Assembly: GCA_007695175.1 (NCBI GenBank)
Contig: REEH01000097.1
Span: 1-45,843 of the forward strand
Source of the DNA: Spirochaetaceae bacterium
Lineage (GTDB): Bacteria; Spirochaetota; Spirochaetia; DSM-27196; Alkalispirochaetaceae
Direction of reading: 5' to 3'
DNA length: 45,843 nt
The notes under the pieces are model-generated. The model saw only the letters and a list, made by a program, of their open reading frames with translations, was not told where the DNA came from and made no database searches. Position numbers and translations under genes: made by a program. This document shows positions 1 through 45,843 of this stretch, piece after piece; within the stretch, counting starts at the first letter, position 1; each line of letters begins with the position of its first letter.

Positions 1-22
1 AAAGTGTTGGACAATCAATAGC

Positions 23-154
23 GTGCCCAAGTGGACTCGCCCTCCGGCACTCGACGTCCTGTCTCGTGCTTCCGGGCCGCCTTCGTCGCTAAAACGACTT
101 CCTGTCGTTTTGCGCTCGCAGCGCTCGCGCCGCTCCTCCGTTTCGAGTCCACTT
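23..154. repeat. Fragments of the tRNA-Arg 3' end in inverted orientation, with internal hairpin
   Basis: Positions 23-39 repeat exactly the last 17 bases (T-arm and acceptor, minus strand) of the tRNA-Arg gene at 226-298. Positions 142-154 carry 13 bases of the same T-arm in the opposite orientation. The two pieces therefore form an inverted repeat (29-39 with 144-154) around about 104 bases. Inside lies a perfect hairpin with an 8-bp stem and 5-base loop at 91-111. No convincing gene lies in 1-225. This could be debris of integration at the tRNA 3' end or a small repeated element; the sequence alone does not decide. Confidence 0.55.
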
Positions 155-182
155 CACCGTTCCGTTCTACCGGGAGAACAAT

Positions 183-220
183 AAAAAAAGCAGGAAGCTG
201 CTTTTCGCAACCTCCTGCTT
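183..220 (-). terminator. Rho-independent terminator of the tRNA operon
   Basis: On the minus strand an 8-bp stem (188-195 with 213-220) with a 17-base loop is followed directly by a run of seven T (189-183). It starts only a few bases beyond the tRNA-Arg 3' end at 226, so it fits the end of the tRNA transcript. Confidence 0.8.
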
Positions 221-225
221 AGTAC

Positions 226-298
226 GTGCCCAAGTGGACTCGAACCACCGGCCTTTAGATCCGCAATCTAACGCTCTATCCAACTGAGCTATGGGCAC
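226..298 (-). tRNA. tRNA-Arg(GCG)
   Basis: A 73-base minus-strand cloverleaf. The 7-bp acceptor GTGCCCA/TGGGCAC pairs fully, as do the D-arm GCTC/GAGC and the anticodon stem TTAGA/TCTAA. The loop TTGCGGA places GCG at positions 34-36. The T-arm is GGTGG/CCACT with one G-T pair. A20 in the D-loop and C35 are arginine identity elements. It would read CGC and CGU. Most bacteria read this box with ACG edited to ICG, so a genomic G34 is noteworthy. It is the last gene of the three-tRNA operon, and its 3' end is duplicated at 23-39. CCA is not encoded. Confidence 0.93.
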
Positions 299-346
299 AT
301 TATCAGGAAGCGGGGGTCCGGAGACCGCCACGTCCTGCACACTCGC

Positions 347-433
347 GGAGGGGGAGGGATTCGAACCCTCGGTACCCGGATAGAGTACAACTCCTTAGCA
401 GGGAGCCCGATTCAACCACTCTCGCACCCCTCC
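347..433 (-). tRNA. tRNA-Ser(GCU)
   Basis: An 87-base minus-strand class II tRNA. The acceptor GGAGGGG pairs with CCCCTCC. The anticodon stem GCTCC/GGAGT encloses loop CTGCTAA, giving anticodon GCT (codons AGC and AGU). The long variable arm typical of serine tRNAs and a T-arm with TTCGAAT are visible. It is the middle gene of the tRNA cluster. Confidence 0.95.
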
Positions 434-472
434 AATTTGTTGTTATCGCCGCGACGATAACTGTCCGGTACC

Positions 473-558
473 GGAGAGAGTGGGATTCGAACCCACGGTA
501 CCCGCGAGGGCACAACGGTTTTCAAGACCGCCTCCTTAAACCACTCGGACACCTCTCC
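473..558 (-). tRNA. tRNA-Ser(UGA)
   Basis: An 86-base minus-strand class II tRNA. The acceptor GGAGAGG pairs with TCTCTCC (one G-T). The anticodon stem GCGGT/ACCGT encloses loop CTTGAAA, giving anticodon TGA (UCA-family codons). A long variable arm is present. It is the promoter-proximal gene of the Ser-Ser-Arg cluster. Confidence 0.95.
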
Positions 559-570
559 AGTGTGGCCGAA

Positions 571-599
571 ACTATAGCGATTACCGCTTGTCGTGTCAA
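571..599 (-). promoter_or_regulatory. Sigma-70 type promoter of the tRNA operon
   Basis: On the minus strand TTGACA (599-594), a 17-base spacer and TATAGT (576-571) form a near-consensus promoter. Transcription would start near 564, just upstream of tRNA-Ser(UGA). No gene is seen in 559-685 apart from this promoter. Confidence 0.85.
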
Positions 600-685
600 T
601 ATCGCCTTCGCCATAACTGCCCGGGGGAACGATCCTGCCCGATCCACCGTTCCGCCGGCGCTTCGCCCGGAGAGTACCAGACCGC

Positions 686-1951
686 TCAGAATGGCTCCAG
701 CAGTCCGTATCGGTACTTGAGTCGCAGAATCCGTTCGACCCCGATTTCTATATCCGCTTCAGTCAGGCGCCCGTCCCGGACCATCGCTTCCACCCGATTG
801 ATGACGTCCGGCAGCTGGTAGCGTACGTAGAGCAGAATAAGATCAACCCCCGAGCGGATCGCGCGCTCCAGGGTGGTGTCCATATCGAAGTTGGCCGCCA
901 GGGCTCCCATCTCGAGTCCGTCGCTGATCACGACGCCCTCAAAGCCCATCTCCTCTCTCAGGAGGTCCCGCAGGAAGAGTTCCGAGATCGTCACGGGGTA
1001 GTCCGGGTCGATTTCCGGAAAGAGGATGTGGGCGGTCATGATAACCGGGACACCGGCGGAGATCGACGCCGCGAAGGGTTCCAGTTCCCTCCCCCGGAGA
1101 TCGTCCATCGTGTAGGACACGATCGGCAGGCGTCCGTGGCTGTCCACGCGGGTGACACCGTGGCCGGGGAAGTGCTTGGCCGTGGAGATCACGCCCGCCC
1201 GGTTCATTCCCTGCACGTACCCTCCGGCGAAGTCCGATGCCATGATCGGATCGTCGCCCCAAGCCCGGTCTCCGATGATGCTGGAGTCGGGCACCGGTGT
1301 GAGATCCAGCACGGGTGCCAGGTTCATGTTGACCCCCATGGCGAGCAGTTCCCGGCCCGTGACGTAGGAGAGGCTCTCCACGAACTCCGGGTCGCCATGG
1401 CGGGCTACCGCGGCGGCGGAGGGTATTCGCACGATGTCGGTAAAGCGGAAGGCTGCCACCCGTCCTCCCTCCTGGTCCGCCGAGATCAGAAGCTTCCGAC
1501 CCGGCTGGGATCGCATCGCCACCGTCTGGAGCGCCGTCGTGAGCCGCACCACGTCATCCCGGTCCTCATAGTTCCACCGGTAGACGATCATTCCCGCGGG
1601 GTTTCCCTGCTCCATCATCCTCAGGAAGGCTTCCGCGGCGGCGGCTCTGAGCTCCTCCTCATCGGCCACCTCCGGGTCCGGGTCGTTCCGGTCCATGAGG
1701 CGCGGGTCCATCCCGGCCAGCCTCAGCAGGTCTTCCGGTTCGATCCCCCGGGGAATAAAGATCATGAAGCGCTGGCCGATGCGGGCACGCAGGTCCATGC
1801 TCTCCAGATGCATCCGTACGAGATCGTCCTCACTCACCGCGGGGAGCGCCACCGGAGGTTCCGGTGCTTCCGGGACGGTGGCGCAGGATGCGAGAATCAG
1901 TACAAGGAGGAGGGAAAACGAGCCGATTTTCGACGCTGCAGTCCTGATCAC
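686..1951 (-). CDS. GH3 family beta-N-acetylhexosaminidase-like lipoprotein (NagZ type)
   Basis: Glycoside hydrolase family 3, closest to NagZ-type beta-N-acetylglucosaminidases that trim muropeptides or chitin fragments. Family motifs are clear: ADQEGGRV, GDRAWGDDP, the KHFPGHG...DSH acid/base loop, and ISDGLEMGA with the nucleophile Asp. The start chosen is GTG at 1951 because it gives a compact lipoprotein signal peptide ending in LILASC (lipobox), with GGGGG five bases upstream. A TTG at 2014, adjacent to the aspS stop at 2018, is possible but would put 21 odd residues before the signal. Lipidation suggests periplasmic or outer-membrane location, unlike the cytosolic E. coli NagZ. It is last in the gatCAB-aspS operon, with no obvious functional link. 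It is 421 aa. The exact substrate is inferred. Confidence 0.87.
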   Translation of the reverse strand: MIRTAASKIGSFSLLLVLILASCATVPEAPEPPVALPAVSEDDLVRMHLESMDLRARIGQRFMIFIPRGIEPEDLLRLAGMDPRLMDRNDPDPEVADEEELRAAAAEAFLRMMEQGNPAGMIVYRWNYEDRDDVVRLTTALQTVAMRSQPGRKLLISADQEGGRVAAFRFTDIVRIPSAAAVARHGDPEFVESLSYVTGRELLAMGVNMNLAPVLDLTPVPDSSIIGDRAWGDDPIMASDFAGGYVQGMNRAGVISTAKHFPGHGVTRVDSHGRLPIVSYTMDDLRGRELEPFAASISAGVPVIMTAHILFPEIDPDYPVTISELFLRDLLREEMGFEGVVISDGLEMGALAANFDMDTTLERAIRSGVDLILLYVRYQLPDVINRVEAMVRDGRLTEADIEIGVERILRLKYRYGLLEPF

Positions 1952-2017
1952 GGGTACCCCCGGGCCAAGCGGTATTCCTCCGATTGTAACAGAGGGTGTT
2001 TCATAACAGGACAAACC

Positions 2018-3289
2018 TCAAGGGCGCACACGTTTCCGGTCCCGCGGGAAGAGCGAAGCCTCCTTCACGTTCTGGAGCCCCAGGATCTTCTGCGTAAGCC
2101 GCTCAAGGCCGATGGCGAACCCCCCGTGGGGCGGGCACCCGTACTTGAAAATGGAACAGTAGTCTCCCAGCCCCTCCTCGGTGAGGCCGAACTTCGGCAG
2201 TGTTTCCAGGAGCGTGGCGTACTGGTGTATTCTCTGGCCTCCCGTGGTTATTTCCAGGCCCCGGAAGAGCAGGTCAAAACTCCGCGTCTTGAGTCCCTCC
2301 GGATAGGTGTAGAAGGGACGCTTCTTGCGGGGGAAGCCATAGACGAATACCGCCTCCACGCCGTGCTCCTCCCGCGCCCACTCGCAAAGCTCCCGCTCAC
2401 CTTCAGGGTTGATCTCGAAGGCGGTCTTCCCCGTCCGCTCCTTGATGAACTGCCGGGCTTCCTCGTGGCTGATGCGGGGCGTCCGGGAGAATTCCTCCCC
2501 CGTGGGTACGGTGGCGCCGTACTCGTCGAGGATATCGGCGTGATCACGCTGAACCGAGGTAAAAATGTGGCCGAGCAATTCCGTTTCCAGGTCCATCAGG
2601 TCCGATTCGCTCTCGATAAATCCCATTTCCACGTCCAGGGAAACGTACTCGTTGAGGTGGCGCGGGGTGTCGTGCTTCTCCGCCCGGTATGCGGCGCCGA
2701 TTTCGAAAACACGCTCCAGTCCGCTGGCGACCATGGCCTGCTTGTAGAACTGCGGACTCTGGGCGAGGTACACCCGTTCTCCGAAGTAATCCACCGTGAA
2801 GAGTCCCGTTCCACCTTCCGTGCCGCTTCCGATGATCTTGCTCGACTTGATCTCGGTGAATCCCTCACCCCGGAGATACTCCGCGAAGTAATGGAGCAGT
2901 GACGCCTGCAGCTCGAATATCCGGCGGACCGAAGGATTCCGAAGGGTGACGATTCTGTTGTCCAGGATCGTCTCGAGCCCTACCGAGTCCAGGTCCTTGT
3001 TGATGGCAACGGGCAGTTCCGCCACGGCCGCCCCGATCACTTCCGTCGCGGCGGCCTGCACTTCATATCCCCCCGGTGCTTTCTCGTTGGATGCAACCCG
3101 CCCCTGGATGCGTATCACCGACTCCAGACTGAAATCCGGTTCAGTGTCGTACACGACCTGCACGAGGCCGCTGCGATCCCGCAGAATCACGAAGGTGATC
3201 CCCCCCAGTTTCCGGATCCTGTGTGCCCAGCCGCAGAGCGTTACCGCCTCTCCCTCGTGCCGGGGGATATCCCGTGCCAGTATTCTCAT
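2018..3289 (-). CDS. aspS: Aspartyl-tRNA synthetase, archaeal type, probably non-discriminating (Asp/Asn)
   Basis: A class IIb aminoacyl-tRNA synthetase charging Asp onto tRNA-Asp and probably tRNA-Asn. At 423 aa it matches the short archaeal/AspRS2 form, not the roughly 590-aa bacterial form with a GAD insertion. The N-terminal OB-fold anticodon domain spans about 1-100. Motif 2 surrounds FEIGAAYRAEKHDT and motif 3 is GFAIGLERLT near the C-terminus. In the anticodon domain, GWAHRIRKLGG puts His (H23) and KAPGGYEV puts Pro (P72) where, as I recall, discriminating archaeal enzymes have Trp and Lys; His and Pro mark relaxed enzymes. Its place directly after gatC-gatA-gatB supports supplying Asp-tRNA-Asn for amidation. 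A strong AAGGAG precedes the ATG; gatB ends 12 bases upstream. Relaxed specificity is inference. Confidence 0.93.
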   Translation of the reverse strand: MRILARDIPRHEGEAVTLCGWAHRIRKLGGITFVILRDRSGLVQVVYDTEPDFSLESVIRIQGRVASNEKAPGGYEVQAAATEVIGAAVAELPVAINKDLDSVGLETILDNRIVTLRNPSVRRIFELQASLLHYFAEYLRGEGFTEIKSSKIIGSGTEGGTGLFTVDYFGERVYLAQSPQFYKQAMVASGLERVFEIGAAYRAEKHDTPRHLNEYVSLDVEMGFIESESDLMDLETELLGHIFTSVQRDHADILDEYGATVPTGEEFSRTPRISHEEARQFIKERTGKTAFEINPEGERELCEWAREEHGVEAVFVYGFPRKKRPFYTYPEGLKTRSFDLLFRGLEITTGGQRIHQYATLLETLPKFGLTEEGLGDYCSIFKYGCPPHGGFAIGLERLTQKILGLQNVKEASLFPRDRKRVRP

Positions 3290-3301
3290 TCTCTACTCCT
3301 T

Positions 3302-5872
3302 CTACGTCATCAGGTGGAGGACGCGTTCCCGGAACTCTTCCTCCGACTGGTAACCCCGGTCACCGGCACCGGAGTCGGAGCTTCCACCGGCGCCGACGAG
3401 TGCGGCCTCCACCTGCGCCGCCACCAGCCGTGTGAAGGCACTCTCAGTGGTGAGGCCACCCATGGGAATCGCGCCGTTTCGCCACAACTCATGGGCCGTG
3501 ACGTATCCGGAAAAGTCCACCACTCCCTCCTGCTGGGAGGTGCAGAAAAAGGATACGCCCCGTTCGCGCCCCCGTACCAGCGCTTTTCGCAGCGAGAAGG
3601 GCGTTTCCCGCAGGTTTGCCGTCCCCGTGTCATAGATTTCGAGGATGAAGTACCTGATCCCCGCGTCCATCAGGGCAATCAGCGTCTCCCCGGGCATGCC
3701 GGGAAAGACGCGCACCACAAAGGTGCGCCGCAGGGCGCTCTCCAGAACGGCCGTAAGCACTTCCCGCGTGACGCTCCGAGCCGTCGGCGCAAGGGCCGCA
3801 CCGCGGCGCCGCAGTCCGACGGGATTCCAGGTGCGGAAAGACCCGGTTTCTCCCTCCGGTGAGGGGGCGATGCGCTCGAAACGCAGGTTTACGGGCATGA
3901 AGTCCTCACCACCGTACACCACGTGAATGCCCGCTTCCGCCCCGGCCGCAACCTGGACGGCGCGGCGGAGGTTTGCCACCGACTCGCCCCGTTCGCCCTC
4001 ATCGGTGGGAACCGCACCGGCGGTAAGCACAATCGGCACCGACGTATCGGCAAAGAACCAGTACACCAGGCCGGCGGTGTACGCCAGCGTGTCCGTTCCG
4101 TGGGCAACTACTATTCCCTGAACGCTCCGTTCCTCCAGCGTCGACGCCAGGCGGGTCAGGAGGGCTGACCAGTCCGCCGGGGTTATCTCCTCGCTGAGAA
4201 ACCGCCCCAGGCGAATCTCCTCAAAGACGATCTGCTCCGGCAAATCCGGATCCTGCCGGAAGAGCTCGCCCAGGCTGACCAGGTCTCCCGGCTCGACCAG
4301 TCCGTCCTCCCGGCGGTGCCCCGCGATGGCTCCGCCAAAGGAGAGGACCTGGATGGTGGGAATCCGCGGGGAGCGGCGCGGCGCCGTTGCCTCCGATCCC
4401 GCACGCGACTCCGGCCGCGGCTCCCGCGCCGGCGGGGCGCCCAGAAGAAGCTCCTGCAGCAGAGCCTGCGCCGCCGCCGGTTCCGCCCGGCCTTCCGTGG
4501 CCTTCATGACCTGCCCCATGAGAAACCCCACGGGTTTGCTCTCACCCTGACGGACCTGCTCCGCCGCCCCTTCGTGCTGCTCGATGACGGAGAGAATGAA
4601 GGGTTCCAGCTCCGAGCGGTGTGCTATCTGTTTCCAGCCCTGCTCCTCGATGATCTCGATCGGATCCAGGCTGCTGTTCCTTCCCCCCTCAAAGAGCAGT
4701 TCCAGCGTCTGCTTGGCTATCTTTCCGTGAATCGTTCCCTCCGCGAGAAGACGGAGCAGCTGCGCCAGGCGGGGGGGAGTCAGGGGACTTTCCGTCAGAG
4801 ACCAGCCCCGGCGATTGAGCTGCTTGCGCACGTCCCCGGCAAGCCATGTGACGACCATCTCGGGGTCGAGCTCCGGTTCCTCCGCGAGGACGAGTTCGAA
4901 ACAGTCCGCCGTTTCCTTCTCGTCACAGAGAAACTCCGTCTGCGGTACGCTCAGCTTCCACTCTTCCTGAAAACGGGCACGCCGCTCCGCCGGAAGTTCA
5001 ACCTGCCGTTCCTCCACGTTCCGCAGAAAGGCCGCGTCGGCGTGAAAGTGGGGGAGGTCCGGCTCGGGAAAATAGCGGTAATCGTGGGCACTTTCCTTGG
5101 TGCGCATGGACTCGCTCTGGTCACGGTTCTCGTTCCACAGGCGCGTCTCCTGGGCCACCGTACCACCCCGCTCAAGGATCTCCTCCTGCCGTTCGATCTC
5201 GAAATTGAGCGCCTTTCGCACGAAGCGCGAGCTGTTGAGGTTCTTGATCTCCACCTTGCTGCCCAGTCCGGCGCCTTCGAGGTTTACCGAGACGTTGGCG
5301 TCACACCGGAGGGATCCCTCCTCCATGTTTCCATCGCACACGCCCAGGTAGCGCACGATGCGGCGCAGCTCCTGCAGAAGCGCTTCCGCCTCCTCCCCGA
5401 TCTCCAGGTCCGGCTCCGTCACGATCTCCAGCAGGGGCGTACCGGTGCGGTTGTAGTCCAGCAGGGACATGTCCCCGGCGTGGATCATCTTGCCCGCATC
5501 CTCCTCCAGGTGGATCTGGTGGATGCGGACACGCTTCTTCTTCTTGCGGAACTCCAGGTCCAGGTATCCCTGTCGGCCCAGGGGCGCGTGATACTGGCTG
5601 ATCTGGTAGTTCTTGGGGAGGTCCGGATAGAAGTAGTTCTTGCGGTCAAAGGAACACTCCGGCGTGAGCTCGCAGTTGAGCGCCCGCGCCACGGTGTAGG
5701 CCATCTCGATCGCCTCCCCGTTCAGGGTGGGCAGCACACCGGGGTATCCCATGCATACGGGGCAGACGTTGGTGTTCGGTTCATCCCCGAATCCGGCGCG
5801 GCATCCGCAGAATATCTTGGTCTGCGTCAGAAGCTGTACGTGAATCTCGAGTCCGACGAAAGAACGGTACAT
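3302..5872 (-). CDS. gatB: GatB (Asp/Glu-tRNA amidotransferase subunit B) fused to a C-terminal asparaginase-like domain
   Basis: Residues about 1-479 are a complete GatB: the cradle domain (FVGLEIHVQL, YPDLPKNYQISQ, GSLRCDANVS, KVEIKNLNS) that phosphorylates and amidates misacylated tRNA, then the helical/YqeY tail (GFLMGQVMKAT near 450). After a Pro/Arg-rich linker (about 480-505) comes a full type I asparaginase/GatD-like domain (about 505-826). It shows SFGGAIAG (513-517 region), AHGTDTLAYTA (T593, D594), a central segment, and the C-terminal TSQ...GGLTTESA pattern. The first catalytic Thr of GGTIA is Ala (A515), and no Lys sits at the usual position around NLRFER, so hydrolysis is doubtful. 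Start: ATG at 5872, with GGGGAGG upstream, overlapping the gatA stop (TGATG). Normal GatB is about 480 aa; this is 856. It is one open frame with no sign of a frameshift. Confidence 0.93.
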   Translation of the reverse strand: MYRSFVGLEIHVQLLTQTKIFCGCRAGFGDEPNTNVCPVCMGYPGVLPTLNGEAIEMAYTVARALNCELTPECSFDRKNYFYPDLPKNYQISQYHAPLGRQGYLDLEFRKKKKRVRIHQIHLEEDAGKMIHAGDMSLLDYNRTGTPLLEIVTEPDLEIGEEAEALLQELRRIVRYLGVCDGNMEEGSLRCDANVSVNLEGAGLGSKVEIKNLNSSRFVRKALNFEIERQEEILERGGTVAQETRLWNENRDQSESMRTKESAHDYRYFPEPDLPHFHADAAFLRNVEERQVELPAERRARFQEEWKLSVPQTEFLCDEKETADCFELVLAEEPELDPEMVVTWLAGDVRKQLNRRGWSLTESPLTPPRLAQLLRLLAEGTIHGKIAKQTLELLFEGGRNSSLDPIEIIEEQGWKQIAHRSELEPFILSVIEQHEGAAEQVRQGESKPVGFLMGQVMKATEGRAEPAAAQALLQELLLGAPPAREPRPESRAGSEATAPRRSPRIPTIQVLSFGGAIAGHRREDGLVEPGDLVSLGELFRQDPDLPEQIVFEEIRLGRFLSEEITPADWSALLTRLASTLEERSVQGIVVAHGTDTLAYTAGLVYWFFADTSVPIVLTAGAVPTDEGERGESVANLRRAVQVAAGAEAGIHVVYGGEDFMPVNLRFERIAPSPEGETGSFRTWNPVGLRRRGAALAPTARSVTREVLTAVLESALRRTFVVRVFPGMPGETLIALMDAGIRYFILEIYDTGTANLRETPFSLRKALVRGRERGVSFFCTSQQEGVVDFSGYVTAHELWRNGAIPMGGLTTESAFTRLVAAQVEAALVGAGGSSDSGAGDRGYQSEEEFRERVLHLMT

Positions 5873-7350
5873 CACGAACCTCCCCCGGCGGCACGCCATT
5901 CGGGCCAGGAGATCGAACTGCGGGGAAACTGGATCGGCATCTCCCGGGCAAGGTCCTCCGCGACGGCGAAGAGGCGCTCCTCGCTGAAGGCGGGACCCAT
6001 AAGCTGCATTCCCAGGGGAAGCCCCCGGGCCAGTCCGGTGGGGACGGTGAGCGCCGGAAGCGCCGCCAGGTTTGCGGTACAGGTGAAGCGGTCCGCCACT
6101 TTCTGCTGGAACTCGTCAAGACGGGCAAAGGCGGGAGCACCCTCCGCGTCGGCCCGGGGAAAGGCCTGGGTGGGGAAAACGGGCATGAGGATCACGTCCA
6201 CCTCCCGGTATATCTGCTCCAGCTCGCGCCTGATCAGGGTACGGATCTTCTGGGCCTGAGTGTAGTACTGATCCTGAAACCCGCTGCGCAGAACGTATGT
6301 TCCCAGGAGGATACGCAGTTTGACCTCCCGGCCAAAGGCCTCGCTGCGCGCCTTGCGCACCAGTTCCTCCGGGTTCTCCGCGTAGTCCGGGCGGTAGCCG
6401 TAGCGCACTCCGTTGTAGCGTGCCAGGTTGGCACTCGCCTCCGCCGTGGCTATCGTGTAGTAGGCGGGTACCACGTACTCCAGGGTGGTCAGCTCCACCG
6501 GCTTGATTCGGTATCCCCGCGCCTGGAGGACCTGCTCCGTCTCCGCGTAGTTGCGGGCCACCTCCGGAGTGAGTCCCAGGTCGCCCCGCAGTACTCCCAC
6601 CGTGCGGACCGGGTCCGGACTGCCCCCATCGGGCGGGGGATCCACCGAGCTGTGATCCATCCCGTCCACACCGCTCATGAGTCGATAGGTCCGCGCCACC
6701 GTTCCGATATCCGCGCCCAGCACGCCGATCACCTCCAGGGATGATGCGTATGCCACCAGCCCGTAGCGCGATACGGTACCGTAGGTGGGCTTGAGGCCGT
6801 AGACCCCGCAAAAGGCCGCCGGCTGGCGGATCGATCCGCCCGTATCGCTTCCCAGCGCCACCGGCACGAGCTGCTGCGCCACCGCCGCGGCGGACCCGCC
6901 GCTGGATCCGCCGGCGACAAAGTCATGGTTCCAGGGATTCACCGTTCGGCCCAGGGGTGTGTTCTCCGTAGCGCTTCCCATGCCGAACTCGTCCAGGTTC
7001 GTCTTGCCCACCACTCGTGCCCCGGCTCGCTCCAGGCGCTCCACGGCGGTCGCGGTATAGGGACTCACCAGATTCTCCAGCATGGAGGATCCGCACGTCA
7101 GGCGGTATCCCCGGACGGCGATATTGTCCTTGACCGCCAGGGGAAGCGGCAGCCGGGGCGGGGGCGGGGGCGACCCCTCGGGAGATTCTCCGGCGGGGTG
7201 TTCCGCGGGGTCACCGGTGGCTCCGGCGGCTCCGGCGGCTCCGGGACGCACCGCGATTTCCAGGAAGGATCCCGTCTCGCGGTCCTGGTGCCGTATGAAA
7301 GCGAGATACTCCTCAAGCGATTCGGTATCGGTCATGTTCAGCGTGCTCAT
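5872..7350 (-). CDS. gatA: Asp/Glu-tRNA amidotransferase subunit A
   Basis: The amidase-signature subunit of GatCAB. It hydrolyses glutamine and passes ammonia to GatB for conversion of Glu-tRNA-Gln and/or Asp-tRNA-Asn. The Ser-cisSer-Lys triad is intact: K74 in AVKDN, S149 in GGSSGGSAA and S173 in GSDTGGSIRQP. Between the N-terminal helix and the catalytic core lies a Gly/Ala/Pro-rich insertion of about 30 residues (about 36-66) not usual for GatA. The start used is ATG at 7350 (492 aa). A TTG at 7371 overlapping the gatC stop is a weaker alternative. It sits between gatC (17 bases upstream) and gatB (stop-start overlap). Confidence 0.95.
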   Translation of the reverse strand: MSTLNMTDTESLEEYLAFIRHQDRETGSFLEIAVRPGAAGAAGATGDPAEHPAGESPEGSPPPPPRLPLPLAVKDNIAVRGYRLTCGSSMLENLVSPYTATAVERLERAGARVVGKTNLDEFGMGSATENTPLGRTVNPWNHDFVAGGSSGGSAAAVAQQLVPVALGSDTGGSIRQPAAFCGVYGLKPTYGTVSRYGLVAYASSLEVIGVLGADIGTVARTYRLMSGVDGMDHSSVDPPPDGGSPDPVRTVGVLRGDLGLTPEVARNYAETEQVLQARGYRIKPVELTTLEYVVPAYYTIATAEASANLARYNGVRYGYRPDYAENPEELVRKARSEAFGREVKLRILLGTYVLRSGFQDQYYTQAQKIRTLIRRELEQIYREVDVILMPVFPTQAFPRADAEGAPAFARLDEFQQKVADRFTCTANLAALPALTVPTGLARGLPLGMQLMGPAFSEERLFAVAEDLAREMPIQFPRSSISWPEWRAAGGGS

Positions 7351-7367
7351 TTTTATACTGCCCCGTC

Positions 7368-7646
7368 TCAAAGGACGTTGGGAATGGAAATGAGGCGGTC
7401 TTCCAGGTCCGCTGCCTGCTCCAGCACATCATCGGCCAGGGCGAGGCTTGCGGGCTGGTCCCGCCGGGTACGGTTGCCGGTGATCAGCGCATGCGTCGTG
7501 GGCTCCACATTTTTCACATCGATCGCCGCCATAGTGGTAAAGTACTCCAGGACGCGGCTCACGGCGTCCTCGAGCTCCGCCAGGCCGGAGTCATCCAGAT
7601 CGAGCATGGCCATGTCCGCGGTCGTTCTAAGCTCCAGCGAATCCAT
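7368..7646 (-). CDS. gatC: Asp/Glu-tRNA amidotransferase subunit C
   Basis: The small belt subunit that wraps GatA and links it to GatB. From ATG 7646 it is 92 aa, the normal GatC length, starting MDSLELR and including the helix AELEDAVSRVLEYFTTMAAIDV followed by VEPTTHA, both typical of GatC. An upstream in-frame extension to 7709 lacks family similarity. There is no Shine-Dalgarno sequence before this ATG. A promoter at 7654-7682 would start the RNA almost exactly at the ATG, so a leaderless message is likely. First gene of the gatC-gatA-gatB-aspS-GH3 operon. Confidence 0.92.
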   Translation of the reverse strand: MDSLELRTTADMAMLDLDDSGLAELEDAVSRVLEYFTTMAAIDVKNVEPTTHALITGNRTRRDQPASLALADDVLEQAADLEDRLISIPNVL

Positions 7647-7653
7647 GGCGGAA

Positions 7654-7682
7654 ACTATGCCAGTGCGGTATATCCCTGTCAA
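7654..7682 (-). promoter_or_regulatory. Candidate promoter of the gatCAB-aspS operon
   Basis: Minus strand: TTGACA (7682-7677), a 17-base spacer, and CATAGT (7659-7654, 4 of 6 matches). The expected start at about 7647 coincides with the gatC ATG at 7646. Confidence 0.55.
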
Positions 7683-7737
7683 GCAAAGGAGAAACACCCT
7701 TTTTTGCACGAAAGAGGAGGGGGCCGGCTATTGTTGT

Positions 7738-7766
7738 TTGACTTCCCGGTCAGGGTGCGATATTTT
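7738..7766 (+). promoter_or_regulatory. Promoter of the glycosidase gene
   Basis: TTGACT (7738-7743), a 17-base spacer and TATTTT (7761-7766) on the plus strand, 36 bases before the GTG start at 7803. The gatC promoter diverges from the same 160-base gap. Confidence 0.7.
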
Positions 7767-7802
7767 GATTAATCCTATACAGACATTCAGGTTGTAATCG
7801 AC

Positions 7803-9236
7803 GTGGTCAAGAAAGAATTTCCGACGATACATTTTTACGATCAGGATTTCGTCGATATCTACGAACAGACATGGGCGTGGATCAGAGATTTCTGGTACGA
7901 GCCGGCGGAGGGGGGCGGGAACGACCCTTTCGGGGTGCGTTTCTTCTGTGATCCCGATGCGGAGCGGATCAATCAGTTTGACGCCCTGTTTTCCACCTTT
8001 TTCCTGGTGTACAGCAACAGACTCTATCCCGCCGCACAGCAGCTGGACGGTTTCTACAACCGCCAGGAGCCTGACGGCGCGATTCGCGGCGATTATTCTC
8101 TTCTCACGGGCGAGCCGATCTTCACCGACGCCAACCCCGAGGGTGTAGCGCCACCGCTCTTCGCGTGGGCGGAGTACAACATGTACCACAAGGTGGGCAA
8201 CAAGAAACGGATCAAGGAGATCATGCCCATCCTGGAGCGCTACTACCAGTGGCTCGATACCACCTTCAAGGACGAGACGGGCCTCTACCACGTTCCCCCG
8301 GCGGCGTCGGGCATGACCAACTCACCCAGGGAAAACTCATACTACCCGGTGGACTTCAATACGCAGCAGGCCCTCAACTGCGCGCACATGGCCCAGCTGG
8401 GCCACATCCTGAACGACAAGGACATCGAGTTTCGCTATCGCCGGCAGTATTTCTCCCTCAAGACGCGCGTCAACCAGCAGATGTGGGACGAGGAGGATGG
8501 TTTCTACTACGATCTGGACAGCAGCCAGCAGCGGATCAAGGTAAAAACGGTTGCCGGTTTCTGGACACTTCTGACGGATATCCCCAATGAGGTGCGCTCG
8601 GGCCGCATGATAGATCACCTCAAGGACCCGGACCAGTTCGGTACGGAGAATCCCTTTCCCTCCCTGGCCGTATCGGAACCGGCGTTCTCGGAGAATGGTG
8701 AGGGATATCGGGGGTCGGTCTTTCCGCCCTATACCTTCATGATCATCAAGGGCCTCGAGAAGCAGCACCAGTGGGAGCTCGCCCGGGAATGCGCGATCCG
8801 GCACCTCTACTATATGCTGGACACCCTCCATCCCGAGGGGAGCAAACGGGGCAACGTCTACGAGGCATACCGTCCGAGCCGGGACGGAAAGGCGAAGTGG
8901 ACGGGACACCCCGAGTTTCCCCGGGAAATGCACCTGCCCTTCATCGGGTTGTCCACCATTGCCCTGATGATAGAGAACGTGGTGGGTCTTTCCGTGAGCC
9001 TGCCCCGAAAGACGGTGCGCTGGGTGGTGCCAACCCTGGAGATCATGGGGATAGAAAACCTCAACCTCCGGCGCAACACCATTACCATTCTGAGTCAGAA
9101 AAGCGGTCGCGGCTGGGAAATCCGTCACGAGTCGGAGAAGCTCTACTACTTCACCCTGGACCTGCTGGATCAGAACAAGGAAAAGACCCTGCCCATACCC
9201 TCGGGCAAGTGCTCCATGCTGGTGGACAAACTGTAG
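7803..9236 (+). CDS. Alpha/alpha-barrel glycoside hydrolase, trehalase/MGH1-like (GH37/GH63 type)
   Basis: A 477-aa cytosolic protein (no signal peptide) resembling the (alpha/alpha)6-barrel glycosidases of the trehalase/GH63 group, such as bacterial mannosylglycerate hydrolases. Visible family-like segments are the N-terminal WAWIRDFWYEP, RINQFDALFSTFF, a mid-protein LFAWAEYNMY, WDEEDGFYYDLD, and the conserved YRGSVFPPYTFMIIKGL with a late GNVYEAYRP segment. The roughly 60 C-terminal residues form a small beta domain. It is monocistronic, with its own sigma-70 promoter. GTG is used; the Shine-Dalgarno sequence is weak. The substrate cannot be read from sequence: a compatible-solute glycoside or trehalose-like sugar is possible. 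The catalytic acid and base were not assigned. Confidence 0.75.
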   Translation: MVKKEFPTIHFYDQDFVDIYEQTWAWIRDFWYEPAEGGGNDPFGVRFFCDPDAERINQFDALFSTFFLVYSNRLYPAAQQLDGFYNRQEPDGAIRGDYSLLTGEPIFTDANPEGVAPPLFAWAEYNMYHKVGNKKRIKEIMPILERYYQWLDTTFKDETGLYHVPPAASGMTNSPRENSYYPVDFNTQQALNCAHMAQLGHILNDKDIEFRYRRQYFSLKTRVNQQMWDEEDGFYYDLDSSQQRIKVKTVAGFWTLLTDIPNEVRSGRMIDHLKDPDQFGTENPFPSLAVSEPAFSENGEGYRGSVFPPYTFMIIKGLEKQHQWELARECAIRHLYYMLDTLHPEGSKRGNVYEAYRPSRDGKAKWTGHPEFPREMHLPFIGLSTIALMIENVVGLSVSLPRKTVRWVVPTLEIMGIENLNLRRNTITILSQKSGRGWEIRHESEKLYYFTLDLLDQNKEKTLPIPSGKCSMLVDKL

Positions 9237-9264
9237 GCGGAGCGCCCCGGCCCATGACCGGTCT

Positions 9265-10023
9265 TCACGCCTCCCGGGATTTTTTGATTCTCCGCTGCAG
9301 CTCGACGATATGCTTTGCCGGGTAGACGCCGGTGGGGCACACCCGGCTGCATTCGAGATGCCGATCGCATCCCCACACGCCCCTGTCGGAATCGACCTCC
9401 CCCAGGAGTTCCGCCGCCCGGTCGGGATTCTTCCCGATTTCGCGGTTGTACGCGGCCAGCGCTGCCGGCGCCATGAAGTCACGTATCCGGACTACCGGGC
9501 ATGCGGCGACGCAGAGTCCGCACTCGATGCAGTTCTCAAAACGAACAAACCGCTCTATCTCGCGGGGGACCTCGCTGCCCCTATTGAACTCACTCTCCCG
9601 GAGGTACCCCGCCCCGGCGGGAAAATCACGAAAGAGCGGCGCGGGATCCACCGCCAGGTCGGCGATGAGGTTCATCGTTGGCAGGGGCTCTACCACCACC
9701 GTCGGCGGCCCCCCCGCCTCCCGGGATTTCTCCAGGAGATCCATCACGTTGGTCGTGCACGAGAGGGCATGCTCCCCGTTGATTACCATCCCGCAGGTAC
9801 CGCACGATCCATGGTGACAGGAGTGCCGGTAGAGAAGCGTATTGTCCACACGACTCCTGATCCACTCCAGGGCATCCAGGACTACCGTATGACCCTTGAG
9901 GGGGACCTCGTACTCCCTCCACGCCGGGTCCGGGGATCCGGGACGGGATCGGGCGATGCGAAAGACCGCTGTCGCCACTGCGGGCTCCCGCGGCTCCCGG
10001 GGGTCAGCGAGGAAATTGCTCAT
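9265..10023 (-). CDS. SdhB/FrdB-like iron-sulfur protein paired with GlpA
   Basis: A 252-aa iron-sulfur electron carrier of the succinate dehydrogenase/fumarate reductase B family. The [2Fe-2S] cysteines C69, C74, C77 and C89 have exact Sdh spacing (C-x4-C-x2-C-x11-C). The C-terminal half has CIECGLCVAACP and CDRHLECSRVCPTG for the [4Fe-4S] and [3Fe-4S] clusters. The ATG at 10023 overlaps the stop of the upstream GlpA-like gene (ATGA), implying co-expression and a joint complex. No SdhA, SdhC or other membrane anchor is nearby, so the role is more likely electron transfer from glycerol-3-phosphate dehydrogenase than succinate oxidation. That assignment is inferred from context. It meets the glycosidase gene tail to tail, 28 bases apart. 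Confidence 0.85.
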   Translation of the reverse strand: MSNFLADPREPREPAVATAVFRIARSRPGSPDPAWREYEVPLKGHTVVLDALEWIRSRVDNTLLYRHSCHHGSCGTCGMVINGEHALSCTTNVMDLLEKSREAGGPPTVVVEPLPTMNLIADLAVDPAPLFRDFPAGAGYLRESEFNRGSEVPREIERFVRFENCIECGLCVAACPVVRIRDFMAPAALAAYNREIGKNPDRAAELLGEVDSDRGVWGCDRHLECSRVCPTGVYPAKHIVELQRRIKKSREA

Positions 10024-11216
10024 GCGCTCCTGCCTGCCGGGACGGTGTTGTAATAGGCACGATGCGGGAGCAGGGGCGTTACCGCCGTAGTGCATTCCCG
10101 GCGCACCCCGAAGTGCTCACATACCAGATCAACCGTTTTTTCGCCCATCGCCCGGAGTACGGTGGCCTTGCCGCCGATTACGGATATGAACCCCTTCAGG
10201 TTGTCGGAGCGCCCATGATCGATCGCGATAAAATCGCGGCTCAGTTTGCGCCCGTCCTCCACGTTGCTCGAGGCTCCCGCCAGGGGGCGACACGCAGCCC
10301 AGGCAGCGTGGAAGGGAGTCTCCCGGAAGGCCGGAATCATCTCCGACGCCCGCCTCACCAGGTATTCGATCTGCGCCGAGGGCACCTCAATACTATCCGG
10401 ATCCTCCGCCAGCCACTGGGTGGACCCGACGATGGAGAGACCTCGCTGGGGGACGATTATGTCGCCGTCGCCGGCGGGATGGAGGTGGCTTATCACCATA
10501 TTGTTCAGGCGCTTCTTCACCGCTACCATCGTGCCGGGAGCGGGTGTGACCGGTATGTGGATACCCGCCCGCTGCGCCACCGTTCCCGCCCACGCACCGG
10601 CGGCGCTTACCACCATATCCGCGGCAATCCGGTACTCCCGGCCCGTGGCCTGCTCCCGGACGCGCACCCCCGTCACGCTTCCCGCGGCGCTCTCGATTTC
10701 CATAACTTCCGTAAATGTCCTGATCGCGGCGCCCCCGGCGCGGGCCGTGGCAAAAAACTGCAGGGGCAACCGCCACGCATCGATCGTTCCGTCAGGGACG
10801 AGCACGGCCATCCTGGCCTGGCGGTTCACGTTCGGCTCCATGCGGAAGGCCTGGTCCAGAGGGATTTCCCGGACCGGTATCGTTGCTTCCCGGCACGCAT
10901 CCAGGAAATCCGGTGCAAAGGCCAGGTCCTCCGGGGTGAGCGCCAGGAAGAGTCCGTAGTTCATCTCCAGCGACTCGGGAGCGATCCGGCGCAGGATTTC
11001 CACCTCCTGGATACACTCCCGGGCAATCTCCCGGTCGCCTGCCGCATAACGGGCACCCGAGTGGAGCTGCCCGTGGTGGCGGCCGGTGGTACCGCTGGTG
11101 AGCTCACCCCGCTCCACCAGAGTGGCGGAGAATCCCTGCAGTAGCAGATCGTGTATTATGGCGGCCCCGGTACCACCGCCACCGATAACAAGGACGTGCC
11201 CGTGCGAGCTCTTCAT
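10020..11216 (-). CDS. glpA: FAD-dependent glycerol-3-phosphate dehydrogenase, GlpA type, without C-terminal BFD domain
   Basis: A DAO-fold flavoprotein of 398 aa. The N-terminal Rossmann motif is VLVIGGGGTGAAI. It is followed by the GlpA hallmark SGTTGRHHGQLHSGARYA and AREC.QE, later VPDGTIDAWRLP, SIVGSTQWL and a C-terminal GGKATVLR. These match anaerobic GlpA, which oxidises glycerol-3-phosphate to dihydroxyacetone phosphate. E. coli GlpA continues with a Cys-rich BFD-like domain; this protein stops before it. Its place as electron acceptor appears to be taken by the overlapping SdhB-like gene. ATG 11216 is chosen because it begins just before the FAD-binding strand; no strong Shine-Dalgarno sequence is visible. 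A related 2-hydroxyacid oxidase is an alternative. Confidence 0.85.
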   Translation of the reverse strand: MKSSHGHVLVIGGGGTGAAIIHDLLLQGFSATLVERGELTSGTTGRHHGQLHSGARYAAGDREIARECIQEVEILRRIAPESLEMNYGLFLALTPEDLAFAPDFLDACREATIPVREIPLDQAFRMEPNVNRQARMAVLVPDGTIDAWRLPLQFFATARAGGAAIRTFTEVMEIESAAGSVTGVRVREQATGREYRIAADMVVSAAGAWAGTVAQRAGIHIPVTPAPGTMVAVKKRLNNMVISHLHPAGDGDIIVPQRGLSIVGSTQWLAEDPDSIEVPSAQIEYLVRRASEMIPAFRETPFHAAWAACRPLAGASSNVEDGRKLSRDFIAIDHGRSDNLKGFISVIGGKATVLRAMGEKTVDLVCEHFGVRRECTTAVTPLLPHRAYYNTVPAGRSA

Positions 11217-11266
11217 GGCCGCAAAGATATCGACGGGAAAAGAGAATAGCAAGTGTACGAAAGGAA

Positions 11267-12142
11267 TTAACGTTTGTTCAGGAGGTTCTGCAGATCTTCC
11301 ACGCTGCCGTGCTCGCTCACGAACCATTCGATCAGCCGCCGGGCGATGCTGTACCGGTCCGGAATCCGCTCGGGCAGCTCCGCCGGACCGAACCAGTCGG
11401 CATTCACGATCTCCTCCCCGCTCACCGTAAGCTCCCCCTCGGCGTATTCCGCGGTAAATCCCACCATGAGCGAGTTCGGGAAGGGCCAGGGCTGGCTGGC
11501 GAAGTAGGCGATATTCCGGACGGTGATGCCCGTCTCCTCCTGTACCTCCCGGGCAACGGTATACTCCAGCGTCTCACCGGCCTCGACGAAACCGGCGAGC
11601 ACGCTGTGCATACCCTCGGGGTGCCGGGGAGAATGCGCCATCAGGAGTTTACCCTCCCGCACTACCGCCACGATCACGGCGGGAGAAATCCGGGGATAAC
11701 TGATCGTACCGCAGGAGGGACACTGCTTGGCGATTTCTCCGGGAACACGGGTCATCGGCGAGGCGCACGTTCCGCAGAACAGGGTATTCCGGTCCCAGTG
11801 CGCGAGGTGAAAGGCACGATTGACCTGCGTGCACTCCTCCACGTCCATCGTGTCCGGGGCGGTGCGCCGATCAATGAGCTGCGGACGATCCCCGGTGGCG
11901 CTCTTTACCGGTTTATCCACCAGCGTCGCCAGACGGCTGCGCTCCAGAAAGACGCCGCATACCGGCTCGCCCCGATGATCCGCAAAGCGCCAGAGATTCT
12001 TTGGAATAACCACGCCCAGCGCGCGCAGGTCCTCCTCCGTGGGAAGCCGGTGCTCGGGCCGGTGAATCGCGTCCTCCTCGAGGCGCCCCCCGTGGCTCAG
12101 TACCAGAACGGAACGATTGTCGGGAAAAACTGCCAAAAGCAT
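11267..12142 (-). CDS. nudC: NADH pyrophosphatase NudC (NAD-capped RNA decapping hydrolase)
   Basis: A 291-aa Nudix hydrolase that cleaves NAD(H) to NMN(H) and AMP and, in characterised members, removes NAD caps from RNA. A four-Cys zinc ribbon (FCGTC and CPSCG) precedes the Nudix box GFVEAGETLEYTVAREVQEETGI. The subfamily-specific SQPWPFP follows directly, which separates NudC from other Nudix enzymes. The ATG at 12142 overlaps the stop of the upstream SDR gene (TGATG), with AAGGTG as ribosome site. A GTG one codon earlier is possible. It ends 50 bases before glpA in the same operon. Confidence 0.94.
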   Translation of the reverse strand: MLLAVFPDNRSVLVLSHGGRLEEDAIHRPEHRLPTEEDLRALGVVIPKNLWRFADHRGEPVCGVFLERSRLATLVDKPVKSATGDRPQLIDRRTAPDTMDVEECTQVNRAFHLAHWDRNTLFCGTCASPMTRVPGEIAKQCPSCGTISYPRISPAVIVAVVREGKLLMAHSPRHPEGMHSVLAGFVEAGETLEYTVAREVQEETGITVRNIAYFASQPWPFPNSLMVGFTAEYAEGELTVSGEEIVNADWFGPAELPERIPDRYSIARRLIEWFVSEHGSVEDLQNLLNKR

Positions 12143-13002
12143 CACGTCACCTTCACTCTCTGCAGAACTCGGTCCAGGATAGCCGGCGCGAAGCGCCGCA
12201 GCATCAGGGCAATCCTCAGGCGGGCCGGAACACCGGTAAACACTACCCGCCGCCCGCGACGAATACCCTCCGCGATATCAGCTGCCGCCCGGTCCGGTCC
12301 GATCCCACCCTCCTGGTTGGGATCCATTCTCCCCCAGGCGGTGCCGTCGGTACCGATGGCGTTCTCGGAAATCCCCGTCCTGACAAAGCCCGGAATCACC
12401 GTCACCACCCCAACCGGCGACCCCGAGGCCGCCAGCTCGTTGGAAAGGGTACCGAAATAAGCGATCTGCGCCGCCTTCGCCGCGTTGTAGCCGCTGCGCA
12501 GGGGTGCGGGGATAAGACCCGCCACACTCGATACCACGACTACCGTCCCGCGACCGCGCCGGATCATGGCGGGCAGCACCGCCTTTGTCAGCTCCACCGG
12601 GGCGAGAAAATCAACCTCCATGATATCACGATCCACGGAAAAAACGGTGTTCACCGCGAGACCGCGCTGACTCACGCCCGCATTGTTGACAAGAACATCG
12701 GGAATCAGCTCCCGCGCCGCCAGTTCCGCCAGGGCGCCGGCACGCTCGGGAGGGTTGCCGGCGTCAAAGGGCAGGATCTCCACGCGCAGCGCCGTCCTTC
12801 CCGCGGCGCGGCATCGCTCCGCCACAGTCTGCAGCCGCTCCCGGGAACGCCCGGAGAGAACGAGCACCTCCGCCCCTTCCGCGGCGCACAGCTCCGCCAG
12901 GGACGCGCCGATCCCGGAACTGGCCCCCGTAATCCACACGACGGAGTCCCGGGGAAAGGAGCCCCCGGGAAAGGTGCCTGCCTCGGGACGACGTCTCTTC
13001 AT
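12142..13002 (-). CDS. Short-chain dehydrogenase/reductase (SDR)
   Basis: A classical SDR of 286 aa with Rossmann motif TGASSGIG, NNAG (VLVNNAGVSQRG), catalytic Ser in VVSSVAGLIPAP and Tyr/Lys in YNAAK. It resembles the DHRS7/DltE-like group, but the substrate cannot be predicted. A C-terminal Arg-rich and hydrophobic stretch (RLRIALMLRRFAP) could touch membrane. ATG 13002 overlaps the stop of the membrane-protein gene upstream (ATGA) and is preferred over a longer reading to 13101 whose extra residues look non-coding. Confidence 0.88.
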   Translation of the reverse strand: MKRRRPEAGTFPGGSFPRDSVVWITGASSGIGASLAELCAAEGAEVLVLSGRSRERLQTVAERCRAAGRTALRVEILPFDAGNPPERAGALAELAARELIPDVLVNNAGVSQRGLAVNTVFSVDRDIMEVDFLAPVELTKAVLPAMIRRGRGTVVVVSSVAGLIPAPLRSGYNAAKAAQIAYFGTLSNELAASGSPVGVVTVIPGFVRTGISENAIGTDGTAWGRMDPNQEGGIGPDRAAADIAEGIRRGRRVVFTGVPARLRIALMLRRFAPAILDRVLQRVKVT

Positions 13003-13514
13003 CGTCGTGAACGGGGGAGGAGTATGATCATCTGCACGATGCCGAAGAGGACAATCGCCGCCGCCACCGTCGTATAGAGGGGAGGACCGGGTACCAGCCA
13101 CAGGCCGAGATGGTACAATGCCCCCCCCGCCGTCCAGCCGATACCCCAGCCTAGGACAAGCAGGAGCGGGTTTCGTACTGCCGGGATATGGCGGAAATCA
13201 ACGGCCCGCTTGACCACCAGCAGGGACAGCAGCCAGCAAACCCCCAGGTAGATGAGCGCCCTGCGGGGAACTGCCGCATCGATAAAGGCACCGCCTGCCA
13301 GGACGTGCAGGGCGATCAGCGCGAGAAGCGCCAGGAGCGCCGCGGTCGTTCCCTGCACCACCAGGCCATAGATGTGCCGCCACGGTGCGTGCCGTCCGTC
13401 ATACACACCGTGCACCAGGCTCACCGCGAATGTTGTCAGGGGAACGAGTATCAGAATAATCGGAAAACCCCACCCCGTTCCGGAAAGCCAGGCAAATATC
13501 GTTTCTATTGACAT
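12999..13514 (-). CDS. Integral membrane protein of unknown function
   Basis: A 171-aa protein with four to five predicted transmembrane helices: about 16-34 (PIILILVPLTTFAVSLV), 50-75 (VVQGTTAALLALLALIALHV), 85-100, 118-138 and 145-165. A basic tail (RSRR) suggests an inside C-terminus. I do not recognise the family. It is first in an operon with the SDR, nudC, glpA and the iron-sulfur gene. A membrane role for the downstream dehydrogenase is conceivable but unproven. AAAGGT lies about eight bases before the ATG, and a promoter sits 28 bases upstream. Confidence 0.75.
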   Translation of the reverse strand: MSIETIFAWLSGTGWGFPIILILVPLTTFAVSLVHGVYDGRHAPWRHIYGLVVQGTTAALLALLALIALHVLAGGAFIDAAVPRRALIYLGVCWLLSLLVVKRAVDFRHIPAVRNPLLLVLGWGIGWTAGGALYHLGLWLVPGPPLYTTVAAAIVLFGIVQMIILLPRSRR

Positions 13515-13541
13515 TTATCGTTACCTTTTGACCCTTTTTTC

Positions 13542-13570
13542 ATTGTACCCGAGGGAGCAGTCACGGGCAA
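13542..13570 (-). promoter_or_regulatory. Promoter of the membrane protein-SDR-nudC-glpA operon
   Basis: Minus strand TTGCCC (13570-13565), a 17-base spacer and TACAAT (13547-13542). It lies in the 73-base gap after deoD and before the ATG at 13514. Confidence 0.6.
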
Positions 13571-13587
13571 CGATTCTTTTTTGGACA

Positions 13588-14307
13588 TTATGTCCGTCGC
13601 GCCCTCTCCAGGGCCGTCTCCAGCGCCACTTCCACCATCACATGAAAGGATCCCTGCCGTTCGTCGGGACTCAGCTCCTCCGAGGTGATCAGACTGTCGC
13701 TGACGGTGAGAAGTGCCAGCGCCTCCGCCTGGTGTCGCGCCGCCAGGGTGTAAAGCTGGTTTGCCTCCATCTCGATGGCCAGCACACCATGGTTTGCCCA
13801 GACCCTCCACGCATCGGGATCATCGTCGTAGAAGGTGTCGCTGGAGAGAATATTGCCCGCATGAAAGGGAATGCCCTTCTCCTCCAGTACCGCCAGGGCC
13901 CGACGAAAGAGGTGCCAGCTCGCGGTGGCGGCGTAATCCATCCCGCGGAAGCGCTCCCGGTTCATGGCGGAGCTGGTGGAAGCACTCATGGCGAGAATCA
14001 GATCGTGAACCGCGATCCCCGCCTGAATCGCGCCACAGGACCCGATACGGATGAGCCTCCGCACCCCGTAAAAGCGTAACAGCTCATTCACGTAGATGGC
14101 CAGGGAGGGCATTCCCATCCCGGATCCCTGCACGGAAATCCGCTCCCCCTTCCACAGGCCGGTATACCCCAGCATGCCCCGCACCTCATTATACTGCCGG
14201 ACATCCTGGAGCCAGTTTTCCGCCACGAAGCGCGCCCGCAGGGGGTCCCCCGGCAGGAGTACCGTTTCAGCGATCTCCCCCTCCCGGGCTCCGATGTGGA
14301 TACTCAT
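13588..14307 (-). CDS. deoD: Purine nucleoside phosphorylase, DeoD type
   Basis: Hexameric PNP that phosphorolyses purine (deoxy)nucleosides to base and (deoxy)ribose-1-phosphate in the salvage pathway. The 239 aa equal the usual DeoD length. Key elements are [23 protein letters not shown] (phosphate), IEMEA (ribose, E181) and the catalytic Asp in VSDSL, which falls exactly at residue 204 as in E. coli. ATG 14307 has GGAGGT six bases upstream and overlaps the lplA stop (ATGA). The adenosine deaminase at 33.8 kb is a likely pathway partner. Confidence 0.96.
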
Positions 14308-15308
14308 GGGATACCTCCGATTTCTTCCGCGATGCCGGTGCGGATACGGGCGGGCACGGAACCAGGGAGAGCCGCCGCTATCGTTGCTCCGTCGTACCGG
14401 AGGCCCGAAAGCCCCCGCTCCAGAAGGCGCCCCAGCCCATCCTCTTCCGGTTGAACCGAGTGTACCACGACAGCGACGATTACGCCTTCCCGCACCCTGA
14501 TATCCAGGGTAATCGCCGGGTCGGGGGAAAAGGAATGGACAAACTCCGGCGTCATGCCGTAAATCCACTCCCAGGCTCGCATCTTCTCGTAGTATTCCCG
14601 CAGGGACGGTATTGCCGTGAGCACCTCTCCGTCAAGATACTCCGGGGGATCCCGGGGCTCCGGGGCGGCGAATTCCTCAAGAAATGCTTCGCTCAGGGCG
14701 CGGCAGATCCGCTCGTGCGAAAGGCGCGGATCTATCTCCCGCAGGTTTACCACCGGTGAGGGGACCGATCGCGTTCCCCGCGCCTCCAGCCGTTGCGACG
14801 CCGGCGTGAGGTACCGCCCCAGCCGGTCCAGGTCCGCTTCCACCAGGAGCGTTCCGTGGTGAAAGGAACGTTCCCGGGTGTGCTTGAAGGCGTTTCCCGA
14901 GATCTTCCGGTCCTCCCCGCCGGTGGAGACCAGGATGTCGTTCCGTCCGGAGCGGAACGCCTCGATTCCCAGGGTGCGGAGTGCCCGCAGGACAATCCCG
15001 AAGTTGCGGTCCCGGCTGTACTCAGGGGTGGGGGATAGAAAAGTGAAATTGGTATTGCCCGGATCGTGGTAAACGGCGCCTCCCCCGCTCTGGCGCCGCG
15101 CCGCAGGCACTCCCTCTGCCCGCATCAGCTCCAGGTCGCACTCCACCCAGGGATTCTGGTGGCGACCGATAACGACGCAGCGGCTGTTGCGCCAGAGAAG
15201 GAGCACGTGGGTGTGCGCCGCCATTTCCCGGAAGATCCAGTCCTCCGTGGCAAGATTGAACCGGGGATCGGTGATTTCCGAAATGAGGACGCGGGGGGCG
15301 CGTTGCAT
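14304..15308 (-). CDS. lplA: Lipoate-protein ligase A
   Basis: A 334-aa ATP-dependent ligase attaching lipoate to lysines of GcvH and 2-oxoacid dehydrogenase E2 subunits. The catalytic domain has [15 protein letters not shown] near residue 70, [23 protein letters not shown] with the adenylate-binding Lys, and a separate C-terminal accessory domain (from about 240). Its substrate GcvH is encoded at 20.3 kb. The ATG at 15308 is only 15 bases from the divergent pth start. No Shine-Dalgarno sequence is seen. deoD follows with ATGA overlap, a pairing without an obvious metabolic reason. Confidence 0.93.
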
Positions 15309-15323
15309 GGTATTGTACCTACT

Positions 15324-15896
15324 ATGAAGAGCTCGTCTAGACAAGTGGAAGGGATAAAGCTGGTAGCTTTTCTCGGCAATCCCGGCGGTCGGTACGCAGG
15401 AACGCGACACAACGTCGGTCAAAGGGTGGTGGAGGCAATGGGTGATCTTCCACTCACCGCACCGTGGAAGGAAAAGTTTCACGGCACCTTCGCCCGGGCG
15501 GGCGAGGTGGTGCTGCTCCTGCCGGGAACCTACATGAACGAGAGCGGCCGCAGCGTCCAGGCGGCGGCATTCTTCTTCAACATCCCCCGGGATCGTACGG
15601 TGGTCGTTCACGACGATCTGGAAACGCCCTTCGGCACGGTGAACCTTGTCTTTGGCGGCGGACATCGGGGAAACAACGGCGTCCGTTCCGTGGAGCAGCA
15701 CCTGGGCGGACGCGACTTCTGGCGTCTACGTGTGGGGATCGGGCGCCCCCCGGCGGACCGGAAAGCCGCCGCCTGGGTCCTGGAGCGTTTTTCGCCCCAT
15801 GAGGAAGCGCGTCTTCCGGAGATACAGCGCCTCTCCGCAAGAGTCCTGCGGGACGCAATCGCCGGCCCCGTCGAGAGCGTGGTATCGATTTCGTGA
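15324..15896 (+). CDS. pth: Peptidyl-tRNA hydrolase
   Basis: Releases peptides from prematurely dropped peptidyl-tRNA. At 190 aa it matches bacterial Pth. FLGNPGGRYAGTRHNVG contains the catalytic His (H29); TYMNESGRS, VVHDDLE and GGHRGNNGVRSVEQHLG are all canonical. The start is uncertain: ATG 15324 has no ribosome-binding site and lies 15 bases from the lplA start on the other strand. A TATTGT hexamer at 15311-15316 would put transcription at about 15323, i.e. leaderless. A GTG at 15345 is the other in-frame option. Confidence 0.94.
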   Translation: MKSSSRQVEGIKLVAFLGNPGGRYAGTRHNVGQRVVEAMGDLPLTAPWKEKFHGTFARAGEVVLLLPGTYMNESGRSVQAAAFFFNIPRDRTVVVHDDLETPFGTVNLVFGGGHRGNNGVRSVEQHLGGRDFWRLRVGIGRPPADRKAAAWVLERFSPHEEARLPEIQRLSARVLRDAIAGPVESVVSIS

Positions 15897-15920
15897 CATT
15901 TTCACGATCTGTGGTATGAT
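15893..15920 (+). promoter_or_regulatory. Promoter of the POTRA/barrel protein gene
   Basis: GTGACA (15893-15898, overlapping the pth stop codon), a 16-base spacer and TATGAT (15915-15920). The start at about 15927 leaves a leader of about 34 bases before ATG 15961 and excludes the in-frame ATG at 15916. Confidence 0.7.
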
Positions 15921-15960
15921 GCGCCGATACTCAAAAGGAATACGGGAATACGGGAAAACC

Positions 15961-17493
15961 ATGAAGATACGCGACAACCTTGCATCGGGAATGTGCCGGA
16001 TCGCTCTTGCTGTGCTGATACTGATCCCGGTGATACCGGCCACGATTACCGCGCAGAACAGGGGCGAGGAGCTCGCCGAAATCGGGCCGGAGCTTGTCAT
16101 CCGGGACATCACCTGGGAGATCGATGGTCGAACACGGCTCTGGGTACTGAGAAATCTCCTGGACCTCGAGGAAGGGCTGCGCTTCAGCTCCGAGGAGGAG
16201 CTCGTGGAGTTTCTTCTGGAAGAACAGCAGATCCTGATCAACCAGCGGGAGCTGCACACCAGTACCATATCCTTCACGCTGGAGGAGCCCGCCCCGGAGG
16301 CCCATCCGGAAGAAATCGCGGAACAACCCGTTTCCGTCCACGTATACGTGAAGGACACCTGGAACATCATAGCCCTGCCCTACGCGCGGTATGACTCCAA
16401 CGAGGGGCTGCTGCTGAGCATCCGCGCCCGGGATTACAACTTTTTCGGCACCCTGCAGGACCTCAGGATCGATCTCGACTACGAGTTTACCGATGACGAG
16501 GAAAACGTGGTCACCCTCTCGGCGGACTTCAGCCTGCCTTTTGAAATGCTCCGACGCCAGTGGGCGCTCATCATGAAGCAGTCCCTGGCCGTTCAGGACG
16601 GGGACGTTGATTTCCGCCTGGGCCTGGGCCTGGAGTACTACTTCGGCTGGGCGGGGATGGACTGGACGGCGGGAGTAATGCAGGAATACCGCTACCTCTC
16701 CGACGATGAGTACGACGACGGCTATTACCTGGGCAACCGCTTCTCCCTCGGATCCAGCCTCAACACCCCGGCTACACTCCCGCTCTTCGGACGCCTCCGC
16801 TACGCTCCGGAAGTGTACAGTACCGTCAATTACCGGCCCGGCGGCATCAGCGAGGAGCGCAAAGGTGTGGCGGTCGGGTTCGATCAACGTCTGCTGGCGG
16901 GCCGTTTCAACTGGGTGGGAAACTACCGTGACGGCCAGACCTTCCGGGTGGGCAACGACAACGAGTACAACATAGAAACCGACACGTGGCAGAAGGAGCT
17001 GTACGGTGAAATCGCCATTTTCCGGAAACTGTGGCACCCCGACCCGGAGAGGTTTCCCAGAGCGGGGGTAAGCGGCCGCGTCGTCTCCTTCTACCTGCTC
17101 GACGGCGCGCCGGAGGACCAGGATAACGCCGCGCGTCACGCCCGGGGAATCCTGAACGACCGCATGAACGGGGACCTGGGGGTCTTCCTCAACCTGGATA
17201 TCTCCGTGACGCTCTGGACACTGCGCCCCATCTTCGAGATGCAGATCGGCACATTCTTCGACGTGGCCTACGTCGCCGATACACGGGGCGACTTTTATGA
17301 ATCAACGTCCTTTGAACGGGAGCGGGACCTGAAGTTCGGCAGTGGTATCGCCGTAATCGGCTTTCCCCTCTTCGCGAGAAGTCTCTTCGTGCGCGGTTCC
17401 TACGGAGTCGACCTTGACCTGGTGCGGAAGGGCATGAGCCCTCTCGACGGGAGGGCTCGGGAGATATTCATCGGCCTGGGCCACTACTACTGA
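15961..17493 (+). CDS. Omp85-like outer-membrane beta-barrel protein with one POTRA domain
   Basis: A 510-aa exported protein. The signal peptide has hydrophobic core IALAVLILIPVIP and likely cleavage near TITAQ. Residues about 46-125 look like one POTRA repeat (VIRDITWEIDGRTRLWVLRNLLDLEEGLRFS), followed after VYVKDTWNII by about 370 residues of alternating amphipathic strands, many ending in aromatic residues, up to the C-terminal LGHYY. This suits an outer-membrane barrel of the Omp85/TpsB/TamA superfamily. BamA has five POTRAs and ShlB-type transporters two, so one is unusual. The substrate and partner are unknown. Promoter placement favours ATG 15961. It converges on metK, 29 bases away. 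Confidence 0.72.
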   Translation: MKIRDNLASGMCRIALAVLILIPVIPATITAQNRGEELAEIGPELVIRDITWEIDGRTRLWVLRNLLDLEEGLRFSSEEELVEFLLEEQQILINQRELHTSTISFTLEEPAPEAHPEEIAEQPVSVHVYVKDTWNIIALPYARYDSNEGLLLSIRARDYNFFGTLQDLRIDLDYEFTDDEENVVTLSADFSLPFEMLRRQWALIMKQSLAVQDGDVDFRLGLGLEYYFGWAGMDWTAGVMQEYRYLSDDEYDDGYYLGNRFSLGSSLNTPATLPLFGRLRYAPEVYSTVNYRPGGISEERKGVAVGFDQRLLAGRFNWVGNYRDGQTFRVGNDNEYNIETDTWQKELYGEIAIFRKLWHPDPERFPRAGVSGRVVSFYLLDGAPEDQDNAARHARGILNDRMNGDLGVFLNLDISVTLWTLRPIFEMQIGTFFDVAYVADTRGDFYESTSFERERDLKFGSGIAVIGFPLFARSLFVRGSYGVDLDLVRKGMSPLDGRAREIFIGLGHYY

Positions 17494-17522
17494 GATACCG
17501 GGTGAGATAACCGGGACCGGAT

Positions 17523-18722
17523 CTATTTCAGGGCGCCCTTGAGCGCCTCCGCCCGGTCCGTCTTCTCCCAGGAGAACTCATTGCGTCCGAAGTGGCCATA
17601 CGCCGCGGTCCTGCGATAGATGGGCTTGAGCAGATCCAGGGTGGTAATGATACCCCGCGGAGAGAGATCAAAAACCTCCCGCACCGCCGCCTCGATCTTC
17701 TCCTCCGGTACCGTACCGGTGCCGAAGGTCTCCACCATGACGCTCACCGGAAAGGGCACCCCGATCGCGTAGGCAAGCTGCAGCTCCGCCCGCTCCGCCA
17801 ATCCCGCGGCGACGATATTCTTGGCTACGTAGCGCGCCATGTAGGCGGCGCTCCGGTCCACCTTGCTCGGGTCCTTGCCGCTGAAGGCGCCTCCCCCGTG
17901 GCGTCCCATCCCCCCGTAGGTGTCTACGATGATCTTGCGCCCGGTCAGTCCCGAGTCACCGTGGGGGCCACCGATCACGAAGCGGCCCGTGGGATTGATC
18001 AGGTAGCGCGTCTTCCCGTCCAGGAGTCCCGTCGCTTCCAGCACGGGCTTGATCACCTGCTCGATGATCTGCTCCGTGATCTGCCCGTGGGTAACCTCCG
18101 GATCGTGCTGGTGGCTGATTACCACCGTATCGATCCGCACCGGCCTGTGTCCCTCGTACTCGATCGTGACCTGGCTCTTGGAGTCGGGCCGCATCCAGGT
18201 GATGTCCCCGTTCTTGCGCACCTGGGCCGCGTACTGCAGCAGCTGGTGTGCGTACATTATGGGCGCCGGCATCAGCTCCGGTGTCTCCGTGCAGGCGTAG
18301 CCGAACATCATTCCCTGGTCACCGGCACCCTGCTGTCCCTCGTACTCCTTGAGACCCGTCCCGCTCACGCCCTGGGAAATATCGGCGCTCTGGGAATGGA
18401 TCGCGTTGAGCACGCTCATGGACTCGAAATCGAGACCGTAGGAGGGATTGTCGTACCCGATCCTCTTGGCGACCCCCCGGGCCACCTCCTGCACGTCCAC
18501 GTAGGTATTGGTCGTTATCTCGCCCCCCACCATGACCAGTCCCGTGGTGGTGAAGGTCTCGCACGCCACGCGGCTGGTGGGGTCTTCCTTCAGACATGCG
18601 TCGAGAACGGCATCGGAGACCTGGTCCGCCAGCTTGTCGGGGTGTCCCTCGCTGACTGACTCGGAGGTAAAGAGGTAGCGCCGGTTTCCTCCGGCAGGGG
18701 TCGTCGCATTTGTATCACTCAC
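17523..18722 (-). CDS. metK: S-adenosylmethionine synthetase
   Basis: Forms SAM from methionine and ATP. The length of 399 aa is typical. [17 protein letters not shown] at the N-terminus, [12 protein letters not shown] and [19 protein letters not shown] are signature sequences. It starts with GTG at 18722 behind GAGGAG and follows ahcY by 12 bases, so SAM synthesis and SAH removal are co-transcribed. Confidence 0.98.
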
Positions 18723-18734
18723 GGTTTACTCTCC

Positions 18735-20252
18735 TCAGTACCGGTAGGCGTCCGGCTTGTAGGGGCCTTCCAGGGGAACCCCGATATACTCGGCCTGGTC
18801 CGGCGTAAGCCGGGTCAGCTCGATTCCCAGTTTCTTCAGGTGCAGCCGCGCCACCTCCTCGTCCAGAACCTTGTCGAGCACGCGCACGCCCGGTTTGTAC
18901 TCGTCCCGATGCGTCCACAGGTCCAGCTGCGCCAGGGTCTGGTTGGTAAAGCTGTTGGACATCACGAAACTGGGGTGGCCCGTGGCGTTGCCCAGGTTTA
19001 CCAGGCGTCCCTCGCTCAGCAGGTAGATGGAGTGGGGCGCGATCGTATTGCCCGCGCTGTCGCGGCCGCCGTTCCAGGTGTACTTGTCCACCTGGGGTTT
19101 GATATTGAGCCGTGTCACATGCTCCGAGGCGTTGAGACGCTCCACCTGGATCTCGTTGTCAAAGTGCCCGATGTTGGCCACGATCGCCTGGTCCTTCATC
19201 CCCTGCATGTGCTCCAGGGTGATGATGTCCTTGTTGCCCGTGGTGGTGACGAAGATATCGCCCTCACCCAGCACCGTCTCCAGGCGCTTTACCTCGTAGC
19301 CCTCCATCGCCGCCTGGAGCGCGCAAATCGGGTCTATCTCCGTGACGATCACCCGCGCTCCCTGGCTCCTGAGGCTCTGGGCGCTGCCCTTGCCCACGTC
19401 GCCGTAGCCGCAGACCACCGCCGTCTTGCCGGCGATCATTACGTCGGTACCCCGCTTGATCCCGTCGATCAGGCTCTCCCGGCACCCGTAGAGGTTGTCA
19501 AACTTGCTCTTGGTGACGCTGTCGTTCACGTTGATCGCCGGTACCAGGAGCGTCCCCTCCTCAGCCATCCTGTAGAGCCGGTGTACACCGGTGGTGGTCT
19601 CCTCGCTCACACCGCGCCACTCCGAGGCGATGCGGTGGAAAAACTGGGGATCTTCGCTGTGCACGCGCTTCAGAAGCGCCTTGATAACCGACTCCTCGTG
19701 GCTGCCCGAGGGAGTGTCCACCCAGCGGTCCCCGTCCTCCAGCTGCACGCCCTTGTGAATCAGGAGCGTCGCGTCGCCCCCGTCATCCACGATCAGGTTG
19801 GGTCCCACCACCCTGGTGAGCTCCGTGGAGCCGTCGGCGGCGGGGAAGGAGAGCGCCTTGAGCGTCATCTCCCAGTACTCCTCCAGGGTCTCCCCCTTGA
19901 AGGCGAATACCGGCACGCCCCGGGGATCCTCGGCGCTGCCCCCCGACGCGGGAGGTCCCACCACCACCGCCGAGGCGGCGTGATCCTGGGTACTGAATAT
20001 GTTGCAGCTCGCCCAGCGCACGTTTGCCCCGAGCTCCACCAGCGTCTCGATCAGGACCGCCGTCTGCACCGTCATGTGCAGGGACCCGGTAATGCGCACC
20101 CCCGCGAGCGGTCGGGAGGGTCCATACTTCTCCCGGGTGGCCATGAGACCGGGCATCTCGTGCTCCGCGATGTCCAGTTCCTTCCGGCCCCATTCGGCCA
20201 GGGCGATATCTCTCACAAGGTACTCGAAACGAGTTTCCGTCTTCGTTGTCAT
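18735..20252 (-). CDS. ahcY: S-adenosylhomocysteine hydrolase (adenosylhomocysteinase)
   Basis: Reversibly splits SAH to adenosine and homocysteine using bound NAD. Seen are the substrate domain start [37 protein letters not shown], the NAD-binding [17 protein letters not shown], and the C-terminal KPDAYRY that reaches the partner subunit. At 505 aa it belongs to the longer class that carries an insertion in the substrate domain. Three starts in a row (GTG-ATG-ATG) follow AAGGAG; the third (20252) has the best spacing. The adenosine product can feed the adenosine deaminase encoded at 33.8 kb. Confidence 0.98.
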
Positions 20253-20306
20253 CATCACTCCTTGATAGGGTACATTATTTCATATGAGGAAGAGGGGGAA
20301 AAGACC

Positions 20307-20330
20307 AGCCCGGGCCTGTGTACCCGGGCT
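20307..20330 (-). terminator. Hairpin after gcvH, probable terminator
   Basis: A perfect 8-bp GC-rich stem (AGCCCGGG/CCCGGGCT, 20307-20314 with 20323-20330) with an 8-base loop, 14 bases after the gcvH stop. On the minus strand it is followed by GGTCTTTTCC, a weak T-tract, so termination is likely but not certain. It separates gcvH from ahcY. Confidence 0.6.
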
Positions 20331-20344
20331 GCATGGGGGCTTGC

Positions 20345-20734
20345 TCAGTCGTCGAGCCCTTCCGTGAAGGAACGGTACGCCGCGGCGTCCATGAGACTGT
20401 CCAGTTCCGACGCGTCATCGGGCTTCACCTTGATGATCCAGCCCTCACCAAAGGGTGATTCGTTGATCGTCTCGGGCTTGTCGGAGAGTACCTCGTTGAC
20501 TTCCGCCACCGTCCCGGTCACGGGCATGTACAGGTCGCTCGCAGCCTTGACACTCTCCACGACACCAAAAGCGTCACCTTTCTTCAATGTTGCACCCACG
20601 GATGGAAACTCCACAAATACCACGTCGCCAAGTTCATCCTGGGCATAGTCGGAAACTCCGATAACAATCAGATCTCCATCCTTGCGCGCCCACTCGTGAC
20701 TTTCCTGATACCGAACCGACTCGTCAAAATTCAT
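20345..20734 (-). CDS. gcvH: Glycine cleavage system H protein
   Basis: Lipoyl carrier of the glycine cleavage complex. It spans 129 aa. The lipoylated lysine is K63 in GVVESVKAASDLYMP, with the typical DELGDVVFVEFPSVG before it and ESPFGEGWIIKV after it. GGGAGG lies ten bases before the ATG. gcvT and gcvP are not in the window, so this is a detached gcvH and could also serve as general lipoate relay with LplA (14.3 kb). Its own promoter is threaded by two DnaA boxes. Confidence 0.97.
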   Translation of the reverse strand: MNFDESVRYQESHEWARKDGDLIVIGVSDYAQDELGDVVFVEFPSVGATLKKGDAFGVVESVKAASDLYMPVTGTVAEVNEVLSDKPETINESPFGEGWIIKVKPDDASELDSLMDAAAYRSFTEGLDD

Positions 20735-20748
20735 GCAAAAATCCTCCC

Positions 20749-20778
20749 GTTATACACAGGTTATCCACATACTGTCTA
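20749..20778 (-). promoter_or_regulatory. gcvH promoter overlapped by two DnaA boxes
   Basis: Minus strand TAGACA (20778-20773), an 18-base spacer and TATAAC (20754-20749). The DnaA box TTATCCACA (20761-20769) lies in the spacer, and TTATACACA (20750-20758) covers the -10 element. Binding of DnaA here should block RNA polymerase. Confidence 0.65.
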
Positions 20779-20931
20779 GAAACAGAACATCTGTAAAGTA
20801 GACAGAACCGGGGTAAACCTCACGACTCCTATACCTAAATTCTCTAATAATAACGTTATGTTGGCCCCAGGGCCACATAATCGCTATACAGCTGTTCGGT
20901 TGATCGCCTGGTTATCCACAGACAATCCACA
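20750..20931. other. DnaA-box cluster between jag and gcvH
   Basis: Boxes: TTATACACA (20750-20758), TTATCCACA (20761-20769), TTATCCACA (20912-20920), and a degraded CAATCCACA (20923-20931). An AT-rich stretch lies at 20830-20860. No gene is present in the 202-base gap. It could be an accessory origin element, a DnaA titration site or promoter control. There is no change of gene direction here, which argues against the main origin. Confidence 0.6.
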
Positions 20932-20936
20932 GGCAA

Positions 20937-21662
20937 TCACCGATGATTCCCCCCGCGGTAGAAAACGCGCACCTGCTTGTACAAACCGTCACCCTCGCTC
21001 TCCGTACCGATATCGTCTATATCGTTCAGCGTCGTATGAATAAGTCGCCGTTCAAAGGGATTCATCGGTTCCAGCAGCTTGCTTCCCCTGGTCCGCTTTA
21101 CCTGGTCACCAACTTTGTGCGCAAGCTGGATAAGCTGCTCCTCCCGGCGTCCCCGGTACCCCTCCGTATCGAGAACGATCTTTATCTCCGAGTCCGTAAA
21201 GCGTCCCGCCAGAACGTTGGCGAGCAACTGCAGGGCGTCCAGGTTCTTGCCCTTTCGCCCGATGAGGATATTGGCGTGCTCCGTATCAAGACGGATGCCG
21301 AGCTTGTTGCTCTCACGGAAGGATATCCGGACATCCGAGGGAAAACCCATCTTCGCCGTCACGGAGGTGACGAAATCGACCACGGCGTGCTCAAAGTCCG
21401 TATCCGGGGGGAGACTGGTACCGGCGGTGAAGGATTGTCGCGGCTCACTCTGGGGACGGCTCGAGGGTTGGGCCGGCTCCCTCCGGGGAAGTTCATCCCC
21501 GGGAAGATGAACGCTGATCCGCACCGTCTTGTTCCGCCCGAAGAGACCTCCGCTGCGCGTGGAGAGAACCTCCACCTCGAATTCGTGCGGCTCCAGCCCG
21601 AGGGCGACCACCGCTGCATCTATCGCTTCCTGTTCCGAACGCCCCTCAAACTCTCGTACCAT
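20937..21662 (-). CDS. jag: Jag/KhpB, KH-R3H RNA-binding protein
   Basis: A 241-aa RNA-binding protein (SpoIIIJ-associated). The Jag_N domain spans about 1-50 (FEGRSEQEAIDAAVVALG ... GGLFGRNKTVRI). A charged linker follows, then a KH domain with GRKG (NILIGRKGKNLDAL), and a C-terminal R3H domain containing RRLIH. It starts right after yidC, with the GGAG ribosome site inside the yidC 3' end, the conserved yidC-jag pairing. Last gene of the rpmH-rnpA-yidC-jag operon. Confidence 0.95.
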   Translation of the reverse strand: MVREFEGRSEQEAIDAAVVALGLEPHEFEVEVLSTRSGGLFGRNKTVRISVHLPGDELPRREPAQPSSRPQSEPRQSFTAGTSLPPDTDFEHAVVDFVTSVTAKMGFPSDVRISFRESNKLGIRLDTEHANILIGRKGKNLDALQLLANVLAGRFTDSEIKIVLDTEGYRGRREEQLIQLAHKVGDQVKRTRGSKLLEPMNPFERRLIHTTLNDIDDIGTESEGDGLYKQVRVFYRGGNHR

Positions 21663-21664
21663 AG

Positions 21665-23437
21665 TTACTCCGTTACCTGGTGTTTCCGTCTCTGCGTGCT
21701 GTAAAACTGCTGCCCCACCGTTAACATGTTCGAGAAAATCCAGTACACCAGCAACCCGCTGGGCATGTTATACAGGATGAAGAAGAACATGACGGGCATA
21801 CCGTACTGCATCATCTTCATCTGGCTGTTACTGGTGCCCGCAGCAGGATTCTGCATAAGTTTACTCGATAACAACTGACTTGCAACAAAAAGTATCGGCA
21901 GGAGGCGTAAATCGTTCCATCCCAGGAAGGGAACGGTGAAATTCCCGAAATTCAGGATCGATTCCGGAGCCGAGAGGTCCGTAATCCAGCCGGGAATGAA
22001 GGTGGCGCCCCGCAGATCGAAGTGGTTGTTGAACAACCCGAACATGGCGATGAAGAAGGGGAACTGCAGACCCATGGGCAGACAGCCGCCAAGGGGATTG
22101 ACCCCCTCCTTCTTGTACAGCTCCTGCATCGCCTGATTCATCTTCTGCGGGTTATCCTTGTGCTTCTCCCGCAGCTCCTGGATCTTCGGGTTGAGAAGCT
22201 GCATCTTGCTGGTACTCTCAAAGCTCTTGTGCGTCAGGGGAAAGAGGAGAATCTTCACCAGCACCGTGAGGATTATGATCGCGAAACCGTAGTTGGGTAC
22301 AAACCGGTAGATGATCTGCATGGCGAACTTGAGAATGTTCTCAAGCCACCCGAAGAGAAAGCGTCGCTCCTCCACCTGACCCAGGTCGAGATTGCGCAAG
22401 CCCAGGGCGTTGTTCTCCGCCCGGTCGTACCGGTCCAGGAAGCCCGTAACCTTTGGTCCGATGTAGAACCGCAGGACATCCCGGTTGGCGGCACTGCGCA
22501 TCACGGGACGACTCAGGTACATGGCCGCGCCGTCCCGGAGGCCCGGGGGCGTCTCGTTGGTAAAGGTCCAGGTGTAGTCCGCGGCGCCGGGGATCGCGAT
22601 AATGGCGAAATACTTGCCCGAGAGGGTCGCCCAGTTTACCCGTTCCGTCAGCTGGTCCCGGTCCTCGTTTCTCAAACGAACTTCCCGGCGGCGATTCCCG
22701 TCATAGTAGAAGAAGCGGCGGTACTCGTTTCTGCCGTCCAGTTCCGCATAGGAGGGCCCGATCTGCGGTCCCACGGAAATCGTATAGGCTTTTCCCGCGT
22801 AATCCAGGGGGATCACGCGATTCACGGAGTTGATGATCTCCGTCACCACCTCCACCACATGCTCACCCGGGTGAAAGCGGAAGGTCCGACGTACCTCAAA
22901 GGGTTGTGACGGGGTCCCCTCGATAAAGAATTCCCGGCTGAAGACCACCGTATTCCTGTCGTCCGAGGGAATCCGTTCAAAAAGATCGGTCACCGGCGGT
23001 GCCTGGTCGTTACCGAAGTGCAGCTCAAAGGCGGCACGATCCGTCTCGCCCCGCTTGATGATCTCCACCGGTCTGTCGCCGTCCATGTGATTCAGGAGCT
23101 CCAGCGACTGGATTCTCGCACCCCGCGGGTCAAAGGTGACTCGCATCAGATCGTTCCGGTACTCCACCGGAGCGGAGGATATACCCTCCCGGGCGAGCGC
23201 CCGAACGGGGTTTCCTATCCGGGGCAACTCCGACAGCTGCTCCGGTTCCCGCGGTGCCGGTGGTGCAGGCTGCTCCGCAAGCTCTCCCGCCTCAGCGGGA
23301 CGTGGTTCTTCCCGCGGGCGTTCCGCGGCAGGCGCCACCGGGGCCGGTTCCGGCGGATACAGCATGTTCTGCACCATGAAACCGATCGAGATGACGATCA
23401 CCGAGAGAATCACCGCCAGGAGGGTGTTTTTTTCCAT
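21665..23437 (-). CDS. yidC: Membrane protein insertase YidC
   Basis: A 590-aa insertase of the Gram-negative type, inserting proteins alone or with SecYEG. TM1 is at residues 5-25 (LAVILSVIVISIGFMV), then a Pro/Glu/Ala-rich linker and a large periplasmic beta domain (about 75-350). The catalytic five-helix core (about 375-575) has YGFAIIILTVLVKILLFPLT, the coiled cytoplasmic hairpin with NPLGGCLPM, and the last TM MFFFILYNMPSGLLVYW. A basic tail (TQRRKHQVTE) would bind ribosomes. The large periplasmic domain supports a diderm host. It begins three bases after the rnpA stop. Confidence 0.97.
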   Translation of the reverse strand: MEKNTLLAVILSVIVISIGFMVQNMLYPPEPAPVAPAAERPREEPRPAEAGELAEQPAPPAPREPEQLSELPRIGNPVRALAREGISSAPVEYRNDLMRVTFDPRGARIQSLELLNHMDGDRPVEIIKRGETDRAAFELHFGNDQAPPVTDLFERIPSDDRNTVVFSREFFIEGTPSQPFEVRRTFRFHPGEHVVEVVTEIINSVNRVIPLDYAGKAYTISVGPQIGPSYAELDGRNEYRRFFYYDGNRRREVRLRNEDRDQLTERVNWATLSGKYFAIIAIPGAADYTWTFTNETPPGLRDGAAMYLSRPVMRSAANRDVLRFYIGPKVTGFLDRYDRAENNALGLRNLDLGQVEERRFLFGWLENILKFAMQIIYRFVPNYGFAIIILTVLVKILLFPLTHKSFESTSKMQLLNPKIQELREKHKDNPQKMNQAMQELYKKEGVNPLGGCLPMGLQFPFFIAMFGLFNNHFDLRGATFIPGWITDLSAPESILNFGNFTVPFLGWNDLRLLPILFVASQLLSSKLMQNPAAGTSNSQMKMMQYGMPVMFFFILYNMPSGLLVYWIFSNMLTVGQQFYSTQRRKHQVTE

Positions 23438-23439
23438 TC

Positions 23440-23793
23440 CTATTCCTTAGCTCGGGGGATCGCTCCTGCCCGATATAACAATGTCTCGACTTGACGAAAC
23501 CGGTCGGCAAATCCGTAATCTCCCGGATACAGGATGAAAGCAAGGTCGTATGAACCACGTATCCGATGTTTGATCAGACGGTACGCTTCACGAAGATACC
23601 GCCGGGCCCGGTTCCGGGCAACCGCTCCGCGAAACGTGCGGGGCGCTGCAAATAAAACACGGCTCCACTCCAGATCATTCCCGACAATCCGAAGATGGAG
23701 CCCCTCTGTGCGATACACTGCCTTACCACCGAAGACCCGGGAAATCTCGGGCCCGCGGCGCAGAATTTCTGCTTTAGTAAGGCTTTTTCTCAT
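23440..23793 (-). CDS. rnpA: Ribonuclease P protein component
   Basis: Protein subunit of RNase P, which matures tRNA 5' ends. From ATG 23793 it is 117 aa, beginning [17 protein letters not shown] as in the family, with the conserved basic helix [17 protein letters not shown]. This start lies inside rpmH, overlapping its last 20 bases in another frame. A GTG at 23826 would extend the overlap to 53 bases. No strong Shine-Dalgarno sequence is present, so translation is probably coupled to rpmH. Confidence 0.93.
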
Positions 23794-23929
23794 CCGCAAC
23801 GGACAGCTTTTTCCGGCCTTTCGCACGGCGGCGCTTCAACACCAGCCGACCTCCCGTGGTCTTCATGCGCGCCCGGAAGCCGAATTTCCGGTTGCGTTTC
23901 ACGCGACTCGGTTGATACGTTCGCTTCAT
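23774..23929 (-). CDS. rpmH: 50S ribosomal protein L34
   Basis: A 51-aa L34 read on the minus strand from ATG 23929 to TAA 23774. It begins [22 protein letters not shown] and continues [20 protein letters not shown], near-identical to the family consensus, with a short acidic/basic tail (VADEKKPY). GAGGAG precedes the start by nine bases. It overlaps the rnpA start by 20 bases and opens the rpmH-rnpA-yidC-jag operon. Confidence 0.97.
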
Positions 23930-23964
23930 GGGGTTTTCTCCTCGTCAATTCCTAACAGGCGCGC

Positions 23965-23994
23965 AGTATACCGACCGGAACCAACCTGTGTCAA
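23965..23994 (-). promoter_or_regulatory. rpmH operon promoter
   Basis: Minus strand TTGACA (23994-23989), an 18-base spacer and TATACT (23970-23965), 36 bases before the rpmH ATG, in the gap after dciA. Confidence 0.85.
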
Positions 23995-24004
23995 CGCGGC
24001 GCCG

Positions 24005-24541
24005 TCAGCGCTCCTTTTTCCGGCGCAGAGCCTCCTCCAGACCCTTCAGATGGCGCTGGAACTCCTCGTCCTCCCAGGCTGCCGGGGTGCCGCCGGCGGT
24101 ACCGGGGACGCTCCCGGCGGGCGTTTCGGAACTGGTCCCGCCGGCGGGCGCCTCGGGCGCCTCGGGCGCGGACGGTGCGTCGGACGCGTCGGGCCGCGGC
24201 TCCCGCTCCGGCACCGGCAGATCCAGCTCCCCCGGAGAGAGCACGGAAAAGTGCAGGTACCGCACGTCCAGGGAGGGAAACTGCCGCCCTATCTCCGCGA
24301 TGATGCGTTTCTGTTCCAGATGCATCCGCTGCAGCCATCCGGGATGATCCACGCCCACAAGAACGGCGCCGTTGCGGATATCGAGAACACGCGTGTGGGC
24401 CGCCAGATCAGTCCCCACGATGCGCGGCCAGGCCGAGACGAAGGGTACAACGCCCTTTTCATCCCTGGCGCCGATGAGATTGATCAGACGCGTTACAAGA
24501 TCCCGGGCACTGCTCTCGTTACTGTCGCTGGAGTATCCCAT
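24005..24541 (-). CDS. dciA: DUF721/DciA-like replicative helicase loader
   Basis: A 178-aa protein. Residues about 10-95 fit DUF721 (DciA), the ancestral bacterial loader or operator of DnaB: FVSAWPRIVGTDLAAHTRVLDIRNGAVLVGVDHPGWLQRMHLEQKRII. After about residue 120 there is a Pro/Ala/Ser/Glu-rich disordered stretch, then a charged helix (EEFQRHLKGLEEALRRKKER). The first codons overlap the recF end by 23 bases. dnaA-dnaN-recF-DUF721 is the order I recall from treponemes. Helicase loading is inferred from the family. Confidence 0.87.
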   Translation of the reverse strand: MGYSSDSNESSARDLVTRLINLIGARDEKGVVPFVSAWPRIVGTDLAAHTRVLDIRNGAVLVGVDHPGWLQRMHLEQKRIIAEIGRQFPSLDVRYLHFSVLSPGELDLPVPEREPRPDASDAPSAPEAPEAPAGGTSSETPAGSVPGTAGGTPAAWEDEEFQRHLKGLEEALRRKKER

Positions 24542-25613
24542 CCACTACAGAATACACCAAAGTATCCTCCCTGCGGTACCCGTGGTAGGGCTCCTCCGGG
24601 AGAAAGGTAAAGACCTGCTGATCCGATTCGGGCAGGCGGCTCACGAAGCGCTCGCGCCGCTCCTGGTCCAGTTCCAGCAGGACATCGTCCAGCAGGAGTA
24701 CCGGCCGGCGGCCCGTTCTGGCGGTGTAGAACCGCGCCTGGGCCACCCGGAGAATGAGCGCCACCAGCCTGACCTGGCCGGTAGAGGCCATGGTGAGGAA
24801 ATCGACGCTCTCTCCCGGCGTATCTCCGTAGCGAAAGAGAATGCGGTCCCGGTGCGGGCCGCTGGTGGTAGTCCGAAGCGCTTCCTCCCGGGCCCGGTGC
24901 TTCTCCAGGTGCGCCGTTACCTCCGGGACGGAATCCATCTCCCGCCAGCTCGGCCGGTATTCCACGGCAAGACCCCGCGGCAGCCGGGCGATCTCGGAGA
25001 ATTCCCGGGCAAAGACCTCGTTGAAGGCGCTCAGAACCTCCCGGCGGCGACGCTGCAGCTGAAGACCCTGTTCGGCCAGCTGCTGGTCATAAACGGGAAG
25101 CATATCGTACTGCCTGTCCCGGATCACCTGATTGCGGTTGCGCAGTATCCGGCGATACCGTCGCATATCGTCGATGTACAGGGGCTGGTCCATGCTCAGA
25201 GTCTGATCCACGAACCAGCGCTGCATCTCCGGGGGACCGTCCACAAAGGCCATATCGTCGTGACGGAAGACCACCGAGGGTATGAGGGAGACCATGTCCC
25301 GCCGGTCCTGCAGGAGATTCCCGTCGAGACGAATCGTCTTGCGTCCCTCCTGAAAGCGGATATCCACGGCGTAGCTTCCGTGGGGAGCCTCAAAGGAGCC
25401 CTCCAGCGCCATGGCGTCGGTGCCGATGCGGGAGAGTTCCTGGTCCCGGTGCGTGCGGAAACTCCCGCCGTAGCTGAGAAGGTATAATGCTTCCAGAAGA
25501 TTGCTTTTTCCCTGGCCGTTGCGTCCTACCAAAAAGACTCTCGGTGCGGAGAGGTCCGTTTCCCCGTCACCCAGGTTTCTGAACTGGTATGTGCGCAGCC
25601 TCGTAAACCCCAC
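24519..25613 (-). CDS. recF: DNA replication/repair protein RecF
   Basis: An SMC-like ABC ATPase acting with RecOR in loading RecA at gaps. The 364 aa include Walker A GRNGQGKSNLLEAL (about 30-43), the ABC signature region around FLTMASTGQVRLVAL and Walker B RPVLLLDDVLLELD. It starts with GTG at 25613, 11 bases after the dnaN stop, with a weak ribosome site, and overlaps dciA at its 3' end. Confidence 0.96.
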   Translation of the reverse strand: MGFTRLRTYQFRNLGDGETDLSAPRVFLVGRNGQGKSNLLEALYLLSYGGSFRTHRDQELSRIGTDAMALEGSFEAPHGSYAVDIRFQEGRKTIRLDGNLLQDRRDMVSLIPSVVFRHDDMAFVDGPPEMQRWFVDQTLSMDQPLYIDDMRRYRRILRNRNQVIRDRQYDMLPVYDQQLAEQGLQLQRRRREVLSAFNEVFAREFSEIARLPRGLAVEYRPSWREMDSVPEVTAHLEKHRAREEALRTTTSGPHRDRILFRYGDTPGESVDFLTMASTGQVRLVALILRVAQARFYTARTGRRPVLLLDDVLLELDQERRERFVSRLPESDQQVFTFLPEEPYHGYRREDTLVYSVVDGILQRQ

Positions 25614-25624
25614 CGGAAAGGGCG

Positions 25625-26740
25625 TTACTGGATCTGCATGGGCATTACCACGTGGTAGTACCGGTCCCGCGGTTCCGAATAGATCGTGATAGCCTTGCCC
25701 GGGTCAGTGAAGTGGATCGATATCCTGTCCGTCTCGATCACGCGCAGCGGATCGACCAGGTACAGGTAATTCAGGGCGATCGTGGCATCGGGACCCTCGT
25801 ACTCCACCATGATCGCTTCCCGGGCGACGCCCACCTCACTCTCCTCGCTGCGGACGGTTATCTGCCCCGAGGCGAGATCAAGGTACACCCGACGCGACTT
25901 CTCCACCAGGAGAGCCACGCGCTTGAGTGCTTCCGAGAGCTCGTGTTTGTCGATGAGAATCTGGTAATGCTGCGTCTCGGGAATGACGCGGCGGTAATTG
26001 GGAAACTGCCCGTCGATGAGGGCGGAGGAAACGTAGTGGTCTCCGAACTTGAAGAAAACGTGCTTGTCCGCCACGGCCATGCCGAGCGTACCCTCTCCGA
26101 GGGCGAGCCGTCTGACCAGGTTGAGAACCTTGGGGGGGATTATGACTCCCTCGAAATCGGTAAGCCCCGCCGGCATTTCCTGCGTAATCAGGGAGAGGCG
26201 GCGCCCGTCGGTAGCCACCATGACCAGCCCCGACTCGTCCGATTCGAGATAGACCCCGTTCATGAAGAAGCGCGTCTCATCGTCGGAAACGGCAAAACTC
26301 GTCTGGGTTACCATCTCCACGAACTCCTGCTGGGGAAACTCGAAGTACCCCGTATCGAGCCTGACCTGGAGCTCGGGAAACTTGTCGGCGGGAATACTGC
26401 GAAGTTTGAATTCGATTCCCTGTTTGAACTTTGGACGGATCGTGAAGTTCTCTCCCGCCGAGAGGGAAACCTGCTCGAACTCCACCTCGCCATCGGGCAG
26501 GGACCGGAGAATGCTGAGAAGCTTGTCGCAGTAGACCGTGGTCACGCCGGGATCCGTGACGGCCACGGAAATGCTCGTTTCGAAACTCACCTTGAGGTCC
26601 GTCGCCCGCACGGTGAGGTTTCCCTCCTCCGCCTGGAGCAGAACGTTGGAGAGGATCGACATGTTCGACCGGGAGGCGATGATCTCCTGGGCTATCTGAA
26701 CTTCCCGCACGAAGAGGTCTTTTTCAACGGTGAATTTCAC
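25625..26740 (-). CDS. dnaN: DNA polymerase III beta sliding clamp
   Basis: Homodimeric ring clamp of three repeated domains, 371 aa from GTG 26740. It starts VKFTVEKDLFVREVQIAQ and shows NILLQAEEGNLTVRATDLKVSFE, FVEMVTQTSFAVSDDETRFFMNGV, RRLSLI and the C-terminal YHVVMPMQI, which forms part of the hydrophobic groove for client motifs. AAGGAG lies ten bases upstream. A longer reading frame to 26830 runs into the origin sequences and is not coding. A TATAAT at 26773-26768 may be its -10 element. Confidence 0.96.
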   Translation of the reverse strand: MKFTVEKDLFVREVQIAQEIIASRSNMSILSNVLLQAEEGNLTVRATDLKVSFETSISVAVTDPGVTTVYCDKLLSILRSLPDGEVEFEQVSLSAGENFTIRPKFKQGIEFKLRSIPADKFPELQVRLDTGYFEFPQQEFVEMVTQTSFAVSDDETRFFMNGVYLESDESGLVMVATDGRRLSLITQEMPAGLTDFEGVIIPPKVLNLVRRLALGEGTLGMAVADKHVFFKFGDHYVSSALIDGQFPNYRRVIPETQHYQILIDKHELSEALKRVALLVEKSRRVYLDLASGQITVRSEESEVGVAREAIMVEYEGPDATIALNYLYLVDPLRVIETDRISIHFTDPGKAITIYSEPRDRYYHVVMPMQIQ

Positions 26741-26760
26741 GGTTTCACGGCTCCTTTCCC

Positions 26761-26933
26761 CAAATGTATTATATAGATTAGTTAGTAGTAGTAACAGCAG
26801 GCTCGGTGGATTTGTGGAAAACCGCCACAACCTGTTCAGGCATAACCGGTTATCGTCGGGATAACCCCATACCTCTTATCCCCCTCTTGTCCCCTTATCC
26901 ACAATGGTTCTTCTTGTCCCCCGGTTATCCCGC
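26761..26933. other. Probable oriC: unwinding module and DnaA-box array in the dnaA-dnaN gap
   Basis: Read on the minus strand: TTTTCCACA (26821-26813, one mismatch to the DnaA box), a GC-rich spacer, repeated TAC/TAA triplets (about 26795-26775) and the AT-rich CTATATAATACATTT. This order (DnaA box, GC-rich, DnaA-trio, AT-rich) matches the basal unwinding system described for Bacillus. On the dnaA side, five TTRTCC units run in one direction at 26876, 26887, 26895 (consensus TTATCCACA), 26914 and 26925. A 12-bp palindrome (ATAACCGGTTAT, 26842-26853) and an inverted GGTTATC (26848-26866) lie between. No gene is present in 26741-26962. Confidence 0.72.
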
Positions 26934-26962
26934 ACCTATGTACCTGTTGTCAGTCAGCGATT

Positions 26963-28360
26963 CTATGCGCGGCTGCCCTCCTCGCGGATCCGTCTGATCA
27001 GGGTCTGGATGATATCCTCGATGGTGGGATCGGTGCGCATGCGGCTGTTGATACGCTGGCACGCGTGCATGACGGTGGTGTGGTCCCGGCCGCCGAATTC
27101 GAGCCCTACATCGGTCATGGACGCTTCCGTAATCTCCCGGGAAATGTACATGGCCATCTGCCGGGGGAAGGCAACCTGCCGGGTGCGTTTCTTGCCCTTC
27201 AGTTCGCTCGGAGAGAGATTGAAGTAGTCCGCCACCACGCGCTGGATGATATCCACGGTGATGTTGTTCTGCATGGGACTGGAGAAGAAATCCTTGAGTT
27301 GACGCTGCGCCACCTCCAGGGAGACTTCCTTGTTCACCAGCTCCGCGTAGGCGATGATCTTGGTGAGCGCAGCCTCCAGGTCCCGGACGTTGGTGGTTAT
27401 CTTCTGACAGATGAGGTTAATAACCTCGTCCGAAACGTGGACGCCGCGCTTCTCCGCCTTGGTCTTGAGAATGGCCACGGCGGTCTCCATCTGAGGCGGC
27501 TGGAGGTCCACCGTGAGACCCCGGGTGAAGCGGTTCTGCAGGCGCTCGGTGATGTCCTTGATCTCGCTCACGGGACGGTCCGAGGTAAAGATCATCTGTT
27601 TCTTGGCGTCAAAGAGCGCGTTGAAGGTGTGAAAGAGTTCCTCCTGGGTCTCGTTCTTTTTCTGCAGGAAATGGATGTCATCGATCAGGAGGACGTCGGC
27701 GTTGCGGTACTTGCTCTTGAACATGTGCGTCTTGTTTTCCTGGATGCTGCGGATAAACTCGTTGGTGAAGTCCTCCGCGGTGACGTAGACAATCTTTCCC
27801 TCTCCCGCCCGGTCCTCCCAGACGGCGTTTCCGATGGAATGGAGAAGATGGGTCTTTCCGAGGCCTACCCCGCCGTAAATGAGGCAGGGATTGTAGGTGG
27901 TACCGGGGTTGCGAGCGATCGCCATCGCCGCGTTGGCGGCAAAGCGGTTGTTGTCGCCCACGATGAAGTTCTGGAAGGTGTAGTCCACGATCAGGCCCGG
28001 TGCCGGCACGGCACGGCGGGGAGGACGGTTCACCGCTGCTTCCGGAGCGCCGTGAGCATCGGGAATCGTCGGTTCAGCCCGCTGCGGCGGGGGGGTCATC
28101 TCCGTGCGGACGATGTCGAATTCGATCTGGAAGGCCCGGCCGGAGAGCTCCTTCAGCGTGGTGAGGATGAGTTCCAGGTAACGCTGCTTCACCTGGTCCC
28201 GGTAAAAGGAGGAGGGAACGGTCACGGAAATGGTGTCCTGTTCGGAACCGGAATAGGAAATCTGCTGAAACCACATTACGAATTCCTGCTCGGAAACGTG
28301 ATTCTGTATTGTTTTGAGCGCTTCGTCCCAGAATACCTGGTTGTCCTGCCAATCCGTCAT
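26963..28360 (-). CDS. dnaA: Chromosomal replication initiator DnaA
   Basis: A 465-aa AAA+ initiator. Domain I is about 1-75 (helicase-binding, WDEALKTIQNHVSEQEFVMWF); the linker is Pro-rich to about 120. Domain III has Walker A GGVGLGKTHLLH (163-174) and Walker B VLLIDDIHF. Domain IV carries the DNA-binding helix-turn-helix ending in GGRDHTTVMHACQRI, the signature that reads DnaA boxes. GAGGG sits six bases before the ATG. Two consensus boxes directly upstream (28373-28392) suggest autoregulation. A TATGAT at 28455-28450 is a possible -10 element. Confidence 0.98.
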   Translation of the reverse strand: MTDWQDNQVFWDEALKTIQNHVSEQEFVMWFQQISYSGSEQDTISVTVPSSFYRDQVKQRYLELILTTLKELSGRAFQIEFDIVRTEMTPPPQRAEPTIPDAHGAPEAAVNRPPRRAVPAPGLIVDYTFQNFIVGDNNRFAANAAMAIARNPGTTYNPCLIYGGVGLGKTHLLHSIGNAVWEDRAGEGKIVYVTAEDFTNEFIRSIQENKTHMFKSKYRNADVLLIDDIHFLQKKNETQEELFHTFNALFDAKKQMIFTSDRPVSEIKDITERLQNRFTRGLTVDLQPPQMETAVAILKTKAEKRGVHVSDEVINLICQKITTNVRDLEAALTKIIAYAELVNKEVSLEVAQRQLKDFFSSPMQNNITVDIIQRVVADYFNLSPSELKGKKRTRQVAFPRQMAMYISREITEASMTDVGLEFGGRDHTTVMHACQRINSRMRTDPTIEDIIQTLIRRIREEGSRA

Positions 28361-28372
28361 GATACCCTCAGT

Positions 28373-28563
28373 TTATCCACATTTTATCCACATCACTCTT
28401 TCATTTGCCACCCCCGAACGGGAGGGACCTCAATCAAGGAAATCGCCTCATCATAGCACAGGAGCGCGGCCTTTCCAGTAGGGAGGAGACTATTTTTCCC
28501 GTATTTACCCGTTCGAACCAACGGATGTAAAGCTTTCTGAATTTTATACACATGTTGTCCACA
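28373..28563. other. DnaA-box cluster between dnaA and gyrB
   Basis: In this 300-base gene-free gap lie TTATCCACA (28373-28381), TTATCCACA (28384-28392), TTATACACA (28544-28552) and TTGTCCACA (28555-28563, one mismatch), all in one orientation. The first pair sits in the dnaA leader, the second about 60 bases before the gyrB promoter. Gene direction diverges here, as expected near an origin. It could be the other half of a bipartite oriC, dnaA autoregulation, or both. Confidence 0.7.
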
Positions 28564-28607
28564 CGTTTTCCACTGTTTGTCAAGGACCCTTTTTCCCGGC
28601 GTGGTGG

Positions 28608-28636
28608 TTTACCTTTTCCCGTTAAATCCTTATAAT
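28608..28636 (+). promoter_or_regulatory. gyrB-gyrA promoter
   Basis: TTTACC (28608-28613), a 17-base spacer and a perfect TATAAT (28631-28636). Transcription would start about 18 bases before the gyrB ATG, after the AAGGA site region begins. Confidence 0.75.
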
Positions 28637-28642
28637 ACGTAA

Positions 28643-30580
<1,938 letters not shown>

Positions 30581-30610
30581 TGCGCGGTGAAATGAAAGGC
30601 GGAACGAACG

Positions 30611-33088
30611 GTGTCTGACATGCAACCGACGGGTCGGATAATTCCCGTAGCCATCGAGGATGAAGTCAAGGAATCCTATCTCAACTATGCGATGTCGGTG
30701 ATCGTGAGCCGCGCCCTCCCCGACGTGAGGGACGGACTCAAACCGGTGCACCGGCGCATCCTCTACGGGATGAACGCCATGGGCCTGCGCTCGGACCGCC
30801 CCTTCAAGAAGGCTGCCCGGATCGTGGGAGACGTCCTCGGAAAGTACCATCCCCACGGAGACCAGAGCGTCTACGACGCGCTGGTACGGCTCGCCCAGGA
30901 CTTCTCCATGCGCTATCCCGTGGTGGACGGGCAGGGAAACTTCGGATCCGTGGACGGCGATCCCCCGGCGGCGATGCGGTACACCGAGGCGCGCCTCCAC
31001 AAGATCGCCGAGGAGATGCTCCGGGACATCAACAAGGAGACGGTGGACTTCGGGCCCAACTACGATGACTCCGACGAGGAACCCCTCGTCCTGCCGGGGG
31101 CCTTTCCCTACCTCCTGGCCAACGGAGCCTCCGGCATCGCCGTGGGAATGGCCACCAACATCCCCCCCCACAACCTGGGGGAGATCGCCAACGCCGTGGC
31201 GGCCATGCTGGACAACCCGGATATCACCGGGGACGCCCTCTGCGAGATCGTCACCGGCCCGGACTTTCCCACGGGGGGGACGATCTACGGACGGAGGGGT
31301 ATCCGTGACGCCTACCTGACCGGCCGGGGTCGCATCGTCGTACGGGCCCGCTTCATCATCGAGGAGAGCAAGCGCGGCCGCGACGTGATCGTGGTCAACG
31401 AGATCCCCTACATGGTCAACAAGGCCACCCTGATCACGCGCATCGCGGACCTCGTGCGGGACCGTAAAATTGACGGAATCGCGGACCTCCGGGATGAATC
31501 GGACCGCAACGGCATGCGCATCGTGATCGAACTGAAACGGGACTCCAACGTCAAGGTGATCCTGAACCAGCTTTTCACGCACACCCAGATGCAGCTCAAC
31601 TTCAATGTGAACGCCCTGGCGCTCGTCAACGGACGCCCCCAGGTGCTCACCCTGCGCGACATGGTGCGCTACTTCATCGCCCACCGCCACGAGGTGGTGG
31701 TACGGCGGGCGCAGTTTGAACTGCGGAAGGCGGAGGAGCGGGAGCACATCCTGCTCGGTCTCAAGATCGCCCTGGACAACATCGACGAAGTTATCCGCAT
31801 CATCCGCGCCTCCGATGACGTGGAGGCAGCGAGAAACGCGCTCATGTCCACCTTCGGGCTCTCGGAGCGGCAGGCCCAGGCAATCCTGGACATGCGCCTC
31901 CAGAAGCTCACCAGCCTGGAGACGCGCAAGATCCTGGAGGAGCTGGAGCAGGTGCGCGCCCTGATCCGGGAGCTGAAGGAACTCCTGGGCAGCGAGATCA
32001 AGATCCGGGAGGTGATCAAGCGCGAGACCTTCGAGATATCGGAGAAGCACGGCGACGAGCGCGCCACCAACATCGAGTTCAACGAGATCGAAGCGATCGA
32101 TATCGAGGACCTGATCCAGAAGGAGAACATGGTCGTCCTGGTGAGCCACCGGGGATATATCAAGCGCATCCCCTACAGCCTGTACAAACCGCAGGGACGG
32201 GGCGGCCGGGGGCTCAACTCCTCGAGCAACCTCCGGGAGGACGACTTCATCGAGCACGTCTTTCTCGGCTCAACGCACGATCACGTACTCTTCTTCACCA
32301 GTATCGGCAAGGCCTACTACCTCAAGGTGCACGAGATACCCGAGGCGAGTCGCCAGGCGAAGGGGACGCACATCAAGAGTCTGCTCGAGATTTCCGCCGA
32401 CGAGGACATCACATCCGTCCTGCCCCTGCGGGAGTTTGACCCGGCAATCCATATCTTCTTCACTACCGCCCGGGGACAGGTGGTCAAAATCAGGGCCAAC
32501 GCCTTCGTCAATGCGCGCCGCCGGGGGATTCTGGCGGTGAAGCTGGAGGAGGACAACCGCCTGGTAAACGTGATGATCACCAGCGGCAAGGATACGATTC
32601 TCCTGGTGAGCCGCCGGGGCCGGGGTCTGCGGGTGGACGAGGAAGCGATACGCGCGACGGGACGCAATACCGCCGGCGTACGGGGACTGAAGCTCCTCGC
32701 CCGGGACGAAATCGCCGGGGCGTGTCTCGCTCCCGAGGACGGACAGGTAATGCTCCTGACGGAGAACGGAGCGGGCAAGCGTACGCCCTGCAGGGAATTT
32801 ACCCGCCACGGCCGCGGCGGCCAGGGCATGCGCGCCTTCAACGTCGTACCGGGCACGCGGGAAAACCCGGGAACGGGAGAGGTGGTAGCGGTCCTTTCGG
32901 TAAGTCCGGGGGACGAGTTCATCGCCGTATCCTCCCAGGGTCTTACCGTTCGCCTCAGGGCGGAGGATATCTCCGTCCAGGGACGCACCGCCCGGGGCGT
33001 CAACGTGATGGGTATCACACCCCCCGACTACGTGGTGGGTGTCGCCAAGATCGACGCGGAACCGGAAGAAGGAGAGCCCCGGGAGTAG
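30611..33088 (+). CDS. gyrA: DNA gyrase subunit A
   Basis: The cleavage-religation subunit, 825 aa. The N-terminal winged-helix/tower region contains the active-site Tyr (Y124, [10 protein letters not shown]). The quinolone region reads [11 protein letters not shown], so the position equal to E. coli Ser83 is Gln (Q85) while Asp87 is kept (D89). The C-terminal pinwheel begins around residue 500, with a GyrA-box KPQGRGGRG that supports DNA wrapping and negative supercoiling, i.e. gyrase and not topo IV. The start is GTG at 30611 after AAGGCGG. Confidence 0.98.
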
Positions 33089-33102
33089 TCCCGGGGATCG
33101 CC

Positions 33103-33714
33103 GTGGGCCCGGATCAGCGCTCGGTCCCCACCGGGCCGGTCCGGGCGGAAGATGAAGTCCGACGCTCCCGTTTCCTGGCGGAGCTCACTCCCGTTCCCGA
33201 CCGGGAATCAGCGGAGGCCGAGATAACACGCCGTCGCCGGGAGCATCCCCAGGCATCACACGTGGTTTACGCCTTTATCACCGGCTCCGCCCGGAGCGAG
33301 GTCTCGGGCATGAGTGACGATGGCGAGCCGCGGGGAACGGCGGGCCGCCCGGTGATGGAAATCCTCAAAGGCAGCGGCCTGACCAACACGCTTATCACGG
33401 TGGTACGGTACTACGGGGGCACGAATCTGGGCACGGGAGGCCTGGTGCGCGCCTACGGGGACGCGGCGCGCCGGGTCATCGCCGGAGCGGAGCGCCGCCC
33501 CTTCCGTATCCTGCGGGAGTACACCCTGGAGGTACCGTACGATCTGCACCGGCCGGTGCGGACGATTCTGGAGGAGTTTCGGGTGGAGATACGAGGGGAG
33601 CGCTTCACGGAGCAGGTGGAAATGGTGATCGCCTGCGACGAGGATTACCGGGAATCGCTGGAGGGGGCACTGCGGAATGTTTCACGTGGAACACTCCGCG
33701 TATGTTTCACGTGA
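33103..33714 (+). CDS. yigZ: YigZ/IMPACT family protein (UPF0029)
   Basis: A 203-aa member of the YigZ/IMPACT family. The N-terminal domain carries the hallmarks SRFLAELTPV, ASHVVYAFI, SDDGEPRGTAGRPVMEIL and VVRYYGGTNLGTGGLVRAYG; a C-terminal ferredoxin-like domain follows (about 135-203). The molecular function in bacteria is not settled; eukaryotic IMPACT regulates GCN2. GTG 33103 lies 14 bases after gyrA. The last residues (VSRGTLRVCFT) are encoded by two parS sites, and the TGA stop lies inside the second. The parS palindromes thus dictate the protein's C-terminus. Confidence 0.93.
   Translation: MGPDQRSVPTGPVRAEDEVRRSRFLAELTPVPDRESAEAEITRRRREHPQASHVVYAFITGSARSEVSGMSDDGEPRGTAGRPVMEILKGSGLTNTLITVVRYYGGTNLGTGGLVRAYGDAARRVIAGAERRPFRILREYTLEVPYDLHRPVRTILEEFRVEIRGERFTEQVEMVIACDEDYRESLEGALRNVSRGTLRVCFT
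33678..33693. promoter_or_regulatory. parS site 1 (ParB-binding palindrome, one mismatch)
   Basis: TGTTTCACGTGGAACA matches the bacterial parS consensus TGTTTCACGTGAAACA at 15 of 16 positions. It lies within the coding 3' end of yigZ, 25 bases before site 2 (start to start). Confidence 0.92.
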
Positions 33715-33718
33715 AACA
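33703..33718. promoter_or_regulatory. parS site 2 (perfect palindrome)
   Basis: TGTTTCACGTGAAACA is the perfect 16-bp parS palindrome. The yigZ stop codon TGA (33712-33714) is part of it. It should be bound by the ParB encoded at 38.1 kb and mark the origin region for segregation. Confidence 0.97.
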
Positions 33719-33760
33719 AATCGCGCCGAAAGGCACTCGGGCACTCGGCCACTCAGCCAC

Positions 33761-34822
33761 TCAGAGGCGGTGCTTTTTCCTGAAATCCTTCACGGCACCC
33801 TGGTAGCGGCTCTTGAGCTCGCTCTTCTCCGTATCGGGCAGAAACGCCCCCTCGATCGCCACCAGGTTGAGCGTCACCAGATCCTCCAGGGAAAGATCGA
33901 AGTAACGGCACGCCTTCATGTAATCGTCGGTCAGGTCCGTATCCTGGATGGTGGGGTCATCGGAGTTGATCGTCACGGGAACACCGTTGCGGTAGAGCCG
34001 GCCCAGGGGATGGTTCTTCTCGTCCACCCAGGACCCGGTCTGGTAGTTTGAGGTAATGCACTGCTCAAGAACGATCCCTTCCTCGGCGAGGCGCTTCTGC
34101 AGAGGGGGGTCATCGATCGTGGAGGTACCGTGGCCGATTCTCCGGGCGTGCAGCATGTCGATCGCGTCCCACACCTGCTGCGAGGGAGTCACCTCGCCGG
34201 CGTGGATCGTCGCGCCGTACACACCGTCCTCCCGGACAACCTTGAAGAACTCCCCGAATTGCTCCGGCGGAGACTGTGTTTCATCACCGGCCAGGTCGAT
34301 CCCCACGATCTCGGGCCGTTTGAGTCCGCGCAGCGCCTTGTAGAGATCGATCATCTCGTACTGGTCCTGCTTGCCCCGGTTGAAGGTGATCAGATACCGG
34401 ATCAAAACGCCGGTCTCCTCCGCCGCACCGTTGGCCGCGTCGATGACGAGGTTGGTGATCTCCAGGCGGTCAAAATCGTTGAAGAAGGCGAAGTGTTCCG
34501 GGGAGAAGCGCAGCTCGATGAAGAAGAGACCGTCCGCGATAAAATCGAGCACGGAATCACGGACGATATCCCGCACATCCTGGTGTGAGCGGTACCAGTC
34601 ATTCTTGAACTTGGAGAGAAAGGTAAGGAAGTCCGGCTCGGAATCCCGGGGAAACTGAACGGCCTTTTTGAACTCCTGGAAATCGGCACTGTAGGGCAGG
34701 GCGTTTGCCTGCGCTATCCGGTGCAGCGTAGGTAACGCGAACGTCCCTTCCAGGTGCCGATGTAGTTCCACTTTCGGGAACGCCCGCATTATCTCTCTGT
34801 TTGTTCTGAAATCGACTTCCAT
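33761..34822 (-). CDS. add: Adenosine deaminase
   Basis: A zinc amidohydrolase converting adenosine to inosine; 353 aa. Metal and catalytic motifs are all present: ELHRHLEG (HxH), TIHAGE, RIGHGT and NSDDP. KFKNDW near residue 70 is also typical. AAGGAA precedes the ATG. It lies alone on the minus strand between the parS sites and the ABC transporter. Its adenosine can come from AhcY, and its inosine can go to DeoD. An adenine deaminase is less likely given the sequence around HRHLEG and length. Confidence 0.93.
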   Translation of the reverse strand: MEVDFRTNREIMRAFPKVELHRHLEGTFALPTLHRIAQANALPYSADFQEFKKAVQFPRDSEPDFLTFLSKFKNDWYRSHQDVRDIVRDSVLDFIADGLFFIELRFSPEHFAFFNDFDRLEITNLVIDAANGAAEETGVLIRYLITFNRGKQDQYEMIDLYKALRGLKRPEIVGIDLAGDETQSPPEQFGEFFKVVREDGVYGATIHAGEVTPSQQVWDAIDMLHARRIGHGTSTIDDPPLQKRLAEEGIVLEQCITSNYQTGSWVDEKNHPLGRLYRNGVPVTINSDDPTIQDTDLTDDYMKACRYFDLSLEDLVTLNLVAIEGAFLPDTEKSELKSRYQGAVKDFRKKHRL

Positions 34823-34920
34823 TTCCTTACTACTCTATACAGAAAGCCGGGAAATGCAAGTATCCCGACTCCTAACAGGTATTTCGGCACATTATTACAA
34901 AAAATTAACGCTTTCCAGAA

Positions 34921-35673
34921 TCACAGAATGTGGTCCAGAAAACGCTTCGTTCTCTCCTCCCGGGGGGAGTCAAAAACGTCCGCCGGTGTCCCCGTCTCGA
35001 TAATCTCGCCGTTGTCCATGAAAACGACCAGATCCGCCGCCGCCCGGGCGAAGCCCATCTCGTGGGAAACGACGAGCATGGTCATCCCCTCCCGCGCGAG
35101 CTGCAGCATCACGTCCAGTACTTCCTTGATCATCTCCGGGTCCAGCGCGCTGGTGGGCTCGTCAAAGAGCATCACCTTGGGCTCCATCGCCAGGGCGCGG
35201 GCGATGGCCACACGCTGCTGCTGACCTCCCGAGAGCTGATCCGGGTAGCTCTTCTCCTTGTCCGCCAGACCCACCCGGGCGAGGAGCGCCCGGGCCTGCT
35301 CGTAGCAGTGCTCCCGGGGAAGACCCTTCACCTTGCGCGGGCCCAGGGCGATGTTGTCCAGCGCGGTCAGGTGCGGAAAGAGATTGAAACTCTGAAAAAC
35401 CATTCCCACCTCTTCCCGGATCTGCCGGATGTTGCCCTGCGGATCGGTCACGCGGTCCCCGTCCACGTAGATCTCGCCGGAGGTGGCCGTCTCGAGGCGG
35501 TTCACGCAGCGCAGAAGCGTGCTTTTGCCGCTTCCGGAGGGGCCGATTATGAGCACCACCTCCCCGGCGTTCACCGTGAGCGAGGCGTTCCGCACCGCCT
35601 CCACGGAACCGAAGGACTTGGAAACTTTCTCGATGCGAATCCGGCTCGGCGTCGCGCTGTCCTTATCTGCCAT
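34921..35673 (-). CDS. Polar amino acid ABC transporter, ATP-binding protein
   Basis: A GlnQ/HisP-type ATPase, 250 aa: Walker [11 protein letters not shown]-loop region [12 protein letters not shown], signature [15 protein letters not shown], Walker [15 protein letters not shown] and switch His in VVSHEMGFA. It overlaps the permease gene by 11 bases and is last in the operon. No clear terminator follows; the gap 34823-34920 to add shows nothing else. Confidence 0.96.
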
Positions 35674-36466
35674 GGGTATTCAGCCTTTCTTCCATGATCG
35701 CCACGAGTTTGGAGAAGAAGAGGGTAAAGACCAGGTAGATCAGGGCTACCATGGTGTACGCCTCAAAGTAGAGAAAGGTCGTGGCCGCGTACTCCCGCCC
35801 GCGCCGGAGCAGATCGCTCACCGCCACGATGGAGACCAGGGAGGAATCCTTGAGAAGGGCGATAAACTCGTTGCCGATGGGGGGCAGAATGATGCGCGCC
35901 GTCTGCGGGAGGATGACCAGACGCAGCGCCTGGCTGCGGCTCATCCCGATCGCCAGGGCCGCTTCCATCTGACCCTTGGGGACAGCCTGGATCCCGGCGC
36001 GGAAAATCTCGCCCATGTACGCGCCGTAACAGACCGACATCGCCAGTATGGCCGCCACGAGCCGGTCCAGGCTGAGAAAGCGGCCCAGGGCAAAGTAGAT
36101 GTAGAAGAGCTGTACCAGCAGGGGGATACCCCGGATAACCTCCACGTAGATGGTGGAAATGCGGTTTATCAGGATATTTCTGGAAATCCGGCCCAGGCCG
36201 GTGAAGAGTCCGATGATGAGGGCAAAGAAGATCGAGATCAGGGTGACCTGGAAGGTCCGGAGGATACCGTCGGGAAGGTACCGCATTATTTCCCGGTAGG
36301 GGTGCGGAGAAATGATCGGCAGAAGAACAACCAGGCCCAGCGCACCGTAAAAGGAGATGCGCCAGGCGCTGAGCAGGGAGCCCTCAGCCCGGTCGGGGAT
36401 GAGGGCTCCGTCACTGACGGTGATCCTGGTCTCGGGTTTGGTACCCGGCTGATCTACCGCAGCCAC
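35663..36466 (-). CDS. Polar amino acid ABC transporter, permease
   Basis: HisM/GlnP-type membrane subunit, 267 aa, with a hydrophilic N-terminal extension of about 35 residues and five to six transmembrane helices. The cytoplasmic EAA loop that contacts the ATPase is present ([22 protein letters not shown]). GTG 36466 overlaps the binding-protein gene by 13 bases. A single permease gene implies a homodimer. Confidence 0.94.
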
Positions 36467-37218
36467 TTTATCTCGAGTTCCTCGGCTGTGCCGTCGTTGA
36501 GCACCACCTCGAGGCCCGCGTTGATCAGATCCAGCACCTCGCTGTTGCCCTTCCGTACCGCCACGCCGTAGAACTCATCGGTAAAGGGCTCACCCACGAT
36601 CTTGAGGACCGCGCTGTAGTTCTCGTTCTGCAGGGCAAAATCGGCCGCGATGGGCGTGTCCGCCACCACACCGGCGATGCGCCGCTGCGCCAGGTCCTCG
36701 ATAGCCATTCCGAGTTCGTCGTAGGTCCTGAGATCCACGCCGCTCACCTTTTCCACCTCAAAGGAGCCGGTGGTACCGATCTGGGCACCCACGGACTTGC
36801 CCACCAGGTCCTGCAGGCGCCTTACGCTCGCGGGCTCGCTCTGGTGAACGATCAGCACCTGCCCCGCGTTGATGTAGGGGATGGAGAAATCCATCGTGGC
36901 CTTGCGCTCTTCCGTGATCGTCACCGAGGAGATGACCGCGTCGTAGTCACGGTTGGCAAGACCCGCGAAGATCCCGTCCCAGGCCGTGTTCTGGATGATG
37001 ACCTCAAACCCCGCCGCTTCCGCCACCGCATTGATCAGATCGATATCAAAACCGACGATGTTCTGGTCCCGGTCAACAAACTGCATGGGCGGCCACGTGG
37101 CGTCGGTGGCAACGGTGATAACCCGGGGACCGTCCGTGGGCTGCTCCTGACGACCGCTCGCGAAAACGAGTGACGCTACCACAACCACCATGAGAGCGGT
37201 AACAATAATTCTGCGCAT
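36454..37218 (-). CDS. Polar amino acid ABC transporter, substrate-binding protein
   Basis: A periplasmic family 3 solute-binding protein of 254 aa. The signal peptide is MRRIIVTALMVVVVASLVFASG; there is no lipobox Cys, so it is probably a free protein. TDATWPPMQFVD, IVGFDIDLINAVAEAAG and SSVTITEERKATMDFSIPY are typical of amino-acid binders. The ligand cannot be fixed. ATG 37218 follows AAGGAG. The promoter and an 8-bp inverted repeat lie in the gap shared with parA. Confidence 0.95.
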   Translation of the reverse strand: MRRIIVTALMVVVVASLVFASGRQEQPTDGPRVITVATDATWPPMQFVDRDQNIVGFDIDLINAVAEAAGFEVIIQNTAWDGIFAGLANRDYDAVISSVTITEERKATMDFSIPYINAGQVLIVHQSEPASVRRLQDLVGKSVGAQIGTTGSFEVEKVSGVDLRTYDELGMAIEDLAQRRIAGVVADTPIAADFALQNENYSAVLKIVGEPFTDEFYGVAVRKGNSEVLDLINAGLEVVLNDGTAEELEIKWLR

Positions 37219-37249
37219 TTCCTGCTCCTTTTGATTCCGAATAGCTGTG

Positions 37250-37278
37250 TTTGTAAGAAATATACCGCTTTTGGTCAA
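37250..37278 (-). promoter_or_regulatory. Candidate promoter of the amino-acid ABC operon
   Basis: Minus strand TTGACC (37278-37273), a 17-base spacer and TACAAA (37255-37250), 31 bases before the ATG at 37218. The inverted repeat at 37281-37298 is directly upstream of its -35. Confidence 0.6.
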
Positions 37279-37280
37279 TG

Positions 37281-37298
37281 AGCGAATAAATATTCGCT
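37281..37298. promoter_or_regulatory. Inverted repeat, possible operator between the ABC operon and parA
   Basis: AGCGAATA-AA-TATTCGCT is a perfect 8-bp dyad with a 2-base centre. It touches the parA -35 (from 37297) on one side and lies 2 bases from the ABC-operon -35 on the other, so one bound factor could affect both. There is no poly-T tract, so it is not a terminator. Confidence 0.5.
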
Positions 37299-37326
37299 GA
37301 CATTCCCGGGGGCAATCGTTTATACT
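37297..37326 (+). promoter_or_regulatory. parA promoter
   Basis: CTGACA (37297-37302), an 18-base spacer and TATACT (37321-37326). The expected start near 37333 leaves only about five bases before the ATG at 37338, so the message would be almost leaderless. Confidence 0.65.
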
Positions 37327-37337
37327 GGGCCGCAATC

Positions 37338-38111
37338 ATGGGGACCGTAATCACCTTTGCAAATCAGAAAGGTGGCGTGGGCAAGACGACCACCGCCGTC
37401 AACCTGGGCGCCACCCTGGCCGAGACGGGCCGGACCGTACTCCTGGTGGACTTTGATTCCCAGGGCAACCTCTCCAGCAGCGTCGGGGCGGACCGCACCG
37501 GACCGGGAATCTACCAGGTGATAAGCGGCGAGCTGCCCGCGGACAAGGCGGTCCAGGAGACGCCCCAGTCGGGGATGAGCATCATCACCGGTGGTGCGGA
37601 CCTCACCGGCGCGAGCGTGGAGCTGGTAAACGAGGAGCGGCGGGAGTACTTCCTCAGGAAGGCGCTCGCTCCCGTAACGGATCGGTACGATTACATCCTG
37701 ATCGACAGCCCCCCCAGCCTGGGACTGCTCACTCTGAACGCCCTCGTGGCGGCGCAGAACGTTATCATCCCCCTGCAGTGCGAGTACTTTGCCCTGGAGG
37801 GGCTCACGCAGCTCCTGCAGAACATCAAGCGCGTCCAGAACAGCTATAACAAAGAATTGGATCTATTTGGTATATTATTTACAATGTATGATAAGCGGAC
37901 ACGGCTGGCCGACGACGTCGTGCAGGAAGTGATCGGCTACTTCGGCAAGCGCGTATTCCGCACCATCATCCCCCGCAACGTCCGGCTGGCGGAGGCGCCC
38001 TCCCACGGCATACCGGTAAACCTCTACGATCCGGGCTGCGTCGGGACGCGCAGCTACCAGAAACTGGCTGAGGAGGTGTTGCACCGTGCCAAAGCAACGC
38101 AGACTCGGTAA
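37338..38111 (+). CDS. parA: Chromosome-partitioning ATPase ParA (Soj)
   Basis: A deviant-Walker P-loop ATPase, 257 aa, forming DNA-bound gradients that move ParB-parS complexes. QKGGVGKTTTAVNLGA at the N-terminus holds the signature Lys; VDFDSQGNLSSSVG and IDSPPSLGLLTLNAL follow. It lacks the N-terminal helix-turn-helix of plasmid type Ia ParA, so it is the short chromosomal form. There is no Shine-Dalgarno sequence before ATG 37338, in keeping with a near-leaderless message. Its end overlaps parB by 26 bases. Confidence 0.97.
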   Translation: MGTVITFANQKGGVGKTTTAVNLGATLAETGRTVLLVDFDSQGNLSSSVGADRTGPGIYQVISGELPADKAVQETPQSGMSIITGGADLTGASVELVNEERREYFLRKALAPVTDRYDYILIDSPPSLGLLTLNALVAAQNVIIPLQCEYFALEGLTQLLQNIKRVQNSYNKELDLFGILFTMYDKRTRLADDVVQEVIGYFGKRVFRTIIPRNVRLAEAPSHGIPVNLYDPGCVGTRSYQKLAEEVLHRAKATQTR

Positions 38112-39168
38112 AGGTATCGACGCGCTCCTGCAGGGCCGCGATATCTCGCAGCTGGAAAAGGGCACCGCCTCGGTCCTGACCATCCCCCTGGACCGGATCC
38201 ACCCCAATCCCGATCAGCCGAGAAAGACCTTTGACGAGGAGTCCCTGGCGGAACTGGCCCGATCGATCGAGGAACGGGGCATCATCCAGCCTATCCTGGC
38301 GGAGGAAGGGGAGGACGGTCACTACACCATCATCGCCGGAGAGCGGCGATGGCGGGCGGCGCGCCTGGCCGGTCTCACGGTGGCGCCCATACTGCCGGGA
38401 GTCTTCTCCGCCGAGGAGAAACTGGAGATCGCCCTCATCGAGAACATCCAGCGCCAGGACCTCTCCCCCCTGGAGGAGGCGCGGGCCTACCAGGAGCTCC
38501 TGGAGACGGTGGGCTTCAGCCAGGAGGAACTCGCCCGGCGCCTGGGCCGGAGCCGCCCCGCCATCGCCAACAGCCTGCGCCTGCTCAAACTTTCCCCAGC
38601 GATTCAGGAGATGGTAAACGGGCGCCAACTGACCGCCGGCCACGCGCGGACGCTCCTGGGACTCACCGGAACCGCCTCGGCGGCGATGGAGGAGGTGGCC
38701 CGGATGAGCCTGGAGGAAGACCTCTCCGTGCGGAGCCTGGAACAGCTGGTGACGCTGCTCAATCGCGGAACTACTCTGGCGGACGCGCGGGAGTATCTGC
38801 ACGGCGGCCGGTTCGCCGCTCCGGGTGGTCCCGGGGGCCCCGACGCCCCCGGCGGCCCGGATGCGGGTCCCCACGCCCCCGACTCAGGCCCGGACGCCGC
38901 CCCGGGGGATGACCGCAAAACCCCCCGCTCGGGCCCCGGCGGAGCGCCCGGCGGCCCGGGCACCGGCGCCCCGGGCACCGGCGCCCCCGCCCCCCGCAAG
39001 ACACCGGAAATGGAGCACATCGAGCAGCGCATGATCGAGGCGCTGGGAACACGGGTCCTCCTTACGGGCACGGACAACCGGGGACGCATCGAGATCGCCT
39101 ACCATTCCATGGAGGACCTGGAGCGGATCGCGGAAATCATTATCGGAGAGGAGACCTACTCGTCGTGA
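38086..39168 (+). CDS. parB: Chromosome-partitioning protein ParB (Spo0J), CTP-dependent clamp
   Basis: A 360-aa protein. The N-terminal segment LGKGIDALL binds ParA. The CTPase domain (about 30-125) has NPDQPRKTFDEESLAELA and GERRWRAARLAG. The helix-turn-helix (about 135-235) recognises parS. Then comes a long Gly/Pro/Ala-rich low-complexity linker (about 244-306) and a short C-terminal dimer domain. The linker is longer and more repetitive than in most ParBs. Start: GTG 38086, with GAGGAGG eight bases upstream. Its targets are the parS sites at 33.7 kb. Confidence 0.97.
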   Translation: MPKQRRLGKGIDALLQGRDISQLEKGTASVLTIPLDRIHPNPDQPRKTFDEESLAELARSIEERGIIQPILAEEGEDGHYTIIAGERRWRAARLAGLTVAPILPGVFSAEEKLEIALIENIQRQDLSPLEEARAYQELLETVGFSQEELARRLGRSRPAIANSLRLLKLSPAIQEMVNGRQLTAGHARTLLGLTGTASAAMEEVARMSLEEDLSVRSLEQLVTLLNRGTTLADAREYLHGGRFAAPGGPGGPDAPGGPDAGPHAPDSGPDAAPGDDRKTPRSGPGGAPGGPGTGAPGTGAPAPRKTPEMEHIEQRMIEALGTRVLLTGTDNRGRIEIAYHSMEDLERIAEIIIGEETYSS

Positions 39169-40193
39169 TCCTGCACGACCGCACACCCAAGCTCTCCATC
39201 GCCGCCTACGGAATAGAAATCCCCATCACCGGATCCAACGCAAACCGCACCCTGGAGTACCTCCTGGACCAGCCCGACCTGGCCGCGCGGAAAGAGGAAT
39301 GGCTCCGGGAGGAGCACTTTCCGCCCCTGACACGGGAGGCGATCCTGCGCGTTCATGACCCGGCGTACGTGGAACGCCTCCTGGCGGAGGACGAACGGGC
39401 GGACCGGGAAATCGAACGCACCTTTGAACTGGTGAACCCCGACGGCACCTACAACCGGTACGACCCGGCCCGGGCCGAACGGAACCTGCGCGCCCTGCGC
39501 GAACAGAGTCTGCGCCTCGCCGCGGGCACCTCCCGCGCCGCGGAACTGGCCGTCACCGGCCCGGAACGCTTCTGGTTCTACTTCGGCGGGGGGATGCACC
39601 ACGGGCAGTATGACTTTGGCGGGGGCTTCTGCCCCGTGAACGACCTGGTGATCGCGATCCGGACGCAGCAGGCGGCCGGTCGCATCGGCAACGCCTGGAT
39701 CGTGGACGTGGACGCCCACAAGGGGGACGGAACGGCGGCCCTCACCCGGGAGGACGAAACGATCCGCACCCTGAGCGTCCACATGGCGGCAGGCTGGCCC
39801 CTGGACCAGCCGGAGAGACTCCCCGACGGTCGCCCCAACCCCTCCTTCGTCCCCAGCGACGTGGACATCCCCATCTCACCGGGGGAAGAGGCGCAGTACG
39901 TACCGCGCCTGGCCGCGGCCATGGAGGAGATGGAGAAACGCTTCGGCATCCCCGATTTTCTCCTCGTCGTGGATGGATCGGACCCCTACGAGCGGGACCA
40001 GCTCCCCTCGACGCAGCTCCTGAGAATGACCCGGGAACAGCTTCTGGAGCGGGACATATTGCTCTATAAGTGGGCAGCCCGGCACAGCCTCCCCACCACC
40101 TTCGTGATGGCGGGAAACTACGGATACCACTCCTGGGAGGTCTACGCGGGCTTTCTGGAGCGGCAGCTGCGGGGGCAACTGGACACGTTGTGA
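39165..40193 (+). CDS. Histone-deacetylase-like zinc hydrolase
   Basis: An arginase/HDAC-fold deacetylase family protein, 342 aa. The charge-relay His pair is in GGMHHGQYDFGGGFCPVND; zinc ligands are D and H in IVDVDAHKGDG and the Asp in DGSDPYERD; the catalytic Tyr region is MAGNYGYHSW. Bacterial members act on acetyl-lysine, acetyl-polyamines or AcuA-acetylated enzymes; the substrate is not predictable. DP replaces the more usual GxD loop, and the N-terminal 100 residues are divergent. GTG 39165 overlaps the parB stop (GTGA), so it is co-expressed with parAB. Confidence 0.88.
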   Translation: MILHDRTPKLSIAAYGIEIPITGSNANRTLEYLLDQPDLAARKEEWLREEHFPPLTREAILRVHDPAYVERLLAEDERADREIERTFELVNPDGTYNRYDPARAERNLRALREQSLRLAAGTSRAAELAVTGPERFWFYFGGGMHHGQYDFGGGFCPVNDLVIAIRTQQAAGRIGNAWIVDVDAHKGDGTAALTREDETIRTLSVHMAAGWPLDQPERLPDGRPNPSFVPSDVDIPISPGEEAQYVPRLAAAMEEMEKRFGIPDFLLVVDGSDPYERDQLPSTQLLRMTREQLLERDILLYKWAARHSLPTTFVMAGNYGYHSWEVYAGFLERQLRGQLDTL

Positions 40194-40227
40194 GCGGACG
40201 CGCGATGTGAGAGAGAGCGGCGCCACC

Positions 40228-40962
40228 ATGAACAGAAGCACCGGTCCGAGGGGACCGCTCCTCCGGGCCGTCCTGGCCCTGGTCCTCCTGGGCGCCCTGG
40301 GAGTGACCGGATACGCTCTGGACGCACCCCTCTGGATTCGCCGTGCCATGGAGTGGATCGACTCCCTGGGCTACGCCGGCGGGGCACTCTTCGTGGCGCT
40401 CTACGCGCTGCTCTCGGTGATGCTCGTACCCGGTTCCGTCTCGACCCTGACGGCGGGAGCCGTCTTCGGCGTGGTGCAGGGGACCATCTACGCCTCCCTC
40501 GGGGCCACCCTGGGAGCAACCCTGGCCTTCTTCATGGCGCGCTACCTGGGGCGGGACGCGGTGATGCGGCTGGTGCAGCGCAAACCGATCCTCCACGCGA
40601 TCGACCAGGCGATCGATCGGGACGGATGGAAGATGGTGGGCCTCCTGCGGCTCTCCCCGATCGTACCCTGGAGCATGTCCAATTACTTTTACGGAATCAC
40701 CGCGGTGCGCCCCCTGGGGTACATCCTCGCCACCTGGGCGGGGATGCTCCCGGGGACGATCGTCTACGTGTACATCGGGTCGATGCTTGGAGTGGCCGCC
40801 GGCCGCGGCATCGGTGGTGCGGAGGAAACCGGCATGACCCCGGGACAGTGGGTCCTGACCGTAGCCGGCCTGATCGCCACGCTGATCGTCATGCGGATGA
40901 TAGGGCGTTCCGTCCGCGCCGCCCTGGACCGGAAGATCGGGGAGGAGCCGCGGGCTACCTGA
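40228..40962 (+). CDS. TVP38/TMEM64 (DedA-like) membrane protein
   Basis: A 244-aa integral membrane protein of the VTT/SNARE-associated domain family, linked elsewhere to lipid scrambling or carrier recycling. About five to six helices are present; the domain includes VPGSVSTLTAGAVFG, ATLAFFMARYLGR and the re-entrant RLSPIVPWSMSNYFYG with the conserved Pro. ATG 40228 is preferred to a GTG at 40207. Last gene of the parA-parB-HDAC group. Its stop codon overlaps the end of the convergent M23 gene by eight bases. Confidence 0.88.
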   Translation: MNRSTGPRGPLLRAVLALVLLGALGVTGYALDAPLWIRRAMEWIDSLGYAGGALFVALYALLSVMLVPGSVSTLTAGAVFGVVQGTIYASLGATLGATLAFFMARYLGRDAVMRLVQRKPILHAIDQAIDRDGWKMVGLLRLSPIVPWSMSNYFYGITAVRPLGYILATWAGMLPGTIVYVYIGSMLGVAAGRGIGGAEETGMTPGQWVLTVAGLIATLIVMRMIGRSVRAALDRKIGEEPRAT

Positions 40963-42553
40963 CCGCCGCGGCCGTAGCGAGACCGACCCTGCCCGACGCC
41001 AGGGCAACCACCACCTTGTCCGTATCGCTGTCAAAGAGCCCGGCCAATCCGAGCACCTGTAACTCTCCCGGCGCCGTGGGGTCCACCCGGGCGATGACAT
41101 CTCCCGAGAGCATGTCGTACACGGGGATGGTACCCGGGGCCTCGCCGCCGGCCCCGCTGCTCGCCCCATCGCTGGCCCCGCCGCCGCCTGGCGCGACGTT
41201 CGGAACCAGGTCCTCCCGGCGCACCACCCACGTCTCGCCCCGGACGGTGCGGACGCGCACGCGCGAATCCCGACCGCTCACGGACCCCACCACCTGAACG
41301 GCCGTATCGCGACTGAGTTCCCGCGCCGCCGGGAAGGGGGTGGGGATCTCCCGCAGCCCCCGCTCGCTGATCGCGGCAGTACCGGGAGCGAAGAGGAAGG
41401 GGTTTCTGTTCACGTAGCGTGGCGCTGCCGGCAGGGGAGGGACGTACCGTTCCACCCGGGCGTCCGCCCCCAGCCGGAACCAGCGGCTTGCTTCTGGCGC
41501 CCCATCTGCTGCTCCCGCCTCTGCTTCCCGGCTCGCCTCCGGCGCCCCGTCTGCCGCCCCTGCCTCCGCAGCCCTGGCCTCCCCGGCCCCCGCCCCGGCC
41601 ACCCACGGATCCTCCACCGGGGGCGGTTCCGTCACGGCGGGATCCACCAGATATTCCCAGGGATCAACCGCTCCGCGCCATCCCCCCTGGTAGATTCCGA
41701 TGTGCAGGTGAGGCGGTGTGTGGATCGCGTTTCCCGTATTGCCCACCGTACCGATCACGTCCCCCGCGGAGACGCGCTGTCCCGTCGTGACCAGCTGCTC
41801 CTCCAGGTGCGCGTAGTAGATCATGAGATCCCGTTCCTCGTCCCGCAGGGAGACGATATTGCCCCCCCGGTCGCGCCACCCCACGCGGAAGACTACCGCG
41901 TCGGAGGTGGCCAGCAGGGGCGTACCCCGGGGTGCAAAAATATCCACCCCCTCGTGAATGCGCGACCCGCCGCCGCGGGAATCACCGTAGAAGCTCAGGA
42001 TACGTTCGGGACCGACTCCCTCCACGGGGAAGGCCAGGGACGCCTCCGCGATGATACGAACCCGGAATCGCCCGCCCCGGAGGAGCTCCGGCTGGATGCG
42101 CAGGAGATAGAAGCGGTCCCGCCGTGCCTCCAGTTCGATCCGGTCTCCCCTCTCGGGGCGGCTCGCCACCAGCACCGGCTCCTCCCGGTTATCCTCCGGC
42201 GCGGGAACGCGAAAGAGATCGGCAAAGTAGCGCTCCGTATCCGTCTCGATCTCGATCCTCACGCGCCGTCCCCGCCGGAGGGGAAAGCGGTAGCTCACCG
42301 CGTCGGGCCGGTGGGGGTCAAAATAGAGCACCTCCTCCAGGGGAGCCTCGATTCCCGTCGGTTCGGCCAGCGCCCGTTGCCCCGCGGAAATCCAGGCCGC
42401 TCCCATCACCGTTTCCGAGAGATCGAGCTGGGTGAGGGCCTGGCGATACTCCTCCCACGTCTCCGCCGGTTGGAACTGTTCATCCACGATCTCCTGGCGG
42501 CACGTGGCCAGCAGGAGAATCGACAGGGTAATCAATAGAGATTTAATCAGCAT
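40955..42553 (-). CDS. M23 family metallopeptidase lipoprotein with SH3-like C-terminus
   Basis: A 532-aa envelope protein. The lipoprotein signal peptide ends LLATC (Cys18). After an uncharacterised beta domain comes a LytM/M23 domain (about 185-300) with zinc and catalytic residues H200, D204 (RIHEGVD), H249 (YYAHL) and H282/H284 (PHLHIG), all intact, so peptidoglycan endopeptidase activity is likely. A low-complexity linker (about 325-365) contains two copies of EAGAADGAPEASR. The C-terminal about 130 residues hold an SH3-like wall-binding segment. The gene after the DUF4139 gene, 55 bases away, probably one operon. The Shine-Dalgarno sequence is weak. Confidence 0.88.
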   Translation of the reverse strand: MLIKSLLITLSILLLATCRQEIVDEQFQPAETWEEYRQALTQLDLSETVMGAAWISAGQRALAEPTGIEAPLEEVLYFDPHRPDAVSYRFPLRRGRRVRIEIETDTERYFADLFRVPAPEDNREEPVLVASRPERGDRIELEARRDRFYLLRIQPELLRGGRFRVRIIAEASLAFPVEGVGPERILSFYGDSRGGGSRIHEGVDIFAPRGTPLLATSDAVVFRVGWRDRGGNIVSLRDEERDLMIYYAHLEEQLVTTGQRVSAGDVIGTVGNTGNAIHTPPHLHIGIYQGGWRGAVDPWEYLVDPAVTEPPPVEDPWVAGAGAGEARAAEAGAADGAPEASREAEAGAADGAPEASRWFRLGADARVERYVPPLPAAPRYVNRNPFLFAPGTAAISERGLREIPTPFPAARELSRDTAVQVVGSVSGRDSRVRVRTVRGETWVVRREDLVPNVAPGGGGASDGASSGAGGEAPGTIPVYDMLSGDVIARVDPTAPGELQVLGLAGLFDSDTDKVVVALASGRVGLATAAAVR

Positions 42554-42608
42554 AACGTCGCGCCAAAAGGTACCGATTCACGCGGAAGATGGCAAAGGCG
42601 TGCACGCC

Positions 42609-44660
42609 TCAGAGCGTACGCAGGTATTCCCGCAGCGCCCGTTCCGCCTGCTGCTCCTCCCGGGTCACGTCCTCAAGCTCTCTCCTGAGCTGCTGCAGCT
42701 CGTTTTCCTGCTGGTTCAGGTCCGTAGCGTAGCGCCGGTACAGGGCGGATTCGCGATCGAGCTGCGCCATGTTGGCGCTGATGCGCTGCTGGTCCGCAAA
42801 AAGCTGGTCCCGCCGTGATTCCAGCGCCCGGCGCCGCCGCTGGTGTTCCGCCAGGGAGCCGCGGAGGGTGCTGATATTCTGGAGCGTCCGCCGTACCGTG
42901 GGATCGATAAGCCGGTTCGAACTGAAGGAAACGAGGAGGGAATCCTCCATCGTGGCCAGCGTGTAGCGCTGGGAGCGGATGCGCTCCTCCACCACCGTCT
43001 CGCCGCTGCCGGTAACGGTGATCCGTGCCGTCTGACCCTGAATATCCGCCCCCAGGGGGGAAACGAGCTCCCACCCGCCGCGCAGGGGATGGGAGACCAC
43101 CAGGGGCGCCGCCCCGTTCCGGCCGGGGAGAGAACCGGTGGAGGCCTGCACGCGATACGTCGTGGTGTGGCGCGCCCGGTGCTCCGCCTGGAGAATCCCC
43201 TCCACGATGCGGACCGTCACCAGCTCTTCCTCACCCGTATCCGTCACGGTGGTAACCAGCAAGTCCGAATCGCGCGCGTAGGTGACCACCGTGGAAGCGC
43301 CCGGGAGGAGCGTCGTGATCGCCCCGTCGCCCACGTAGCGGTTCCCCTCGTAGACCGTGACCGGACCGGCCGGCAGCTGCACCACCCCGTCGTTGGTCAG
43401 GTGGAACGCGGCCCGCGGCTGTCGTCCGTCCCGTCGGGGGTCAAAATATCGCGTCATGGAAACGGAGAGAGGGCGGTTCACCAGGGGTACCATCGTCGAC
43501 CGGCCCCGGGGAACGGAAATACGGTCCGGAACGGAGAAAGTCATCCCCGTCATCAGCTCCTCCGCCACCATCCCGGGCCTGACCGAACTCTCCGCCGTCA
43601 CGTCAAACTCCATGCGCTGCATCATCAGCGCCTCCGGTGCCGGCGCCGTGCGGGTGCGCGCCACCGCCGGGGGTGCCGTCGGATCAAGCGCATCCTCCTG
43701 GACAAACGGCGGGCGTTCAACATAGCGCGGCTCGTACAAGTCAAACCGGTACGTCACGGGCTGCGCCGAAACGAGGGTAAGGCGGACACTGTCCCAGTCC
43801 ACGCTGGTAGTGTTGTCGAGATGGGCCCACCCCTGCAGCAGCGCCCGGCTCGCGCCGGAACCGATAACCGCCCGGTACGTGGTGTGCCACCGGGGCACCT
43901 CCTGCAGGTACCGCACCTCCAGCGTGCGTCGTCCCGAGCCGGCATAGCGGATCACCAGCTCCCGGGAATCGGACTCCAGAGCCGCACCGGAGAGCGCCGC
44001 CAGGGCGGAGCGGAACTCCTCCCGTGCCCGGGGGTCGGTAAAGTTGACATCCTCCACCTGCCAGAGCGGAATCTCCCGCAGACCCTCCTCCCGGGCGATA
44101 AGGAGCGTGTTCTCCTCCGCCCCCACCAGAACACCCGAGACAACCCGCGTCCGGCTGCCGGAAATCGCGGAGAAACCGGCGCCGTCCCGGTCCGTTTCTG
44201 CCCCTCGGTCCGTCTCCGCCGTCCGGTCAGCTTCCGCGCCCGGCGCCATCTCGTAGGGAACGGAGACGGTAACATCCGCCGTAGCGCCCCGGAGCTGCCG
44301 CAGGACGTGGTGCAATCGGTGCGTCGCGGTAAGGTCCACCGCGAAGCGGCCCAGCCGCGTATCCACCGTCTCGCCGGTAGCAAAGGAGAGCGCCTCCACC
44401 GTACCCCCGTCCTGATCCAGAACGGTAACGGAACGGAGCACATCGCTCATGGAGGCGGCGGGAACGGAAATGGAGAGCATCCCGGACCCGGTCACGGGTC
44501 CGCGGTGAACAAACTCACCCACACCGCTCGTATAGAGCGTCACTTCCTCCAGGGGGAGTGCCGCCAGGCTGCCCGCGGATCCCGGGCCAAGAGTGAGAAT
44601 GAACGCGACCAGGGAGACAAGAACCGCCGCGGGGACGGTTCGAACGCGGGAAGTGATCAT
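42609..44660 (-). CDS. DUF4139 domain exported protein
   Basis: A 683-aa protein with a signal peptide (AAVLVSLVAFILTLGPGSAGS). The N-terminal module LPLEEVTLYTSGVGEFVHRG and the downstream WHTTYRAVIGSGASRALLQGWAHLDNTTSVDWDSVRLTLVSAQP fit the DUF4139/MuiA-like family. The last about 95 residues form a strongly predicted coiled coil rich in Arg, Glu and Gln. An acidic/Arg repeat (ETDRGAETDRD) lies near residue 145. The function is unknown; family members occur in diderm envelopes. ATG 44660 gives the signal peptide; longer starts are possible. It precedes the M23 lipoprotein gene. Confidence 0.8.
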   Translation of the reverse strand: MITSRVRTVPAAVLVSLVAFILTLGPGSAGSLAALPLEEVTLYTSGVGEFVHRGPVTGSGMLSISVPAASMSDVLRSVTVLDQDGGTVEALSFATGETVDTRLGRFAVDLTATHRLHHVLRQLRGATADVTVSVPYEMAPGAEADRTAETDRGAETDRDGAGFSAISGSRTRVVSGVLVGAEENTLLIAREEGLREIPLWQVEDVNFTDPRAREEFRSALAALSGAALESDSRELVIRYAGSGRRTLEVRYLQEVPRWHTTYRAVIGSGASRALLQGWAHLDNTTSVDWDSVRLTLVSAQPVTYRFDLYEPRYVERPPFVQEDALDPTAPPAVARTRTAPAPEALMMQRMEFDVTAESSVRPGMVAEELMTGMTFSVPDRISVPRGRSTMVPLVNRPLSVSMTRYFDPRRDGRQPRAAFHLTNDGVVQLPAGPVTVYEGNRYVGDGAITTLLPGASTVVTYARDSDLLVTTVTDTGEEELVTVRIVEGILQAEHRARHTTTYRVQASTGSLPGRNGAAPLVVSHPLRGGWELVSPLGADIQGQTARITVTGSGETVVEERIRSQRYTLATMEDSLLVSFSSNRLIDPTVRRTLQNISTLRGSLAEHQRRRRALESRRDQLFADQQRISANMAQLDRESALYRRYATDLNQQENELQQLRRELEDVTREEQQAERALREYLRTL

Positions 44661-44732
44661 ACCGGTATTTTCGGCCACAGACCCTATTAGCGCAAGTACC
44701 ATGGCCCCGGGTACCATACCCCGGCAGGGTAC

Positions 44733-44761
44733 TTGACAGGGTGAGCGGACAGCACTAACTT
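44733..44761 (+). promoter_or_regulatory. Promoter of the copZ-like gene
   Basis: TTGACA (44733-44738), a 17-base spacer and TAACTT (44756-44761), 21 bases before the ATG at 44783. No clear copper-regulator dyad was seen around it. Confidence 0.65.
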
Positions 44762-44782
44762 TTGCCCCAGGAGAAACGCAAC

Positions 44783-45019
44783 ATGGCACTATTCGGATCA
44801 AAACAGAGCGTCGCCTTTCGCATACCCGAGATGAACTGCGGTCACTGCGAGGCAAAGGTCAGCGGAGCCGTCAAAGGCCTGGCAGGGGTCAAAAAAGTAA
44901 CCGCCACCAGCGCGGACAAACGTCTGGTGGTCGAGTACAAAGGCGACACCGCGCCGGACCTGGATGCGATCAACAACGTCCTCAAACCGGTGGGATACGA
45001 GGCGGAACCCTTCGCGTAG
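44783..45019 (+). CDS. Heavy-metal-associated (HMA) domain protein, CopZ-like copper chaperone
   Basis: A 78-aa cytosolic ferredoxin-like HMA domain with the metal motif MNCGHC (M-x-C-x2-C), followed by the usual SGAVKGLAGVKKVTATSADKRLVVEY pattern. The probable role is Cu(I) delivery to a P-type ATPase, which is not in the window. AGGAG lies nine bases before the ATG. Monocistronic, with its own promoter. Mercury or other soft-metal binding cannot be excluded. Confidence 0.9.
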   Translation: MALFGSKQSVAFRIPEMNCGHCEAKVSGAVKGLAGVKKVTATSADKRLVVEYKGDTAPDLDAINNVLKPVGYEAEPFA

Positions 45020-45079
45020 ACAACGCCCTCTCGCGGGGAACATCGTATCGTGCTATTCTTTTAGTCGAGGTGTATTCAC

Positions 45080-45346
45080 ATGCGGATGACACGTATACAG
45101 ATGGAAATCCCCGAGGACATACTCGTCAGCCTGAATGAGTCGGCTCAGGACTTCGAAAATGAAATGCGAGTTACGGTTGCCATGGAGCACGTCCGTCGAG
45201 GACGGTTATCACTCGGGAAAGCAGCGGAGCTCGCGGGATTAACGAAAATCGAGTTCTTCTTTGAGCTGGGAAAGAATGGAATCGCGATGATCGACTACGA
45301 CGAGGATGATTTTCTCGACGAGCTGGATCAGATCCGTTCTCGATGA
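45080..45346 (+). CDS. UPF0175 family antitoxin
   Basis: An 88-aa protein. The C-terminal half (RRGRLSLGKAAELAGLTKIEFFFELGKNGIAMIDYDEDDFLDEL) fits the UPF0175 family: a helix-turn-helix-like DNA-binding segment and an acidic tail. GAGGTG precedes the ATG by about seven bases. It overlaps the DUF3368 gene by four bases (ATGA). The antitoxin role is inferred from this pairing. Base composition looks less GC-rich than in the neighbours. Confidence 0.85.
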   Translation: MRMTRIQMEIPEDILVSLNESAQDFENEMRVTVAMEHVRRGRLSLGKAAELAGLTKIEFFFELGKNGIAMIDYDEDDFLDELDQIRSR

Positions 45347-45834
45347 TCATCGTTTCCGACTCCTCGCCTTTGGTCGCGCTGTCGATTGTTGGCATGTTAC
45401 ATCTCATTGAAAGGCTCTACGGCGAATTGAGAATTCCTGAAGCAGTCCTCGAAGAAGTTACCGTCTCAGGCAAGCCCAGCTCGCGCGAACTTGAAGCGTT
45501 TCTTGAAAACAAGACCCAGGCAGTCCGAAACCGCATAGCGGCTGACATGCTTGGGAGTGCAATTGGCAAAGGCGAAGCCGAGGCAATCATTCTTGCTCTT
45601 GAAACGAACGCAAGTGCCGTTATGATCGACGACCGAAAAGCGCGCCGATACGCGCGGATGAGGGAGTTGCCCGTAACGGGAACCGTGGGATTGCTTATAC
45701 AGGCAAAAAGCCGGGGTTTGGTCGAAAACATTTACCCGCTTATTTATAAGATGGAACGCAGCGGTATTCGACTCAGTCCGCGTATCGTGGAAATAGCCCT
45801 CCGCGAAGCCGGAGAGAAACCACCCCATCCTTGA
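45343..45834 (+). CDS. DUF3368 PIN-like toxin
   Basis: A 163-aa PIN-domain-like protein of the DUF3368 family, commonly the toxin partner of UPF0175. Acidic residues expected of the metal-dependent RNase site are present: D6 in IVSDSSPL, E in GKGEAEAI and D in MIDDRKARRYA. The target RNA is unknown. It overlaps the antitoxin gene (ATGA) and is complete, stopping nine bases before the window ends. Codon use is looser and more AT-rich than in the housekeeping genes, in line with recent gain. Confidence 0.87.
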   Translation: MIIVSDSSPLVALSIVGMLHLIERLYGELRIPEAVLEEVTVSGKPSSRELEAFLENKTQAVRNRIAADMLGSAIGKGEAEAIILALETNASAVMIDDRKARRYARMRELPVTGTVGLLIQAKSRGLVENIYPLIYKMERSGIRLSPRIVEIALREAGEKPPHP

Positions 45835-45843
45835 CACACCTAT

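Follow-up and report, generated by a model that had tools for sequence, protein, structure and literature searches.

Paired DnaA boxes in a spirochaete origin region

Do the DnaA boxes that lie between jag and gcvH in a Spirochaetaceae genome serve the metabolic gene beside them or the replication origin nearby? We analysed a stretch of 45,843 nucleotides (the window) with the gene order metK-ahcY-gcvH-(boxes)-jag-yidC-rnpA-recF-dnaN-(boxes, trios)-dnaA-(boxes)-gyrB. This is a spirochaete origin region of the Alkalispirochaeta type. A search with Jag named Alkalispirochaeta alkalica, two Spirochaeta sp. MAGs and a distant Anaerolineaceae MAG as relatives.

The genes on either side of the boxes, jag (KhpB/EloR; 20937–21662) and gcvH (20345–20734), are both on the minus strand. 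We observed two tandem box pairs between them, both on the plus strand, 151 bp apart and with an 11-bp period. The gcvH-side pair (20750–20769) is made up of TTATACACA (20750–20758), GG and TTATCCACA (20761–20769). The jag-side pair (20912–20931), which ends 5 bp short of the jag stop codon, is made up of TTATCCACA (20912–20920), GA and CAATCCACA (20923–20931), a weak box with two mismatches that completes the second pair. An earlier, sequence-only reading had reported three boxes here, the third 142 bases upstream of the other two with an AT-rich stretch in between. We found the three boxes at 20750, 20761 and 20912, all on the plus strand, and the AT-rich spacer of 142 bp (20770–20911) between the pairs.

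The pattern TTWTNCACA occurs nine times in the window compared to an expected 0.57, and none of 100 shuffles reached nine. Over the whole 3.72-Mb assembly we counted 37 copies of TTATNCACA, seven of them in the 46-kb window, and 23 copies of a reversed control pattern, so single boxes are just modestly enriched genome-wide. The 11-bp tandem double box was found three times in the genome, twice in the window (control, 0). Across 61 genomes it was present in 26, and the control pattern was found in none of the 61. As in a cluster of the Bacillus subtilis type, consensus boxes here stand well above chance and lie outside the unwinding region.

The boxes follow the 3' end of jag

We anchored a comparison to jag in 46 genomes of the order. 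Four had no jag match (G026, G031, G033 and G035) and in a fifth the contig ended inside jag (G028), leaving 41 for analysis. Each of the 41 had one or more copies of TTWTNCACA after jag; these were never on the jag strand and started 5 to 518 bp past its stop codon. Within 520 bp after jag there were 78 boxes in 40 of the 41 genomes, with none on the other strand (shuffled sequences: mean 1.45, maximum 5), a count in which genomes of one family are non-independent samples. The box of the remaining genome starts at 518. Control stretches of the same loci, which are mostly coding, held 9 boxes in 251 kb, compared to 78 in 21 kb after jag. A second site on the same strand, with up to one mismatch, lay 100–300 bp from the first in 32/41 genomes.

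Within the genome's own family, where gcvH is the next gene after the boxes, both pairs were recognisable in all eight members aligned. Some of their boxes had one or two mismatches, and the gcvH-side pair of two members (G003 and G007) was without a strict box. The sequence-only reading had staked itself on the boxes being kept in close relatives, and in this respect it held. We also considered a middle motif between the pairs, RNTTCNGTCYAC, that appeared to be common to families f1 and f8. It was present in just 7/41 genomes by exact scan and is therefore not claimed.

Because the boxes lie so uniformly past the jag stop codon on the opposite strand (41/41), they could act at the 3' end of the yidC-jag transcript, for example as a roadblock or an aid to termination. 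Their distance from jag is variable, however, and the two sites 100–300 bp apart in 32/41 genomes go beyond what a terminator needs. The terminator-like match at 20760–20746 was weak (two matches in the region by scan, compared to 1.2 in shuffles). We consider a role at the transcript end highly implausible.

Outside the order, the boxes were patchy. A strict box lay within 520 bp after jag in 14 of 75 class-level genomes (4/15 and 10/60); 24 of their boxes had the strand orientation seen in the order and two had the opposite one. The next gene was convergent in eight of the 14 (G049, G060, G061, G071, G079, G101, G112 and G132), ahcY in three (G050, G074 and G090), a mannose-1-phosphate guanylyltransferase-like frame in one (G063) and gcvH in two (G059 and G091); ORFs for the convergent frames were picked mechanically and identified by reading, not by family search. 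Boxes between convergent genes occupy a position where a promoter is unneeded. In G071, gcvT and gcvH come after the convergent gene. The box in G091 is on the other strand, 92 bp into a stretch where gcvH already runs, and is probably due to chance. In three genomes where gcvH begins 0–13 bp after jag (G052, G076 and G091), the pairs were absent. The boxes thus follow jag, independent of gcv.

A probable bystander or secondary role for gcvH

According to the sequence-only reading, the boxes occupy the -10 element and the spacer of a gcvH promoter. Promoter scan, Shine-Dalgarno position and alignment all left this promoter unconfirmed. A sigma-70 scan of 20200–21700 on both strands gave no promoter-like site, which is weak evidence because shuffles average 0.5 sites and the scan knows one promoter type. 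The supposed -10, TATAAC (minus strand, 20754–20749), immediately adjoins the Shine-Dalgarno sequence GGGAGG, so a transcript from it would be without a Shine-Dalgarno sequence. The hexamer is TATAAC in two of the eight family members (the genome analysed and G002) and GATAAC, GAAAAC or GATAAA in the other six.

We then weighed the wider proposal that control by DnaA is dedicated to gcvH or the gcv operon and couples one-carbon and lipoyl metabolism to the replication cycle. In six of the eight family members, a strict box of the gcvH-side pair ends 12–27 bp before gcvH, so that DnaA sitting there would be expected to impede transcription. Wherever the next gene was identified in the order (39 genomes), it was gcvH or gcvT, so a regulatory role there may exist. 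In B. subtilis, trmEF-rsmG-noc, which comes after the post-jag site, is listed among the direct targets of DnaA (PMC8203912), and a secondary effect on gcvH is therefore possible. Against these points, the gap between the nearest strict box and the first gcv gene downstream ranges from 12 to 582 bp (39 genomes), unlike the fixed position relative to the promoter of one target gene that marks a DnaA-regulated promoter. The boxes are also kept beside ahcY, another gene and convergent genes. The absence of a visible sigma-70-like promoter points the same way, weak as that result is.

Genes of the gcv system elsewhere argue in the same direction. We looked at five gcvH genes away from jag. In four, the 500 bp upstream were free of strict boxes; the remaining one (G048) had TTTTCCACA at 323 bp and a one-mismatch box at 102 bp before the gene. 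In the genome analysed, the GcvT and GcvP domains lie away from gcvH in one open frame of 1355 aa on contig C57, and TTWTNCACA is absent from the whole of this 6-kb contig. We rejected a gcvH promoter as the main function on the combined grounds of alignment, distance, promoter scan, decoupled genomes and gcv genes elsewhere. Dedicated control of gcvH or the gcv operon appears decidedly improbable. The claim that DnaA controls gcvH as such found no support, as the boxes track the jag 3' end whichever gene comes next. Overall, the boxes probably affect gcvH secondarily or not at all. A literature search combining 'DnaA box' with 'gcvH' returned no paper from the collection searched, itself incomplete.

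Two gcv arrangements were observed along the way. The open frame on C57 (L177; reverse complement, 395–4459) is an apparent GcvT-GcvP fusion. At another locus (L061), gcvT, identified by Pfam, is followed by gcvH and then by two frames that we take, by reading, to be gcvP-like.

The post-jag cluster and the unwinding site

We next consider the boxes in relation to the origin. A DnaA-trio repeat, TAGTAGTAGTAA (26783–26794, plus strand), is the predicted unwinding element of the dnaA-dnaN region. It is adjoined by the box TTTTCCACA (26813–26821, minus strand), and a further box, TTATCCACA (26895–26903, plus strand), lies between dnaA and dnaN. In 26 of 33 genomes, the dnaA-dnaN gap or the sequence immediately beyond it held a run of at least three TAG/TAA trios, usually beside a box. 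Such runs were missing there in seven (all five f8 genomes, G054 and G057). From these motifs, the unwinding site likely lies between dnaA and dnaN. The longest dnaN ORF, which opens with a TTG at 26830, takes in the box and trios at 26783–26821; dnaN therefore probably begins at a start codon deeper within this frame.

Directly upstream of dnaA we observed another tandem pair (28373–28392, plus strand), with the same spacing and strand as the post-jag pairs, and a second one (28544–28563, plus strand) made up of TTATACACA, TG and TTGTCCACA, the latter with one mismatch. Boxes upstream of dnaA, mostly paired, were also seen in the six genomes of the same family that we examined and in five f4 genomes (G017, G023, G028, G036 and G040). 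The sampled f2, f3, f5 and f8 genomes had no box in the dnaA-gyrB gap and kept their post-jag boxes. For the genome's own family, a likely origin layout is an unwinding site between dnaA and dnaN with paired boxes upstream of dnaA and after jag. Published putative spirochaete origins were placed in the gap upstream of dnaA (PMC2897892), and jag is unmentioned in the portion of that paper available.

We favour the reading, at a probability of roughly 0.6, that the post-jag element is an origin-proximal cluster of DnaA boxes, fixed to the 3' end of jag, that would titrate DnaA or modulate initiation, with any effect on gcvH being secondary. This judgement draws on box identity, the geometry and strand of the pairs, their conservation after jag and their independence from gcv; the patchiness outside the order counts against it. 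The cluster would sit about 6 kb from the unwinding site and, in its full form, would comprise two same-strand double boxes about 140–270 bp apart. By the E. coli rule for boxes 2–3 bp apart, binding of DnaA to each double box would be expected to be cooperative, and a short loop may bring the two pairs into contact. Lying next to the origin, the cluster would be duplicated soon after initiation. The duplicated cluster could then soak up free DnaA and so help to determine when initiation occurs, a role proposed for the B. subtilis clusters. The cluster may incidentally modulate transcription of whichever gene comes next (here gcvH). The sequence-only reading had offered a third origin element or a DnaA reservoir as its alternative to gcvH control. 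The evidence favours that alternative over gcvH control; at the level of sequence, titration and a direct part in the orisome look alike.

The post-jag pairs could instead be a structural part of the origin, a further region of DnaA oligomerisation whose loop across the 6-kb dnaN-jag block would reach the unwinding site. Looping of oriC1 to oriC, which is thought to occur in B. subtilis, would be a parallel. The shared strand and double-box spacing of the family's pairs upstream of dnaA, and the retention of post-jag boxes in f2, f3, f5 and f8 genomes whose dnaA-gyrB gap has none, are consistent with such an arm. So is the helical phasing of the spacing between post-jag sites (R = 0.63 at 10.5 bp, 27 family-distance values), although values within a family are non-independent and hinge on choosing the shortest distance. 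With one value per family (12 values), P was about 0.02; this weak figure is the one that carries weight, because within-family values differ by box register.

The spacer between the post-jag pairs also contains a trio-like run, TAATAATAA (20845–20853, plus strand), 75 bp from the nearest box on its left. Apart from the dnaA-dnaN trios, the window contains no other TAA/TAG triple run (0.20 expected). This would fit an origin arm, but the run shares its strand with the boxes, whereas the trios at 26783 are opposite in strand and close to their box. In a search for a second unwinding site after jag, trio-like runs were found in just two of the 41 genomes (the genome analysed and G021) and in none of the other 39, and not in the dnaA-dnaN arrangement. 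We read TAATAATAA as AT-rich spacer, yet it is the best hint of a second opening site here.

Distance also counts against an origin arm. Boxes of a bipartite oriC lie in the gaps directly flanking dnaA, and the post-jag gap is about 6 kb from the dnaA-dnaN gap, beyond jag. A review gives bipartite origins as spanning no more than about 2 kb (PMC4285127), and B. subtilis reports treat the post-jag site as separate from oriC. Taken together, we consider a structural origin arm, the main rival, somewhat unlikely and retain the titrating or modulating cluster as the preferred reading.

Comparison with known DnaA-box clusters

The closest counterpart of the preferred cluster is in B. subtilis. Among the top DnaA regions of that genome, number 5, described as 'upstream of trmE; downstream of jag', has four sites and a Kd of 0.33 µM (ATP) or 0.43 µM (ADP), and the eight strongest regions are those seen in vivo (PMC4447404). 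Loss of six clusters outside oriC leads to early initiation, according to two reports (PMC5295017, PMC13220808); one of them notes that a tenfold overproduction of DnaA did not cause over-initiation (PMC13220808), which counts against the preferred reading. We infer that the post-jag site is among the six deleted clusters.

The gene context downstream of jag agrees with a cluster of the B. subtilis type, and the side relative to dnaA differs. In both organisms, a few DnaA boxes lie right after jag, near but outside the dnaA-dnaN unwinding region. The following gene is trmE in B. subtilis and gcvH or gcvT here. The jag block of B. subtilis lies, presumably, on the rpmH side of dnaA. It is thus beyond rpmH there and beyond dnaN and recF here, so that just the place after jag is common to the two. 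The bipartite oriC of B. subtilis and Helicobacter pylori resembles the family's arrangement in having box clusters on both sides of dnaA and trios in the dnaA-dnaN gap, and differs in that here a further cluster lies about 6 kb off, beyond jag.

DnaA of E. coli prefers boxes 2 or 3 bp apart, and the double boxes found by ChIP-seq are, like ours, two tandem boxes at this spacing; in that study they explain single DnaA-bound regions tied to gene expression (PMC11317965), whereas here one intergenic gap holds two pairs. DnaA boxes accumulate near the E. coli origin (PMC12371093). The datA locus is described as roughly 1 kb long, at 94.7 min and with five boxes (PMC5295017). Like datA and DARS, the post-jag boxes form a non-coding locus that could modulate free or active DnaA.

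The post-jag cluster is best read as an element of an established type, seen here in a group new to it and at a position after jag that Bacillus shares. This reading assigns the boxes to the replication origin instead of a metabolic gene and extends the post-jag DnaA cluster to a phylum distant from Bacillus. Whether the post-jag cluster is an old, general device that times initiation becomes a testable question. Our literature search, in a collection that is incomplete, returned nothing recognisable on post-jag boxes in spirochaetes.

In a bolder version, the post-jag site would be an outer arm of the bacterial origin so old that it has accompanied jag from before the split of Firmicutes and Spirochaetes, as a helically phased two-pair module working with the dnaA-dnaN unwinding site. 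If so, the following genes (trmE, gcvT, gcvH, ahcY or convergent genes) and even the position of the jag block on one or the other side of dnaA would change while the module stays. We hold this version to be unlikely.

Other double-box sites

We observed a second two-pair DnaA module in the same genome, on contig C177 (L151, 5219–5462), which was recognisable in all seven genomes of the genus compared. It lies between the gene of a winged-helix regulator and a gene without a Pfam match, and a conserved T(A/G)TG(C/T)TA(A/C)TCT follows its second pair. The module is possibly another DnaA cluster or a DnaA-regulated promoter. Further 11-bp double boxes were found in two other genomes, at L155 5192–5211 (G008:C1:75191) and L156 4948–4967 (G012:C1:3239947). 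Both are single-contig genomes with dnaA at the contig start, and the boxes lie about 75 kb and 46 kb, respectively, from the contig ends.
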